A DNA stretch of 49,667 nt, taken from a virus. The notes under the pieces are model-generated. The model did no database searches. It saw only the letters and a program-made list of their open reading frames with translations, and was not told where the DNA came from. Below are positions 1-49,667 of the stretch, piece by piece. The stretch lies in IMG/VR virus record IMGVR_UViG_3300046810_000573, positions 1-49,667 of that record. The stretch is one strand, 5' to 3'. The position numbers and the translations under genes were made by a program. How positions within the stretch are numbered: position 1 is the first letter of the stretch; each line of letters begins with the position of its first letter.

Positions 1-1155
1 TCATCCTGACTTCAAATTTTCCTTGTGGGACAGATTTGGGACAGAGGCACTAAAAATCGCATCAATATGACGTGCATGCTCGGTCAAATGGTTCGGTGCC
101 AGATGAGCATAACGCTGTACCATCTCGATACTTTCCCAACCCCCCATTTCCTGCAACGCTGACAGTGGAACACCTGCCTGAATAAGCCAACTCGCCCACG
201 TATGTCGTAAGTCGTGAAAACGGAAGTCCTCTATACCCGCCCGAACAAGTGCAGCTCTCCAGGCAGTATTTGAATCAACCCGCATTTTCCTGACCGCGGC
301 CGTTGGCGTTCCGTCATTTCTCTTAACTGCCGAGGTGTGTACGAACACCCAGCTTTGATGATTCCCTATCTGCCGGCGCAATACAGAACATGCCAGGTCA
401 TTCAGCGCTACACCAATAGCTCTGCCCGACTTGCTGTCCTCGGGATAAATCCACGCCACCTTGCGCTGCATGTCTATCTGCTGCCACTTCATATCCACGA
501 TGTTAGAGCGGCGCAGGCCTGTTGCCAGCGCAAACTCTACGGTAGACTTCAGTGGCTCCGGGCATTCCTCAATCAGTCTCTGGGCTTCAACGGGTTCGAG
601 CCACCGAACCCGCTTGTTCCTTTCCTGAGGAACCTTAATCACCGGCCCTTTTTCTATCCACTTCCAGTCACGTTCCGCCGCCCGCATCAATGCCTTCATC
701 AAAGCCAGGTGCTTCGCCTTAGTGGAAGTTGAAACCGGCTCCGGCTTATAAACCCCCATATCGATTCCCTTCTTCTGCATCCCTGCAGCACGCAGCTTCC
801 AGCGCTCTTCAGACTTCCTGTTATTCATCCTGCTTACAGCGGTGTAAATCTTCGCTTCGGTAATGTCCTTCAACAGAACACCCTCAAAGTGAATCAGCCA
901 GAATCCCATCCGGCCTTTATCGGCATCCAGTGACTTCTTGTGTGCTTTCTCTTCAAGCCAGCGCATGCATGCTTCGTCGAAAGTCACGCTGGGAAAATCA
1001 CCGAGTTTCTCTATCCGCCACAACTCAGCTTTTCTTTGGTCGTGCAGCTCCTGAGCTTGCTTTCGGTCCGTTGTCCCAAAAGACTCCTTAATCCTTTTGC
1101 CGCCCGGCGTTGTGTAGCTGCCGTACCAGACATCCCCTCTGCGGAATAATGACAT
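1..1155 (-). CDS. int: Phage integrase (tyrosine recombinase)
   Basis: Site-specific recombinase that would insert and excise the phage DNA. The 384-residue length fits the family. The catalytic set is visible: Arg215 in ATGLRRSN, Lys242 in SKSGR, His314 and Arg317 in HDLRH, Trp340 in the GGW position that replaces the second His, and the nucleophile Tyr349 in MVQRYAHL. The N-terminal 60 residues look like an arm-binding domain and residues 60-180 like a core-binding SAM-like domain. The gene is read leftward and its stop is the first three bases of the window, so the attachment site, normally just beyond int, is not visible. Its start lies inside the end of the upstream excisionase-like gene. 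Family assignment is secure; the attachment site is unknown. Confidence 0.97.
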
Positions 1156-1382
1156 GCTCTCTCCTTATCATGTGCATCACCCGCGCTCACGGCGACAGTG
1201 TGCAACGGATTATTCAGGGCGGCAATACACGCCTGCCGGGTTACAAGATAGGGTGACTTGTTTTTGCTGGGGTCTTTACGTGTCGCGGTGAGTCGACCGG
1301 TCCGTATCCAGTTGCTGGCGGTCGGCCGGGAAATACCGAGAAACGCGCAGGCCTCATCCAGCGTCAGTGAGTACGCTTCCAT
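1011..1382 (-). CDS. Excisionase-like helix-turn-helix protein
   Basis: A 123-residue protein whose N-terminus carries a MerR/AlpA-type helix-turn-helix (residues 5-32, [20 protein letters not shown]) followed by a short wing ([11 protein letters not shown]). This resembles the HTH_17 class of phage excisionases and small regulators. A GAGG Shine-Dalgarno lies 6 bases before the ATG. It sits directly upstream of int, where xis is expected. The last 48 codons (1011-1155) overlap the beginning of int in another frame. The tail after residue 75 is low in recognisable structure and may simply be the consequence of reading into int. Function as Xis is inferred from position and fold; a transcriptional regulator is the alternative. 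Confidence 0.75.
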
Positions 1383-1463
1383 AGTTGACCTCGTTCAGAG
1401 TATTTTGAATATCGCCCAGGCGGCGATCACGAATGCTATTGCGATGAGAATGTGGGGGGGGGG

Positions 1464-2204
1464 TCACTTCAGGATGCTGAATGCAGTTGCTGCCACTCGC
1501 GGAACTTGTCCATTTCCAAGGGCTTTAAGTCGGTCCACCCCGAAGGCCACATCATCAGCCACTCTACATAATCGGGGGCTGCATTCAGGCCAGGGATTTC
1601 TTCTCCGCCCGCTTGCAGGTGTAACCAGCCAAGGTAGTCTTCCAAATTGTGCCTGTGCTCTCCCGTTCTCGCTCTGCACCAGGCTATTCCATGACTGCCC
1701 ATGCTCGCCCTTGGGGTAGGCAACAAGCCAGATCCGGTCACGGTTATGGGACGCTCCGCACTCAGATGCTGAAATACAACACCATTCCGCATCAAGCCCC
1801 AGCGTGGCAAGATCACCAAGGACCATTGCAAGTCCTCTTCCCACAAGCAAAGGTGAGTTTTCCAGCAGGACGTATGAGGGTCGAACCTCATCGACGATTC
1901 TTGCCATTTGCTTCCATAATCCCGAACGTGCTCCTTCGATTCCGGCTCCGCTGCCAGCTGCTGAAATGTCCTGGCAGGGAAAGCCTCCAGAAACGATGTC
2001 AACAATGCCTCTCCATGGCTTTCCATCAAAACTGCAGACGTCAGACCAAATCGGGAATGGTCGCAAGCATCTATCGTTTTGTCGTTGCGCCAGAACTTGT
2101 GCGGCGTAGGCATCACGTTCAACTGCGCAAACTGTCCTCCATCCAAGGAGGTGCCCGCCGAGTATTCCTCCGCCAGCGCCTGCGAAAAGAGCCAGCTCAT
2201 TCAT
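1464..2204 (-). CDS. DNA cytosine-5 methyltransferase (Dcm family)
   Basis: Would transfer a methyl group from S-adenosylmethionine to cytosine C5, probably to protect phage DNA from host restriction. Motif I is FAGAGGG (residues 7-13), motif IV is GGFPCQDIS with the catalytic Cys77, motif VI is ENS at 115-117, motif VIII is RDRIWLVA (155-162) and motif X is ALGNGQVP (228-235). At 246 residues it is short. Only about 65 residues separate motifs VIII and X, so there is little room for a target-recognition domain and the recognised site cannot be guessed. A second long ORF (1469-2200) covers almost exactly the same bases in another frame. The stop is followed by a ten-base C run on the coding strand. 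Confidence 0.93.
   Translation of the reverse strand: MNELALFAGAGGGILGGHLLGWRTVCAVERDAYAAQVLAQRQNDRCLRPFPIWSDVCSFDGKPWRGIVDIVSGGFPCQDISAAGSGAGIEGARSGLWKQMARIVDEVRPSYVLLENSPLLVGRGLAMVLGDLATLGLDAEWCCISASECGASHNRDRIWLVAYPKGEHGQSWNSLVQSENGRAQAQFGRLPWLVTPASGRRRNPWPECSPRLCRVADDVAFGVDRLKALGNGQVPRVAATAFSILK
1469..2200 (-). CDS. Uncharacterised protein fully overlapping the methyltransferase gene
   Basis: A 243-residue ORF on the same strand as the methyltransferase but in another frame, starting 4 bases after its ATG and stopping 5 bases before its stop. It begins MSWLFSQALAEEYSAG, is rich in Trp (about 15), and contains NVMPTPHKFWRNDKT near residues 28-42, LPTPRAS near 160-166 and VEWLMMWPSGWTDL at 212-225. 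From memory, this pattern (PTP blocks and a terminal VEWLMG-P-GWTDL motif) recurs in uncharacterised phage proteins found with cytosine methyltransferases, which argues for a real product; this recollection needs a search. A start at this position could be reached by the same ribosomes. Function is unknown. The cautious alternative is a shadow frame kept open by composition. Confidence 0.55.
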   Translation of the reverse strand: MSWLFSQALAEEYSAGTSLDGGQFAQLNVMPTPHKFWRNDKTIDACDHSRFGLTSAVLMESHGEALLTSFLEAFPARTFQQLAAEPESKEHVRDYGSKWQESSMRFDPHTSCWKTHLCLWEEDLQWSLVILPRWGLMRNGVVFQHLSAERPITVTGSGLLPTPRASMGSHGIAWCRARTGEHRHNLEDYLGWLHLQAGGEEIPGLNAAPDYVEWLMMWPSGWTDLKPLEMDKFREWQQLHSAS

Positions 2205-2228
2205 CCTGTCCTCTCATGACTTCATCTC

Positions 2229-2432
2229 CTATCCACCACGCCCCAGCCGCTGACACACGCAATTCAGCCAAAGCCATGCCCGCCCGCGATGTTGTGCAGG
2301 TATCAGGGTTTCAATGCGCTTGGCGTGTTTATCGAGTATCTGACGGTAGGTGAGGGTGTTTGATTTGTTGGTGTATTCTTTAACTGCAGCTCGCGCTGTG
2401 CTGTTGATCGCGTTCTGAGACTCCAGCGACAT
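2229..2432 (-). CDS. Small hypothetical phage protein
   Basis: A 67-residue product starting MSLESQNAIN, chosen because GGAGAGG precedes this ATG at good spacing. The same frame stays open further upstream but has no such signal. It is basic, with a Trp pair near the C-terminus (RGRAWLWLN). No domain is recognised. It overlaps the upstream small gene by 53 bases and lies just downstream in the leftward operon, ahead of the methyltransferase. Codon overlap and the ribosome-binding site support expression; the role is unknown. Confidence 0.6.
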   Translation of the reverse strand: MSLESQNAINSTARAAVKEYTNKSNTLTYRQILDKHAKRIETLIPAQHRGRAWLWLNCVCQRLGRGG

Positions 2433-2577
2433 TCTGCCTCTCCATACATTCCATCCACACCTCACGGGCCAGAGTGCAGCGCGGTATGCTCCAGATTAAG
2501 CGGCGCTTTCCGGTCTGGCCTGCCCACTGGATAATCTCATCCATGTAATGCTCAAAGGCTCTCTCTGCTTCAGTCAT
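2380..2577 (-). CDS. Small hypothetical phage protein
   Basis: A 65-residue product (MTEAERAFEHYMDEI...). Its ATG overlaps the TGA of the upstream zinc-finger gene in an ATGA arrangement, which points to translational coupling and fixes the start. The N-terminal half looks helical and the C-terminal half is polar. No family is recognised. The 3' end overlaps the next gene. Role unknown. Confidence 0.6.
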   Translation of the reverse strand: MTEAERAFEHYMDEIIQWAGQTGKRRLIWSIPRCTLAREVWMECMERQNVAGVSERDQQHSASCS

Positions 2578-2789
2578 GCCACCCTCCGTTGTTTGGCTGC
2601 CCACTGATTAAGCTCATCATCTTTCCTGCACTCCGGGCAGCAGTAGCTCGCACCCGGCTGAGACGGCTCCCCACAATCGCCATTTCGGCAAATGGGTGAC
2701 GGTGGTTCCGGCTTCTTCCTGTTAGCCAAAGCGATAGTCCTTTCCAGCTCTTCAAGTTCCGCGGCCTGGTCTGTTATGTCTGCATGCAT
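2574..2789 (-). CDS. Small TraR/DksA-like zinc-finger protein
   Basis: A 71-residue product starting MHADITDQAA. The ATG at 2789 was preferred over an upstream in-frame codon because AGGAG lies 8 bases before it. The C-terminal half has four cysteines arranged as C-x4-C ... C-C-x2-C (CRNGDC, then SYCCPECRKDDE), like the C4 zinc finger of short TraR/DksA-type phage proteins. Such proteins may act on RNA polymerase, but this one is not proven to. The stop overlaps the start of the next gene. It lies just past a minus-strand terminator at 2811-2836. Confidence 0.75.
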   Translation of the reverse strand: MHADITDQAAELEELERTIALANRKKPEPPSPICRNGDCGEPSQPGASYCCPECRKDDELNQWAAKQRRVA

Positions 2790-2810
2790 GAGGTGGCTCC
2801 TGAATTTAGA

Positions 2811-2836
2811 AAACAAAAAACCGCCCGGAGGCGGTC
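2811..2836 (-). terminator. Intrinsic terminator, leftward
   Basis: On the minus strand CCGCC-TCCG-GGCGG is followed by TTTTTTG. It lies between the coiled-coil gene (ends 2857) and the zinc-finger gene, so it would stop the SOS-type transcript or be read through by N-modified polymerase. Confidence 0.85.
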
Positions 2837-2856
2837 ACATTAATCAAAAATTTGTA

Positions 2857-3264
2857 TTACGGATTACGATATTGTTCATAGGTGCGTGGTTTGGGATCGG
2901 TGGCGGTACGATACTGCTCAATGCTTTGTTTGCGCTGCTTAAGGTACATCAATGTCTCATTGAGCTGATTTTGCTCATCAATAGGCATAGTGAAAACACC
3001 AGAATCATTCTTTGATTTAATCTTATCCATGATTTCAATGGCTAAACCAATCATCTCGCTATCGGTCAAAATCTCGTTTCGATACACTTCACTGCGGTTT
3101 TCGAGATCGTCAACTTTGCTTTCTAATTCCCCGACCTGAATGAAATAGCCTTCATTCTGTGACTGCGCATCGCTCAGAGCTGCATCCGCATTAATAGCGA
3201 GCTCTTTCAATTCGTTGACTTTTTCAATTGCTTGACTGGCAAGTTGTTCAGCTGTATCAGACAT
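2857..3264 (-). CDS. Coiled-coil protein with an upstream LexA box
   Basis: A 135-residue, acidic, mostly helical protein. Residues 5-60 look like a coiled coil (heptad-like VNELKELAINADAAL and VGELESKVDDLENR). The C-terminus is polar. AGGAA precedes the ATG by about 7 bases. A LexA-type palindrome at 3347-3366 lies upstream and a terminator follows at 2811-2836, so this may be a single-gene SOS-inducible unit inside the leftward operon. No family is recognised. Possible roles are DNA-damage-related regulation or inhibition of a host protein, both speculative. Confidence 0.75.
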   Translation of the reverse strand: MSDTAEQLASQAIEKVNELKELAINADAALSDAQSQNEGYFIQVGELESKVDDLENRSEVYRNEILTDSEMIGLAIEIMDKIKSKNDSGVFTMPIDEQNQLNETLMYLKQRKQSIEQYRTATDPKPRTYEQYRNP

Positions 3265-3346
3265 GATTAATTCCTGTTCAGTTTAATGGTTTATCGTAAT
3301 AACTCAGGAAAAATACTAACCGAAAAGTAATCAATACCAAAGCAAA

Positions 3347-3366
3347 TACTGTATATAAACACAGTT
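3347..3366. promoter_or_regulatory. LexA box upstream of the coiled-coil gene
   Basis: TACTGTATATAAACACAGTT fits the enterobacterial LexA rule CTG-N10-CAG and the wider consensus TACTG(TA)5CAGTA closely on the left half. It lies between 3264 (start of the minus-strand coiled-coil gene) and 3387, so it would control leftward transcription of that gene. Confidence 0.75.
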
Positions 3367-3386
3367 ATTTTGTGTCATAAATTTGG

Positions 3387-3605
3387 CTAGGATTTTGCTG
3401 ACAGATTCACACCGCGAGCACTTAAGAATCGGATGCCCATTCGTTTAGCCATCTGACGAATTGATTCACATGAACGGTTTATTTTCCGGGCGATCATTTT
3501 CGGAGGTAGAGAAGAGGCCATTCTCTTTAGGGAATCCTTTTCATCTGGAGTCCATCGACGACCAAGCGAAAGCTGATTCCCTCTTCTGCGGTAGTCTCCA
3601 ACCAT
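3387..3605 (-). CDS. Small Myb/SANT-like helix-turn-helix protein
   Basis: A 72-residue basic protein. RRWTPDEKDSLKRMASSLPP followed by KMIARKINRSCESIRQMAKR has the WT-x-E-x2-L-x2-M...IA-x-LNRS-xI-x-KA pattern of Myb/SANT-like or GcrA-like DNA-binding modules in small phage regulators. AGGAGAT lies just before the ATG. It ends upstream of the LexA box and is preceded by a terminator at 3633-3661. It probably binds DNA; the target is unknown. Confidence 0.72.
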   Translation of the reverse strand: MVGDYRRRGNQLSLGRRWTPDEKDSLKRMASSLPPKMIARKINRSCESIRQMAKRMGIRFLSARGVNLSAKS

Positions 3606-3632
3606 CCCTATCTCCTGAAATTTGGGCGTAAA

Positions 3633-3661
3633 AAACCACCATGATAGGTGGTTTGTTTTTT
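3633..3661. terminator. Probably bidirectional terminator
   Basis: AAACCACC and GGTGGTTT form an 8-bp stem around a 6-base loop. A T-rich tail follows on the plus strand and six T follow on the minus strand. It separates the hypothetical gene at 3671-4234 from the downstream small HTH gene. Confidence 0.8.
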
Positions 3662-3670
3662 TAAAATCTA

Positions 3671-4234
3671 TTATTTCATTGAGTTAAATATAGTGTCGAG
3701 GTGTTGTTTTATTTGTTTTTGTATTAATGGATCTCTATCGATATGCTCCATTGTATCTAGATAGCGATATTTTCCATCGGAACCTTTCTTGTAAATCAAC
3801 CAATGTCCAGTCCAGTAACCTTCCTTTCCAGACAATGTATCACTCATTTTTTTAAATAATTCATCAGATGGAGGTAGTACACCTGAAACAATTAACTTTG
3901 CAATGTCATCGGGGGTTTTGACTGTTTCAAACTTCAGCTTATATATCCTTTCAAGGTTTCTGAAATAGCTATCGTCTACCTTTGATGAATAATGCATATG
4001 TTCAAAGTCCTTCAAATCTCCATTGAAGAGACCCGGCATTTTCATTGCATATGCATGAATTGATGGGTTACCGTGATTTTCTAAAGCATCTAGCACAGCA
4101 AAAACATTCCTATGGTATACGGCTAAATTAGCATCGACATTTCCTTGCGAGGCTGCGTTAGATAATTTCGAAAGTAGTGTTGGGGAAACTCTAATTAGAT
4201 ATGGACGATCATCATAGCCAACTGAAATATTCAT
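3671..4234 (-). CDS. Hypothetical AT-rich accessory gene
   Basis: A 187-residue protein starting MNISVGYDDRPYLIRV. This ATG has AAGGA about 7 bases upstream, so it is preferred over the ATG at 4258. The codons are visibly more AT-rich than those of neighbouring genes, and the gene has a terminator of its own, which suggests separate acquisition (a moron). The sequence contains a YWTGHWLIYKKGSDGKYRYLD stretch, probably a beta hairpin. No family is recognised. A perfect 6-bp inverted repeat, TCACGT-T-ACGTGA, lies just upstream at 4255-4267 and could be an operator. Confidence 0.7.
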   Translation of the reverse strand: MNISVGYDDRPYLIRVSPTLLSKLSNAASQGNVDANLAVYHRNVFAVLDALENHGNPSIHAYAMKMPGLFNGDLKDFEHMHYSSKVDDSYFRNLERIYKLKFETVKTPDDIAKLIVSGVLPPSDELFKKMSDTLSGKEGYWTGHWLIYKKGSDGKYRYLDTMEHIDRDPLIQKQIKQHLDTIFNSMK

Positions 4235-4254
4235 AGGTTCATTCCTTAGATGAA

Positions 4255-4267
4255 TCACGTTACGTGA
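4255..4267. promoter_or_regulatory. Perfect palindrome upstream of the accessory gene
   Basis: TCACGT-T-ACGTGA, 20-33 bases before the ATG at 4234; a second arm pair GTTAC/GTAAC overlaps it (4259-4275). The position suits a repressor site for the minus-strand gene. The binding protein is unknown. Confidence 0.4.
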
Positions 4268-4385
4268 GATGTAACATCAGTTATATCATTAGTTTAGTCT
4301 CATGCCACCTCAGTTTTACCTAGCAAGTTAAGGCTTTTTCATCTTCGTTTCCACTTACAATGCTAATCTCAAGTAGGAGGTGCCT

Positions 4386-5069
4386 ATGTGCGGACGATTC
4401 ACGCAGTACAGAACACGCGAAGAATACCTAAAAGAGTTTGCCGACGAAGTAGAGCGGGAGATTGCTTATGACCCTGAACCGATCGGCCGGTATAACGTGG
4501 CGCCCGGCACTAATGTCCTGCTGCTTAACCAGCGCGATAATTCCCTTCATCTTGACCCGGTTCGCTGGGGCTACGGCCCCGAGTGGTGGGGCAAAGCACC
4601 GCTGATTAATGCCAGGGTAGAAACTGCAGCCACCGGCCGCATGTTCAAGCCGCTGTGGAACAACGGGCGCGCTATCGTTATGGCTGACGGCTGGTACGAA
4701 TGGAAGCGTGACGGCAGCAAGAAGCAGCCATACTTCATCTACCACAAATCCGGTAAACCCATCTTCTTCGCGGCAATCGGCAAAGCTCCCTATGACAAGC
4801 AGAATGAGAACGAAGGCTTTGTCATCGTCACTGCCGCCAGTGATAAAGGTCTGGTCGATATCCATGACCGCCGGCCGCTGGTTCTGAGCACATCCGCTGT
4901 GCTGGACTGGCTCAATCCCGACACCACTTCTGAAGAGGCGCAGGACATCGCCAAAGAGCAATCCATACCCTCAGATGAATTCACCTGGCATCCGGTATCG
5001 AAGTCAGTGGGTAGCGTGAAGAATCAGGGCAGTGAGTTGGTAGAGGAGATAGATGATCCGGTGCTGTGA
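4386..5069 (+). CDS. SRAP-domain abasic-site-binding protein (YedK/HMCES-like)
   Basis: Would bind abasic sites in single-stranded DNA and form a covalent thiazolidine link through its N-terminal cysteine. The ATG at 4386 gives Met-Cys at the N-terminus after Met removal and has GGAGG 6 bases upstream. An in-frame GTG at 4380 would bury the cysteine and is rejected. The active-site residues sit at the same numbers as in E. coli YedK: Cys2, Asn75 (INARVET), Glu105 (DGWYEW) and His160 (IHDRRP). The 227-residue length is normal. It is the only plus-strand gene within the leftward operon, so it must have its own promoter (possible -10 TACAAT at 4356). A DNA-repair or replication-protecting role for the phage is inferred. 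Confidence 0.95.
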   Translation: MCGRFTQYRTREEYLKEFADEVEREIAYDPEPIGRYNVAPGTNVLLLNQRDNSLHLDPVRWGYGPEWWGKAPLINARVETAATGRMFKPLWNNGRAIVMADGWYEWKRDGSKKQPYFIYHKSGKPIFFAAIGKAPYDKQNENEGFVIVTAASDKGLVDIHDRRPLVLSTSAVLDWLNPDTTSEEAQDIAKEQSIPSDEFTWHPVSKSVGSVKNQGSELVEEIDDPVL

Positions 5070-5080
5070 GTGAGGCGAAT

Positions 5081-5746
5081 TTAGTCGCCATCTGCGGTGA
5101 AGCCCTGCGCTTTGGCATTGTTCAGATGGTTGGCGACATCGTCCGCGCTTACTTTCAGAAGCGTTTCAGAGCATTCATCGCACCCGAGATAAAACAGACC
5201 AGAAACCTCGTTTAGTTTTAAAAGTCCATCCTGAACGGCTGTGTTTTTTACTACCGTAGTGTCCCACGACAGAAGTTTGCTGCCACAGTTCGAGCATGAA
5301 TCAACATGCCACGGCAGCACGGCTGGCTGGGCGGCGGAGTATACTTTATCGCCGATACTTAATCTGCTTCTGCTCACCACGCATCCGTTTACGGTGTATC
5401 CAGTAACAGAGCCAACAGGCACACCCGCCGCTAGGTCGCGCTTTGCGATTTCGGCCTCTGCTGCCTTCAGTGAATGGTAATGATCGATAACCGCGTTAGC
5501 CAGTCCATTAGCACAGTCTACAGGGCTATCGCCCGCCTGTTCACAGCGTTCTTTCGTCCAGCCAACTGCTGCGGCCAGTTCGTCAAAAGACGCTTCCAGC
5601 TCAGCAATGCGCTGCTGTGCGGCTTCCAGTTGGTCAACAGCACTGATTAATGTTGTGAAGAATGCATGATTTTTTTCGTCAGCAGGGTGTTGATAAAACA
5701 CCTGCCACTCTTCCAGTTCTTCTTTCAGCTTATTCAGGTCGATCAT
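5081..5746 (-). CDS. Ead/Ea22-like early protein
   Basis: A 221-residue protein starting MIDLNKLKEELEEW. The start overlaps the stop of the upstream gene (ATGA) and has GGGAGA before it. The N-terminal half contains a helical segment (LEAAQQRIAELEASFDELAAAVG) typical of Ead/Ea22 proteins of lambdoid phages, with a conserved FxxxDGW-like cassette replaced here by a C-terminal cysteine module (CSNCGSK ... GCDECSE). The cysteine pairs suggest zinc binding. Ead-type genes are accessory and their function is unknown. It is the last gene before the convergent SRAP gene. Confidence 0.65.
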   Translation of the reverse strand: MIDLNKLKEELEEWQVFYQHPADEKNHAFFTTLISAVDQLEAAQQRIAELEASFDELAAAVGWTKERCEQAGDSPVDCANGLANAVIDHYHSLKAAEAEIAKRDLAAGVPVGSVTGYTVNGCVVSRSRLSIGDKVYSAAQPAVLPWHVDSCSNCGSKLLSWDTTVVKNTAVQDGLLKLNEVSGLFYLGCDECSETLLKVSADDVANHLNNAKAQGFTADGD

Positions 5747-6048
5747 GGCTGATCTCCCGTGCGTAACCAAATACATACCGCTCCATCCTCAGTATCGTGA
5801 ATAGAGCCGACAAACCAGCCATCTCCTTTTATCCCTGATGGTTTCCAGGTTGAAATATCGTAACCATCCCCTTGCTGGTCGATTTCATCCTCATCGCGAT
5901 ATTCAACTCGCCATTCAAGGCCGTTGTCTTCCATCCACTTATCCATTTCAGCTGTTGAAATAAACTCGCGACCATCACAAAAAGCCTCATAGTCGGGATG
6001 AGTCCAATAGCCGTATTTGTCTCGTTGAACTTCGATTGGCTTAATCAT
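5743..6048 (-). CDS. Hypothetical phage protein
   Basis: A 101-residue acidic protein (MIKPIEVQRDKYGYWTHPDYE...). The ATG at 6048 overlaps the end of the upstream gene by 8 bases. Its Trp/Gly-rich C-terminus (GDGWFVGSIHDTEDGAVCIW) looks like beta strands. It is part of a tightly overlapping cluster (6472 to 5081). No named family can be assigned with confidence. Confidence 0.65.
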   Translation of the reverse strand: MIKPIEVQRDKYGYWTHPDYEAFCDGREFISTAEMDKWMEDNGLEWRVEYRDEDEIDQQGDGYDISTWKPSGIKGDGWFVGSIHDTEDGAVCIWLRTGDQP

Positions 6049-6472
6049 TTGGCTGCTCTCCAACGCGCAATTTCGCGGCGTGCTCATATGCACACTTCTT
6101 CAGGATTAATGATAAATGAAGTGATCCCAATCCAAGCACATCACCAAAGCCCTCAACCGCCTTAGCGCTAATCTTGCGGATAACTGCGTCAGTGGCTGGG
6201 GTTTCACTGTGGTATAGCTCAGGCAGCACTTGATCCCAAGTTGCAATATCACCGTTTAGATGCCATCCGCTAACGCCATCGCTTTCGCGCGCTAAATCTC
6301 TGACGGCAGATATGATGAAGTCTTGAATGCAATTCTCAGCCGCCAGCTGCTGCACCTGCTCTTGCAGCGCGGCAACGATAGCGGCGTGGTCTTCTCGGAA
6401 GACCCAAACGCCATTATCATCAGGCTCTGGCAGTCCCTTGTGATTCATCTCGTAACGCTGGATTTTTGTCAT
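6041..6472 (-). CDS. Ead/Ea22-like hypothetical protein
   Basis: A 143-residue protein, MTKIQRYEMNHKGLPEPDDN..., with the RY-x-M....EPDDNGxWV-x2-EDHAAIVAAL pattern seen at the start of many Ead/Ea22-like lambdoid early proteins, followed by a helical region. It overlaps the next gene by 8 bases, and one base separates it from the upstream gene. Accessory early gene, role unknown. Confidence 0.68.
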   Translation of the reverse strand: MTKIQRYEMNHKGLPEPDDNGVWVFREDHAAIVAALQEQVQQLAAENCIQDFIISAVRDLARESDGVSGWHLNGDIATWDQVLPELYHSETPATDAVIRKISAKAVEGFGDVLGLGSLHLSLILKKCAYEHAAKLRVGEQPND

Positions 6473-6473
6473 T

Positions 6474-6881
6474 TCATAGCTCCGTTATATATAAGCCGGC
6501 AGCAATCAGGCGCGCACGACGCTGGGCTGCGATAATGTTCTTTTGGCGCTGCTCTTCATTCGCCAGGCTGAATGACCTAACGCTAACCACGATCGTCTTG
6601 CCGGCTTTGGGTGTGATACGCTGAGGGCGAGAGGTGAGGGTGTAGATGCGATCGCGATTCCCTTCGCTGTCGGTAATCCATTCACTGGCTTCAATGGTGG
6701 CCGTCTGATTGGCACCGACCTGCCAGCGCATCTGAGCGTGAAGGTCGGTGACAGTCATCTTCAATATCTTCGCCAGCTCCATGCCGGTCATGGGTCGCTT
6801 GCTGAGTTGCCAACATGCCAATTCCTTGAAGCCATCGTTCTTGCATCCGGTACGGCGGCGGTAAAAGGGACTCTTCTTCAT
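6474..6881 (-). CDS. Hypothetical phage protein, possible winged helix
   Basis: A 135-residue basic protein. Residues 18-50 (KELACWQLSKRPMTGMELAKILKMTVTDLHAQMR) read like a winged helix-turn-helix, and the C-terminus (SLANEEQRQKNIIAAQRRARLIAAGLY) is a basic helix. It lies one base upstream of the Ead-like gene in the leftward operon. DNA binding is inferred only. Confidence 0.65.
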   Translation of the reverse strand: MKKSPFYRRRTGCKNDGFKELACWQLSKRPMTGMELAKILKMTVTDLHAQMRWQVGANQTATIEASEWITDSEGNRDRIYTLTSRPQRITPKAGKTIVVSVRSFSLANEEQRQKNIIAAQRRARLIAAGLYITEL

Positions 6882-6883
6882 GC

Positions 6884-7195
6884 TTACTCCTGACGAACCG
6901 ACCAGCCTGCACCATGGTGGCGGCTTTCGTAGTCGGTGAAGGCATCGCGCTGAATGAGTGGTGCGGTCACGATGATTTGCGGCAGCTTCGGATAGAACGC
7001 CGCTTCTTCAGCAAACTTTCGTGTCCATCGCTTCACGGTCCGTTCTGCCATCGATACGTGGCGGGGGTGAGATTTGCCATCCTTGGCAGCCTGCCATGCC
7101 GCACAACAGTCAGCGGCTATCCTTTCCAACATATGCTCCCTGTCAGATTTAGGGCGCACCAATCTGGCCTCAACATGAGGGTTACTGTTTGGCAT
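6884..7195 (-). CDS. Hypothetical early protein
   Basis: A 103-residue basic protein (MPNSNPHVEARLVRPKSDRE...). AGGAA precedes the ATG. It has two Cys next to each other (ADCCAAW) and a central basic helix. No family is recognised. It lies directly downstream of the Rad52-like gene and two bases before the next gene. Confidence 0.6.
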   Translation of the reverse strand: MPNSNPHVEARLVRPKSDREHMLERIAADCCAAWQAAKDGKSHPRHVSMAERTVKRWTRKFAEEAAFYPKLPQIIVTAPLIQRDAFTDYESRHHGAGWSVRQE

Positions 7196-7215
7196 GGTGG
7201 TTTCCTGCGAGTGGG

Positions 7216-7920
7216 TTAGGCGGCTTGCTTCAATTCAGCCAGGCGAATGCCGGTGATGTCTTTGCATTTCTCCTGGTGTTCTTCGTGGCCGGCCAAATCT
7301 TTCCATGCTTTGGCGTATGCGCTGCGAAGTTTGGCGGTGTCGTTTTCACTTCCAGCATATTCAGTGAAGTCTTTAAGCAGCTTGTCAGCGTCAACCGGTA
7401 TAGGTGCCGAAGGCTCTGGCTGTACTTGAGCGCTCTGTTTTTGGGATGGCAATGCCCATGAAGGAAGTGTTGGTGGTGCCCACCAGAATATCTTTCCGTC
7501 TTTGGTCTTGGCACGGTTCCATGCGTTGTTCTTTTCAGTGGATGTCTGAGCAAATCCCTCTTCCAGATTGTAGAGATAGCGGCCAATTCCCCACTGAACG
7601 GCGGCGCGTTTCATTGCTCCGGACATTCCGCCTTTAACTGCCTCAACCTGCGTGTTTTCGGCGGCATCCCACTTTGTGATCCACTCGCCATCAAACTTTA
7701 TCGAGATGCCACACATGACCCCGCCGCATGGTGCGGGTTGATACTCATTGCGCCAGAATCCTTTGCCGCAAACTTCGTCCAGCCGGTTCATGATCGCCCG
7801 ATTAGTAACGTACGCCAGAACCATTGCATAAACCTTGCCCTGGCCAGTCGTCCCTGACTGCTGCACGCGCCACTCAATATCACCTGAGTCAAACGGCTCA
7901 TCTAGCCTTGAAAGTTCCAT
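7216..7920 (-). CDS. Rad52-family single-strand annealing protein
   Basis: A phage recombinase that would anneal complementary single strands, the functional analogue of lambda Beta or P22 Erf. The Rad52/Rad22 core is recognisable in residues 10-125: QQSGTTGQGKVYAMVLAYVTNR, FWRNEYQPAP, WITKWDAAENTQVEAVKGGMSGAMKRAAVQWGIGRYLYNLEEG. The ending GIGRYLY is characteristic. A Pro/Gln-rich linker (residues 150-175) leads to a helical C-terminus, perhaps for contact with SSB or a nuclease. Its start overlaps the upstream 55-residue gene by 19 bases. No exonuclease partner is recognised nearby. Confidence 0.92.
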   Translation of the reverse strand: MELSRLDEPFDSGDIEWRVQQSGTTGQGKVYAMVLAYVTNRAIMNRLDEVCGKGFWRNEYQPAPCGGVMCGISIKFDGEWITKWDAAENTQVEAVKGGMSGAMKRAAVQWGIGRYLYNLEEGFAQTSTEKNNAWNRAKTKDGKIFWWAPPTLPSWALPSQKQSAQVQPEPSAPIPVDADKLLKDFTEYAGSENDTAKLRSAYAKAWKDLAGHEEHQEKCKDITGIRLAELKQAA

Positions 7921-8069
7921 GAGGCACCTCCCATCATCATTTCCTGCTGCTCCGTGAAGTGATCGGCATTCGCTTCCTGCTGTGCCAGTTCATTTGTCAT
8001 CTGCTCAGGCAGAATGGCTTTCATCATGCTGATGAAGCACTCGTCCGCTTCAATATCTGCAAGTGTCAT
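7902..8069 (-). CDS. Small acidic protein upstream of the Rad52-like gene
   Basis: A 55-residue acidic, Met- and Gln-rich peptide (MTLADIEADECFISMMKAIL...). The ATG overlaps the stop of the upstream gene (ATGA), AGGAG precedes it, and its 3' end overlaps the Rad52-like gene by 19 bases. Position suggests co-expression with the recombination gene. No family recognised. Confidence 0.6.
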   Translation of the reverse strand: MTLADIEADECFISMMKAILPEQMTNELAQQEANADHFTEQQEMMMGGASWNFQG

Positions 8070-8257
8070 GCTGCTCTCTCCTGAACGTTGTAACCGCGGG
8101 CGTTGAGGTATTCGAAGATTTCCCGCTCATCAATCTGACCAAGCAATTCCTTTGCGTTGATGTCATCAAGCATCACTTCCTCGGCTGTAATGGTGACTTC
8201 CCCGGGCCGCACTCCGCACTTTGTCGTGAAGAACGCGCACTGAAATTTGATGTTCAT
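8066..8257 (-). CDS. Small hypothetical early protein
   Basis: A 63-residue protein (MNIKFQCAFFTTKCGVRPGE...). Start and stop overlap the genes on each side in ATGA fashion, so it is part of a translationally coupled string of short genes. The C-terminal half is an acidic helix (DINAKELLGQIDEREIFEYL). Function unknown. Confidence 0.65.
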   Translation of the reverse strand: MNIKFQCAFFTTKCGVRPGEVTITAEEVMLDDINAKELLGQIDEREIFEYLNARGYNVQERAA

Positions 8258-8427
8258 GGCTTACCCTCCGATCGGAGGAACTCAACCAGTTTTTCCAGCA
8301 AGCTCTTACGTGGAGGGGGAGTGAAGCTGGCGCTGGTCAGGATGTGTTTTGGGTGAAACTGAATTGATTTAAACGCGTCGAAATTGGAGCCACCCACACG
8401 GGTAGCCCCAGCAGTTGCAAGTTGCAT
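8254..8427 (-). CDS. Small hypothetical early protein
   Basis: A 57-residue protein, MQLATAGATRVGGSNFDAFK..., with AAGGAAT before the ATG and a TGA that overlaps the next ATG. It ends in a helix (KSLLEKLVEFLRSEG) after a proline-rich FTPPPR turn. No family is named. The position between the coiled-coil gene and the recombination gene is where kil/host-inhibitor genes occur in lambdoid phages, but nothing here proves that role. Confidence 0.6.
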   Translation of the reverse strand: MQLATAGATRVGGSNFDAFKSIQFHPKHILTSASFTPPPRKSLLEKLVEFLRSEGKP

Positions 8428-8448
8428 GGGTGATTCCTTAAATTTGAA

Positions 8449-9453
8449 TTAGTAGGTGATTCTGGTATGAGGGATGAGGTCGCCTTTGAGTGCTACCAGT
8501 GTCGCAATGGCATCTTCGCGAGTCAGTCCGGCATGGGCGATCAAGGCGTTTACTACAGCGGTGCCGATCGTCTTGCGATGCGCTTCGTTAGCTGCGCGGG
8601 CGGCTGCCTCATCGGCAATGCGTTTTTCTTCAGCCAGGCGAGTGGCTTCTTTCTGCTCGGCTTCTCGCTTGATGCGATCGGCTTCCTGCCGCGCCTTTAG
8701 TTGTTCTGCTTCGATAGCCTGCTGCTTTTCCCGCTCAGCCTTTTCCTTCGCCTCTTTAGCTTCACGCTCACCACGTTCCTGTGCTTCGATGCGCTTACGT
8801 TCTGCCTGCTCAGCTGCTGCCTTTAAATCGGCCTCACGCTTGGCTGCCGCATCACGTTCCTGCTGTGCTTCCTGCTCGGCCTCAATGCGTGCCTGCTCGA
8901 TAGCCTGCCGCTTGATCTCTTCTTCGCGGGCAACGCGCTGGCGTTCTGCTTCGGCTTTTGCTTCAGCTGCGTCCCGGTCGAATTTGTCATTAAGCAGAAG
9001 GGCGATTTCGTGATCTGATTCGATCTGCTTTTTCAGCGCTTCAGCGGCGGCCAGCTCTTCGGCAACAATGCGCTGGCGCTCTTCCTCAGCGGCCTTTTCA
9101 GCAGCAATCCTTTCCTGCTCAGCTTCCCACTCGGTTAGTGGCCGACGGACTTCATCCTTCAGCGCGTCCAGGCGCTCACGAACAATGCGACGCTGTTCAT
9201 CAATCTGCTTTGGAAGCTCCTTTAACTCAGCTACAACGTCTTTGCCTACGCCGTCGATGTAAGTTTTTGACCGGGCTACCTTGTTAGCCATGGAGCCAAT
9301 TGCTTTGCGGCTGGTAACAGTGCTGAGGTCAGGCACGAAAAGGCGAGCCTCTTTCTCAATGTGCTGAATGATTTCTTCAATGCGGGTCTTGTCCTTGAAA
9401 ACTGACAAAGCGTCCGCTTTTTCAATAACAACCAAATCCGTTGTTTCGCTCAT
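8449..9453 (-). CDS. Long coiled-coil early protein
   Basis: A 334-residue protein. The ATG at 9453 has AGGAG 6-7 bases upstream and starts MSETTDLVVIEKADAL. Residues 15-120 form a mixed domain (FKDKTRIEEIIQHIEKEA, KAIGSMANKVARSKTYIDGV) like phage proteins that precede recombination genes. Residues 120-290 are a nearly unbroken Glu/Lys/Ala/Gln coiled coil. The C-terminus (TAVVNALIAHAGLTREDAIATL) is globular. The charge-repeat codons keep a long antisense frame open. It sits in the recombination block; no catalytic motif is seen. Confidence 0.8.
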   Translation of the reverse strand: MSETTDLVVIEKADALSVFKDKTRIEEIIQHIEKEARLFVPDLSTVTSRKAIGSMANKVARSKTYIDGVGKDVVAELKELPKQIDEQRRIVRERLDALKDEVRRPLTEWEAEQERIAAEKAAEEERQRIVAEELAAAEALKKQIESDHEIALLLNDKFDRDAAEAKAEAERQRVAREEEIKRQAIEQARIEAEQEAQQERDAAAKREADLKAAAEQAERKRIEAQERGEREAKEAKEKAEREKQQAIEAEQLKARQEADRIKREAEQKEATRLAEEKRIADEAAARAANEAHRKTIGTAVVNALIAHAGLTREDAIATLVALKGDLIPHTRITY

Positions 9454-9471
9454 ATTCCTCTCCTGTGGGCA

Positions 9472-9494
9472 TAAAAAAGGCCTCCGGAGAGGCC
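9472..9494 (-). terminator. Intrinsic terminator, leftward
   Basis: Minus strand GGCCTC-TCCG-GAGGCC followed by TTTTTTA. It sits upstream of the coiled-coil gene, so its expression needs read-through, consistent with N-type antitermination. Confidence 0.85.
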
Positions 9495-9595
9495 AAGCTG
9501 AACAATAACGGCCAACGCCACCTTGTCTAAAGCGCGTTGGTTGATGACTGGGCGCCATCGTCAAGCGGTCACGTATAACCGCTTTGCGATGTCAC
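9495..9595 (-). other. Untranslated stretch with two inverted repeats
   Basis: Between the gene ending at 9596 and the terminator there is no convincing gene. It holds CCAACGC/GCGTTGG (9512-9518 and 9534-9540) and AAGCGGT/ACCGCTT (9563-9569 and 9578-9584), so the leader RNA would be structured. Confidence 0.5.
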
Positions 9596-9844
9596 TCAAG
9601 CGTATTCAGCAATAATTTCTCCTTCGCTATCGAAATATTTAATGCTGCAAGTTGGGTGGCAGTTATGCTTATGTTTTCCATATTTTTGTTGATTAGCGAA
9701 AACAACGTCTAGATTAGCGCTGCCATTCATTCCAACAATAGTCCCGAAATCGCCATATACCTCCACCATCATTCCAATCCTTGCGAAGTCAATACCGCGA
9801 CAGCGAACCATGTCGTTAATGAATTGACTCTCCTTCTTTGTCAT
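9596..9844 (-). CDS. Small hypothetical early protein
   Basis: An 82-residue protein starting MTKKESQFINDMVRCRGIDF. The sequence VYGDFGTIVGMNGSANLDVVF has a small SH3-like or KOW-like beta pattern, and the C-terminal HNCHPTCSIKYFDSEG has a His/Cys cluster. It overlaps the upstream gene by 29 bases. This type of gene is common in lambdoid early regions; no function is known to me. Confidence 0.65.
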   Translation of the reverse strand: MTKKESQFINDMVRCRGIDFARIGMMVEVYGDFGTIVGMNGSANLDVVFANQQKYGKHKHNCHPTCSIKYFDSEGEIIAEYA

Positions 9845-9995
9845 CCTTCCACCTCTCAAACTGGTCTTTGTTCATCTGCTGGCTGATTACCTTGCCTGCA
9901 AATACCCCTTTACCTTCTGTTAAATCAGCACGCCAATGACAGCCACAGGCCATCTGTGTGACGCGCCATTTACCGTGTTTGCGGTCGACTATCAT
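9816..9995 (-). CDS. Small hypothetical early protein
   Basis: A 59-residue basic protein, MIVDRKHGKWRVTQMACGCH..., found by reading the gap. GGAG lies 6-7 bases before the ATG and the gene overlaps the next one by 29 bases. The CGCHW element may bind a metal. It sits immediately after a minus-strand terminator. Role unknown. Confidence 0.6.
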   Translation of the reverse strand: MIVDRKHGKWRVTQMACGCHWRADLTEGKGVFAGKVISQQMNKDQFERWKDDKEGESIH

Positions 9996-10010
9996 GGTGT
10001 GCTCCGGGCA

Positions 10011-10036
10011 TAAAAAAGGCCGCCTGGTGGCAGCCT
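10011..10036 (-). terminator. Intrinsic terminator, leftward
   Basis: Minus strand AGGCTGCC-ACCA-GGCGGCCT (8-bp stem with one G-U pair) followed by TTTTT. A second leftward terminator in the PL operon, again implying antitermination. Confidence 0.82.
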
Positions 10037-10037
10037 G

Positions 10038-10277
10038 TTATTCGTTAAACGCTTCGATTATTTCATCGAGACATCGGTCAGTGTCGACGTCCATTCCGTC
10101 AGCACGTTGAAGAACCTCGCGCACCTCATCAACAGTCAAATTGAGTGCGGTAAGAAACTCCACGACCGCTGATGTCACAGCTCTGTATTCCCGCTCCTGC
10201 AAGCACCCTGCGAATGAACCAGATACTGCATCCTGCAGCTTTTGCTTAAGGTCTCCGGGGTAATCCGTGTTGATCAT
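10038..10277 (-). CDS. Small acidic hypothetical early protein
   Basis: A 79-residue acidic protein (MINTDYPGDLKQKLQDAVSG...). AGGAG precedes the ATG. It is mainly helical (EYRAVTSAVVEFLTALNLTVDEVREVLQ) with no recognised domain. It is followed by a terminator at 10011-10036. Confidence 0.65.
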   Translation of the reverse strand: MINTDYPGDLKQKLQDAVSGSFAGCLQEREYRAVTSAVVEFLTALNLTVDEVREVLQRADGMDVDTDRCLDEIIEAFNE

Positions 10278-10303
10278 CTCTCACTCCTGCGGCAGCGCCG
10301 CTG

Positions 10304-10531
10304 TTAATTTTCTTCGGAAACGCAATCATTCTTGGTGATAATTTCCACTCTTATCGGATGGGTGAAATAGGATGTTCCAACAATGAAGAGGCCTTTTTTA
10401 TTCACTCGTTCTTTATTACTCAAGATGAAGTGGCATGGAGTCTCTGCAACAATGTCCACCACAAGCCCGACGCCCCAGTAACCACCTCCAATATTGTTTG
10501 GGTTATCAGTCACGCGAGCTTGAATATTCAT
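10304..10531 (-). CDS. Small hypothetical early protein
   Basis: A 75-residue protein with GAGGTG before its ATG. It is rich in beta-forming residues (GGGYWGVGLVVDIVAE, KKGLFIVGTSYFTHPIRVEI) and has a polar end. It is the first gene after the N-like gene in the leftward operon. No family recognised. Confidence 0.62.
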   Translation of the reverse strand: MNIQARVTDNPNNIGGGYWGVGLVVDIVAETPCHFILSNKERVNKKGLFIVGTSYFTHPIRVEIITKNDCVSEEN

Positions 10532-10534
10532 CTT

Positions 10535-10771
10535 TCACCTCGCCGTAACTGAATCAGTTTTCTTGCGGAATCCCGCGCTATAAATCGCCACATCACCCAT
10601 GCAGATACTTCCTGCACTTGGCTCGGGCTTACTACGCACTCCAGGTGCTGTTACTGCTCTCAGAACCCGGTCAGTGCAACCAGTCACTGATGTATTGCGC
10701 TCAGCTGCACGTTTAGCCCTGCGGCGATTTCTGGCGTTATCAGAGGCCAGATAGGTCATTACTATTATCAT
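10535..10771 (-). CDS. N: N-like transcription antitermination protein
   Basis: A 78-residue basic protein. Its N-terminus carries an arginine-rich motif, DNARNRRRAKRAAERNT (residues 10-26), with the same spacing as the boxB-binding motifs of lambda and P22 N (A-x2-R-R-x2-R-R). GGAGGT lies just upstream of the ATG at 10771. It is the first gene downstream of PL, and both nutL (10914-10956) and nutR (12232-12275) are visible with a shared loop sequence. It would bind boxB RNA and, with host Nus factors, let polymerase pass the terminators listed here. The rest of the protein is not similar to lambda N, which is usual. Assignment rests on motif, position and nut sites. Confidence 0.82.
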   Translation of the reverse strand: MIIVMTYLASDNARNRRRAKRAAERNTSVTGCTDRVLRAVTAPGVRSKPEPSAGSICMGDVAIYSAGFRKKTDSVTAR

Positions 10772-10913
10772 ACTTACCTCCGGTAATTGGCTTAGGTACA
10801 GGCGCCGGGGCCTATCACATACCCGGATTTCAAGTCGCTTCTCAGATCGTCCCGATCCCTACTAGGCCTAAGCTCCACGACACGCCTGTCCAAAGCCAAC
10901 TTCACTTTGGTTC

Positions 10914-10929
10914 CCCGCATTTCGGCGGG
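10914..10929 (-). promoter_or_regulatory. nutL boxB hairpin
   Basis: On the minus strand CCCGC-CGAAAT-GCGGG, a 5-bp stem with a six-base loop, 15 bases after boxA and between PL and the N-like gene. The core CCGAAATG recurs in nutR. Confidence 0.82.
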
Positions 10930-10944
10930 AACAAACCCCATCAA

Positions 10945-10956
10945 TGTTAAAGAGCA
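10945..10956 (-). promoter_or_regulatory. nutL boxA
   Basis: Minus strand TGCTCTTTAACA, identical to the ribosomal-operon boxA core, about 35 bases after the expected PL start. It is the site for NusB/S10 loading in N-type antitermination. Confidence 0.85.
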
Positions 10957-10998
10957 TCGGCTTCCTGCCGGTCAGTGCGTCCTGCTGATGGGATAAGA

Positions 10999-11025
10999 CT
11001 AATACCTAGGTTGTATTGCTGTCAA
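10999..11025 (-). promoter_or_regulatory. Early leftward promoter PL
   Basis: Minus strand -35 TTGACA (11020-11025) and a -10-like TATTAG (10999-11004) with 15-bp spacing. It is flanked and overlapped by operator repeats. The -35 is perfect; the -10 and spacing are less certain. Confidence 0.65.
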
Positions 11026-11061
11026 CAACCAAGGTTGTAATAATTAAACCTTTGGTATTAA
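11001..11061. promoter_or_regulatory. Left operator region OL
   Basis: Two clear 14-base half-palindromic operators, AATACCTAGGTTGT (11001-11014) and ACAACCAAGGTTGT (11025-11038), with centres 24 bp apart. A weaker third copy around AAACCTTTGGTATT (11046-11059) has one extra central base. The same pattern occurs four times in OR, so these are the CI/Cro sites. The remainder of 11062-11121 shows nothing further except AT-rich DNA. Confidence 0.82.
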
Positions 11062-11121
11062 TTTATTGAGTTTAAAGGTGTTTATTTTTTGAGAAAAATT
11101 ACGAGGAGTGTTTTTCAGGCA

Positions 11122-11144
11122 TAAAAAAACCGCCTGGAGGCGGC
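11122..11144 (-). terminator. Terminator after cI
   Basis: Minus strand GCCGCC-TCCA-GGCGGT followed by TTTTTT, 20 bases after the cI stop. It would end the repressor transcript before PL. Confidence 0.85.
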
Positions 11145-11163
11145 TGGAGGTATGATGAGCGGG

Positions 11164-11883
11164 TTAGTAGGCCATTACTGACCAGTTAATCACCCGGCCT
11201 ATGATCTCGACTGAGCTGAGATCAGCTTCTTCATCAGGGAACTCATCTTTGTTATAGCTGCGAATGCTTACCCGGTTGCCGGGGAGGCGGTAGAGCAGTT
11301 TTAGTCGGCACAGGCCATCCTGGCATATGGCATAAATACCGCCATCAACAATCTTCTTGTTGCCTGTATCCACTGTTACGGTGGTTCTCTCGGGCATAAC
11401 TGGCGACATGCTGTCTCCATGCACCGGGAAACAAACGACATTCTCTTTCTGTGCGCCATACCGACGCAGTGTTGCTTTGGAGAACCGCAGCATATAGCTG
11501 TTGTGGTCACCACTGGATAAGCTGCCGTGCCCTGCTGCCAACTCAATATCCTTATAAAGTGGAATATAAACCTCATCATCAGGCAGGGCGGAAGAGTCAT
11601 CCCAGCCATCGACGGCTGCCCATTCATGATCAGGTGGAATCGTTGATTCCTGGCTATGAAGCCTACCACCCTCACGCATAGGTTCAACCCCCATCCCCAA
11701 CCATTCAGGACGGACGCTAAGGGCAGAGGCTATCTCCAGTAGCTTTTTAGTGCTCTGGCTCTTACCTGAGGTGATCTTCTGTATTGCTGCCTGTGACACG
11801 CCCGACTTCTCGGCAAGTGCTGCTTGGGTAAGCCCTGCCGCATCCATCGCGTGCTGTAAGCGTTGTGCGAATGTCATTTCCAT
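11164..11883 (-). CDS. cI: CI-type phage repressor with S24 self-cleavage domain
   Basis: Maintains lysogeny by binding OL/OR and is inactivated by RecA-stimulated self-cleavage. Residues 5-60 are an HTH_3 domain (LTQAALAEKSGVSQAAIQKI). The C-terminal half is a LexA/S24 peptidase: the cleavage site is Ala117-Gly118 in ELAAGHG, the catalytic Ser158 is in GDSMSP and Lys195 in LCRLKLL. The ATG at 11883 was chosen. It has no Shine-Dalgarno, and the expected PRM start falls on its A, so the mRNA is probably leaderless as for lambda cI. A TTG further upstream lies inside an operator and is rejected. Length 239 residues is normal. Confidence 0.95.
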   Translation of the reverse strand: MEMTFAQRLQHAMDAAGLTQAALAEKSGVSQAAIQKITSGKSQSTKKLLEIASALSVRPEWLGMGVEPMREGGRLHSQESTIPPDHEWAAVDGWDDSSALPDDEVYIPLYKDIELAAGHGSLSSGDHNSYMLRFSKATLRRYGAQKENVVCFPVHGDSMSPVMPERTTVTVDTGNKKIVDGGIYAICQDGLCRLKLLYRLPGNRVSIRSYNKDEFPDEEADLSSVEIIGRVINWSVMAY

Positions 11884-11889
11884 GGCGGA

Positions 11890-11918
11890 AAAATACAACC
11901 TCGGTTATTTCCAGTCAA
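11890..11918 (-). promoter_or_regulatory. Repressor maintenance promoter PRM
   Basis: Minus strand TTGACT (11913-11918), 17 bp, then TATTTT (11890-11895). Six bases later is the ATG of cI, so transcription should begin at or next to the start codon. Confidence 0.75.
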
Positions 11919-11985
11919 ATCACCTTGGTTGTTGCTTTAAAACAACTCAGGTATTATATTGGAAGGGTAAAACAACATAGGTGAT
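11895..11985. promoter_or_regulatory. Right operator region OR (four repeats)
   Basis: Four copies of the operator pattern: ACAACCTCGGTTAT (11895-11908), ATCACCTTGGTTGT (11919-11932), ACAACTCAGGTATT (11942-11955) and ACAACATAGGTGAT (11972-11985). The first covers the PRM -10, the second and third cover the PR -35 and -10, and the fourth lies just before cro. Centre spacings are 24, 23 and 30 bp. Confidence 0.8.
11929..11957 (+). promoter_or_regulatory. Early rightward promoter PR
   Basis: TTGTTG (11929-11934), 17 bp, TATTAT (11952-11957), divergent from PRM and covered by two operator copies. It drives cro, cII and the replication genes. Confidence 0.75.
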
Positions 11986-11989
11986 CAGG

Positions 11990-12217
11990 ATGAATACTGT
12001 AATTAAAACCGCAATCGGGATTGTGGGGACTCAAAAGAGTCTTGCCGAAGCATGCGGTGTCACCCAGGCCGCCGTACAGAAGTGGTTGCACGGAAAGGCA
12101 AAGGTGGCACCAGAGAACGTCAAGGCTTTAGTCGAAGCCACTGGCGGCGCGGTCAAGGGTTACGAAATCCGACCAGACCTACCAGACCTGTTCCCGCATC
12201 CCGGTAAAGCAGCATAA
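11990..12217 (+). CDS. cro: Cro-like repressor (YdaS/Cro-type HTH)
   Basis: A 75-residue helix-turn-helix protein first transcribed from PR and expected to bind the OR/OL repeats and turn off cI. The HTH is QKSLAEACGVTQAAVQKWLHG (residues 13-33), followed by a helix and a proline-rich tail. It is of the YdaS/Cro type. The ATG at 11990 follows AGGTG by about 6 bases; an in-frame GTG at 11981 is inside the fourth operator and is less likely. The divergent arrangement with cI, with the operators between, is the basis for the name. Confidence 0.88.
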   Translation: MNTVIKTAIGIVGTQKSLAEACGVTQAAVQKWLHGKAKVAPENVKALVEATGGAVKGYEIRPDLPDLFPHPGKAA

Positions 12218-12231
12218 GTAACTCGCTCCAC

Positions 12232-12243
12232 CGCTCTTTAAAA
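12232..12243 (+). promoter_or_regulatory. nutR boxA
   Basis: CGCTCTTTAAAA directly after cro, matching the lambda boxA CGCTCTTA-type sequence and the leftward boxA at 10945-10956. Confidence 0.82.
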
Positions 12244-12253
12244 CTCTGAAGCC

Positions 12254-12275
12254 GCTCCCACCGAAATGTCGGAGC
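12254..12275 (+). promoter_or_regulatory. nutR boxB hairpin
   Basis: GCTCCCAC-CGAAAT-GTCGGAGC: an eight-position stem with one C-C mismatch around the loop CGAAAT, the same loop as nutL. It lies 10 bases after boxA. Confidence 0.78.
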
Positions 12276-12298
12276 AAAACCCAAGTGACTTGCTCACC

Positions 12299-12312
12299 GC
12301 AAAGTCACGCAA
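12299..12312 (-). promoter_or_regulatory. CII binding site for PRE
   Basis: Minus strand TTGC-GTGACT-TTGC, the exact TTGC-N6-TTGC spacing bound by lambda CII, between cro and cII and pointing toward cI. The -10 expected 17 bp further is poor (CTTGGG), as is common for CII-dependent promoters. Confidence 0.72.
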
Positions 12313-12342
12313 AAACATAATCAACACGGAGAATTATCGGAT

Positions 12343-12615
12343 ATGGAACACGCAAACAACAGCAAGTTAATCAACCAGGTAGAAACAGAACTCCGCTCCA
12401 GACTAACCCATAAAGGCCAGCGCGCATTAGCGAGTGAGGCAGGGTGGCACGAATCGAAAGTAAGCCGCCTAAACCTTCGTGACATGGCGACTGTTTTCGT
12501 GCTGCTGGAAAAGGTGTGGGAGACAAGCCTGATCGCTGAGGTTGCCAGGCAGGCAGTTGAAGCTGTGATGGGAAAAGAAAAAGCCCCAAAGAGCGACGAA
12601 CTCTTTGAGGCCTGA
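12343..12615 (+). CDS. cII: CII transcriptional activator
   Basis: Activates lysogenic promoters by binding TTGC-N6-TTGC. The 90-residue length and layout match lambda CII: N-terminal helix (NSKLINQVETELRSRL), an HTH (RALASEAGWHESKVSRLN) and a C-terminal tetramer helix (SLIAEVARQAVEAVMG). It follows cro and nutR, as in lambda, and a matching site exists at 12299-12312. A second candidate site occurs near the lipoprotein gene at 36911. Confidence in the family is high. Confidence 0.92.
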   Translation: MEHANNSKLINQVETELRSRLTHKGQRALASEAGWHESKVSRLNLRDMATVFVLLEKVWETSLIAEVARQAVEAVMGKEKAPKSDELFEA

Positions 12616-12652
12616 TATCGAAATCTGAGCAATTTCAATGGAGTCATTATAT

Positions 12653-12793
12653 ATGAGAAAGCACGTAAATGACCAGGCACAAACACACAAATCAATTACC
12701 CGTGACCAGTACCTTAAGTCGCTTCATCCATCCATCGCGGCAAAGCTGAAGTGGATTCTGGATGAGCATAAACCAAAGGGGCAGGGTAAATGA
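12653..12793 (+). CDS. Small basic protein between cII and the replication gene
   Basis: A 46-residue basic peptide (MRKHVNDQAQTHKSITRDQY...). GGAG precedes the ATG by about 10 bases and the TGA overlaps the start of the O-like gene (ATGA). It is coupled to replication genes by position. No family is recognised. Confidence 0.6.
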   Translation: MRKHVNDQAQTHKSITRDQYLKSLHPSIAAKLKWILDEHKPKGQGK

Positions 12794-13692
12794 GCACCGT
12801 CAGAAAGATAAGTGATCACAAGGACTACCGTAAGCAGCAGGAAGCGACACAACCTACTGAGAAGGGGTTTGCCTTGTTCCACAGGAAGATCATGGACTGT
12901 GGATTCTACAAGGACTCTCAAGCCGTTCACCTTTGGTTCCATCTGGTAATGAAAGCCACTCACAAGCCGATCGTATCAAACACAGAGTTTGGCGACATCA
13001 GGCTCGAAAGAGGGCAATGCATTACCGGCAGGCATAAGCTGGCTAGCGAAACTGGCATATCTCCCGATCGCATTCAGTACCTGTTGAGGAAGTTCATCAG
13101 CATGGAGATGATTGGGGCGTTATCTAACCGTAAATTCACTGTGATAAGCATCCTGAAATACGATGAATATCAGGCAGATTATTTACCAACAGATTACCAA
13201 CAGATTACCAACGCAAACCCGCATGGTTCTAAGGCTGTGGCGTCGATTGTCCCAACAGATTCCCAGCAAATTACCACATACAATGAATTACTAAATACTA
13301 ACTCAATATCTAAAGATATTGAGTGTGCAACTCACAACCAAAAACCTGCTGAGCAGAAACAAAGATTGTCGTGCGAAGAAGTCTGGCAAACGTTGCGTGA
13401 ATGCGTACCCGATGCACGCGGTTGGAATGTGCTAACTCCCAAGCGAAGAAGCATTATCCAGAAGTTCTGGCGGGAGGCTAAACCGATTGCCCGTCAACTT
13501 GGTGACGAATCGCCGTTTGGGATGGAATCTTTCCGGCAGTACCTAGATTACGTACATGCTTCTTGCCGTTGGATGTTTGAGTCACGTCCTGACCAGGTGA
13601 CTGGCAAGACCTGGCAGAAGAGAAATTACGAATACATCCTCAGCGCTGAGATTTATGCGCAGGTTCGCGAAGGAGAGCGAGATGACCGATAA
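12790..13692 (+). CDS. O: O-like replication initiation protein
   Basis: A 300-residue protein expected to bind the phage origin and recruit the DnaB-type helicase encoded next to it. Residues 25-120 form a winged-helix domain (GFALFHRKIMDCGFYKD, RGQCITGRHKLASETGISPD, RIQYLLRKFISMEMI) of the phage O/DnaD-like type. Residues 128-180 are a low-complexity linker encoded by repeated DNA that looks like iterons. The C-terminal 100 residues (SCEEVWQTLRECVPDARGWN...) form a separate helical domain. The start overlaps the upstream stop and its end overlaps dnaB by 11 bases. Family-level assignment is good, exact subfamily unknown. Confidence 0.82.
   Translation: MSTVRKISDHKDYRKQQEATQPTEKGFALFHRKIMDCGFYKDSQAVHLWFHLVMKATHKPIVSNTEFGDIRLERGQCITGRHKLASETGISPDRIQYLLRKFISMEMIGALSNRKFTVISILKYDEYQADYLPTDYQQITNANPHGSKAVASIVPTDSQQITTYNELLNTNSISKDIECATHNQKPAEQKQRLSCEEVWQTLRECVPDARGWNVLTPKRRSIIQKFWREAKPIARQLGDESPFGMESFRQYLDYVHASCRWMFESRPDQVTGKTWQKRNYEYILSAEIYAQVREGERDDR
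13175..13283 (+). repeat. Iteron-like repeats inside the O-like gene, candidate origin
   Basis: Two exact tandem copies of CAGATTACCAA (13190-13200 and 13201-13211). A related copy with an inserted TTT precedes them (CAGATT...ACCAA, from 13175). Degenerate copies around 13254-13276 (CAACAGATT, CAGCAAATTACCA) follow. AT-rich DNA (13270-13320) comes next. The arrangement resembles lambda ori, which lies inside O. Confidence 0.55.
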
Positions 13693-15121
13693 CTTCCTCA
13701 CCCCACCTCATAGCATCGACGCTGAGCAGGCGGTGCTAGGTGGACTGATGCTGGACGGCGGCGAAGAGCGCAGTCAGAAGGTTCTGGCGATCCTTAAGCC
13801 GGAGAGCTTCTACAACAAATCACACGGCGCCATATTTGAGGCAATGCGTGACCTCCTGAAGAGAAACCAGCCTATCGACCTGCTGACCCTCTCTGATGAG
13901 CTTGAATCCCGATACACACTTCAGCAATCAGGCGGCTTTGCTTACCTCGCTGAGATGAGCAAGAACACCCCATCAGCTGCAAACATCGTGAACTATGCGC
14001 TGGTGATCCGCGACAGGGCTATGGAGCGCTACGCCATCCAGAAGCTGACCGAAGCCACTGAGATGCTCTACACCCGCAGCACATTGAGCGCCACAGACAA
14101 GCTTGAAGCAGTGAACAGCCTCACCAGCCAGATTAGCGATTATGCCAAGACTGGGAATCGTCGTGGACTCCGTTCATTTGGCGAGGTTATGGATGACTGG
14201 GTGGTGGATTTGGAAAAGCGCTTTGACCCGGCTGGAGAAACTCGAGGGCTTAGCTCTGGCATCCCGTCACTGGATCGGATGTTGGCGCCTAAAGGACTGG
14301 TGAAAGGCTCACTTTTCGTTATCGGGGCAAGGCCAAAGATGGGCAAGACGACGTTGTACAGCCAGATGGCTATCAACTGTGCCATTCGAGAAAACAAACC
14401 ATCCCTCATGTTCAGCCTTGAAATGCCATCTGACCAGATCCTGGAAAAGCTGGTAGGGCAGAAGTCAGGCGTTAACCCCAGCATTTTCTATATGCCGGCT
14501 ACGCAGGATGAAGGCGATGAATATCAGGGTGATTACGATGGTGATTTTGATAAGGCCATTAAGACCGCTCACCGTTTGAGAGAACTTGACCTGCTGTACA
14601 TCGACGACACACCCGGTCTGTCACTGGCTCACATCGTGGCGGAGAGTCGCAAGGTGAAGCGTCAGAAGGGCAGTGTAGGCATGATTTTGGTCGATTACCT
14701 CACCCTGATGACTGCTGAAAAAGCCGATCGTAACGACCTAGCTTACGGGATGATCACAAAGGGGCTGAAGAACCTTGCTAAAGAGCTGGGTTGCGTCGTT
14801 GTGCTGTTGACTCAGCTTAACCGTGACCTTGAGAAACGCCCGAATAAGCGACCATTGCCGAGCGACTCACGTGACACAGGCCAGATCGAACAGGACTGTG
14901 ATTACTGGGTAGGTATTTTCCGCGAAGGTGCTTATGAGGAAAACGTACCTGCTGGAGAAACAGAGCTCATCCTGCGACTCAACAGGCACGGCAACACTGG
15001 AACAGTTCACTGCCTGCAGAAAGATGGAGCCATTTACGATATGGACCAGGCAGCTGCGAGAGCGGCGCGCGACTCACGCCAGCAACATCATGGAAAACAG
15101 CAAAAAGCAGGGGGCTTCTGA
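13682..15121 (+). CDS. DnaB-family replicative helicase
   Basis: Unwinds the phage replication fork, replacing the P-host DnaB pair of lambda. The N-terminal domain (LTPPHSIDAEQAVLGGLMLD) and the RecA-like domain are both present. Walker A is GARPKMGKTT (215-224). Later motifs LMFSLEMPSDQ, GMILVDYLTLM and VVLLTQLNRDLEKR...PSDSRDTGQIEQDCD are classic DnaB. Length 479 residues is complete. GGAG precedes the ATG at 13682, and the gene overlaps the O-like gene by 11 bases and the following small gene by one. Confidence 0.96.
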   Translation: MTDNFLTPPHSIDAEQAVLGGLMLDGGEERSQKVLAILKPESFYNKSHGAIFEAMRDLLKRNQPIDLLTLSDELESRYTLQQSGGFAYLAEMSKNTPSAANIVNYALVIRDRAMERYAIQKLTEATEMLYTRSTLSATDKLEAVNSLTSQISDYAKTGNRRGLRSFGEVMDDWVVDLEKRFDPAGETRGLSSGIPSLDRMLAPKGLVKGSLFVIGARPKMGKTTLYSQMAINCAIRENKPSLMFSLEMPSDQILEKLVGQKSGVNPSIFYMPATQDEGDEYQGDYDGDFDKAIKTAHRLRELDLLYIDDTPGLSLAHIVAESRKVKRQKGSVGMILVDYLTLMTAEKADRNDLAYGMITKGLKNLAKELGCVVVLLTQLNRDLEKRPNKRPLPSDSRDTGQIEQDCDYWVGIFREGAYEENVPAGETELILRLNRHGNTGTVHCLQKDGAIYDMDQAAARAARDSRQQHHGKQQKAGGF

Positions 15122-15327
15122 TGACCGACACAAAATTACCAACCGTATCCCATGAGAGTGAAATGGAACTCCTGCCTGGACTAACCATTACCGTTCTGGT
15201 GCTGGACAACGGTCAGAGAATTATCCCGGTAGAAGACATGCAACGAGCCTGTGAACTCCTGGGTATTGATCTGGAAAAGCTACACAGCTACCTGTCAGGC
15301 CAGCCAGCGCGTAAGGGAGGGGAGTGA
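15121..15327 (+). CDS. Small acidic hypothetical protein
   Basis: A 68-residue acidic protein whose ATG shares a base with the dnaB stop. It has a short beta pair (LTITVLVLDNGQRIIPVEDM) and a helix (ACELLGIDLEKLHSYL). Similar small genes follow dnaB in related phages; no function is assigned. Confidence 0.65.
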   Translation: MTDTKLPTVSHESEMELLPGLTITVLVLDNGQRIIPVEDMQRACELLGIDLEKLHSYLSGQPARKGGE

Positions 15328-15686
15328 TGTTAACGCTAAAGCACTTTTTCGACAGGCCATCGTGGGCAGCAGTTGCCGGTTACGATTTCAACATCATCGA
15401 CTGCATGTCAGAGGCCGCTAACCGTGTAAATGTATTCCAGGGCATATGGGGTTTACTGTGCGAAATACCTGATATCGAGATGCGTAATGTGTGGGTGGTG
15501 CCATTCAACCTTCTTGTTTGCATCCTTGCGTTGCTATGGGGGTTTATCTACCCATTCGCCGGCCTGGCAATTTACTTCCGATGCAAGAAAGCCGTGAAGA
15601 AATACCCATTGCGTAGCGAGTGGCCACCGATAGTCGAAAGGAATATTTCATCTTGGCTGAAAGAATGCGAAAGGAAATTCAAATGA
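15327..15686 (+). CDS. Small membrane protein
   Basis: A 119-residue protein with a hydrophobic segment of about 25 residues (VPFNLLVCILALLWGFIYPF and beyond, near residues 57-85) followed by a basic tail (CKKAVKKYPLR). This predicts one or two membrane passes with the C-terminus in the cytoplasm. The ATG at 15327 overlaps the previous stop, and GGAGGGGAG precedes it. Unknown function; membrane proteins in this region sometimes act in exclusion, but that is not shown. Confidence 0.65.
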   Translation: MLTLKHFFDRPSWAAVAGYDFNIIDCMSEAANRVNVFQGIWGLLCEIPDIEMRNVWVVPFNLLVCILALLWGFIYPFAGLAIYFRCKKAVKKYPLRSEWPPIVERNISSWLKECERKFK

Positions 15687-15862
15687 CCAACAACGATGAG
15701 CTTGAGCGTCAGAAGTTTGAAGAGTGGTTTAAGTGCAGAGCGATCGCAATGAAATCCCAAGGGCTGGGGTTAATTACTATCTCTAGGCTGAGGCAAAAGC
15801 AGTGGGAAGCCTACCGTGCCGCCTGGAACACCCGCGCTGAGATGGAGAAGAGTGATGACTGA
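15683..15862 (+). CDS. Small hypothetical protein
   Basis: A 59-residue charged helical protein (MTNNDELERQKFEEWFKCRA...). The pattern E-x-FE-x-W......W-x-AY-x-AAW-x-AR is a frequent feature of short lambdoid early proteins. The ATG overlaps the previous stop. Unknown role. Confidence 0.65.
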   Translation: MTNNDELERQKFEEWFKCRAIAMKSQGLGLITISRLRQKQWEAYRAAWNTRAEMEKSDD

Positions 15863-16076
15863 TTACAGCAAGATGGATAATTTGATCCTTGAAAGTATTG
15901 CGTACGGCGCGAAAACTTTTTCAACCATAGATAATGGAGATGTGTATCGGGAAGCGCAAAGACTACAGGATGAAACTGGAGGGCCTGCATTTCGTATCAT
16001 TGACCGCCGCCTTCAGGCTTTGCGTAAAAAAGGTTTAATCCAGTACACCACAAAAGAAAAATGGAGCCTCGTATGA
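15855..16076 (+). CDS. Small winged-helix-like protein
   Basis: A 73-residue protein. DVYREAQRLQDETGGPAFRI followed by IDRRLQALRKKGLIQYTTKE and a final Trp strand has the helix-helix-wing pattern of winged-helix proteins of the nin region. It overlaps the previous gene by 8 bases. Probably DNA or RNA binding; unproven. Confidence 0.65.
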   Translation: MTDYSKMDNLILESIAYGAKTFSTIDNGDVYREAQRLQDETGGPAFRIIDRRLQALRKKGLIQYTTKEKWSLV

Positions 16077-16249
16077 CAGCTGAAGTTATCCCACTCAAAC
16101 GCCCCGATCACGCACAAGGCGTGAAGGATGCACTGACATTGCTAAAGGTGCTTGTCCTTGACGGCCACAGCCTGATGACCATCAACGATGTGATTTTGAA
16201 GGCGGAAGACAGCTTGGCTAAGTTGCAGGAGCAGAACACCCGGAGGTAG
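16073..16249 (+). CDS. Small hypothetical protein
   Basis: A 58-residue protein beginning MTAEVIPLKRPDHAQGVKDA. The ATG at 16073 overlaps the upstream TGA (ATGA); the in-frame ATG 12 bases earlier is inside the previous gene and less likely. Helical throughout. Precedes ninB by four bases. Unknown role. Confidence 0.62.
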   Translation: MTAEVIPLKRPDHAQGVKDALTLLKVLVLDGHSLMTINDVILKAEDSLAKLQEQNTRR

Positions 16250-16253
16250 ACAG

Positions 16254-16715
16254 ATGGACAAACAAACGTTCTTCCTGCGAAACGAGCAGGTACGACGAAA
16301 CCTGATAGAACAACTCAAAACCCTCCCGTTAGACCAGTCCAAACCATTCGAAGTTGAAGTGTCCCCACCCAAAAGAACTCTCTCACAGAATCGGAAAATG
16401 TGGCCTTTGCTACATGACCTTGCTGTGCAAGTCGTTTGGTTCGGTGAGCGCTACGAAGAGGACGACTGGAAAGACCTCATCACTGCCCTGGTCGCTAAGA
16501 CAAAAAAGCAAGAGCAGCGTACAGCGCCTGGCATCGGCGGTGGCGTCGTGATGTTTGGCGAGCGCACCAGCAAGATGCGGGTTGGTCAGATGGTTGACGT
16601 TATCGAGGCAATCTACTGGTTCGGCACTGAGCAGGGCGTCAAATTCAGCGAGGAATCCCGTATGCGCATTGAATGGGCGCAGCGCTGGGGAGAAACCAAC
16701 AGGAGAGCAGCATGA
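16254..16715 (+). CDS. ninB: NinB recombination protein
   Basis: A single-strand DNA-binding recombination mediator (lambda Orf/NinB), able to replace RecFOR-type function. The hallmark regions are FEVEVSPPKRTLSQNRKMWPLLHDLA and the terminal RMRIEWAQRWGE. The 153-residue length is near the 146 of lambda NinB. It has AGGTAGACAG before the ATG and overlaps the next gene by four bases. It marks the start of the nin region. Confidence 0.93.
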   Translation: MDKQTFFLRNEQVRRNLIEQLKTLPLDQSKPFEVEVSPPKRTLSQNRKMWPLLHDLAVQVVWFGERYEEDDWKDLITALVAKTKKQEQRTAPGIGGGVVMFGERTSKMRVGQMVDVIEAIYWFGTEQGVKFSEESRMRIEWAQRWGETNRRAA

Positions 16716-17083
16716 CAGTACGAGAAGGCATTATCGATTTTCTTCGGCGCCAGCCTGGGTTCATACCTTCCGGCAAGCTTCACCGGTATCTGACCCGCAG
16801 TGGTTATCACCGCGCCAGTTGTGGCAGTGCACTTGCAAGAATGGTTGCAAGGGGTGAAGTGCTGACACTGGGTAAAAACAAAGACACCAGCGTCAAACTC
16901 AACCCGGAATACACGGCAACCGAACCTTCAGCGCGCCAGATAGCAAATCACGCTCATCTGTCGAAGCCGGTATTACGGCCAGTGGCTCAGGAAGAGGAAA
17001 TCGAACCCTCAATTTTCGACGAGTGCCGGGAACATAGCAGCCTTTATCAGATGGACAAACTTCTCCGCGAGGTCAGGCCATGA
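16712..17083 (+). CDS. Helix-turn-helix nin-region protein
   Basis: A 123-residue protein beginning MTVREGIIDFLRRQPGFIPS. Residues 5-55 fit a winged-helix fold (SGKLHRYLTRSGYHRASCGSALARMVARGEVLTLG), with a charged C-terminal tail. The ATG at 16712 overlaps the ninB stop. Likely DNA binding; the gene family in this position is uncharacterised. Confidence 0.7.
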   Translation: MTVREGIIDFLRRQPGFIPSGKLHRYLTRSGYHRASCGSALARMVARGEVLTLGKNKDTSVKLNPEYTATEPSARQIANHAHLSKPVLRPVAQEEEIEPSIFDECREHSSLYQMDKLLREVRP

Positions 17084-17277
17084 AGAAAGACATCCAGACA
17101 ATCCCTGACCTGCTCAGGCGATGCAATGGCAATCAGTCAGCTGTAAGCAGGATAGTGGGCTTAGACCGCAGAACTATCCGGCAGCACGCAGATGACACCG
17201 AAGGCGTGCGGCACGCGATAGTGAATGGCGTTCTGATGGTTGCCCAGGGTAATCGGGGGAGGCGAAAGAATGCGTAG
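17080..17277 (+). CDS. NinH-like protein
   Basis: A 65-residue protein with IQTIPDLLRRCNGNQSAVSR, an HTH of the Fis type (AVSRIVGLDRRTIRQH) and the ending HAIVNGVLMVAQG, which matches my recollection of lambda NinH (TIP-x-LL...GNQ...AIVNGVLMV). NinH is an unassigned DNA-binding protein of the nin region. The start overlaps the previous stop. Confidence 0.75.
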   Translation: MKKDIQTIPDLLRRCNGNQSAVSRIVGLDRRTIRQHADDTEGVRHAIVNGVLMVAQGNRGRRKNA

Positions 17278-17443
17278 CCAGAAGTCACCCACCCAGAAAG
17301 CAATCGACCACCTGATATTCCAGCCGACCAAACGCTCCCGCAGCAAGACCAAACCAACCCCAGCAGCCAGCGAAGTGATCACATTCGATTACAGCTATCT
17401 GCTGCTGAAGGCAAAGTGGGACCGCATGAGGAAATCGAGATGA
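17270..17443 (+). CDS. Small basic hypothetical protein
   Basis: A 57-residue basic protein (MRSQKSPTQKAIDHLIFQPT...) with a KRSRSKTKPT stretch and an aromatic helix near the end. It overlaps both neighbours (8 bases upstream, ATGA downstream). Unknown role. Confidence 0.6.
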   Translation: MRSQKSPTQKAIDHLIFQPTKRSRSKTKPTPAASEVITFDYSYLLLKAKWDRMRKSR

Positions 17444-17679
17444 GAAGTGTCGAAGAGCAATGCGCTGATGACCTGGCTGATGTGCTGGACAGCATCGAAG
17501 GGCGCGGAGAGGAACCCATGCTTTACCTGCTTTCCTATCTTCACGGCTACCTGCAGGGGATTAGTGCTGATCAGGAAAACATCCCATTCGTGATGGACCT
17601 GGGGGCTGGCGGGATTCGGGTTGAGATTATCGACGACATGACCGAATACGACACCGGCGAACCGGCGAGGCTGCACTAA
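17440..17679 (+). CDS. Small acidic hypothetical protein
   Basis: A 79-residue acidic protein (MRSVEEQCADDLADVLDSIE...). The ATG overlaps the upstream stop. It ends in an acidic run (EIIDDMTEYDTGEPARLH). No family recognised. It sits in the middle of the nin-type overlapping gene string. Confidence 0.62.
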   Translation: MRSVEEQCADDLADVLDSIEGRGEEPMLYLLSYLHGYLQGISADQENIPFVMDLGAGGIRVEIIDDMTEYDTGEPARLH

Positions 17680-17807
17680 TGAACGAAAAAGCATGCGCTG
17701 ATTGCGGTATGGCCCTCAGTGACGACGAAACATGGGTATGCAGCGATTGCTGTGCGTTCTACTCGATGCTTGATCCCAACTTCAAAATGGAGAGCGATGA
17801 TGAGTGA
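17679..17807 (+). CDS. Tiny zinc-ribbon-like protein
   Basis: A 42-residue peptide with two CxxC knuckles: CADCG and CSDCC, 15 residues apart (MNEKACADCGMALSDDETWV...). The ATG shares a base with the preceding TAA, so coupling is likely. Short zinc ribbons of this kind are frequent in nin regions; function unknown. Confidence 0.65.
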   Translation: MNEKACADCGMALSDDETWVCSDCCAFYSMLDPNFKMESDDE

Positions 17808-18009
17808 TTATTTAGATCTAATATTTTTCGCAATTCTCGCATGGTGTCTTTTCATGCTTCACCGCAATGAATGGGTTCATCGGGAAAGAATGAAGGCAAT
17901 TGATAAAGGTGATGGGCTATATGACCGACTCCCACCCTACGAAGTAATGATGCGTAAGTTCTGGATTTGGGATGTTAATAAGTTCATCCAGGAGAAAGAT
18001 AATGGCTAA
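17800..18009 (+). CDS. Small single-pass membrane protein
   Basis: A 69-residue protein, MSDYLDLIFFAILAWCLFML, with one membrane segment (residues 5-21) and a basic cytoplasmic-looking tail. GGAGAG precedes two adjacent ATG codons (17797 and 17800); the second has better spacing. It overlaps both neighbours. Unknown role. Confidence 0.62.
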   Translation: MSDYLDLIFFAILAWCLFMLHRNEWVHRERMKAIDKGDGLYDRLPPYEVMMRKFWIWDVNKFIQEKDNG

Positions 18010-18631
18010 ACCGGCAAAGCCGAAACCGCCGAAACTCAAAACCTGCCCCATCTGCGAAACCGAATACACCCCCCGATCCTCACTTCAAAAAGTCTGCCAT
18101 GACTGGCACTGCGCCATCGAATTCAATAAGCAACGTGATGCAGAGAATGCTGCACGTGAAATTCGCAAGCAGGAGAAGCTACAGCGCGATGACTTGAGGC
18201 AAAGAAGGGAAAGGCTAAAGGGAAAATCGGAGTGGTCTAAAGAGGCGCAGATTGCGGTAAATCGGTACATATTTTGGCGTGATTTTGGGCACCCCTGTAT
18301 TGCTTGTGGGAAAGATCTGAATTACGGCGTGCGGGGCGGAGCAGTAGACGCAAGCCATTACCGTTCTCGCGGCTCAGCATCCCATCACAGATACAATGTT
18401 TTCAACATTCATGCAGGTTGCGTTCGCTGTAACAGGGAACTATCCGGGAACCTGATCCCATTCCGCATAAACCTAATCGAGAAGATTGGCGCCGATCGCG
18501 TTGAGCAACTCGAACACGACAACACCCCACGCAAATTCGATATCGACTACCTGAAGCGAGTGAAAACCATCTTCACGCGACGGGCTCGTCATTACGAAAA
18601 ACTTCGCAAGCGATATATGGAGGCTGCATGA
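18002..18631 (+). CDS. ninG: NinG/Rap recombination protein
   Basis: A structure-directed Holliday/D-loop nuclease or recombination factor in lambda (Rap). The N-terminal zinc element CPICETEYTPRSSLQKVC and the HNH-like region ACGKDLNYG ... DASHYRSRGSASHHRYNVFN, plus HAGCVRCNRELSGNL, are typical. The basic helix at 55-85 also fits. Length 209 residues is normal (lambda NinG is 204). It overlaps the preceding membrane-protein gene by 8 bases. Confidence 0.95.
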   Translation: MAKPAKPKPPKLKTCPICETEYTPRSSLQKVCHDWHCAIEFNKQRDAENAAREIRKQEKLQRDDLRQRRERLKGKSEWSKEAQIAVNRYIFWRDFGHPCIACGKDLNYGVRGGAVDASHYRSRGSASHHRYNVFNIHAGCVRCNRELSGNLIPFRINLIEKIGADRVEQLEHDNTPRKFDIDYLKRVKTIFTRRARHYEKLRKRYMEAA

Positions 18632-18819
18632 ACGACTCATTAAAAAGACTCTGCCAGTTGAATCATGAAAACAAAAAGCAAGTGACTGTAAATGTCGGAT
18701 TACTGAAGGCGGCAGTGAATGAAATTAAAGCTCACGAGAGTGTAAACGGTAGCGGCGTAATGACCGGCATGGTTCTGAGAGGGTTGGAGGCGGCAATCGA
18801 AAGAGCTGTTGCACCATGA
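18628..18819 (+). CDS. Small hypothetical protein
   Basis: A 63-residue helical protein (MNDSLKRLCQLNHENKKQVT...), coupled to ninG by an ATGA overlap. Followed at once by the YlcG-like gene. No known function. Confidence 0.62.
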   Translation: MNDSLKRLCQLNHENKKQVTVNVGLLKAAVNEIKAHESVNGSGVMTGMVLRGLEAAIERAVAP

Positions 18820-18953
18820 TCGACTACCTCCGCCAAAAATGGCGCCACCTCAGGCTTTACCGCACCCGCAACACCTTCCCGATTGACTACCGCATCCTCC
18901 GCAACACAGCAAAGCTAATGGGAGCCAGAAATGAGCCTAGAATCAGCCGTTAA
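18816..18953 (+). CDS. YlcG-like small protein
   Basis: A 45-residue very basic peptide. MIDYLRQKWRHLRLYRTR and IDYRILRNTAKLMG match the YlcG family, a tiny protein encoded just before Q in lambdoid prophages such as DLP12. Both ends overlap neighbouring genes. The family has no known function. Confidence 0.78.
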   Translation: MIDYLRQKWRHLRLYRTRNTFPIDYRILRNTAKLMGARNEPRISR

Positions 18954-19698
18954 ATACTTCTTCCCAAAGAGCACCCAGATAAGCGACTCACCTCGGGCAA
19001 CCGCGTCAGAGGCATTAACCGGAACTGACCAGATGGCAGCAATGGGAATGGTTCAGTCGATGGCGCCAATGGGGTTTAGCGCGTTCCTGGGGAAAGTTGG
19101 GGTAAGTAATAACGACTCCCGACGAGCCGTTACTCTGTTAACTGAATATGCCTTACAAACCTGCGATAAGGTTGCCGCCTTACGCAAACTTGATACAGAT
19201 ATTAAACCAGCGGTCATGCAAACACTCGCAACTTATGCCTATCAGGATTATTGCCGAAGCGCCGCCAGCCTAAAGCCGTGCGACTGTTGTGCCGGTGAGG
19301 GCTTCATTGCTGCTGAAGTGGTGACGATGAAATCAATGCTTTCAGGTGGGTCAAACAGGCAGGTCAGGGAGCAAGTCAACGTCCTGTGTAAGTCCTGCAG
19401 GGGTAAGGGTGTTGTCTCGGCAGCCTGCCGGGATTGCAGCGGTAGAGGCCGGGCGGTCGATCGCAAAAAGACGGAAGAGCAGGGCTTGCCGGTAATGGGT
19501 GACTGCAAGCGCTGCAATGCCCGCGGATACGAAAGGATACCGTCCACCGAAGTTCACCGGTCTGTGTGCGGGATAACAGAGGCAATCACCCTGGATACAT
19601 GGAAGAAGAGTGGAAAGGCATTCTATGATCATTTAATTGGAAAGCTGGAGATTGAAGAATCATGGGCCAATTCAGCCTTAAATAAAGTCACCGCATAG
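18931..19698 (+). CDS. Q: Late antiterminator Q (phage 82 type)
   Basis: Would modify RNA polymerase paused at PR' so that it reads through the late terminators. The 255-residue protein has the Q82-family hallmark of DnaJ-like CxxCxGxG repeats: Cys117/120, Cys153/156, Cys166/169 and Cys192/195, probably binding zinc. It starts inside the YlcG-like gene, with GGGAGCC upstream. A late promoter and terminator follow directly (19736-19842), the expected target. Confidence 0.92.
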   Translation: MSLESAVKYFFPKSTQISDSPRATASEALTGTDQMAAMGMVQSMAPMGFSAFLGKVGVSNNDSRRAVTLLTEYALQTCDKVAALRKLDTDIKPAVMQTLATYAYQDYCRSAASLKPCDCCAGEGFIAAEVVTMKSMLSGGSNRQVREQVNVLCKSCRGKGVVSAACRDCSGRGRAVDRKKTEEQGLPVMGDCKRCNARGYERIPSTEVHRSVCGITEAITLDTWKKSGKAFYDHLIGKLEIEESWANSALNKVTA

Positions 19699-19707
19699 CG
19701 CAATAAG

Positions 19708-19738
19708 AAATAGCTCATTAATTTATAGTGAGCTATTT
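19708..19738 (+). other. Ten-base-pair inverted repeat after Q
   Basis: AAATAGCTCA and TGAGCTATTT pair perfectly around an 11-base loop, immediately after the Q stop. It could be a weak terminator. It touches the -35 of the late promoter. Confidence 0.55.
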
Positions 19739-19764
19739 ACATTTCCCGAAACTGGGGATATAGT
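19736..19764 (+). promoter_or_regulatory. Late promoter PR'
   Basis: TTTACA (19736-19741), 17 bp, TATAGT (19759-19764), 37 bases after Q and upstream of a terminator. This is the layout of Q-dependent late promoters. Confidence 0.75.
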
Positions 19765-19811
19765 CCTCTAACACTAGAAATCCGTTGCTTGTTACGGTGA
19801 GCTAGAAAAGA

Positions 19812-19842
19812 AGCCTCGGCCTTAACGGTTGGGGCTTTTTTA
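19812..19842 (+). terminator. Late terminator tR'
   Basis: AGCCTC and GGGGCT (one T-G pair) form the stem around CGG-CC-containing inner bases, followed by TTTTTT. It lies about 45 bases after the PR' start, so it needs Q to be passed. Confidence 0.75.
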
Positions 19843-19861
19843 TTGCCTGAAATCGGCCATA

Positions 19862-19890
19862 TGAGCCGAATAACGAATTTAATCGGCTCA
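19862..19890. other. Inverted repeat before hicA promoter
   Basis: TGAGCCGA and TCGGCTCA, perfect 8-bp arms separated by 13 bases; no T tail. Role unknown; 19843-19902 holds nothing else recognisable. Confidence 0.4.
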
Positions 19891-19902
19891 CTCCTGTATT
19901 AA

Positions 19903-19944
19903 GTAAACAATAATGTTGACTAGGTAATCATAAATGTTTACTAT
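19903..19944 (+). promoter_or_regulatory. hicAB promoter and probable HicB operator
   Basis: TTGACT (19916-19921), 17 bp, TACTAT (19939-19944). The inverted arms GTAAACA (19903-19909) and TGTTTAC (19935-19941) flank the promoter and suit autoregulation by dimeric HicB. Confidence 0.68.
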
Positions 19945-19973
19945 GGTTCCATGTTCAACAGACAGGAGGAGTA

Positions 19974-20150
19974 GTGAAGCAAAGCGAGTTCAGGCGGTGG
20001 CTTGAATCTCAGGGAGTTGAAGTTTCAAACGGCACAAACCACTTGAAGCTGAGACTAAACGGGAAAGTGAGTGTAATGCCCAGGCATCCCGGAGCTGAGT
20101 TAAAAGAACCACTGCGAAAGGCCATACTCAAGCAGTTAGGCCTGAAATAA
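19974..20150 (+). CDS. hicA: HicA-type mRNA interferase toxin
   Basis: A 58-residue dsRBD-like toxin that would cleave mRNA. The sequence MKQSEFRRWLESQGVEVSNG ... NHLKLRLNGK ... VMPRHPGAELKEPLRKAILK is nearly that of E. coli HicA, with the active His in GTNHLKL. The start is GTG with AGGAGGAG upstream, which may limit toxin synthesis. It is followed by the antitoxin gene hicB after 48 bases. It lies in the late region between PR' and the lysis genes, but has its own promoter. Confidence 0.93.
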   Translation: MKQSEFRRWLESQGVEVSNGTNHLKLRLNGKVSVMPRHPGAELKEPLRKAILKQLGLK

Positions 20151-20153
20151 CAA

Positions 20154-20173
20154 ACCAGCCCTTCGGGGCTGGT
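20154..20173 (+). promoter_or_regulatory. UUCG hairpin between hicA and hicB
   Basis: ACCAGCCC-TTCG-GGGCTGGT, perfect 8-bp stem with a stable UUCG tetraloop and no T tail. It may stabilise the 3' end of hicA RNA or separate the expression of the two genes. Confidence 0.6.
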
Positions 20174-20198
20174 ACTCGCGGAGATTCACTAAGACGAT

Positions 20199-20606
20199 AT
20201 GCGATACCCTATAAATCTGGAATCGTGCGAAGGGGGATACTTTGTGTCATTCCCCGATATCCCCGAAGCGCTTACTCAGGGCGACACGCGAGAAGAAGCG
20301 TTAGAGATGGGGCTGGATGCGCTGGTTACTTCATTCGATTTTTACTTTGAAGATAACCGGCCCGTTCCGCTTCCCGGTGATATAACCGGCGATTACGTTG
20401 ATGTGCCCGCCAGCGTGGCGGCAAAGGTTATGATGCTCAATGCGTTCATTGATTCCGGCTTAACTCAGGTTGAGCTGGCTTCGCGTATGGGGGTAAAAAA
20501 GCAGGAAGTAACCCGGCTTTTTAATCTGCACCATTCAACGAAAATCGACACTATTCAGAAGGCGCTATCCGCGCTGGGTAAACGGTTGGAACTGACCGTA
20601 GAATAA
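20199..20606 (+). CDS. hicB: HicB-type antitoxin
   Basis: A 135-residue antitoxin. The N-terminal domain (EGGYFVSFPDIPEALTQGDT ... FDFYFEDNRPVPLP) is a degenerate RNase H fold that binds HicA. The C-terminal HTH (LTQVELASRMGVKKQEVTRL) binds the operator near 19903-19941. It closely resembles E. coli HicB. A strong terminator follows at 20624. Confidence 0.94.
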   Translation: MRYPINLESCEGGYFVSFPDIPEALTQGDTREEALEMGLDALVTSFDFYFEDNRPVPLPGDITGDYVDVPASVAAKVMMLNAFIDSGLTQVELASRMGVKKQEVTRLFNLHHSTKIDTIQKALSALGKRLELTVE

Positions 20607-20623
20607 ACCACCAACATTATTCA

Positions 20624-20649
20624 AAGGCTGCCTTCGGGTGGCCTTTTTT
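20624..20649 (+). terminator. Terminator after hicB
   Basis: AAGGCTGCC-TTCG-GGTGGCCTT with one T-G pair, followed by TTTT. First of three stacked terminators ahead of the lysis genes. Confidence 0.85.
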
Positions 20650-20655
20650 CGTTTT

Positions 20656-20713
20656 AGCGCCTCCCGAATCAAAAATGAATCCCTCCTGTGTGAAGTCGGG
20701 ACGGCGCTTTTTT
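20656..20713 (+). terminator. Second terminator with long stem
   Basis: AGCGCC-TCCCGA pairs with TCGGGA-c-GGCGCT (one bulge), followed by TTTTT. The 28-base loop is unusually long. Confidence 0.7.
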
Positions 20714-20721
20714 AATGCAAA

Positions 20722-20747
20722 AAATCCGCACAGTGGCGGATTTATTT
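20722..20747 (+). terminator. Third terminator
   Basis: AAATCCGC and GCGGATTT form an 8-bp stem, then ATTT. Read-through by Q-modified polymerase is needed to reach the holin. Confidence 0.65.
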
Positions 20748-20806
20748 CGGTTGACTACCCCAACGGCAAGGCGGTGCTTTTTCTCTCGACAAGAAAGAGT
20801 TTACCC

Positions 20807-20872
20807 GGACTTGTTCAGTTCACAATGTAACCAATTCCTAAATTGGACAAGTCCCCTAATGCGGGGGTGGAA
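20807..20872 (+). promoter_or_regulatory. Structured leader of the holin gene
   Basis: GGACTTGT (20807-20814) pairs with ACAAGTCC (20847-20854). Inside it CCAAT/ATTGG make a second stem. CCCC/GGGG (20853-20867) then forms a hairpin that includes the Shine-Dalgarno just before ATG-AAA-ATG. It resembles the lambda S translational control structure. Confidence 0.55.
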
Positions 20873-21193
20873 ATGAAAATGCCTTATAAATCCGATCCTG
20901 GCTTAATTGCCGCGCTGATTGCTTTGGGCATGACGGTGCTCGGCTCGGTAGCGGCTTATGCCTACAAAGTTTTAAGTGGGGATGTATTCAGCTGGCGCAC
21001 CTTGTGCCTTCAGATGATCGTCTCCGTCTTTGCTGGATTCCTGATGATGCTGTTTGCCACCTACTGGAACTGGCCTCAGGAAGTCACCGGGGCTATTTGT
21101 GGTATGGCTGGCTGGTCTGGTTCATCACTAATCAAAACCCTTGAAAAGCGTTTCCTGCAAAAAGCTGCGGGTGATGCGGGAGTTGCCGAATGA
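20873..21193 (+). CDS. Holin, lambda S family, with dual start
   Basis: Forms the membrane lesion that releases the endolysin. It starts Met-Lys-Met (MKMPYKSDPGL), the same dual-start pattern as lambda S, giving 106- and 104-residue forms. Three membrane segments are visible: residues 10-30, 45-66 and about 72-87. The basic C-terminus (KTLEKRFLQKA) also fits. GGGGGTGG lies just upstream within a hairpin. The gene overlaps the endolysin by ATGA. The extra Lys in the long form would make it the inhibitor (antiholin) in lambda; here that is inference. Confidence 0.88.
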   Translation: MKMPYKSDPGLIAALIALGMTVLGSVAAYAYKVLSGDVFSWRTLCLQMIVSVFAGFLMMLFATYWNWPQEVTGAICGMAGWSGSSLIKTLEKRFLQKAAGDAGVAE

Positions 21194-21819
21194 TCACCCG
21201 TGACCAGTTTCAGCGCGCAGCCAGCATTTCTCAGCAGCTGGCAGATAAGTGGTATGGCCCGCTTTCAGCGGCAATGCAGGAATTCGGCATTGATACCGCA
21301 AAGCGCCAGGCTTACTTCATTGCACAAATCGGCACAGAGTCAGGCGGATTCACTTCTGTGAAAGAAAGTCTGAATTACTCGGTTGCCGGATTATCAATTT
21401 TTGGATCACGACTGACCGCAGCACAGCGCGAACAGCTCGGGCGCAAGCCTGGCGAACTGGCGTTATCGCCTGAACGTCAGATGGCAATTGCCAATCTCGT
21501 TTACGGTGGCCGTTACGGCAATAACCTGAATGGCGATGGCTGGAAGTATCGTGGAAGAGGACTGAAGCAGGTCACATTCCGCGATAACTATGCAGCCTGC
21601 GCCAGGGTGCTTGGCCTCGATTTGGTCAACAACCCTGACTTGCTTCTGACCGATGAGAATGCGGCCCGATCGGCTGGCTGGTACTGGAAAGCCAATAACT
21701 GCAACCGGTTCGCTGATGCAGGAGATATTAACGGGCTGACAAAGCGGATTAACGGGGGCAGCAACGGTCTTGATGACCGCAAGGCCAGAACCAAAATCGC
21801 CCTGGAGGTGCTGACATGA
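21190..21819 (+). CDS. Endolysin, glycoside hydrolase family 19
   Basis: Cuts peptidoglycan sugar bonds. The 209-residue protein has the GH19 core: QAYFIAQIGTESGGFTSVKESLNYS with the catalytic Glu in GTESGGF, VYGGRYGN, GDGWKYRGRGLKQVTFRDNY and SAGWYWKANNCN. No signal sequence, so it depends on the holin. The start overlaps the holin stop. Confidence 0.95.
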   Translation: MITRDQFQRAASISQQLADKWYGPLSAAMQEFGIDTAKRQAYFIAQIGTESGGFTSVKESLNYSVAGLSIFGSRLTAAQREQLGRKPGELALSPERQMAIANLVYGGRYGNNLNGDGWKYRGRGLKQVTFRDNYAACARVLGLDLVNNPDLLLTDENAARSAGWYWKANNCNRFADAGDINGLTKRINGGSNGLDDRKARTKIALEVLT

Positions 21820-22238
21820 CCAGCAGAGCAAGAATGGCCCGTTACAGCCGGTATATCCCGATCGTCTTCGCCGCCATCATCGTGGGATTCGTGGGTAAGC
21901 TCTGGTACGACAACATCAACCTTACCGATCGCAACAACCGCATTCGCACACAGTTCATTCAGGCTAACGAGCGCAACATGAAGTTCGCTGACCAGATGGC
22001 TCCTATAACGAAGCGCCTGGACAGTCTGGCCACAACTCTGGATGAAGAATCGCGCCGCCGGTCAACCGCCGAAGCCCGGGCCAACTCACTGCAGAAAGAG
22101 AATGAATTCCTTCGGAACAGCAAGCAGTGCTCAATCTCTATCGATCCGGGCGCTGCAGGTAAGGGCGGCGATGACCCCAACACAGTGATTATCCAGGCTG
22201 GCCCACCGGAGAAAGAAGATGGCGTGGTTAGTAAGTAA
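21816..22238 (+). CDS. Single-pass membrane coiled-coil lysis-cassette protein
   Basis: A 140-residue protein with an N-terminal membrane anchor (YIPIVFAAIIVGFVGKLWY, residues 13-31) and a periplasmic helical region (LTDRNNRIRTQF ... LATTLDEESRRRSTAEARAN ... LQKENEFLRN). The topology is like an Rz inner-membrane spanin, but a normal Rz/Rz1 pair follows, so this is either a second spanin-like gene or a structural lysis accessory. It overlaps the endolysin (ATGA) and Rz by 20 bases. Confidence 0.7.
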   Translation: MTSRARMARYSRYIPIVFAAIIVGFVGKLWYDNINLTDRNNRIRTQFIQANERNMKFADQMAPITKRLDSLATTLDEESRRRSTAEARANSLQKENEFLRNSKQCSISIDPGAAGKGGDDPNTVIIQAGPPEKEDGVVSK

Positions 22239-22671
22239 CTGGAAAGCGGTGCTGATTGGTGGGCTGATGCTGATGTGCGTAGGTTTCGCAGCTGAGGCTA
22301 ACCGGCAATCGACCAGGGCAGATATTGCCCGGAAGGATGCTGATGCTCGACAAGAGACCATCAACGATATGCAGCGCCGGCAGAAAAGCGTTGCTGCACT
22401 GGATGCCAAATACACACAGGAGTTAGCTGATGCTAAAGCCACTATCGATCAGCTTCAGTCTGATGTTGTTGCTGGCCGTAAGCGGCTGCAGCTCAGCGCC
22501 ACCTGCCCGAAGCAATCCACCTCCGGCGCCGCCAGCATGGATGATGCAGCCAGCCCCCGACTTACTGACTCCGCTCAACGGGATTATTTCACCCTCAGAG
22601 AGCGAATTGAAGTTGCCGGAAAGCAAATAGCTGGATTGCAGGAGTACATCACTGAGCAGTGCCTGAAGTAA
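22219..22671 (+). CDS. Rz: Rz inner-membrane spanin
   Basis: A 150-residue type II membrane protein: anchor residues 8-25 (WKAVLIGGLMLMCVGFAAEA) and a periplasmic coiled coil (ARKDADARQETINDMQRRQK onward) that would bridge to the outer-membrane partner. GGAG precedes the ATG. The coding region of Rz1 is wholly inside it in the +1 frame, as in lambda. Confidence 0.93.
   Translation: MAWLVSNWKAVLIGGLMLMCVGFAAEANRQSTRADIARKDADARQETINDMQRRQKSVAALDAKYTQELADAKATIDQLQSDVVAGRKRLQLSATCPKQSTSGAASMDDAASPRLTDSAQRDYFTLRERIEVAGKQIAGLQEYITEQCLK
22430..22630 (+). CDS. Rz1: Rz1 outer-membrane spanin lipoprotein
   Basis: A 66-residue lipoprotein embedded in Rz. The signal peptide ends in the lipobox LLAVSGC (Cys20), and the mature part is proline-rich (PPARSNPPPAPPAW), both classic for Rz1. 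AGGAG lies about 9 bases before the ATG. It forms the spanin complex with Rz to fuse inner and outer membranes. Confidence 0.93.
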   Translation: MLKPLSISFSLMLLLAVSGCSSAPPARSNPPPAPPAWMMQPAPDLLTPLNGIISPSESELKLPESK

Positions 22672-22836
22672 TGCTTCGAGCATACAGCCAACCACAATAG
22701 GCTGCTCATGATCACACCTGCATTACCCTCATCCATAACTGCGAATAAAAGATTATTTCATTGGTTCGTGATGGATTGAATTGGCCTCAATGATGATTTA
22801 ACGTTTCATTTCAACAAATCACATAGGCTAATAAAA

Positions 22837-23151
22837 ATGGCTCAAACTTCCCTGGAAAGAACGCTTCACTATCGTAGTGATGACGGTGAAATGACACGCT
22901 ATGAGATTTTCAGGAACGAAGGATCTCCGGCGGACAATATTGAATTTATTCTCGTATACAGAGAGAAGGATATTAACGGACATAAATTATGGGTGCGAAC
23001 CGATGATGAAGTCTCATTAAATCATCTGGCTCCTCGGCAAAGTAGTGGGTCCCCTACGATAGGTATGGCTTCAATGCGTTCTGGTCATGGCCGACAGGTA
23101 TCCTCTGCAGTAGAAGAGTGCAAGAAGCACTGGTCGAAGCATTATGCATAA
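22837..23151 (+). CDS. Hypothetical accessory protein
   Basis: A 104-residue protein (MAQTSLERTLHYRSDDGEMT...). No family is recognised. It has a 165-base non-coding stretch upstream in which I see no clear gene and its own strong terminator downstream. The codon use is more AT-rich than that of its neighbours, so it looks like an independently transcribed accessory gene. The ribosome-binding site is weak. Confidence 0.6.
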   Translation: MAQTSLERTLHYRSDDGEMTRYEIFRNEGSPADNIEFILVYREKDINGHKLWVRTDDEVSLNHLAPRQSSGSPTIGMASMRSGHGRQVSSAVEECKKHWSKHYA

Positions 23152-23172
23152 CCGCCTTCGGGCGGTTTTTTA
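23151..23172 (+). terminator. Terminator after the accessory gene
   Basis: ACCGCC-TTCG-GGCGGT followed by TTTTT. Confidence 0.9.
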
Positions 23173-23183
23173 TTGGAGCGAAT

Positions 23184-23384
23184 ATGCCTGACACCTACCG
23201 CATCACAGTAACCACTAAGTCAGGCGAAACCCATGAAGGCCTGATGAACCGATCACAGCCTGAGATAGTTAACGGCTTCATCGGTGTAGCCAAAGAAGAT
23301 GGCTCATGGGTTTACCTGGCACCGGATGACGTGCTCAAGATGGAGTACGTGCCGGAAGCAAGTGAAGAGGGTGGCAAGGCATGA
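23184..23384 (+). CDS. Small hypothetical protein
   Basis: A 66-residue protein starting MPDTYRITVTTKSGETHEGL. TTGGAG precedes the ATG at 23184. The beta-rich sequence with FIGVAKEDGSWVYLAPDDV reads like a small SH3-like or Sm-like fold. It overlaps the next gene in ATGA style. Confidence 0.65.
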   Translation: MPDTYRITVTTKSGETHEGLMNRSQPEIVNGFIGVAKEDGSWVYLAPDDVLKMEYVPEASEEGGKA

Positions 23385-23572
23385 AGACAACCGGACCTGT
23401 AACACTCACGCTCGACATGAACGATCACGTAGCCAAGTCTCAAGCCGTACTCGACGAATTGCAGAGAAGGCTAAAGCAATTCTCACCTGAGGCTGGTGAA
23501 GATTATGTGCTTCGCAGCCTGCTGCTAGAAATCACATTCGATTACCTGGAAGCGACCAAGGGAAAAACATAG
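23381..23572 (+). CDS. Small hypothetical protein
   Basis: A 63-residue protein (MKTTGPVTLTLDMNDHVAKS...), helical, coupled to the preceding gene. Lies upstream of the metallopeptidase gene. Unknown function. Confidence 0.6.
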   Translation: MKTTGPVTLTLDMNDHVAKSQAVLDELQRRLKQFSPEAGEDYVLRSLLLEITFDYLEATKGKT

Positions 23573-23584
23573 TAAGGGGGAAGT

Positions 23585-24214
23585 ATGCAGAGCGATCAAC
23601 TTAACCGACCGCGACCAAAGCAAAGCTTCCTTGATGCATTCCATCCCCACATTAGCCTTACTCCTGCCAATGAAATCCACGAATGGGTAACAGAGCACAT
23701 CCTCAATGAAGAGGGCTACCTTCATAACCCTGACCACCTCCATCTGCTTGAGGCAGATATCCGCTTCATGTGGGCATCAAGCGCTTTCACAAAGCAGGGT
23801 AGGACTGTGTTAGGTCAGGCTGAAGAAGTCGCTATGCGGGCAGGTGGCTGGCAGAAGGCAAGAATGCAGCAACAGATGCATGACTGGTTCGGAGATGTCC
23901 CCCGATTCATCATCACTCTTGCAGGGGATTATTGCTCAGAGTGTAGTGACCTCGACTTCTGCGCGTTGGTTGAGCATGAGCTTTATCACATCGCACAGGC
24001 ACAGGATGAATTCGGCGCACCTAAGTTCAACAAAGAAGGCCAGCCAGTTCTGACCATGCGCGGACACGACGTAGAAGAGTTTGTTGGCGTTGTTCGTCGT
24101 TATGGAGCCAGTGCAGACGTTCACCAGTTAGTGGAAGCTGCCAGCAAGCCTGCTGAAGTTGCCCACCTTAATGTAGCCAGAGCATGCGGAACATGCCTCA
24201 TGAAGCTGGCTTAA
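23585..24214 (+). CDS. Putative phage metallopeptidase
   Basis: A 209-residue protein with a zinc-peptidase signature, HELYH (His131, Glu132, His135) in CALVEHELYHIAQAQDEFGA. It has a second acidic and His element in MRGHDVEEFVGVVRRYG, typical of the phage metallopeptidase family found just before terminase genes in related phages. The sequence CSECSDLDFC precedes the motif. AAGGGG lies before the ATG. Substrate unknown. Confidence 0.82.
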   Translation: MQSDQLNRPRPKQSFLDAFHPHISLTPANEIHEWVTEHILNEEGYLHNPDHLHLLEADIRFMWASSAFTKQGRTVLGQAEEVAMRAGGWQKARMQQQMHDWFGDVPRFIITLAGDYCSECSDLDFCALVEHELYHIAQAQDEFGAPKFNKEGQPVLTMRGHDVEEFVGVVRRYGASADVHQLVEAASKPAEVAHLNVARACGTCLMKLA

Positions 24215-24245
24215 GCATTTATTCAGATTGTCATGGAGGAAGCCA

Positions 24246-24695
24246 ATGGCAGCATTATCGACAGAGGTTAAATCCTTCATCGTACAGTCTCTGGCTTGCT
24301 TCGAGCCTCCATCGAAAGTGGTTGAGCTTGTAAAGGCGGAATTTAACGTTCAGGTATCACGTCAGCAGGTGTCCCAATACAGCCCAGGCAATGCTATGGC
24401 GGAGAAACTCAGCCAGAAATGGGTAGACCTCTTCAAGTCGACACGCGAGCGATTCCAGAACGAGATATCCGATATCCCGATCGCCAATAAGTCCTACCGA
24501 CTTCGGACCCTTGACCGGATGATGACAAAGGCCGAGAGCATGAAAAACATGGTTCTGGCTGCATCACTTATTGAGCAGGCCGCTAAAGAGTGTGGCGATG
24601 CCTACACAAACCGGCAGAAGATTGAGCACTCAGGCGGCATGGCAATAAGCTCCGTTGCCTCGGTAATGGAAGAGATAGGAGATGATGACCTGTAA
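24246..24695 (+). CDS. Terminase small subunit (DUF2280-like)
   Basis: A 149-residue protein. The N-terminal HTH (STEVKSFIVQSLACFEPPSK, FNVQVSRQQVSQYSPGN) would recognise the packaging site, and the helical centre would oligomerise. The sequence matches the DUF2280 family in this position. The ATG at 24246 has GGAGGAAG upstream and is preferred over the frame's earlier codon. It is followed by the large subunit after 9 bases. Confidence 0.85.
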   Translation: MAALSTEVKSFIVQSLACFEPPSKVVELVKAEFNVQVSRQQVSQYSPGNAMAEKLSQKWVDLFKSTRERFQNEISDIPIANKSYRLRTLDRMMTKAESMKNMVLAASLIEQAAKECGDAYTNRQKIEHSGGMAISSVASVMEEIGDDDL

Positions 24696-24704
24696 GGAGC
24701 GTCT

Positions 24705-26180
24705 GTGTTAACTGAAAAGCAAAGACAACTTCTGAAAAACAGGTTTTGGCGTCTTAATCACCTTTATAAAATTAAGGACAAAAACGGTAAGTGCGTCACC
24801 TTCAAAATGACCCCTGAGCAGCTGGAATATTTTGATGGTATGCATGACCGGAACCTGATCCTTAAGGCTCGACAGCTGGGGTTCACGACAGAGGTATGCA
24901 TAATTCAGTTGGATTTAGCCATCTTCCACAAGAAGGAATGTGCGCTAATTGCCCATACCCGTCCAGACGCTGAAAGGTTGTTCCGCAACAAAACACAATT
25001 TGCATATCAGCGGATGACCGACGACGTCAAAAAGGCTAACCCCCTAATTAAAGAGACAACCAGCGAATATGTCTTTCGAAATGGTGGAAGCGTCACAGTT
25101 TCGACTTCCTTCCGTGGTGGCACGCTATACAGCCTTCATGTTTCCGAATTTGGGAAGATATGCGCTAAGTATCCCGATAAAGCTAAAGAGATCGTAACAG
25201 GCGCATTTGAGGCTGTTCCTATCGGCGGAAAGATAACTCTCGAAAGTACGGCTGAAGGCCGGGCCGGTTACTTCTTTGATTACTGCCAGACAGCTGAAAA
25301 GGCGCTTCTGCAAGACAAGTTGCTATCGAACCTGGACTGGAAGTTTTTCTTCTTCTCCTGGTGGAAGAATCCGCAGTATGCAATCGACCCGGTAGAAGCG
25401 TTACCGCAGCGCCTGGTTGATTACTTCGATGAGATGGAAGTCAAGCATGGGATTGCAACTGACGAACGCCAACAAGCCTGGTATCACGCCAAAGAGAAAA
25501 CTCTCGGCGAAGATATGAAGCGCGAGTATCCATCGATACCTGCAGAAGCGTTCCAGCAGTCGGTTGAGGGCGCTTACTACGCCAAGCAGTTCCGCTGGCT
25601 TTACGAAAACAAACGCATTGGCACCTTGCCTGATAACTCACATCTACCGGTTCACACGTTCTGGGATATTGGTGTGGGCGACTCAACGGCTATCTGGTTC
25701 GTGCGGGAAGTTGGCGAAGAGTTTCACATCATCGACTACTACGAAAACTCCGGTGAAGGTCTGCGTCACTACATGAAGGTGCTGAAAGACCGTGGCTATG
25801 AATATGGTGAGCACTGGGGTCCGCACGATATCGAAAACCGCGAGTTCGGCTCTGATGCCAAGTCCCGAAAGGAACTGGCGCGCGAAGGGTACGAAATCGA
25901 CGGCCAGACCTACTCCATGACATTCAAAGTTGTGCCGAAAACTGGCGTTGATACCGGCATAGAGTCCGTACGTGAAATCCTGCCTAAGTGCGTATTCGAT
26001 GAAGAGAAGTGCGCTGAAGGCATCACCCACCTCGAAGGATATCGCAAAGAGTGGGACGACAAGCGCGGCTGCTGGAAAGACAAGCCACTTCACGATCACA
26101 CATCACACGGCTCCGATGGGTTCCGCTACTTCGCTGTTGCGAAGAACAACCACAAGTCAGTCGGCGCCATCTTCTTCTAA
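24705..26180 (+). CDS. Terminase large subunit
   Basis: A 491-residue packaging ATPase and nuclease. The ATPase begins with LILKARQLGFTTE (51-63; the modified Walker A). CALIAHTRPDAERLF is an early motif and GGKITLESTAEG fits motif III. The RNase H-like nuclease domain begins at FWDIGVGDSTAIWF with catalytic Asp residues, then GEHWGPHDIENREFGSDAKS and DHTSHGSDGFRYFAVA. The start is GTG with AAGGAG upstream. The length is normal. Confidence 0.96.
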   Translation: MLTEKQRQLLKNRFWRLNHLYKIKDKNGKCVTFKMTPEQLEYFDGMHDRNLILKARQLGFTTEVCIIQLDLAIFHKKECALIAHTRPDAERLFRNKTQFAYQRMTDDVKKANPLIKETTSEYVFRNGGSVTVSTSFRGGTLYSLHVSEFGKICAKYPDKAKEIVTGAFEAVPIGGKITLESTAEGRAGYFFDYCQTAEKALLQDKLLSNLDWKFFFFSWWKNPQYAIDPVEALPQRLVDYFDEMEVKHGIATDERQQAWYHAKEKTLGEDMKREYPSIPAEAFQQSVEGAYYAKQFRWLYENKRIGTLPDNSHLPVHTFWDIGVGDSTAIWFVREVGEEFHIIDYYENSGEGLRHYMKVLKDRGYEYGEHWGPHDIENREFGSDAKSRKELAREGYEIDGQTYSMTFKVVPKTGVDTGIESVREILPKCVFDEEKCAEGITHLEGYRKEWDDKRGCWKDKPLHDHTSHGSDGFRYFAVAKNNHKSVGAIFF

Positions 26181-26189
26181 GGAGCACCA

Positions 26190-27641
26190 GTGAGTGAATT
26201 AACAACCGAGGCGCAATTCCTCGTTAACGCCCTTACTGATGCTATAGGGCGCCAGCGCATGCTGTACGCAGGCATGAATGGCAATACCAAGAGAACAAAG
26301 CTGTGGGATGAGTTTGGCTATCCTGAGCAACTCACCTTCGATAACTTTCACCGACAATACCGCAGGGGCTCTACCGGCTTCGCAGCCGTGCATAAGCTCC
26401 TTGATTCATGCTGGACCGATAATCCAACCATCATTGATGGCGACGAATACCGCGAATCAACCAACACAACAGCCTGGGAGAAGGCAGTCACCAAGCTGAT
26501 GAAAAAGCACTGGGCGAAGATTAAAGATGCCGATCGCCGCAACATGGTTGGCCGGTACTCAGCCCTGCTGATTCAGGTAAGGGATAACCGTGACTGGAGC
26601 GAGCCGGTAGATATCGCGGTCGTTAAGCGCCTTGGCTCGAAAGCTCTGGTGAAGCTAATCCCGGCATGGGAAAAGCAGGTTGAGCCTGGCAATACGGACG
26701 TGGACACGCATTCGGAAACCTACGGACAGCCGGTCAGCTATCACTTTAACGAGCAACCGGTTGGTGATGATAAGACGACTGGCAGCGCGCGCGCGGTTCA
26801 GGTGCATCCCGATCGCATAATCCTGCTATGCGAGGGCTCTGAAGACGAGAACATCCTCTCGGGCATTCCTCTGCTTGAAGCCGGTTATAACGACCTGTTG
26901 GACATCGAGAAGACGAAAGGCGGTAGCGCTGAAGGTTTCCTGAAGAATGCCAGCCGTCAGTTGGGCATAAGCTTTGATGCTGCCACTGACATGGCAACCA
27001 TTTCCAAAATGGCTAAAGAGGCCGGTTACAAAGACCTTGGCGAGGCCATGAACGACAAGATGATGAAGCTGAATCGCGGTACGGATTCGGCTCTGGTAAC
27101 ACAGTCTGGCACCACGTCAGTACTCTCCGTTGCAGCAGCGGATCCAACGCCGAGCTGGACAGTATCGGCTAACCAGTTCTGTGCAACGATACAATGCCCG
27201 TTCAACATCCTCTTTGGCAAGCAGACAGGCAACCTTGCCTCTGAAGAAGACAAAACGGCGTGGGCCACGCGTTGTAATGGCCGACGCTGGGGATTCATGA
27301 GTGACTTGGTGACGCGAGTCATTGAGCGCTTTTGGGCGATCGGCATCATCGACCCACCTTCAACCGGTGAGGTCACACTGGCATGGTCTGACCTTCTCGC
27401 GCCAAGTGAGAAAGAGAAGATCGCTAACATGCAGGCGCTGGCTGACGTAGCTCAGAAGACGCAGCAGGCATTCGGCACATCAGCAGTTGATGTGAACGAG
27501 ATACGCGCCGCCGGTGAGCTTGAGCCAATTAAAGAGCCGACAATACCTGACCCTGAAGCCAAACAAACCGATAAGGACCCGCTGACAGATGACGACGACA
27601 GCGACGACCCGAATCGGGACACCGATAGTTCCGCGCAATAA
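26190..27641 (+). CDS. Portal protein (DUF1073-type)
   Basis: A 483-residue portal, forming the twelve-fold vertex through which DNA enters. The N-terminus (MYGMN-like NGNTKRTKLWDEFGYP, FAAVHKLLDSCWTDNP) and middle (PLLEAGYNDLLDIEKTKGGS, CPFNILFGKQTGNLASEEDK) match the DUF1073/phage portal family. The start is GTG with AAGGAGC upstream. The C-terminus is acidic, and its last 53 bases also encode the start of the MuF gene. Confidence 0.93.
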   Translation: MSELTTEAQFLVNALTDAIGRQRMLYAGMNGNTKRTKLWDEFGYPEQLTFDNFHRQYRRGSTGFAAVHKLLDSCWTDNPTIIDGDEYRESTNTTAWEKAVTKLMKKHWAKIKDADRRNMVGRYSALLIQVRDNRDWSEPVDIAVVKRLGSKALVKLIPAWEKQVEPGNTDVDTHSETYGQPVSYHFNEQPVGDDKTTGSARAVQVHPDRIILLCEGSEDENILSGIPLLEAGYNDLLDIEKTKGGSAEGFLKNASRQLGISFDAATDMATISKMAKEAGYKDLGEAMNDKMMKLNRGTDSALVTQSGTTSVLSVAAADPTPSWTVSANQFCATIQCPFNILFGKQTGNLASEEDKTAWATRCNGRRWGFMSDLVTRVIERFWAIGIIDPPSTGEVTLAWSDLLAPSEKEKIANMQALADVAQKTQQAFGTSAVDVNEIRAAGELEPIKEPTIPDPEAKQTDKDPLTDDDDSDDPNRDTDSSAQ

Positions 27642-28575
27642 AACCGATCCCACGCAATCAGCCAGGCAAGTTGGCCGGATGTATAGTGACATTGAGTCGC
27701 GCTACCTCGATATCAAGCGCGCCCTGAAGGCGTTATTCGATGAGCGGTTAACCGGCCGGGTGAGGGAATCTAACGCTGAGCAAACCTATCTGGTCTGCAA
27801 CAACGTGGATTCCCCCGCCACGCTTTACCAGTGCAACGCTGGCACGTACATCTACGACATGACAGCCATTCAGCTTGGTGACCTACTGCAGCGCGTACAG
27901 GTGATTCTGGATGATGCATTGCTTGATGGTGGCAGCCAGAACTTGTGGGCATTCGATTATGTTGGCGCGGAGTATGAGCGCGGCACGCTGAATGCCTTCA
28001 CCAACTTATCCGTTCAGTCGCCGCTATATGCACAGCAAACCACCCTGATGCAGTTGCTCAGCACTGCGGCATATCAGAACCAGATAGCCGCGGCTTATGT
28101 TGCAACCTACAGCGATTGGGTAGGCATCAGCGACACAGCGCGCGCCGACCTGGCTAACGTGATATCCGATGCAATAGGCAGGGGAGTTAACCCGCGAGAA
28201 ACAGCCGGCATCATCAGTAAGCGTCTCGATGTTTCAATGGCGCTGGCCAAGAACATTGCTCAGACCGAACAGGTCGGGGCATTGCGCGAAGCTCAGTGGT
28301 TGGAAACGGGTTGGGCCAAAGAAAGGCTGGGGCTAAACACGGCCTTGCTGCACCTTTCCGCACTGAAACCAACCACTCGCATCAGGCACGCCTTCTGGCA
28401 TGGCAAGACGCGTACAGTTGAAGAGGTGCGTGAATGGTATAGCCGTGACGGGAATCGCTATCACTGTTACTGCTCACAGATCCCGGTGATTCTGGATGAG
28501 CACGGCAAAGTGGTTAATGAAGGTTTGGTCAGCAGGTTGGCCGAAGAGCGTAAGCAGTGGCAGCAAGCCGCATAA
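27589..28575 (+). CDS. MuF-like head morphogenesis protein
   Basis: A 328-residue minor head protein. The C-terminal MuF domain is recognisable: NIAQTEQVGALREAQWLETG, then RIRHAFWHGKTRTVEEVREWYS and YHCYCSQIPVIL, with cysteines in the CYCSQ element. It overlaps the end of the portal gene by 53 bases; AAGGA lies about 11 bases before the ATG. It is usually injected or needed for head assembly. Confidence 0.9.
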   Translation: MTTTATTRIGTPIVPRNKTDPTQSARQVGRMYSDIESRYLDIKRALKALFDERLTGRVRESNAEQTYLVCNNVDSPATLYQCNAGTYIYDMTAIQLGDLLQRVQVILDDALLDGGSQNLWAFDYVGAEYERGTLNAFTNLSVQSPLYAQQTTLMQLLSTAAYQNQIAAAYVATYSDWVGISDTARADLANVISDAIGRGVNPRETAGIISKRLDVSMALAKNIAQTEQVGALREAQWLETGWAKERLGLNTALLHLSALKPTTRIRHAFWHGKTRTVEEVREWYSRDGNRYHCYCSQIPVILDEHGKVVNEGLVSRLAEERKQWQQAA

Positions 28576-28601
28576 CAAAACCCCATCAATGAGGACACAG
28601 C

Positions 28602-29804
28602 ATGTCACGCATCTGCGTAAACGTGCTGTCGGTCATCAACTCCGCTTCAAACATCACCACTGAAACCATTAATGGCGCAGAGCACATCGTTGTGAAAAAC
28701 GTCGTGCCTGTCCGTGACGGCATCGTGCTGAACGGCGGATTGTACCCGGCAGAAGAAAACACGAAGGGCTACAAAAGCCTTGAAGATAAACCCATGCCTT
28801 ACGGTCACCCGAAGGTGGATGGTCGCCACGTCAGCGCCAGCAACGTCAGGGCGGTGAATGAATACCACATTGGCGCATACACACGGAACGTCAGAAAAGA
28901 AAACGGCCAGGTTCTGACTGATGCCGTCATCAACCGACGTTTTGCTGAAGGTTCTGAAAAGGGGCGCAAAGTTCTTCAGCGCCTTGATGACATGGCGGCA
29001 GGAAAGTCTGTCGAGCCTATCGGCATCTCTACTGGCCTGCTGCTAAACCGCATTGAGGCAAAGGGAGAGTCAAACGGCAAGCGCTACACATGGATCGCCA
29101 CCAATCAGGTTTATGACCATGTGGCCATCCTTCTCGACGAACCGCCAGCCGGAACTCCAGAAGAGGGAATCGGCATGTTCGTTAATGCCGAAGGTGATGA
29201 GGTTCAGGTAGAAACGGTAAACCTCGCAGACTCAGATACACCCGACCCGCAAGACCCAGCATTAAAGCAGATGTTCAACCACTTCATGGCGTTTTTCAGC
29301 GCCAACAATAAGCCCGTCAAAGAGGAAGCAAATCCGATGAAAGAACTCATCACCAATGCGCTGAAAGCGAAAGGCAAAGAGGTCGAAGGTAAGACCGAGG
29401 CTGAGCTGATGGATGCGTACAACCAGATGGTCGCCGAAGATGCCAAAGCGAAAGCTGACGCTGATGAGAAGGCGAAGAAAGAAAAAGAAGAAGCAGACGC
29501 TAAAGCGAAAGCTGAGAAAGAGAAATCTCCCGCCACCAATAGTGAAGAAATGCCAGCCTGGGCGAAGTCGCTCTCTGATCGCGTCGACACCGTCGTAAAC
29601 AGCCTGAATGCCAACTCTGACAAAGAGAAGGGCGAAAAGCGCGCCGCTGTTAAAACCAAGTTTGGCCTCGACGACATAGCGGTTAACGCGCTGGACGGCG
29701 CTGCGCTTGATGGCCTGTATGCCCAGTGCCAGACCTCAATTGGCCTGAACGGTTCTTTCCGTCAGACCGCTACCAATCAATCTGTCAGCGAAATGCCGGA
29801 GTAA
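28602..29804 (+). CDS. DUF2213 head maturation protease/scaffold protein
   Basis: A 400-residue protein. Residues 1-220 fit the DUF2213 family (GGLYPAEENTKGYKSLEDKP, PYGHPKVDGRHVSA, PIGISTGLLLNRIEAKGESN, DHVAILLDEPPAG), thought to be the prohead protease. Residues 245-330 are a Lys/Glu/Ala coiled coil typical of scaffolds. AGGAC precedes the ATG at 28602. An internal start at 29337 could produce the scaffold alone, like lambda C/Nu3. Confidence 0.85.
   Translation: MSRICVNVLSVINSASNITTETINGAEHIVVKNVVPVRDGIVLNGGLYPAEENTKGYKSLEDKPMPYGHPKVDGRHVSASNVRAVNEYHIGAYTRNVRKENGQVLTDAVINRRFAEGSEKGRKVLQRLDDMAAGKSVEPIGISTGLLLNRIEAKGESNGKRYTWIATNQVYDHVAILLDEPPAGTPEEGIGMFVNAEGDEVQVETVNLADSDTPDPQDPALKQMFNHFMAFFSANNKPVKEEANPMKELITNALKAKGKEVEGKTEAELMDAYNQMVAEDAKAKADADEKAKKEKEEADAKAKAEKEKSPATNSEEMPAWAKSLSDRVDTVVNSLNANSDKEKGEKRAAVKTKFGLDDIAVNALDGAALDGLYAQCQTSIGLNGSFRQTATNQSVSEMPE
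29337..29804 (+). CDS. Possible nested scaffold protein
   Basis: In the same frame as the DUF2213 gene, an ATG at 29337 (MKELITNALKAKGKEVEGKT) is preceded by AGAGGAAG at about 9-10 bases. It would yield a 155-residue, coiled-coil-rich protein, the same arrangement as lambda Nu3 within C. Expression is inferred from the ribosome-binding site and the domain boundary only. Confidence 0.5.
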   Translation: MKELITNALKAKGKEVEGKTEAELMDAYNQMVAEDAKAKADADEKAKKEKEEADAKAKAEKEKSPATNSEEMPAWAKSLSDRVDTVVNSLNANSDKEKGEKRAAVKTKFGLDDIAVNALDGAALDGLYAQCQTSIGLNGSFRQTATNQSVSEMPE

Positions 29805-29807
29805 ATA

Positions 29808-30248
29808 ATGGCTAAAGATGGAAAGCACGTAATTCACGCGGGCGGGATTTTTGAGAACCCACAGCTACATCGCGAAGGCGCTGCGGCAGCCGACACCAAG
29901 CCAGGCACTATTGGCTTTTTTGATAACACAACCAAAAAATTCACCGCATCGGTGGCAGGTGCGGAGCAGGCGATTCTGTATGTCGCCAACTACGACTACC
30001 TGCGTTGCAAAACCGTGGATGACACCATCGCTGCTGGCGACTGGGTAGTGGCGATGCATCCGACGCCGGGCGTGTTCTTTAACGTCCCTGCGGCCGCTGG
30101 CACCTACACCAAAGGGCAACCGCTCTCAATCGCAAACGGTCGCGTTAAGGCGGTAGGTACAGATGAGTCTGTCCGCGCCTACGTGGAAGAAGATCGTTCA
30201 TACACCATCGCGACTGCAGGTGATCTCCTGCGCGTAGTCATTAAGTAA
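29808..30248 (+). CDS. Putative head decoration/cement protein
   Basis: A 146-residue beta-rich protein placed between scaffold and major capsid, where decoration or cement proteins occur. Ends YTIATAGDLLRVVIK. GGAG precedes the ATG. Role inferred from position and fold composition. Confidence 0.68.
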   Translation: MAKDGKHVIHAGGIFENPQLHREGAAAADTKPGTIGFFDNTTKKFTASVAGAEQAILYVANYDYLRCKTVDDTIAAGDWVVAMHPTPGVFFNVPAAAGTYTKGQPLSIANGRVKAVGTDESVRAYVEEDRSYTIATAGDLLRVVIK

Positions 30249-30259
30249 GGAGCACCTGA

Positions 30260-31336
30260 ATGTTTGCATTTTCCGTTAAGAAGGCAACCGAGACACGGAA
30301 CCTTGAGGCTAACACGGCTCAATTCCAGGAACTCCAGTTCGCCCGTAATTCCAGTGCTCAGGCAGTGGCTGATTTCATCGCCCGTACTCGCGTGCGCGGT
30401 GATGCTGCCAACGCCCCTGCGCTGGATGCAGTAAACGCTGTCGATGACATTCGTCGCCTGTACAAAGCATATGATCAGACTGTTCTGTCTGAATTTGAGC
30501 CAAACACTGAGTTCACATTGCTGAACGACCTGATGCCGCTGTCTCGCTCCGTTCGACTGGAAGAGTCTGTGTATGAGTACGCCCGAACTGGCGGGCGTGG
30601 CTGGGCGCACACTTCCATGTCCGGACAGATTGGAGCAGCTCTGGATGCGAAGTCCTACACCTTCGACGGCACCATGGTTCCTATCCATGACTCTGGTTTC
30701 AAGTTCAACTGGCGTGATCCGGTATTCAACAAAGGCAATGCGCTGTCTTCACTGGCAGATGCTCAGTCCGGGTCTGTTGATGATGTCCGTCGTCAGTATG
30801 TCGATTATATCTGGGAAGGTTTCCGCGACGCGGCAGGTAACTTCATTAAGTTCGACGACAAGACCTGGAAAGGTTTGCGACACGACGAACGCGTTGCCCA
30901 AGTAACCCTGACCGTGAACTTTGCTACCAGCACCGATCCGAAAGCAATGCGCGCCGGAGCGATCGCTCTGCGAGACGTTATGAAGCTTCAAAACCTTCAG
31001 TACGGCCAACAGACCTGGTACGTTTCCAGCGACATCATGTCGAACTGGGAACAGTATTTTGACGTGAACTCACTGCGCACCGTGCTGGAAGAAATCGCGA
31101 AGCTGTCTGGTATCTCGGCCATCAAAGAAGATGCTGAGCTTACCGGGAACGAAATCGTAATCGTCCCGCTTCAGGCTGGCGTTATCGCTCCAATCGTTGG
31201 GCAGGCATTTGGCACCGTTGCCGATCCTCGTCAGTTCTACAACAGCGATTACGTATGGCGCACATGGGGTGCTGCTGGCCTGATGGTTAAGCAGGACATC
31301 AACGGTCACTTCTCAGTAATTCACGCATCCAGCTAA
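30260..31336 (+). CDS. Major capsid protein
   Basis: A 358-residue protein in the position of the capsid gene. Order is scaffold, cement, capsid. It has an N-terminal helical region, a long middle (MPLSRSVRLEESVYEYARTG) and an ending (FYNSDYVWRTWGAAGLMVKQ ... DINGHFSVI) that look like the HK97-fold capsid family with an encapsulin-like core. AAGGAG precedes the ATG. Family not named with certainty. Confidence 0.88.
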   Translation: MFAFSVKKATETRNLEANTAQFQELQFARNSSAQAVADFIARTRVRGDAANAPALDAVNAVDDIRRLYKAYDQTVLSEFEPNTEFTLLNDLMPLSRSVRLEESVYEYARTGGRGWAHTSMSGQIGAALDAKSYTFDGTMVPIHDSGFKFNWRDPVFNKGNALSSLADAQSGSVDDVRRQYVDYIWEGFRDAAGNFIKFDDKTWKGLRHDERVAQVTLTVNFATSTDPKAMRAGAIALRDVMKLQNLQYGQQTWYVSSDIMSNWEQYFDVNSLRTVLEEIAKLSGISAIKEDAELTGNEIVIVPLQAGVIAPIVGQAFGTVADPRQFYNSDYVWRTWGAAGLMVKQDINGHFSVIHASS

Positions 31337-31345
31337 GGAAAAAAC

Positions 31346-31747
31346 ATGGCACTCGTAAAAGTATTAGTAGCAAATCTCTTTGCCGGTGCCAGCTTCCAGA
31401 AACTGGAGGCTGGTCAGGTCTATGACGTCGATGATTCAGTTGCCGAAAAGTGGATCGCTCAGGGCAAGGCTGAAAAATCCACTGAGAAAAAAGGTGAGAA
31501 GCTGACCTTCGAGGTGGCGACACCATCCGCGCCTGCATCCACTGACACCTCGGTTCTTCAGTCTCAGCTTGATGCTGCTAACGATCAGATTAAAACCCTG
31601 ACCGATGCAGCTGAAGCCAAAGACAAAGAGCACGCGGATGCATTGGAAGCGGCTAATGCAGAGCACGCCGAATCTCTCGCGGCTGAAACAGCCCGGGCCG
31701 ATGCAGCTGAAGCAGCCCTGGCAGACGCAACTAAAAAGGCGAAATAA
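31346..31747 (+). CDS. Hypothetical structural protein with coiled-coil tail
   Basis: A 133-residue protein. The N-terminal 40 residues (ALVKVLVANLFAGASFQKLE ... VYDVDDSVAEKWIAQGKA) match a small domain common after the capsid gene, and residues 65-133 are an Ala/Glu/Asp coiled coil. TAAGGAAAA precedes the ATG. Possibly a head fibre or connector accessory. Confidence 0.7.
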   Translation: MALVKVLVANLFAGASFQKLEAGQVYDVDDSVAEKWIAQGKAEKSTEKKGEKLTFEVATPSAPASTDTSVLQSQLDAANDQIKTLTDAAEAKDKEHADALEAANAEHAESLAAETARADAAEAALADATKKAK

Positions 31748-31749
31748 CC

Positions 31750-32127
31750 ATGGCAGAGCAGATAACAGCCGCGCAGGTTAAACAGCAGTTATCTGCGCTG
31801 GGTTACTCCGTGCCGGACTTCATGATTGATGCCTACCTTTGCAAGCTGGGCAGCATAAGCATGTGCCTGGAGGCGGCTGGCTACGATGAGTGCGACATGA
31901 TGCTGATTCAGGTGTACGCCGTGACGTTGATGGCGGTAACCGCATTCAGCCAGCGCATTAAGTCACAGTCAGCGCCTTCAGGGGCGTCCCGATCGTTCGA
32001 TTACAGCGGGGATGTGAAGACGATGCGCAACACACTTGCGGCTCTGGACACATCAGGATGCACTGCACTTTTGCCGATCGACGTTGGCACAAGCGTTGGC
32101 TTCTTTGATGTGGTAGGTGGCTGCTGA
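31750..32127 (+). CDS. Head-tail adaptor-like protein
   Basis: A 125-residue helical protein (QLSALGYSVPDFMIDAYLCK...) in the position of the first connector after the capsid. The DUF7370-like length and helical pattern support an adaptor role. Its stop overlaps the start of the next small gene. Confidence 0.7.
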   Translation: MAEQITAAQVKQQLSALGYSVPDFMIDAYLCKLGSISMCLEAAGYDECDMMLIQVYAVTLMAVTAFSQRIKSQSAPSGASRSFDYSGDVKTMRNTLAALDTSGCTALLPIDVGTSVGFFDVVGGC

Positions 32128-32294
32128 TGTGGATACCAGTGTCTGAGCGTTTACCAAAGCCATTCAATCGCGTGTGGGTGAAAACTGATAGCGACAAGCA
32201 GACGACCGCTTACGTTACCGCTGCAGGTGAGTGGCGGATTAACTGCCCGCGCATTGCGGCTGAGAAGCCCACCGTCGTGAGTTGGAGGGGATAG
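32127..32294 (+). CDS. Small DUF551-like protein
   Basis: A 55-residue protein, MWIPVSERLPKPFNRVWVKT ..., with the WIPVSERLP start and Trp-rich end of the DUF551 family. It is coupled to the upstream gene (ATG/TGA overlap). DUF551 genes usually occur in early regions, so its place in a head operon is odd. Confidence 0.72.
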   Translation: MWIPVSERLPKPFNRVWVKTDSDKQTTAYVTAAGEWRINCPRIAAEKPTVVSWRG

Positions 32295-32296
32295 CT

Positions 32297-32641
32297 ATGT
32301 CATCACTTGCTTCGTGGAGTTACACCGCTGAGTGCACCATATGGAGGAGTCTCGGCGTTAGTGATGCAGGTGACCGGACCTATGCTGAGCCGCTGGTGAT
32401 TCTGGCTGACTATCAGGGCGGGCTTTCGAAACGGCTTGGCTCTATCGGTGCTGAGATTGTCGTAAAGAACACCATCTGGACGGAGTACGCGCTTGCTCAG
32501 GCCGGCGATTACATCCTGATTGGTGCATCTGATAATCCCGACCCGCTGGCGGCCGGTGCTGATGAGGTGATGCAGGCTATCCGTTATGCGGACACCTTTG
32601 AGCGCCTTGTTGATGACTGGGCCATCCTGACGGGAGTTTAG
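32297..32641 (+). CDS. Head closure-like protein
   Basis: A 114-residue beta-rich protein starting MSSLASWSYTAECTIWRSLG. GGAGGGG lies just before the ATG at 32297. Position after the adaptor and before the gp10-like gene is that of the head closure or stopper. Assignment rests on order. Confidence 0.68.
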   Translation: MSSLASWSYTAECTIWRSLGVSDAGDRTYAEPLVILADYQGGLSKRLGSIGAEIVVKNTIWTEYALAQAGDYILIGASDNPDPLAAGADEVMQAIRYADTFERLVDDWAILTGV

Positions 32642-32643
32642 CT

Positions 32644-33012
32644 ATGGGCGTGAAGGTAAAAGGCATCAGGCAGGCTCAGCAGAACCTCGATCGGTTAATT
32701 GGTGACATACAGGGAAGGAAGGTGGTCAGGGCTCTGCAAAGTGCGCTGATTATCGGCTCGTCTCAGGCGGCGCTGTACACCCCAATCGACACATCCACTC
32801 TCATCAACAGTCAGTATCGTGAACTAGATGTGAGCGGAACCCGGATAACGGGCAGGGTGGGATACTCCGCCAACTACGCCGTTTTTGTTCACGACCCGAA
32901 CGTGCCGCAAACCTTCCGCCGGGCGACTGCTCAGAAAGAGTTTCTGACGAAGGGCTTTGAGGATACCCGTGACCTTATCGACAGAACCATCAAGAAGGAG
33001 ATGAGTCTGTGA
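32644..33012 (+). CDS. HK97 gp10-like neck protein
   Basis: A 122-residue protein. IRQAQQNLDRLIGDIQGRKV, ALYTPIDTSTLINSQYR and NYAVFVHD match the gp10-like neck protein family. Overlaps the next gene by four bases. Confidence 0.82.
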   Translation: MGVKVKGIRQAQQNLDRLIGDIQGRKVVRALQSALIIGSSQAALYTPIDTSTLINSQYRELDVSGTRITGRVGYSANYAVFVHDPNVPQTFRRATAQKEFLTKGFEDTRDLIDRTIKKEMSL

Positions 33013-33392
33013 TTCCAGCCATGCATGACCGCCTCCGGGATTACTTTATCTCTGCCGGGCTGACCGATGGATTCAAGGTTCAGAAGCTTATCTGGACTGA
33101 TTCCGGCGTCAAAACCGACAAGTTCATGGTGTTCCGGCCAAACGGTGGATCTAACCTCCGCAATGAGTTGGGCGGTGAGTATTACGTCATGGTCGATGTG
33201 ATTGGCGCCATGAATGGCAATCAGGCAACTGATGACGGCGTGCAGGCCATTATTCAGCGCATTCAAGCCGATCCGTTACCCAGCAGCTGCATCGGTTATA
33301 TCGAAAACTTTGGCGGGGTCCCCGCGCCAGTCTTAACAACCGAGGGGCGTCTCGTCTATCGGCTTCAGTTTGCAATCAAATACGGCGAATAG
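33009..33392 (+). CDS. Tail terminator-like protein
   Basis: A 127-residue protein. MHDRLRDYFISAGLTDGFKV and the following pattern (ENFGGVPAPVLTTEGRLVYR) suit the tail terminator/completion family. The start is GTG with AAGGAG 9 bases upstream and overlaps the preceding stop. The nearest ATG is four codons later. Confidence 0.75.
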   Translation: MIPAMHDRLRDYFISAGLTDGFKVQKLIWTDSGVKTDKFMVFRPNGGSNLRNELGGEYYVMVDVIGAMNGNQATDDGVQAIIQRIQADPLPSSCIGYIENFGGVPAPVLTTEGRLVYRLQFAIKYGE

Positions 33393-33420
33393 GCCGGAAA
33401 ACGTCAAAGAGGAATTACCC

Positions 33421-34164
33421 ATGGCAGCAAATTGCCCAACGGACAACACCAAGTTGTTTGGCCGCGCCATTGTGCTCGAAGTAGCCGATGGCTGTGCCGA
33501 TGCGTTACCGCAGGAGTCAGAGTGGAAAGCTCTGGCAGCCGGAACAAGTAAAGGCTTCGACTTCTCACCGAACAGCGTGACTTCGGACGCCGACGACACC
33601 AAAGGTTATGTTGAAAACATCGTCACCAATGCTGACTTCACCATCTCGTTTGAGGGTGAGGTTCGCCGCAATGACAAGCTCGATCAGTACGGCGTGTTCC
33701 GCCTGATTAAGTACTTCAACACCGAGATTCAGGCGGCACGCCAGCCGACTATCTGGGTTCGCATGGAGTTCGGTGCAATCACATTTATCGGTTACATGCT
33801 GATTAACGCGCTGAGCTCGGACGGTGGAACTAACGACATCATCACCTTCTCCACTGAGTTCAAAGTGGCTGATGCAGACACCATCGATGTGATCGACACC
33901 GACGATGCAGTGCCGGCTACTGGCGTAACGGTCTCTCCAGCCACCACCTCTCTGGCAGTTGGCGCTAACCGTCAGTTAACAGCAACCGTTCTTCCATCTG
34001 ATGCAACTGACAAGTCCGGCACATGGACAACCTCGGATGCAACGAAGGCAACGGTCAGCTCTACTGGCCTGGTGACGGGTGTGGCCGCAGGTACAGCGAC
34101 TATCACCTTCACCTCAAGCGATGGCGGATTTACTGGCACCACAGCGGCAACCATCACCGCTTAA
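33421..34164 (+). CDS. Major tail tube protein with C-terminal Ig-like domain
   Basis: A 247-residue protein starting MAANCPTDNTKLFGRAIVLE. Residues 1-155 are the tube domain. Residues 160-247 are a bacterial Ig-like (Big_2) module: VTVSPATTSLAVGANRQLTA, VLPSDATDKSGTWTTSDATK, GLVTGVAAGTATITFTSSDG. Such modules decorate the tail surface, as with lambda V. GAGGAATTACCC precedes the ATG. Confidence 0.92.
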   Translation: MAANCPTDNTKLFGRAIVLEVADGCADALPQESEWKALAAGTSKGFDFSPNSVTSDADDTKGYVENIVTNADFTISFEGEVRRNDKLDQYGVFRLIKYFNTEIQAARQPTIWVRMEFGAITFIGYMLINALSSDGGTNDIITFSTEFKVADADTIDVIDTDDAVPATGVTVSPATTSLAVGANRQLTATVLPSDATDKSGTWTTSDATKATVSSTGLVTGVAAGTATITFTSSDGGFTGTTAATITA

Positions 34165-34223
34165 TTGCCATTTCAGGGGCTTCCACCTGGTGGCCCCGAA
34201 AATGACATTTACCGGATTAGCTC

Positions 34224-34916
34224 ATGACCCCACAGAAAGAGATTGGCGAATGCCTTATCAGCCATGGCGAGGATGATTATTTCTTCCGGCCTTCATTCGC
34301 CGCCATGTCACGCATCGGTGAGCCACAGGAGATTGTGCAGGCTTTCTATGACCTGCATAACGATGAGATTACGCCGCTGATTCACCGCGCCATGGATGCA
34401 TACGGCTCAGTTCCTGCCTGGCTGATGGCTCACTTGAATCGAAAGCAGATGGGGAAGCCAGCAATGATGGCTGCAATGTCAGTACTGGCAGCATGCTGCG
34501 AGAGTGACGTATCCCGGCTGACTGGTGACATTATCCCGGGCAAGTCAGGGAGGTGGGCATTCGTGTACCGGGCCGGATTGATGAATGCCATTGAGATGGT
34601 GCTGATCGCGCAATCCCTGATTACCCACGGCATTATAGGCAAAGCTAAGGTTCGACAGCTGCAGAGGCATGAGTCTGCACAGGCAACCACGGAGTTCCGA
34701 TCGTTCGATTACATCAGTGCAGCGCGTAACCACTTTGGCATCAGCAGGGCAGAGGCTGAGCAACTATCCATGACCGAGTTTCAGCTAATGCTGAACGCGA
34801 AGTATCCGGATCAGAAGGGCTTCACGCGCGACGAGTATGATGCGGTGGCTGATGACTACATGGCTAAGAAGGCGCGGCGGTTGGCTAAAGCTATTACTGA
34901 ATCTGTCGATAACTGA
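34224..34916 (+). CDS. Tail assembly chaperone (DUF6246-like)
   Basis: A 230-residue protein in the G/GT position between tail tube and tape measure. Residues 1-150 are a helical chaperone domain (MTPQKEIGECLISHGEDDYF...). The C-terminus, LSMTEFQLMLNAKYPDQKGF, resembles the T part that is joined by frameshifting in lambda. Here both parts are in one frame, so no frameshift is needed. The 59-base gap upstream holds a GGGGC/GCCCC hairpin. Confidence 0.8.
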   Translation: MTPQKEIGECLISHGEDDYFFRPSFAAMSRIGEPQEIVQAFYDLHNDEITPLIHRAMDAYGSVPAWLMAHLNRKQMGKPAMMAAMSVLAACCESDVSRLTGDIIPGKSGRWAFVYRAGLMNAIEMVLIAQSLITHGIIGKAKVRQLQRHESAQATTEFRSFDYISAARNHFGISRAEAEQLSMTEFQLMLNAKYPDQKGFTRDEYDAVADDYMAKKARRLAKAITESVDN

Positions 34917-35043
34917 TAGACGATAAATTTGAGGGCGGCGGATTCTAGCTTAACTTCCAGCTTGGATGCAATATCTATAATCTCATAAAATTCATGCGGA
35001 TATATCTGATGCCGTCAAAATGAGTCAACCTTATATTGAACGG

Positions 35044-35070
35044 TTGACGACATCGTCATACACTTATCAG
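35044..35070 (+). promoter_or_regulatory. Weak promoter candidate before the toxin-like pair
   Basis: TTGACG (35044-35049) and TATCAG (35065-35070) with 15-bp spacing, the same unusual spacing as the PL candidate. An operator-like repeat lies just downstream. The rest of 34917-35072 shows nothing recognisable. Confidence 0.35.
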
Positions 35071-35072
35071 CG

Positions 35073-35086
35073 ATAACCTAGGTTGT
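35073..35086. promoter_or_regulatory. CI/Cro operator-like site in the tail operon
   Basis: ATAACCTAGGTTGT has the same core (ACC-T-A-GGTTGT) as the OL repeat AATACCTAGGTTGT and matches the OR pattern. It is 24 kb from the immunity region. Binding is inferred. Confidence 0.62.
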
Positions 35087-35088
35087 CG

Positions 35089-35121
35089 CCACCGCAGGTT
35101 TATCTCACGGTGGTTTTTTTT
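35089..35121 (+). terminator. Terminator before the toxin-like pair
   Basis: CCACCG and CGGTGG with an 13-base loop, followed by eight T. It lies between the operator-like site and the gene start, so it would attenuate a promoter upstream of it or end the preceding late transcript. Confidence 0.8.
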
Positions 35122-35134
35122 GTCGGAGAAAAAT

Positions 35135-35713
35135 ATGATAATTAGCATCACAGCACTGGCCGCAGCATTTGCACCTTTGCTCACCGACGCGCAAGCAGAG
35201 GTTAATGGTGCTTTTAAGCCACTTGTAGCTGCTGAGTACAAAAAAGCCAAATCGCTTGATGTATCAGACGCTTTTGTGCGCTGCCACAAAGTTCAAGAAC
35301 ACGCTAATAAATTGCAAGAAGTAGCTGAGCAGGGCCTAGATCACCTAACGTCTGTTCGAGATGGGCATATTGACGTGAGAGATTTTCCTGAGGGATTTGA
35401 TGCCACTCTTGAAACGCTTGCTGTAGCTGTTACACAATTCATCAATCTCACTCGTGATATGTTTGAAACAGCTGAAAAATCAGAGGCTTGGGCTGGAAAT
35501 TATGCTTTGCTTAAGCCACTTAAAAAACAAATGATGGGCAGTTTGTCTCTTTTAAGAAGTAGCGCTAATCAGATTGCTATTGAAATCAGGCAGGCCAAAA
35601 CAGTGGTTGATAATGGCAAGCTTTTGGTAGATGGAACATCTGATGATGATCTTAAGCGCCTAATTAATAAATCCCACATGATGCTTGGGGTGGATACCCC
35701 TCGCTGGTCATAG
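35135..35713 (+). CDS. Hypothetical accessory protein upstream of a toxin-like gene
   Basis: A 192-residue, mostly helical protein (MIISITALAAAFAPLLTDAQ...). GGAG lies 8 bases before the ATG. The first 20 residues are hydrophobic, but there is no positive charge, so a signal peptide is doubtful. The helical body (VQEHANKLQEVAEQGL ... LLKPLKKQMMGSLSLLRSS) could be a binding partner. It is one base before the next gene, so the two form an operon. It may be an antitoxin or immunity partner for the YafO-like protein; no sequence family supports that. Confidence 0.6.
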   Translation: MIISITALAAAFAPLLTDAQAEVNGAFKPLVAAEYKKAKSLDVSDAFVRCHKVQEHANKLQEVAEQGLDHLTSVRDGHIDVRDFPEGFDATLETLAVAVTQFINLTRDMFETAEKSEAWAGNYALLKPLKKQMMGSLSLLRSSANQIAIEIRQAKTVVDNGKLLVDGTSDDDLKRLINKSHMMLGVDTPRWS

Positions 35714-35714
35714 A

Positions 35715-36131
35715 ATGATTAAGGTTAGCATCACTGAGAAGTTAAGAGATGATGTTACCGCGAGGCACTTTGCAATGTTAGTTGCAAGGTGCCTTTCTAA
35801 TTTACCTCCGTCACCCCTTTTAGGTAAGCGAGGTGGATTTGAAAGAAATCGCAGCGCCATGTCTGCCGGGATTGAAAAGTTTCATATCCGGATGCCCAGC
35901 GATATTCCCTGGCCTTCACATGTCCCATTGAGCAGGCGATCCAGCAATAACTATTTGGTTTTCGTTAGGCATTTTTATAATGATGATTATTTCCAAATTT
36001 TAGCACTCGTATCACCTGATGCTCATCAGAGAATTGATTCAATGCTCCCCGCTCTCATAGGATTAGCTGAAAGTACCTTCATCGAATTATCAGATGATGA
36101 CCTGGGTGCATTAGAGAATTTCACGATTTAG
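35715..36131 (+). CDS. YafO-like toxin candidate
   Basis: A 138-residue basic protein. The stretch WPSHVPLSRRSSNNYLVFVR, then FQILALVSPDAHQRIDSMLP and LIGLAESTF, resembles the YafO mRNA-interferase pattern (rTSd-x-LVY...ilkPxxH...AE-x-F), but the similarity is partial and from memory. The protein is about the same length as YafO (132). It follows the 192-residue gene after one base and has a terminator at 36135. A regulatory or exclusion role is the alternative. Confidence 0.5.
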   Translation: MIKVSITEKLRDDVTARHFAMLVARCLSNLPPSPLLGKRGGFERNRSAMSAGIEKFHIRMPSDIPWPSHVPLSRRSSNNYLVFVRHFYNDDYFQILALVSPDAHQRIDSMLPALIGLAESTFIELSDDDLGALENFTI

Positions 36132-36134
36132 AAG

Positions 36135-36155
36135 CCCGCCACCCGGCGGGTTTTT
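36135..36155 (+). terminator. Terminator after the toxin-like pair
   Basis: CCCGCC-ACCC-GGCGGG followed by TTTTT. Confidence 0.88.
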
Positions 36156-36198
36156 ACTATCTGGACTTGCTCACCCCACCAAACCGGTATTATCAATT

Positions 36199-36810
36199 TC
36201 AATGCTTTTTGTGTGCATCCCAACAGGATTTACACCATGCCATCAGTGAATCTGCATTGTTATTGTTTGTATAGAAACTTGTACGCTTGCGGCGAATTTT
36301 GCACTTAGGGCACCACTTCATGTGTTTAGTGTTCTTATCGCCCTTAAGACACTCGGTGCACCATATCGTAACTCCATCGGGATTCTTACTGGATTTACTG
36401 AATTTACTGAGTGGAAGATTGACCCGGCAGCGAGTACATTGTTTTTTGTCTTCAGCCCAGGTATTTGGTTCAATAACACGGTTCTCAGCTAGCGTAGTAA
36501 GCTTTTCCTTCATAGGGGAGGCTGTGATGGTAGTGGGATTAATATCAACAACTACAGCTTGCTGAGAGCGGCCATGGGCCAAGGCTTGATTGTGAACTTC
36601 AGTTGAACTTAGTTGTACGGGCTGAGGGCTAGTAAATGTTGTCTGAGAAGTATCTACAGTTTTCGTGCGTTCAATCGTCACTTCACCGGTTTCTGTCTTA
36701 TATGTATCTTTTTGTCGTATGACAGTTTTATCCGTAGTTTTTGTCTTGTTATGATTAATCACATATATGACAACTACAACCACACATACGACAATCCAAA
36801 AAATTTCCAT
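36199..36810 (-). CDS. Membrane-anchored zinc-ribbon protein on the opposite strand
   Basis: A 203-residue protein with an N-terminal membrane anchor (residues 3-20, IFWIVVCVVVVVIYVI), a polar linker of about 100 residues, and a C-terminal cysteine module: CTRCRVNLPLSKFSKSSKNP ... CTECLKG, then CPKC and CKSCWD, in four CxxC pairs. The CxxC...F.......C..C pattern resembles zinc ribbons of endonuclease VII type. It is read against the tail operon, so it could be transcribed in the lysogen. Possible superinfection-related role is speculation. Confidence 0.7.
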   Translation of the reverse strand: MEIFWIVVCVVVVVIYVINHNKTKTTDKTVIRQKDTYKTETGEVTIERTKTVDTSQTTFTSPQPVQLSSTEVHNQALAHGRSQQAVVVDINPTTITASPMKEKLTTLAENRVIEPNTWAEDKKQCTRCRVNLPLSKFSKSSKNPDGVTIWCTECLKGDKNTKHMKWCPKCKIRRKRTSFYTNNNNADSLMAWCKSCWDAHKKH

Positions 36811-36910
36811 ACGTCAGGTATCTCATAAGTTCCATCGAAAAATGCTGTTACATAAGATTACTCGGTTTTATCTTCGACGCCCATCCTGATAGATGATCAG
36901 TGCTTATGTT

Positions 36911-36924
36911 TTGCGTTGCCTTGC
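36911..36924 (+). promoter_or_regulatory. CII-site-like sequence before the lipoprotein gene
   Basis: TTGC-GTTGCC-TTGC has the exact TTGC-N6-TTGC spacing. A -10 TAGGAT lies 17 bp after the N6 block, the lambda PRE geometry. Such an arrangement would make the gene CII-inducible. It could be chance. Confidence 0.5.
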
Positions 36925-36943
36925 AGCCACTCCATGCTAGGAT
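36916..36943 (+). promoter_or_regulatory. Promoter of the lipoprotein gene
   Basis: TTGCCT (36916-36921), 16 bp, TAGGAT (36938-36943) with an extended TG at 36935. The same pattern occurs before the Cor-like gene. Confidence 0.62.
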
Positions 36944-36975
36944 TTATCCCAACACTTACGTTTGGGGATAGGGAT

Positions 36976-37275
36976 ATGAGGAAGTTAATTTTAGGTCTGG
37001 GTTTTTCATTTTTACTCGCAGGTTGCGCATCAGTAGGTCAAGACTTCGACGAAGGTAAAATTAGCCAAATCCAGAAGGGCGTGACAACTGAACAAGAAGT
37101 GATTAGTGAGTTTGGTCAGCCCACCTCAAGAAGCGTTGACTCAGAAGGAAACTCAGTTCTGATTTGGACATATAGCCACGCAAATGCCTTTGGTAAAGCA
37201 AATGGTAAATCTCTATTGGTTCAACTCAGTGGCGGAAAGGTTAAGACCTACACGGTTAACAAAACCTCATTCTAA
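36976..37275 (+). CDS. SmpA/OmlA-like lipoprotein
   Basis: A 99-residue lipoprotein. The signal peptide MRKLILGLGFSFLLAGC ends in the lipobox LLAGC (Cys17). The mature part has the BamE/SmpA-OmlA pattern: IQKGVTTEQEVISEFGQPTS ... LIWTYSHANA. GGGGATAGGG precedes the ATG at 36976. With its own promoter and terminator it is a moron, possibly expressed in the lysogen and active at the cell surface, for instance in exclusion; that is inference. Confidence 0.85.
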   Translation: MRKLILGLGFSFLLAGCASVGQDFDEGKISQIQKGVTTEQEVISEFGQPTSRSVDSEGNSVLIWTYSHANAFGKANGKSLLVQLSGGKVKTYTVNKTSF

Positions 37276-37296
37276 AACCTTAAATGCAATTCAATG

Positions 37297-37321
37297 AACC
37301 TCGCTTCGGCGGGGTTTTTTT
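37297..37321 (+). terminator. Terminator after the lipoprotein gene
   Basis: AACCTCGC-TTCG-GCGGGGTT with one T-G pair, followed by TTTTT. Confidence 0.85.
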
Positions 37322-37339
37322 ATGCCAGGAGAAAGCTAA

Positions 37340-40300
37340 ATGGCTGGTTCAGTAAATGCAGGCGGAATCGTTTATGAAGTAGAGATGAATGTCGCCAGGC
37401 TAATAGAGGGTCAGCGCCAAGTCAATGAGCGCCTGGACCGGCTGGACTCAAGTTTCAATAGCACGGCGAAGTCTGCTGGGAATGCGGAGAAATCATTTTC
37501 CTCTCTTTCAAAAGTTGCTTCTGCGCTTGCCGCCGCTATCTCAATTAAGCAAGTGGCGGAATATGGTAATGCCTGGGTAACGGTCAACAACAAGCTTGCA
37601 AACTCAGTTCAGGCTAATGAAAAACTTGCTGATGTCACACAGCGAGTCTTTGATATCTCACAGGACACACGCTCAAGCCTGGGGGCGACTGCAACCCTTT
37701 ATGGGCGACTTGAGCGATCAACGAGAAGTGCCGGCACGAGTACTGCTGATCTAATAAAGCTGACAACAACAATCAACAAAGGTCTGGCTGTTTCAGGTGC
37801 TACCACGGAAGAAGCCAGCTCGACCATGACTCAGCTTTCACAGGCACTGGCGTCTGGCGTACTGCGAGGGGAGGAATTCAACTCCATCTCTGAAAACGGC
37901 AGTCGCCTGGCTGTAGCTCTGGCGGACTCTCTTGGAGTGACAATCGGTCAACTCAGGGGAATGGCGGCTCAAGGCAAACTGACCACGGAAGTAGTGGTTA
38001 ATGGCTTGCTGAAGCAAAGCGATGCCATCGCCAAAGAGTTCGGCAACACCGCCCTCACGATGGGGCAGGCTTTTACTGTCGCCACTAACAACATCACTAA
38101 ATTCGTAGGTGAGAGTTCAAGCGTTAATACCTCTATCAAAGTATTCAATCAGGGGGTTATTTCTCTCAGTGAGAATCTGGATGTTGTGGCAAATGTTGTA
38201 GGAGCGGCAGCGGTAATTTTTGGTGGAAGGTATGTTGGAGCGTTGGCATTAGCAACCAAAGCAAAGGTAGACGATGCATTGGCGGCACGCGGACAGGCCG
38301 TGGCCACCGCAGAGTCAACCGCTGCAGCAGCAACTTCGGCTGGCGTTGTTGCCCGCAAAGCCCTGCTGGATAAAGAAGCTGCCCTGTCATCACTTGCGCT
38401 GGCTCAGGCTGAATATAACGTAGCTAAGGGATCAGCAGCAGAGGCGTTTGCTCTTGAAAACCTGACGGCCGTTAAGTCTGTGGCAATCCAGCGTTCTGCG
38501 GCGTATGCGGAGGCTGAGATTTCTCAGGCCGCAGCAACAAAAACTGCAACAGCGGCAGCGGTTACCGCAACGGGAACAATTAAATCTCTGGCGAGTGGCG
38601 CTCTTGCTCTCATCGGTGGTCCTGTAGGCGCGGCAGTGATAGCAGCAGCTGGTATCTTCTATTTTTATCAGAAGATGCAGCAGGCCCGGCAAGAAAGTAT
38701 CGATTTCGCTGACAAACTTGACGGTGTGATCGCCAAGATGAAAGGGCTGAGTCAAATTCAGCTTGCTGCGGAGATCGACAATGCCACTAAGTCAATCAGC
38801 GCACAGGCTGGCGCACTCAAAGACAATCAATCGAGCATTGAATCTAACGAGCTTCAGCAGTCGAGACTGCGCCGCACGCTTAGTTATCTGGAAGAGGGAA
38901 GCCTGCTTTACAAAGTAACGCTTTCAGAGTTGTCAGATGCCCAGAGTGAACACACTCAACTTTTAGCTCAGAACGAAACTGCGCAAAACAAGCTAAGCCA
39001 GACGGTGAGCAAAACTGGAATTCTCCGTGCTCAGATGAATGGTACATTTGCTCAAGGCATCGATTTGCTTAAGCGCGATGGTGAACAGGCTGGAGTAGCT
39101 GCAGGCTTGATGAATCAATTCGGTAACGCAATCGACTTTGCCAGCCGGGCAAAAGATAAATTCAACTCAACCAGCCTGCAGATACCACGCAGCGATAAAG
39201 CAGATGCTTATAACAAGGACCTGGACGATGAAAACACTCTCCTTGCCATCACCGATAAACGACTGCGCGCTGTAACCAAAGCTCGCATGGAGGCTGGAGA
39301 TAAAGGGGGGAATCAGAATCAGGTAAATGCAGCGGGTCAACTTGCAGGCGCTCAATATGACCTGCAGCAGGCTGAAGCTGCTAGAAACAAGGAAACAAAG
39401 GAAGGGATTTCTCAAGGGAAAAAGGCTGAGACTCAGGCTGAGTCTATTGCTCAAAAACTTGCAAACCTTAAGCAACAATCCGAGTTGGCCAGCGACTCCA
39501 CACGAGAGCTTAGCCGTGATCAGGCCATTTTGACGGCGCAGCAATCGCTTGGCAGCGCAGCAACTGAGAAAGACATCAAGTTGGCAGGCCAGTACGCGGC
39601 CGCGAAATGGGATACCGGCAATGCAATTCGCGCGCAGGCGGCGGCAGAAAAACTCCTGCCTGAAACGAAGGAGAATGCCAGCTACAAACAGGATGTTTCA
39701 GACCTGCAGACAGCTTTGTCGGCCAAAAAAATCAGCCAGGAGCAATTCAATTCTACTTCGGAAAGGCTTGAGCAAGAGCATCAGGTCAACCTAGCCAAGA
39801 TCCGCGCAGAACAGGTTGTTACACCTCAGCAGGCGGCGGCGGGAACTGTTGATCCAGTGCAGCAACTTGCAAATGAAAATGCTCAAAAACTGGCTTTGAT
39901 CCAACAGTTTGAATCCAACAAGACCATTACTGAACAGCAGGGAATGGCTTTACGTAACGCGGCAAATACTGAGTATGAGCAAGCCCGCATTGATGCAGCG
40001 TGGAAGATTTGGGAGAACCAAAACGAAACGAATCAACTAATGGGAAGCGCTATCGACTCTCTTCAGGGTGGCGCCACCAATGCGATAACCGGGCTTATTA
40101 ATGGAACCCAAAGCTTGCAGGAGTCGCTGGCTAACATCGGAACCACCATTCTCAATAGCGTTGTTAGCGCATTGGTCCAGATGGGCATTGAATGGGTAAA
40201 AGCCCAGGTCATGGGTTCTGCTGCGCAAACATCCGCAACTATTTCAAATCAGGCAACAGCTACAGCTGCTCTGGCGGCCTCAACTGCAACAGGAGTAGCT

Positions 40301-40759
40301 TCCGCTGCGACCCTTCTTGCTGCTTGGACTCCTGCAGCAATGGCTGCATCAATTGCCAGTTATGGAGGCGCAGCAGCGGCGGGCCTTGCGGGATATACCT
40401 CCGCAATGACATCGGCTCAGGCTATATCCATTGCGGGATTCCGCAAGAACGGCGGGCCGGTATCTGCCGGCTCAATGTACCAGGTTGGCGAAGGCGGAAT
40501 GCCTGAAATCTATCAGGCCAGCACAGGCAAGCAGTACATGATCCCCGGTGATAACGGCTCAGTTATCAGCAATAAGGACCTGGCTGGCTCGGGAGGCGGC
40601 GGAGGTGTCATCAACCAGGTGAACCACTTCACTTTCGAAGGCTCGACCGCCGACACAACTCAAACCCAGGCAACTTTCGCCAAAATTGCTTACGACCAGT
40701 CTCTCAAGGCAATAAAAGACCAGCAGCGGCCAGGTGGCATGCTGCAAAAAAGCAGGTAA
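37340..40759 (+). CDS. Tail tape measure protein
   Basis: A 1139-residue protein that sets tail length and lies inside the tail tube. The N-terminal tape-measure domain is recognisable (NVARLIEGQRQVNERLDRLD ... LYGRLERSTRSAG ... TTEEASSTMTQLSQALASGV ... LRGEEFNSISENGSRLAVAL). Ala-rich coiled coils and hydrophobic segments occur at 395-450 and 970-1050, and the end has KNGGPVSAGSMYQVGEGGMP. The length suggests a long tail, assuming the usual proportionality. AGGAG precedes the ATG. It is separated from the chaperone gene by the accessory block. Confidence 0.95.
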   Translation: MAGSVNAGGIVYEVEMNVARLIEGQRQVNERLDRLDSSFNSTAKSAGNAEKSFSSLSKVASALAAAISIKQVAEYGNAWVTVNNKLANSVQANEKLADVTQRVFDISQDTRSSLGATATLYGRLERSTRSAGTSTADLIKLTTTINKGLAVSGATTEEASSTMTQLSQALASGVLRGEEFNSISENGSRLAVALADSLGVTIGQLRGMAAQGKLTTEVVVNGLLKQSDAIAKEFGNTALTMGQAFTVATNNITKFVGESSSVNTSIKVFNQGVISLSENLDVVANVVGAAAVIFGGRYVGALALATKAKVDDALAARGQAVATAESTAAAATSAGVVARKALLDKEAALSSLALAQAEYNVAKGSAAEAFALENLTAVKSVAIQRSAAYAEAEISQAAATKTATAAAVTATGTIKSLASGALALIGGPVGAAVIAAAGIFYFYQKMQQARQESIDFADKLDGVIAKMKGLSQIQLAAEIDNATKSISAQAGALKDNQSSIESNELQQSRLRRTLSYLEEGSLLYKVTLSELSDAQSEHTQLLAQNETAQNKLSQTVSKTGILRAQMNGTFAQGIDLLKRDGEQAGVAAGLMNQFGNAIDFASRAKDKFNSTSLQIPRSDKADAYNKDLDDENTLLAITDKRLRAVTKARMEAGDKGGNQNQVNAAGQLAGAQYDLQQAEAARNKETKEGISQGKKAETQAESIAQKLANLKQQSELASDSTRELSRDQAILTAQQSLGSAATEKDIKLAGQYAAAKWDTGNAIRAQAAAEKLLPETKENASYKQDVSDLQTALSAKKISQEQFNSTSERLEQEHQVNLAKIRAEQVVTPQQAAAGTVDPVQQLANENAQKLALIQQFESNKTITEQQGMALRNAANTEYEQARIDAAWKIWENQNETNQLMGSAIDSLQGGATNAITGLINGTQSLQESLANIGTTILNSVVSALVQMGIEWVKAQVMGSAAQTSATISNQATATAALAASTATGVASAATLLAAWTPAAMAASIASYGGAAAAGLAGYTSAMTSAQAISIAGFRKNGGPVSAGSMYQVGEGGMPEIYQASTGKQYMIPGDNGSVISNKDLAGSGGGGGVINQVNHFTFEGSTADTTQTQATFAKIAYDQSLKAIKDQQRPGGMLQKSR

Positions 40760-40771
40760 CCGGAGCACCCA

Positions 40772-41122
40772 ATGCCAGAAACATTTACATGGAGCCCTCA
40801 AAAAGGCTTCACGAATAGTCGCGCCCCAAACGTGGCAGTGGTGAAGCTTGGAGATGGTTATGAGCAGCGCCAGACCAAAGGCATCAACCCTTTAATGGAC
40901 AGCTACTCGCTGACTTTCACAGGTGCAGACGGCCTATGTGGCAGGTCAAACAACGCAAAGGATGCAGAGGCATTTATCAAAGCGCGCATGGCAGTTGAGG
41001 CGTTCTATTGGACGCCTTCTGATACAGGAGTAAAGGCTTTGTTTGTCTGCCGGTCATGGACGCTGAAGAAGACCGGTTCTTACTATGAACTGTCAGCCAC
41101 GTTTGAGCAGGTGCCGCGATGA
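40772..41122 (+). CDS. Minor tail protein M
   Basis: A 116-residue tail-tip protein of the lambda M family: MPETFTWSPQKGFTNSRAPN, VVKLGDGYEQR, FIKARMAVEAFYWTPSDTG, SWTLKKTGSYYELSATFEQV. It overlaps the L gene by four bases. Confidence 0.92.
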   Translation: MPETFTWSPQKGFTNSRAPNVAVVKLGDGYEQRQTKGINPLMDSYSLTFTGADGLCGRSNNAKDAEAFIKARMAVEAFYWTPSDTGVKALFVCRSWTLKKTGSYYELSATFEQVPR

Positions 41123-41823
41123 GAGACATTCCATCTGAACTAATCATTGAGAGCGTGGATGCTGGAGTAGGGGCTTTCATTGACCTGTATGAGGCAGACC
41201 TGCAGCCATATGGTGGGGATTTAATCCGCTTCCACTCAGGGACTAATGCTTATTATGGGAACGTGATTTGGAAGGGGAATGTTTACCAGCCTTACCCGAT
41301 CGCGGTGGAAGGCTTTGAGAGCAAAAATGAAGGCGCCTACTCAAGGCCGACGATGACTGTCGCGAACGTTACCGGGTTGATTACGGGTATTAACAGGGAT
41401 TTTGATGACATGCTTGGCGTGGTTATCACTCGTCGTCAGGTTTCAGTAAAGCATCTGGATGCAGTCAATTTTCCAAATGGAAATGCTGATGCCGATCCGA
41501 CACAAGAGGCGGTGTCTCGCTATGTTGTTGAGGAAATGACTGGCGAAACATTTGAGCAGGTGACCTATTCCCTTGCGACCCCTATCGACTGTGATAACGC
41601 AATTATCCCGGCCAGAACAATCCTCGCTGACGTATGCCAGTGGTCATACCGTGGCACCGGCTGCGGATACGATGGCCCGCCCGTTGCGGATGAGCGAGAC
41701 AATCCTACTTCCGATCCCGGTAAGGATAAATGCTCACACCGGCGCTCAGGTTGCAGACTGCGTTATCCACGACCGGAACCAATGCCAATCAGCAGCTTCC
41801 CTGGCTCTCAAAAGGTGACGTAA
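41119..41823 (+). CDS. Minor tail protein L
   Basis: A 234-residue tail-tip protein of the lambda L family. Four cysteines in the C-terminal part (Cys173, Cys182, Cys205, Cys212) would hold an iron-sulfur cluster, as described for lambda gpL. Motifs: CQWSYRGTGCGYDG and DKCSHRRSGCRLRYP. A different frame through this end is also open but lacks the pattern. Confidence 0.92.
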   Translation: MRDIPSELIIESVDAGVGAFIDLYEADLQPYGGDLIRFHSGTNAYYGNVIWKGNVYQPYPIAVEGFESKNEGAYSRPTMTVANVTGLITGINRDFDDMLGVVITRRQVSVKHLDAVNFPNGNADADPTQEAVSRYVVEEMTGETFEQVTYSLATPIDCDNAIIPARTILADVCQWSYRGTGCGYDGPPVADERDNPTSDPGKDKCSHRRSGCRLRYPRPEPMPISSFPGSQKVT

Positions 41824-42542
41824 TGCGTGACTGCCTTGAACACGCCGCATCATCTGAGGATGAGGTCTGCGGCCTGATAGTTGACGATCGCCACCTCTTC
41901 CGTTGCACGAATATCCATCCAACCCCATCGGTTAACTTTCGTATCAGCGACGAAGACTGGATTGCGGCTGAGTCAGAAGGCGAGGTCACTGCAGTATTCC
42001 ACTCACACCCGCCTGGCTATCCCTTTCTTTCCGGTGCTGACAGAGTCATGCAGGTGATCACCGGCATTGAATGGTGGCTGGCATGTGATGGGCTGCTAAA
42101 CAAATTCAGGCCGGTCCCTCATCTTTCCGGGCGCCGGTTTGAGCACGGGAAAATGGATTGCTACACGCTCTTCAGAGACGCGTATCACCTTTGCGGAATA
42201 GAGCTTCCTGATTTCGAGCGCGAAAACGGTTGGTGGCTGCGTGGTGAGAATCTCTATCTGAAGAATATGGAAGCCAACGGATTTACTGAGGTTGACCTTC
42301 AGTCTGCCCAGCCCGGCGATGTCATTATCCGTCAGCCTTTCCCTGGCGCAGACCCTTGCCACTCGATGATCCTGCTCGATGATAATCAGGTGCTGCACCA
42401 CGACTGCGCCGGTCACATCAGCAGACGAGAGCCATACAGGCTTGCGTATATCAAACAAACCCACTCCGTCTGGAGGCATGAACAGTGCTCATCTTTAAAT
42501 TTAGCGGCCATCTCCGCAGATATTTCCGCCAGGTTGAGCTGA
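41823..42542 (+). CDS. Tail assembly protein K (JAMM and NlpC/P60 domains)
   Basis: A 239-residue protein. The N-terminal Mov34/JAMM domain has HSHPPGYPFLSGAD (His60, His62, Ser70, Asp73) and Glu14. The C-terminal NlpC/P60 domain has Cys113 in MDCYTLF and His180 in CHSMIL. It cleaves or helps pass the cell wall and assists tip assembly. The ATG at 41823 overlaps the L stop. It overlaps the I gene by 58 bases. Confidence 0.93.
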   Translation: MRDCLEHAASSEDEVCGLIVDDRHLFRCTNIHPTPSVNFRISDEDWIAAESEGEVTAVFHSHPPGYPFLSGADRVMQVITGIEWWLACDGLLNKFRPVPHLSGRRFEHGKMDCYTLFRDAYHLCGIELPDFERENGWWLRGENLYLKNMEANGFTEVDLQSAQPGDVIIRQPFPGADPCHSMILLDDNQVLHHDCAGHISRREPYRLAYIKQTHSVWRHEQCSSLNLAAISADISARLS

Positions 42543-42994
42543 ATGTTGAAACGCCAGCTCAGGGTTTAAGGCTGCTGATAGCTCAGAGCCAGGAATTTAA
42601 AAAGGCTTTCCTGAGTTCAAAGGTCAATCTGCGGGTAGCTGGTGAAGACGTATCAGAGCAGTCGGTGAAGTGGCATATGGACCGCAGGCTGGAAGATGGC
42701 TCAACCGTTTTATTCGTGCCGGCCGTCGAAGGTGCGGTTGTCGGTGCAATCATTATAGCCGTCCTGTCAGTGGCCTACTCGGTCTACAGCGCCCACAACA
42801 TGAAGACCAAAACGTCTGCTGAGTCGGCGGAAACTAACACCATCACCAACAACTCATTCACCAGTGCGGAAAACCGTGTAGGGCAGGGTAAGCCAGTCCC
42901 CATCCTGCTTGGAGAAATGCTGGTCGGAAGTAACGTAATCAGCCTGGGTATTGATACCAGCAACACTGATAACTGGGATGAGATCATCAGCTAA
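42485..42994 (+). CDS. Tail assembly protein I
   Basis: A 169-residue protein of the lambda I family, with a ubiquitin-like N-terminal half (residues 1-75) and a hydrophobic centre (GAVVGAIIIAVLSVAYSVY). The C-terminus (RVGQGKPVPILLGEMLVGSN) resembles the start of J. The start is GTG, within the end of the K gene. It assists J assembly. Confidence 0.85.
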   Translation: MLIFKFSGHLRRYFRQVELNVETPAQGLRLLIAQSQEFKKAFLSSKVNLRVAGEDVSEQSVKWHMDRRLEDGSTVLFVPAVEGAVVGAIIIAVLSVAYSVYSAHNMKTKTSAESAETNTITNNSFTSAENRVGQGKPVPILLGEMLVGSNVISLGIDTSNTDNWDEIIS

Positions 42995-43025
42995 TCCCCC
43001 CAAATTAAAGCCATTGAGGTAGAAC

Positions 43026-46000
43026 ATGAGCTCAGGCGGCGGCAAAGCCTCAACACCAAAACTGCTGAACGATAATCTAAAATCAAAGCAGTATTACAAG
43101 GTTCTCGATTTAATATCTGAAGGTCCGATTTGGGGGCCAATCGATCAGTCTCATCTCTCATCATTTCTGGTAAACAAAACCCCCATCACCTCTGCAAATG
43201 GCGACGTAAATATCAATGGCGTCACCGTGGCATGGCGCCCGGGTTCAGAAACTCAGTCACCAATAAATGGCTTTTCCGCCATCGAAGCAACCACGATCAT
43301 AAACACCGATGTCACACAGGCAACGCCGCTGGTGAGGACGGTTACTGATGTTGATGTCACAAGGGTGCGCTTCAACGTGGGCGTTTCCTCGCTGGTAGAG
43401 CAGGATTCCAAAGGCAACCAGAAAGAAACTTCGGTGACCCTTGTTCTGGAAACTCGCGTTGGCAATGCTGCGTGGAATATCGCAGAAACAGTCACGATCA
43501 CCGGAAAGCAGAATGGAGAGTATCTCGAGGCCCACGTTATTAACGCCCCTGATACTAAGCCTTTCGATATCCGCGTACGCCGAATCACGCCTGACAGCAC
43601 GGTAGATACGCTGGTTAATGGCACCATATGGAACAGCTACGTTGAAATCACGGATGACAACCTGAACTATCCGTTTTCAGCCATTGCCGGTTCCGTGATA
43701 GACCGCGACCAGTACACCGATACGCCTAGCCGAACTTACCATCTTCGCGGGCTGATTGTTGATGTGCCTGATAACTACGACCCCATCAATCGCACATACA
43801 GCGGACTGTGGACTGGCGGCTTTAAGGCAGCCTGGACTAATAACCCAGCATGGCTGTTCCGGGCGCTGGTAAAAAATAACAGGTACGGACTATCCCGGCG
43901 CGCAGGTTACATTGATGTCGATGACGGCTCACTCTATATCCTGTCTCAATATTGCGATCAGCTTGTTGATGATGGGTATGGTGGCCGTGAGCCAAGGATG
44001 ACGCTTAATGCCTATATCACTGAGCAAGCTTCAGCACGTGACATTCTGGATAACATTGCCGGGATGTTTCGCGGGATAGCACTGTGGGATGGGATGCGAC
44101 TTACTGTTTCAATTGACGCCCCGCAAGACCCCATCGCCGCTATCACAAATGCCAACGTGGTTGATGGCACTTTCACCTACAGCAGCACGAAGCGCTCTGA
44201 CCGGTTTAATGCCGTGGTAGTGTCATGGACTGACCCGGACAATGGCTGGGAGCAGCAGAAAGAGTATGTTTCGGATGATGACCTGATTGCACGGTTCGAA
44301 TACAACGAGACTACTCTGGAGGCATTCGGCTGCACCTCCCGAGGACAGGCATGGAGGGCAGGCAAGTGGCTGCTTGAAACGGCGAAGCGTGAAACCAAAA
44401 AAGTGCAGTTCCAGATGGCGCGCGACGCGATCGCCTTTACGCCTGGCGACATCATCGAGCTGATGGATAACAACTATGCCGCGGCGAGACTAGGGGGAAG
44501 AATAATCTCACACGCTGGGGCGGTGATTACAGTAGATGCGGACCTGTCGAGTGTTGCGGGTGGTGGAGATTCAATTTCCCTGGTCGGATCGAATGGAAAG
44601 CTTGTTAAATACGAAATCAAATCCGTAGCCGGTCGTGTAGTGACGCTTAAATCTACACCGGCCTGGGTGAGGGATGGAACTGTATTCGTTATCTCCACTG
44701 GCCAGATAGCCACCAGGCTATTCCGAATCATTGGCATCAGCGAAGCAGAGAATAACTCTACTTACACCATCAACGCTGCACAGCACGATCCAAACAAGCA
44801 GGCCATTGTTGATGAAGGGGCTGTATTCGAAATCCCGAACGATAGTGCCAATGGTTATCGCGTTCCCAACATTGAAAACCTTCGGATCATCAATACCAAT
44901 AGCGAGACGGTGCAGGTTACGGCCACATGGGAAACTGCCACCACAACCAAGAAGTTGGTATTTGAGCTTTATGTTTACTCGATGGATGGGAAGGTTGTCG
45001 CGCAGTATGAAACAGAGCTGTTTCGCTTCGACTTTTACGGCATTGATGCCGGCAGTTACACGCTTGGAGTCAGGGGAAGAAATGAGAACGGCATGAAAGG
45101 TGCTGAGACTCAAATCAGCCTGGTAATAGGCGCGCCCGGCGCCCCAACTTACATTCAATGGACCCCAGGCTTTTTCTCTGCGGATATTGTGCCGGTAATG
45201 AATGTTACTGCCACAACCGATACTTCTTTTGAGTTCTGGTTCACGGGAGAGGTTAGGGCCACCAGTATTGGCAATGTTGAGAATGAAGCACAGTTCCTTG
45301 GACGCGCCTCGCAATGGACACTTCACGCGCTCAAAGCTGATACCACCTATTACATGTATGTCCGCACAAAGAATGCTTTTGGCGTGTCGCCATTCGTGGA
45401 AGCTTCAGGCAAGGCATCGTCAGATATTCCGGGGATGATTGACTACATTGATGAGCAGATTCGCGAGTCAGAGGCATTTGAAAACCTGACCGGGAAAATT
45501 GATACCAATATCGAAGGCATGCTGCAGAGCGCACTGGATAATGATGCAAGCGTTACGCATCAGTTCCAGCAACTTGGAGAGGTCCGGGCTGATGTCATTG
45601 TGATCACCACAACGGTCGCTTCAGTCAGTGAGGCTATGGCTCAGCTCGAAACGCAGGTGCAGGCTGAGATAGGTGATCTTACCGCTGCGGTAAATGAGAA
45701 GCTCACAGCCGTGGTTAGGGATGATGGCACAGCTTCAGCGTCTTACACATTGCGAGTCGGTATCCAGCGCGGAGACCAGTATTACAGCGCAGGCATGGCA
45801 GTAGGTATTGAGCCATCAGGGAGCAGCTATAAATCTACGCTGGCCTTTAATGCTGACCAGTTTGGCATCTATACCGGCAGCAGTGCAGGAAGTTATCAGT
45901 TGGCGTTTGCTGCGATAAATGGTCAGGTTTTCCTCCGCTCAGCATTTATTCAGGATGGATCAATCGATAACGCGAAGATTGGCAATTACATCCAGTCGAC

Positions 46001-46169
46001 CAATTATTCTCCAAACGTATCGGGATGGAAATTGGATAAGGGAGGAACATTTGAAAACTATGGTTCTTCTGGTAATGGCGCCATGAAATTGACCAACGTC
46101 ACGCAAAGCGTCAAGGATGAAAACAACGTGCTACGGGTGCAGATCGGATTAATTACAGGGCAATTCTAA
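43026..46169 (+). CDS. J: Central tail fibre/hub protein J
   Basis: A 1047-residue tail-tip protein that recognises the host. The N-terminal 700 residues match lambda J: SKQYYKVLDLISEGPIWGPI, NPAWLFRALVKNNRYGLSRR, RDILDNIAGMFRGIALWDGM. Fibronectin-like repeats follow (620-830). The C-terminal 200 residues (from 850) are variable and probably bind the receptor. A Cor-like lipoprotein nearby suggests FhuA as the receptor by analogy. Confidence 0.95.
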   Translation: MSSGGGKASTPKLLNDNLKSKQYYKVLDLISEGPIWGPIDQSHLSSFLVNKTPITSANGDVNINGVTVAWRPGSETQSPINGFSAIEATTIINTDVTQATPLVRTVTDVDVTRVRFNVGVSSLVEQDSKGNQKETSVTLVLETRVGNAAWNIAETVTITGKQNGEYLEAHVINAPDTKPFDIRVRRITPDSTVDTLVNGTIWNSYVEITDDNLNYPFSAIAGSVIDRDQYTDTPSRTYHLRGLIVDVPDNYDPINRTYSGLWTGGFKAAWTNNPAWLFRALVKNNRYGLSRRAGYIDVDDGSLYILSQYCDQLVDDGYGGREPRMTLNAYITEQASARDILDNIAGMFRGIALWDGMRLTVSIDAPQDPIAAITNANVVDGTFTYSSTKRSDRFNAVVVSWTDPDNGWEQQKEYVSDDDLIARFEYNETTLEAFGCTSRGQAWRAGKWLLETAKRETKKVQFQMARDAIAFTPGDIIELMDNNYAAARLGGRIISHAGAVITVDADLSSVAGGGDSISLVGSNGKLVKYEIKSVAGRVVTLKSTPAWVRDGTVFVISTGQIATRLFRIIGISEAENNSTYTINAAQHDPNKQAIVDEGAVFEIPNDSANGYRVPNIENLRIINTNSETVQVTATWETATTTKKLVFELYVYSMDGKVVAQYETELFRFDFYGIDAGSYTLGVRGRNENGMKGAETQISLVIGAPGAPTYIQWTPGFFSADIVPVMNVTATTDTSFEFWFTGEVRATSIGNVENEAQFLGRASQWTLHALKADTTYYMYVRTKNAFGVSPFVEASGKASSDIPGMIDYIDEQIRESEAFENLTGKIDTNIEGMLQSALDNDASVTHQFQQLGEVRADVIVITTTVASVSEAMAQLETQVQAEIGDLTAAVNEKLTAVVRDDGTASASYTLRVGIQRGDQYYSAGMAVGIEPSGSSYKSTLAFNADQFGIYTGSSAGSYQLAFAAINGQVFLRSAFIQDGSIDNAKIGNYIQSTNYSPNVSGWKLDKGGTFENYGSSGNGAMKLTNVTQSVKDENNVLRVQIGLITGQF

Positions 46170-46480
46170 TGGCAGATTGGGCGATAAGGACGTGGGATGC
46201 AAATGGAGTTGATAACAACACGGGATTAGTCAGGGTGCTTGTTAAGGGCTTCTTTTCAGTATCAGCAGGTCAGCAAAGTGGTAGTTCGTCAATATCACTA
46301 CCATCAGGATATGTTCTCGACTACCTCTTTCAACCATCCACAGGAACGCTCAATACCACGCGCCGGAGGGTGAGTATCAGCGGCGGAACTTTGACTATCA
46401 GCGCTGTTGCTGACAGTGATTTTTCCACGGGAACTCAAGCGGCACTTGGCGGTAATTTTCTTTTATACGTGAGGAAGTAA
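46169..46480 (+). CDS. Tail-tip associated protein
   Basis: A 103-residue beta-rich protein (MADWAIRTWDANGVDNNTGL...) whose ATG shares a base with the J stop. It is probably an accessory tail-tip or fibre protein. No named family. Confidence 0.7.
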   Translation: MADWAIRTWDANGVDNNTGLVRVLVKGFFSVSAGQQSGSSSISLPSGYVLDYLFQPSTGTLNTTRRRVSISGGTLTISAVADSDFSTGTQAALGGNFLLYVRK

Positions 46481-46482
46481 GA

Positions 46483-47151
46483 ATGGCGACTTGGGGAGCA
46501 ATGCTGACTGACTCGGCAGGTGTGCCATTTTACATTGATGGCACAATGCCTTTATGCCTCATCAGCAACCAAACATATTCACTTAATATCGGAGGGGGCA
46601 CAGTCGCATCGCAGCCGATACATGCTAATGATGGCGCTGTCAGGTTCGTATTTGTGAATTCACCGGACCCCAATGTTTACTTCTGGTATGCGTACGACTC
46701 GATATCAAATGTATGGTCAATATATGCATCCGGCCCAGGCACGTTCAGGATCAACGTATATATTTTTGGCTACCAGTATCAGACCCCGCCAAGGTGGGGG
46801 GTAGCTATTTGGGATGCTCAAGGAAGATGCGTTATTACCAATGAGACCAAAGTTCTTAGAGGGCTAAACCCAATTGGCACTGAGGGTGCAGACAGTGCAG
46901 GCTACAACATAAACACAACCCTGGCCGGCAACATTGCTGTCGCTCCGACAATGCTTGGATCGGTGACAGGCATTATACAGTCAGGGGGAACAAGGCCATT
47001 CGAGTCTAGATATTACACGTCAGCTTATTACAACGGTAGTTCAACCTATATACGCGCAATGATGACAGATACAGTTACCGGCGGCGTGCAGAGCATCACT
47101 TATACCAACTTCAAAAACCGCATTATAACAGCTGACATGTCGAAATATTAA
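46483..47151 (+). CDS. DUF6453-like tail-tip protein
   Basis: A 222-residue beta-rich protein. The segment WGVAIWDAQGRCVITNETKV is the DUF6453-type signature seen downstream of J in other lambdoid phages. Expected at the tail tip. The two genes after J share the start pattern MA-x-W. Confidence 0.75.
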   Translation: MATWGAMLTDSAGVPFYIDGTMPLCLISNQTYSLNIGGGTVASQPIHANDGAVRFVFVNSPDPNVYFWYAYDSISNVWSIYASGPGTFRINVYIFGYQYQTPPRWGVAIWDAQGRCVITNETKVLRGLNPIGTEGADSAGYNINTTLAGNIAVAPTMLGSVTGIIQSGGTRPFESRYYTSAYYNGSSTYIRAMMTDTVTGGVQSITYTNFKNRIITADMSKY

Positions 47152-47195
47152 TCGACAAGATCGATGTTTATCATAAGCTAACCTCACGATTACCG

Positions 47196-47223
47196 TTGCC
47201 AAGATGTAAGAATATGTTAGGAT
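47196..47223 (+). promoter_or_regulatory. Promoter of the Cor-like gene
   Basis: TTGCCA (47196-47201), 16 bp, TAGGAT (47218-47223) with extended TG. Downstream, TTATTCCTATCTTAC resembles the same region of the lipoprotein promoter (36941 onward), TTTATCCCAACACTTAC. Confidence 0.65.
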
Positions 47224-47252
47224 TATTCCTATCTTACAAAGGAGTGTATATC

Positions 47253-47489
47253 GTGAAAATTGCCATTTTGTCTGTGCTGGTTTTGTCAATGTCTGGTTGC
47301 TCTGTTTTTGCAGAGAAACAATCCCCGATTTGCTCTGGAATAGCGCTAATTGGTGGTTCTGAGACTGAAGTGCAGATTTACAGCATCAAGAAAGAAGCGA
47401 ATCAGACTAAGTATAAAGCTGGTTATCCTTTTAACTGGAAATGGGTTTCACCAAACAATTTCACGAAAACCAACTGCAAAAATCTTTAG
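47253..47489 (+). CDS. cor: Cor-like superinfection exclusion lipoprotein
   Basis: A 78-residue lipoprotein. The signal MKIAILSVLVLSMSGC ends in the lipobox LSMSGC (Cys16). The mature part closely fits Cor of phi80/N15: EKQSPICSGIALIGGSETEV, VQIYSIKKEANQTKYKAGYP, FNWKWVSPNNFTKTNC. Cor blocks phage entry through FhuA and stops progeny from being inactivated by freed receptor. The GTG at 47253 has AGGAG about 9 bases upstream; no ATG fits. It has its own promoter. Confidence 0.88.
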   Translation: MKIAILSVLVLSMSGCSVFAEKQSPICSGIALIGGSETEVQIYSIKKEANQTKYKAGYPFNWKWVSPNNFTKTNCKNL

Positions 47490-47702
47490 GTTTATTTGAT
47501 TATGATCATCAGATAATTTAAAGTTTATCCGCTTCCGTGAATCCCCCTATGCGGTGGGGCGCTCAGCCTGATTCTCTGAATGAGAACGTAAACGAGGCGC
47601 AAATCTTTTGGCTGGAAGATTTACCGGGAGGCACCCGGCACGGCAGCTACAAATTAAAGCAACCCACCTTATGGTGGGTTTTTTTATGCCCGGAGAAAAG
47701 TT
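47490..47702 (+). other. Structured untranslated leader before the tail fibre
   Basis: No gene is supported. It holds hairpins CCCC/GGGG (47543-47559), TTCTC/GAGAA (47572-47586), CCGGG/CCCGG (47624-47638), then a terminator. The stretch may be a regulatory RNA or a remnant of an old gene. Confidence 0.5.
47661..47685 (+). terminator. Terminator before the tail fibre
   Basis: AACCCACC-TTAT-GGTGGGTT followed by TTTTT. Confidence 0.88.
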
Positions 47703-48986
47703 ATGCCAGCAGGCACTATCGCATTAACCAACAATTCAACCACTGTTACCGGCACCGGTACATCCTTCACCACCGAGCTTAAAGTTAATGACTTTGTGGT
47801 GGCTATAGTTGGCGGCGTGGCTTACACCCTGGGTGTGGCCGCTATTGCCTCGAACACCTCACTAACCTTGATCCAAAAATATGATGGCCCGACAACCTCC
47901 GGCCTGACATGGAACCCGGTACCGTTTGGCACAATGACTGCAATCACAGCTCAACTTGCGGCACAGGTAACCTATGCCATTCGTGGCCTGAATCTGGATA
48001 AAAATAACTGGCAGCAAATTTTCACCGGAACGGGGAATGTAACGGTCAATCTACCGGACGGTTCTAGTTACACAGGACCAGCTTGGAATTCTTTCACAAC
48101 AGCGTTAGCCGGAAAAGCTGACTTAATTAGCGGAGCTGTGGCTGTTTCTCAAGGCGGGACAGGTCAAAAGACGTTGTCCGGGGTTATGACTTGGTTAGGT
48201 CTGGGCGATGCTGCCTTCAAAAATACCGGGACATCTTCCGGAACATTAGCCGCAGGAAATGATTCACGCTTAGGCACGGTGGACGGAAAGACAGGTGGAA
48301 ATGTGTCGGGCACACTGTCTGTATCGCTGCTGCTGACTGTGCCAGCCATAGGCAAAATAAGCGGCTACGACCAAGCAATGAATTCTCAAGGAACCTACAT
48401 CAACTGGAACAGGTCTGGCGTGTCTGGTGGTACTGATATTGTCAACAATAAAGGTGGCGGCTCTGGTGGCTTCCGGTTCCGCATAATCAATGTGGATAAC
48501 ACTTCGGTAACCGCTGATTACACCCTCCAGGCCAGTGGAGTAGGTCTGGCCCCTGGCGGTTGGCAGACAGGCTCAGACCAGCGAATTAAGGAAGATATTA
48601 AGGATATCGACCCTGCATTCGCCCTAAATGCCGTTGTCAACATGCGACATGTCACATTCAAAATGCGAGATCGCCCGGATGGCGAAGGAGGCTGGATAAC
48701 AGGCGAGCGCAGTGCAGGTTACCTGGCGCAGGATCTGGAGAAATACCTACCGGAAACTGTGTCTACTGCCAAATCGCCCGCAGTGTTCGACGAGGCAGGA
48801 AATCAGATCGGCTTCCCTTATATGTGCAAAGCAGACGATGGTTCGATACTTGAAATCGAGGACATGAAAAGCGTCGATCCGGGCAAGGCGGCGGCAGCAT
48901 TGAATGGCGCTGCCATTAAGGCTCTTTATGATCGCATCATTGAACTTGAAGAGCGGCTCAAAGCACTGGATGGACTGGACGCCTAA
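47703..48986 (+). CDS. Tail fibre with S74 intramolecular chaperone
   Basis: A 427-residue fibre. The N-terminal 100 residues attach it to the tail; the middle (ALAGKADLISGAVAVSQGGT) is a typical side-fibre segment with the SQGGTGQKTLSG motif. The C-terminal peptidase S74 domain begins at GSDQRIKEDI, with Ser291-Asp292 for self-cleavage and a terminal coiled coil (ALYDRIIELEERLKALDG). GGAG precedes the ATG. Confidence 0.93.
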   Translation: MPAGTIALTNNSTTVTGTGTSFTTELKVNDFVVAIVGGVAYTLGVAAIASNTSLTLIQKYDGPTTSGLTWNPVPFGTMTAITAQLAAQVTYAIRGLNLDKNNWQQIFTGTGNVTVNLPDGSSYTGPAWNSFTTALAGKADLISGAVAVSQGGTGQKTLSGVMTWLGLGDAAFKNTGTSSGTLAAGNDSRLGTVDGKTGGNVSGTLSVSLLLTVPAIGKISGYDQAMNSQGTYINWNRSGVSGGTDIVNNKGGGSGGFRFRIINVDNTSVTADYTLQASGVGLAPGGWQTGSDQRIKEDIKDIDPAFALNAVVNMRHVTFKMRDRPDGEGGWITGERSAGYLAQDLEKYLPETVSTAKSPAVFDEAGNQIGFPYMCKADDGSILEIEDMKSVDPGKAAAALNGAAIKALYDRIIELEERLKALDGLDA

Positions 48987-49062
48987 AAATAAATTCTCTC
49001 AGGCATCAACCCACTAACACCCCACCGGAAAAATCCACTTGATAGCCTACGCCGATCAATAT

Positions 49063-49082
49063 TACTGTATATGTATACAGTA
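49063..49082. promoter_or_regulatory. LexA box of the right-end operon
   Basis: TACTGTATATGTATACAGTA, 9 of 10 positions of each half symmetric and almost identical to the LexA consensus. It lies 18 bases before the first gene of the operon. A -35-like TTGATA is at 49040. Confidence 0.92.
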
Positions 49083-49099
49083 TTTGATTGGGGGCCATC

Positions 49100-49342
49100 A
49101 TGGCACGCAGAGACGACATAGCAACAGCATTTAGAGCAAGTATCAGGATAGCGCCGAACGGCAAGCGCACGGTTACCACGGTCGACTTTGTGGAGCATCT
49201 GGCGAAGCTAAACCACAATTTCACCCTGGCTGAAGCCAACCGGTGGATTGAGCACTATCAGGGCTGCTTCCGCGACATCTCGACTGAAGAGGGTGAGCGC
49301 CGGATGTTCCACCTGTTCAATCCAAACAACGGGGGGCGCTGA
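49100..49342 (+). CDS. SOS-regulated hypothetical protein
   Basis: An 80-residue basic protein (MARRDDIATAFRASIRIAPN...) directly after the LexA box. A helix-rich DNA-binding look: VDFVEHLAKLNHNFTLAEAN followed by RWIEHYQGCFRDISTEEGER. The ATG at 49100 has GGGGG upstream. It forms an operon with the UmuD-like gene (one base apart). Function unknown. Confidence 0.78.
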   Translation: MARRDDIATAFRASIRIAPNGKRTVTTVDFVEHLAKLNHNFTLAEANRWIEHYQGCFRDISTEEGERRMFHLFNPNNGGR

Positions 49343-49343
49343 T

Positions 49344-49667
49344 ATGGGATTTCCATCACCGGCTCAGGACTATGTTGAGACGCGGATCGACCTGAACGAG
49401 ATAATGGTAGTCAGGCCGTCGGCTACAACCATCTATACCGATGGTGACACACTGCATGTGATTGACCGGTCAATGAGGCCTAAGCCGGGAGAGCCATTCT
49501 ATTACGAGCTGCTGGGTGAGTCAGGGCTGGGCAGGATGATGGGCGGGGCATTGGTGACGAGTGCCGGCGAAAGCATCGAGGGAGAGGTGCTGGATGAGCT
49601 GAACGTGATCGGGAAGGTAACCTTTTGCGCCCGACGCGTTTACGAGGAGCGCCGGCCGACAATCTGA
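49344..49667 (+). CDS. UmuD'-like protein lacking the protease motif
   Basis: A 107-residue protein beginning Met-GFPSPAQDYVETRIDLNE, which aligns with E. coli UmuD from Gly25, the first residue after its self-cleavage site (GFPSPAADYVEQRIDLNQ), through PSAT. The following UmuD stretch with the catalytic Ser (GDSMIDGG) is absent; the chain goes from PSATTIYTDGDTLHVIDRSM to an S24-like ending (VIGKVTFCARRV). It is SOS-controlled through the LexA box. It may mimic UmuD' and act on polymerase V or RecA; that is inference. The stop is the last codon of the window. Confidence 0.8.
   Translation: MGFPSPAQDYVETRIDLNEIMVVRPSATTIYTDGDTLHVIDRSMRPKPGEPFYYELLGESGLGRMMGGALVTSAGESIEGEVLDELNVIGKVTFCARRVYEERRPTI

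Follow-up and report, generated by a model that had tools for sequence, protein, structure and literature searches.

Within the window, by which we mean the whole stretch of 49,667 nucleotides that was analysed, a small lipoprotein gene of this temperate phage lies among the tail genes in the late region, just before the tape-measure gene. The features of this locus are as follows:

35685-36810: a YafO-type toxin gene (PF13957, E 5.9e-15) and a reverse-strand gene (endonuclease VII-like PHROG matches)
36911..36924, plus strand: CII half-sites TTGC-GTTGCC-TTGC, a direct repeat with a 10-bp period flanking the -35 position
36916..36921, plus strand: sigma70-like -35 TTGCCT (4/6), overlapping the half-sites, 16 bp from TAGGAT; a possible basal promoter
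36938..36943, plus strand: -10 hexamer TAGGAT, with TGC directly 5' (extended -10), 13 bp after the second TTGC
36944..36975, plus strand: conserved leader TTATCCCA...GGGGATAGGGAT, including the Shine-Dalgarno sequence GGGGAT
36976..37275, plus strand: 99-aa lipoprotein, lipobox LLAGC; phrog_3135 (unknown function); predicted BamE-like fold
37296..37317, plus strand: terminator-like hairpin and T-run that closes the cassette
37340..40759, plus strand: tape-measure gene, which usually follows the cassette

Together the toxin gene, the reverse-strand gene and the lipoprotein gene make up an accessory island ahead of the tape-measure gene.

Anatomy of the promoter and its counterparts

It can be seen that the two TTGC half-sites (36911-36914 and 36921-36924) enclose a central hexamer, GTTGCC (36915-36920), from which the -10 is 17 bp distant, exactly the spacing of lambda pRE. 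The sequence-only reading had described this likeness to lambda, and both the letters and the spacing are confirmed. The lipoprotein start codon is at 36976, 33 bp downstream of the promoter. Scored as a -35 element, GTTGCC at 17 bp matches at 2/6 positions and TTGCCT at 16 bp at 4/6; because the latter overlaps the site, some CII-independent expression is possible in the window.

A potential explanation for the resemblance is that it arose by chance, and TTGCN6TTGC pairs counted without a -10 requirement are indeed at chance level (the window has 5, and 4.13 would be expected). However, under a rule that demands TTGCN6TTGC plus, at exactly 17 bp, a -10 matching in 4/6 positions or more, the window holds three sites; shuffled sequences averaged 0.09, and three were not attained in any of 200 shuffles. 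Chance resemblance was therefore rejected for the full geometry, which is moreover conserved across many phages, and we regard it as extremely improbable; the bare pair stays at chance. The three in-register sites are pRE (over cII), the lipoprotein promoter and, within Q, a counterpart of paQ. Their half-sites are exact in every case, and allowing one half-site mismatch gave no further in-register sites in the window. The elements involved are:

12343..12615, plus strand: cII, whose product is the proposed activator (PF05269, E 5.9e-10; phrog_191)
12333..12365, minus strand: pRE, TTGCTGTTGTTTGC-N13-GATAAT, over the cII start
19199..19231, minus strand: paQ counterpart, TTGCGAGTGTTTGC-N13-TAATAT, antisense inside Q (18931-19698)

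Lambda pRE, pI and paQ likewise combine a TTGCN6TTGC bracketing the -35 with a -10 at 17 bp, and the window has its pRE and paQ counterpart at the same positions as lambda, the latter 300 bp past the start of Q. When lambda was used as a positive control the same rule returned pRE (38382), pI (29104) and paQ (44186), with a -10 in register nowhere else; the -10 of lambda pRE scores 3/6 in this control. Unlike the situation at lambda pI, no TTGCN6TTGC with an in-register -10 was present before int (window 1156-1800, minus strand), and int may be outside the control of this type of CII. A run of ten G at 1454-1463, a possible slippage site, adjoins the int-xis region. There is also an extra TTGCN6TTGC (TTGCGTGACTTTGC) at 12299-12312 (minus strand), just downstream of pRE and lacking a -10, which could be a chance occurrence or an auxiliary CII site. 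The lambda CII promoters drive cI, int or antisense RNA, whereas the window promoter would drive a sense accessory gene in the late region.

A recurrent promoter-leader cassette

Relatives identified through the tape-measure gene carry the same arrangement 420-1090 bp upstream of that gene, ahead of differing genes. Viral contigs were scanned with a pattern combining the half-sites and TAGGATTTA (TTGCN6TTGCN13TAGGATTTA), and 82 stretches matched. In 79 of the 80 scan matches listed (the exception being L215) a small gene stands behind a leader of the same type, its start mostly 58-72 nt beyond the site, and the encoded proteins are of many unrelated kinds. BLAST sorts the proteins downstream of such sites into more than 20 clusters, a few small ones of which represent spurious frames at pRE sites; most of the proteins are lipoproteins or secreted, and some are without a signal peptide. 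A tape-measure gene follows within 3 kb at 63 of the 80 sites that have enough downstream DNA. The hosts named in genome collections are chiefly Pantoea and Mixta. Annotated examples of the cassette occur in Erwinia phage Midgardsormr38 and in one E. coli prophage, and among annotated phages no DNA nearly identical to that of the window was found. Four stretches (L184, L189, L211 and L222) contain a tandem pair of accessory genes, each preceded by a CII-type promoter and leader of its own.

We conclude that in these phages a CII-type promoter, as recognised from its sequence, is a recurrent and conserved arrangement before accessory genes. The earlier view that CII-controlled genes are unusual outside the immunity and int regions calls for revision in this group, and such a site had already been suggested for a conversion cassette: in phage epsilon34 two TTGCN6TTGC sites lie upstream of the gtr genes, and the authors suggested activation by CII (PMC2629481). 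The gtrA case concerned a single phage and a single operon and was offered as a suggestion, whereas here a promoter-leader cassette is common to many gene families. In the open-access literature we came across no description of a shared cassette of the CII type, or of CII-driven morons, although this does not in itself prove novelty.

Like the morons of lambdoid phages, the lipoprotein gene is an extra late-operon gene with a terminator of its own. It is inserted between conserved late genes, varies among relatives and, by sequence, has its own promoter as well. Classical morons are active in the prophage, a state in which CII is lacking. The possible moron annotated as gp20 in ES18 also precedes the tape measure gene and has the same leader as the cassette, but unlike the window lipoprotein promoter it is without CII half-sites. 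In ES18 (L332:1461-1540), L248 and L264 the leader is a variant with TTGTCG approximately 29 bp upstream of TAGGAT, so that the -35 is unclear.

Half-site conservation and the link to pRE

A set of 71 promoters was picked by the ribosome-binding leader rather than by TTGC. Mismatches over the eight half-site bases were bimodal, with 0-1 in 27/71 promoters and at least 4 in 39/71. Within the low-mismatch group, pairwise identity was 95% in the half-sites and 90% in the -10, compared with 43% in N6 and N13, a pattern from which we conclude that selection acts on the half-sites. TTGTCG as a -35 at 17 bp is common in the high-mismatch group, where the promoters look as if a sigma70 -35 replaces the activator sites. 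The existence of such same-leader promoters with TTGTCG and no half-sites means that the cassette can do without CII in some phages.

The type of accessory promoter follows the type of pRE. Among records with half-site promoters a PF05269 match was found in 27/29 and a TTGCN6TTGC pRE at cII in 26/29; the three site-bearing records without a recognised cII having a TTGC-type pRE are G032, G035 and G046. Same-leader records without half-sites have a TTGCN6TTGC pRE in 2/27 cases. The association of promoter type with pRE type gives a Fisher p of 3e-10, a value to be read with the records being related rather than independent, and with promoter class and host clade partly confounded. With the strict pattern the half-site group yielded about three sites per record, namely pRE, usually a paQ-like site and the accessory promoter, position inside Q being established for the window and lambda and 'paQ-like' elsewhere referring to sequence and orientation; a reversed control gave two matches in total, and the group without half-sites had six sites in 27 records.

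Several of the same-leader records without half-sites encode a CII whose pRE reads TTGCN6TTGA. In L335-L341, which belong to this class, the CII-like protein has a short C-terminus and the pRE is TTGC-N6-TTGA; judging from these features, the proteins possibly differ in CII specificity. Divergent leaders of the TATCAT and TAACAT types, from other clades, conform to this rule, with half-sites and a TTGC pRE in L068, L247 and L330. L301 is an exception, as half-sites are present while its CII is distant and there is no TTGC pRE. In an unbiased set of 37 records chosen solely by resemblance of their CII to that of the window, a pRE was found in 36, and nine had a further site (10 sites in total) ahead of an accessory gene. 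Three of these nine (L422, L423 and L425) carry a different leader, which argues that the half-sites are not a mere passenger of one leader.

These observations bear on what might read the promoter. The spacing of half-sites names no protein, and the TTGC direct repeats could in principle be recognised by an activator other than CII. However, within the same genomes these half-sites recur at the pRE that overlies cII and at paQ-like positions, and in same-leader records they are jointly missing; we consider a different activator very unlikely. Alternatively, the promoter might be that of a constitutive moron, with RNA polymerase alone using TTGCCT-N16-TGCTAGGAT and the lipoprotein being made from the resident prophage. 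A 4/6 -35 at 16 bp joined to an extended -10 would suit this explanation, as would the sister promoters that have the same leader and TTGTCG-N17 without half-sites. Against it, many half-site promoters keep both TTGC elements though their N6 (ACCATC, ACCAAC or TTCCTT) is without such a -35, and TTGC-bearing promoters track the TTGC-type pRE, so purely constitutive use appears unlikely.

A third possibility combines basal expression in the lysogen, leaking from a -35 inside N6, with a burst driven by CII at infection. Some N6 variants (GTTGCC, ATTGTC and GTTGTT) do hold a TTGxC-like or TTG-type -35 while the half-sites are kept; basal strength, however, is beyond judging by sequence. We view such dual use as a plausible though less probable option, and it is a variant of activation by CII rather than an exclusive rival, so that our confidences in the two overlap.

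Our preferred interpretation is that CII activates the promoter at 36911-36943, which serves an accessory (moron) cassette, and to this reading we assign a probability of about 0.85. The CII-type reading proposed at the outset is strongly supported by the anatomy of the promoter, by its conservation and by the presence, in the same records, of CII and a pRE of the TTGC type; that CII binds and activates here, when it would do so and what the product does are the parts that we infer.

Leader, product and proposed mechanism

Comparison of the leader with known RNA families gave no match above gathering scores. In folding predictions the probability that the Shine-Dalgarno sequence is unpaired was 0.28 in the read-through RNA, 0.37 when the upstream 26 nt were shuffled and 0.49 in the predicted own transcript. 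A hairpin covering this sequence shows a modest trend across related sequences, and is weak for the window itself (0.29 vs 0.36). The leader may fold in read-through RNA so as to cover the ribosome-binding site.

A model of the lipoprotein built from 20 relatives (pLDDT 77) matched BamE in Foldseek with probability 1.00 and E 0.013. It aligned with E. coli BamE (5d0o_E) at VIA Z 9.6 over 77 residues and 2.7 A, and with OsmE (4dm5) at Z 7.8, identity to E. coli BamE being 12-14%. A Pfam search of the lipoprotein listed no BamE/SmpA_OmlA match at E 0.1, comparison of its profile with the sequences of solved structures gave nothing convincing, and a protein-pattern search of viral and genome contigs found no close relatives; the relatives used were reached via those of the tape-measure protein and cII, and some carry the record annotations SmpA/OmlA or BamE. 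A match to the PHROG Cor (E 0.095) was confined to the signal peptide. The fold is thus predicted to be like that of the BamE/SmpA-OmlA and OsmE lipoproteins, whereas the window protein is a phage accessory product, and a shared BamE fold does not establish function. One guess from the model would be interference with outer-membrane protein assembly or with receptors. The suggestion that the lipoprotein is an exclusion factor found no support here.

In lambda, CII levels are high for a few minutes in cells bound for lysogeny. We propose that during infection the phage CII would bind the two TTGC half-sites either side of a poor -35 and recruit sigma70 RNA polymerase to TAGGAT, with transcription starting near 36950. 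CII would in this way switch on pRE (for CI synthesis), paQ (to delay Q and late gene expression) and the lipoprotein promoter together. Given a CII-activated start, the lipoprotein would be made in the period when lysogeny is being established, and would reach the envelope at that time.

As a signal of the lysogeny switch stands before varied accessory genes in dozens of phages, these genes are probably on at lysogeny commitment. A bolder and more tentative proposal, which we think somewhat doubtful, is that an exchangeable and mostly envelope-directed pool of accessory genes is wired to CII, with pRE, paQ and the accessory gene as the three standard targets of a regulon for lysogeny commitment, and that in late read-through RNA a hairpin of the leader masks the ribosome-binding site, such that the proteins would be made only at lysogeny commitment and not in lytic growth.

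Accessory genes are usually regarded as expressed from the silent prophage. If a large accessory family is tied to CII, envelope proteins would be deployed in the few minutes of the lysogeny choice, and the pattern of half-sites and -10 would provide a sequence signature for finding such accessory genes.
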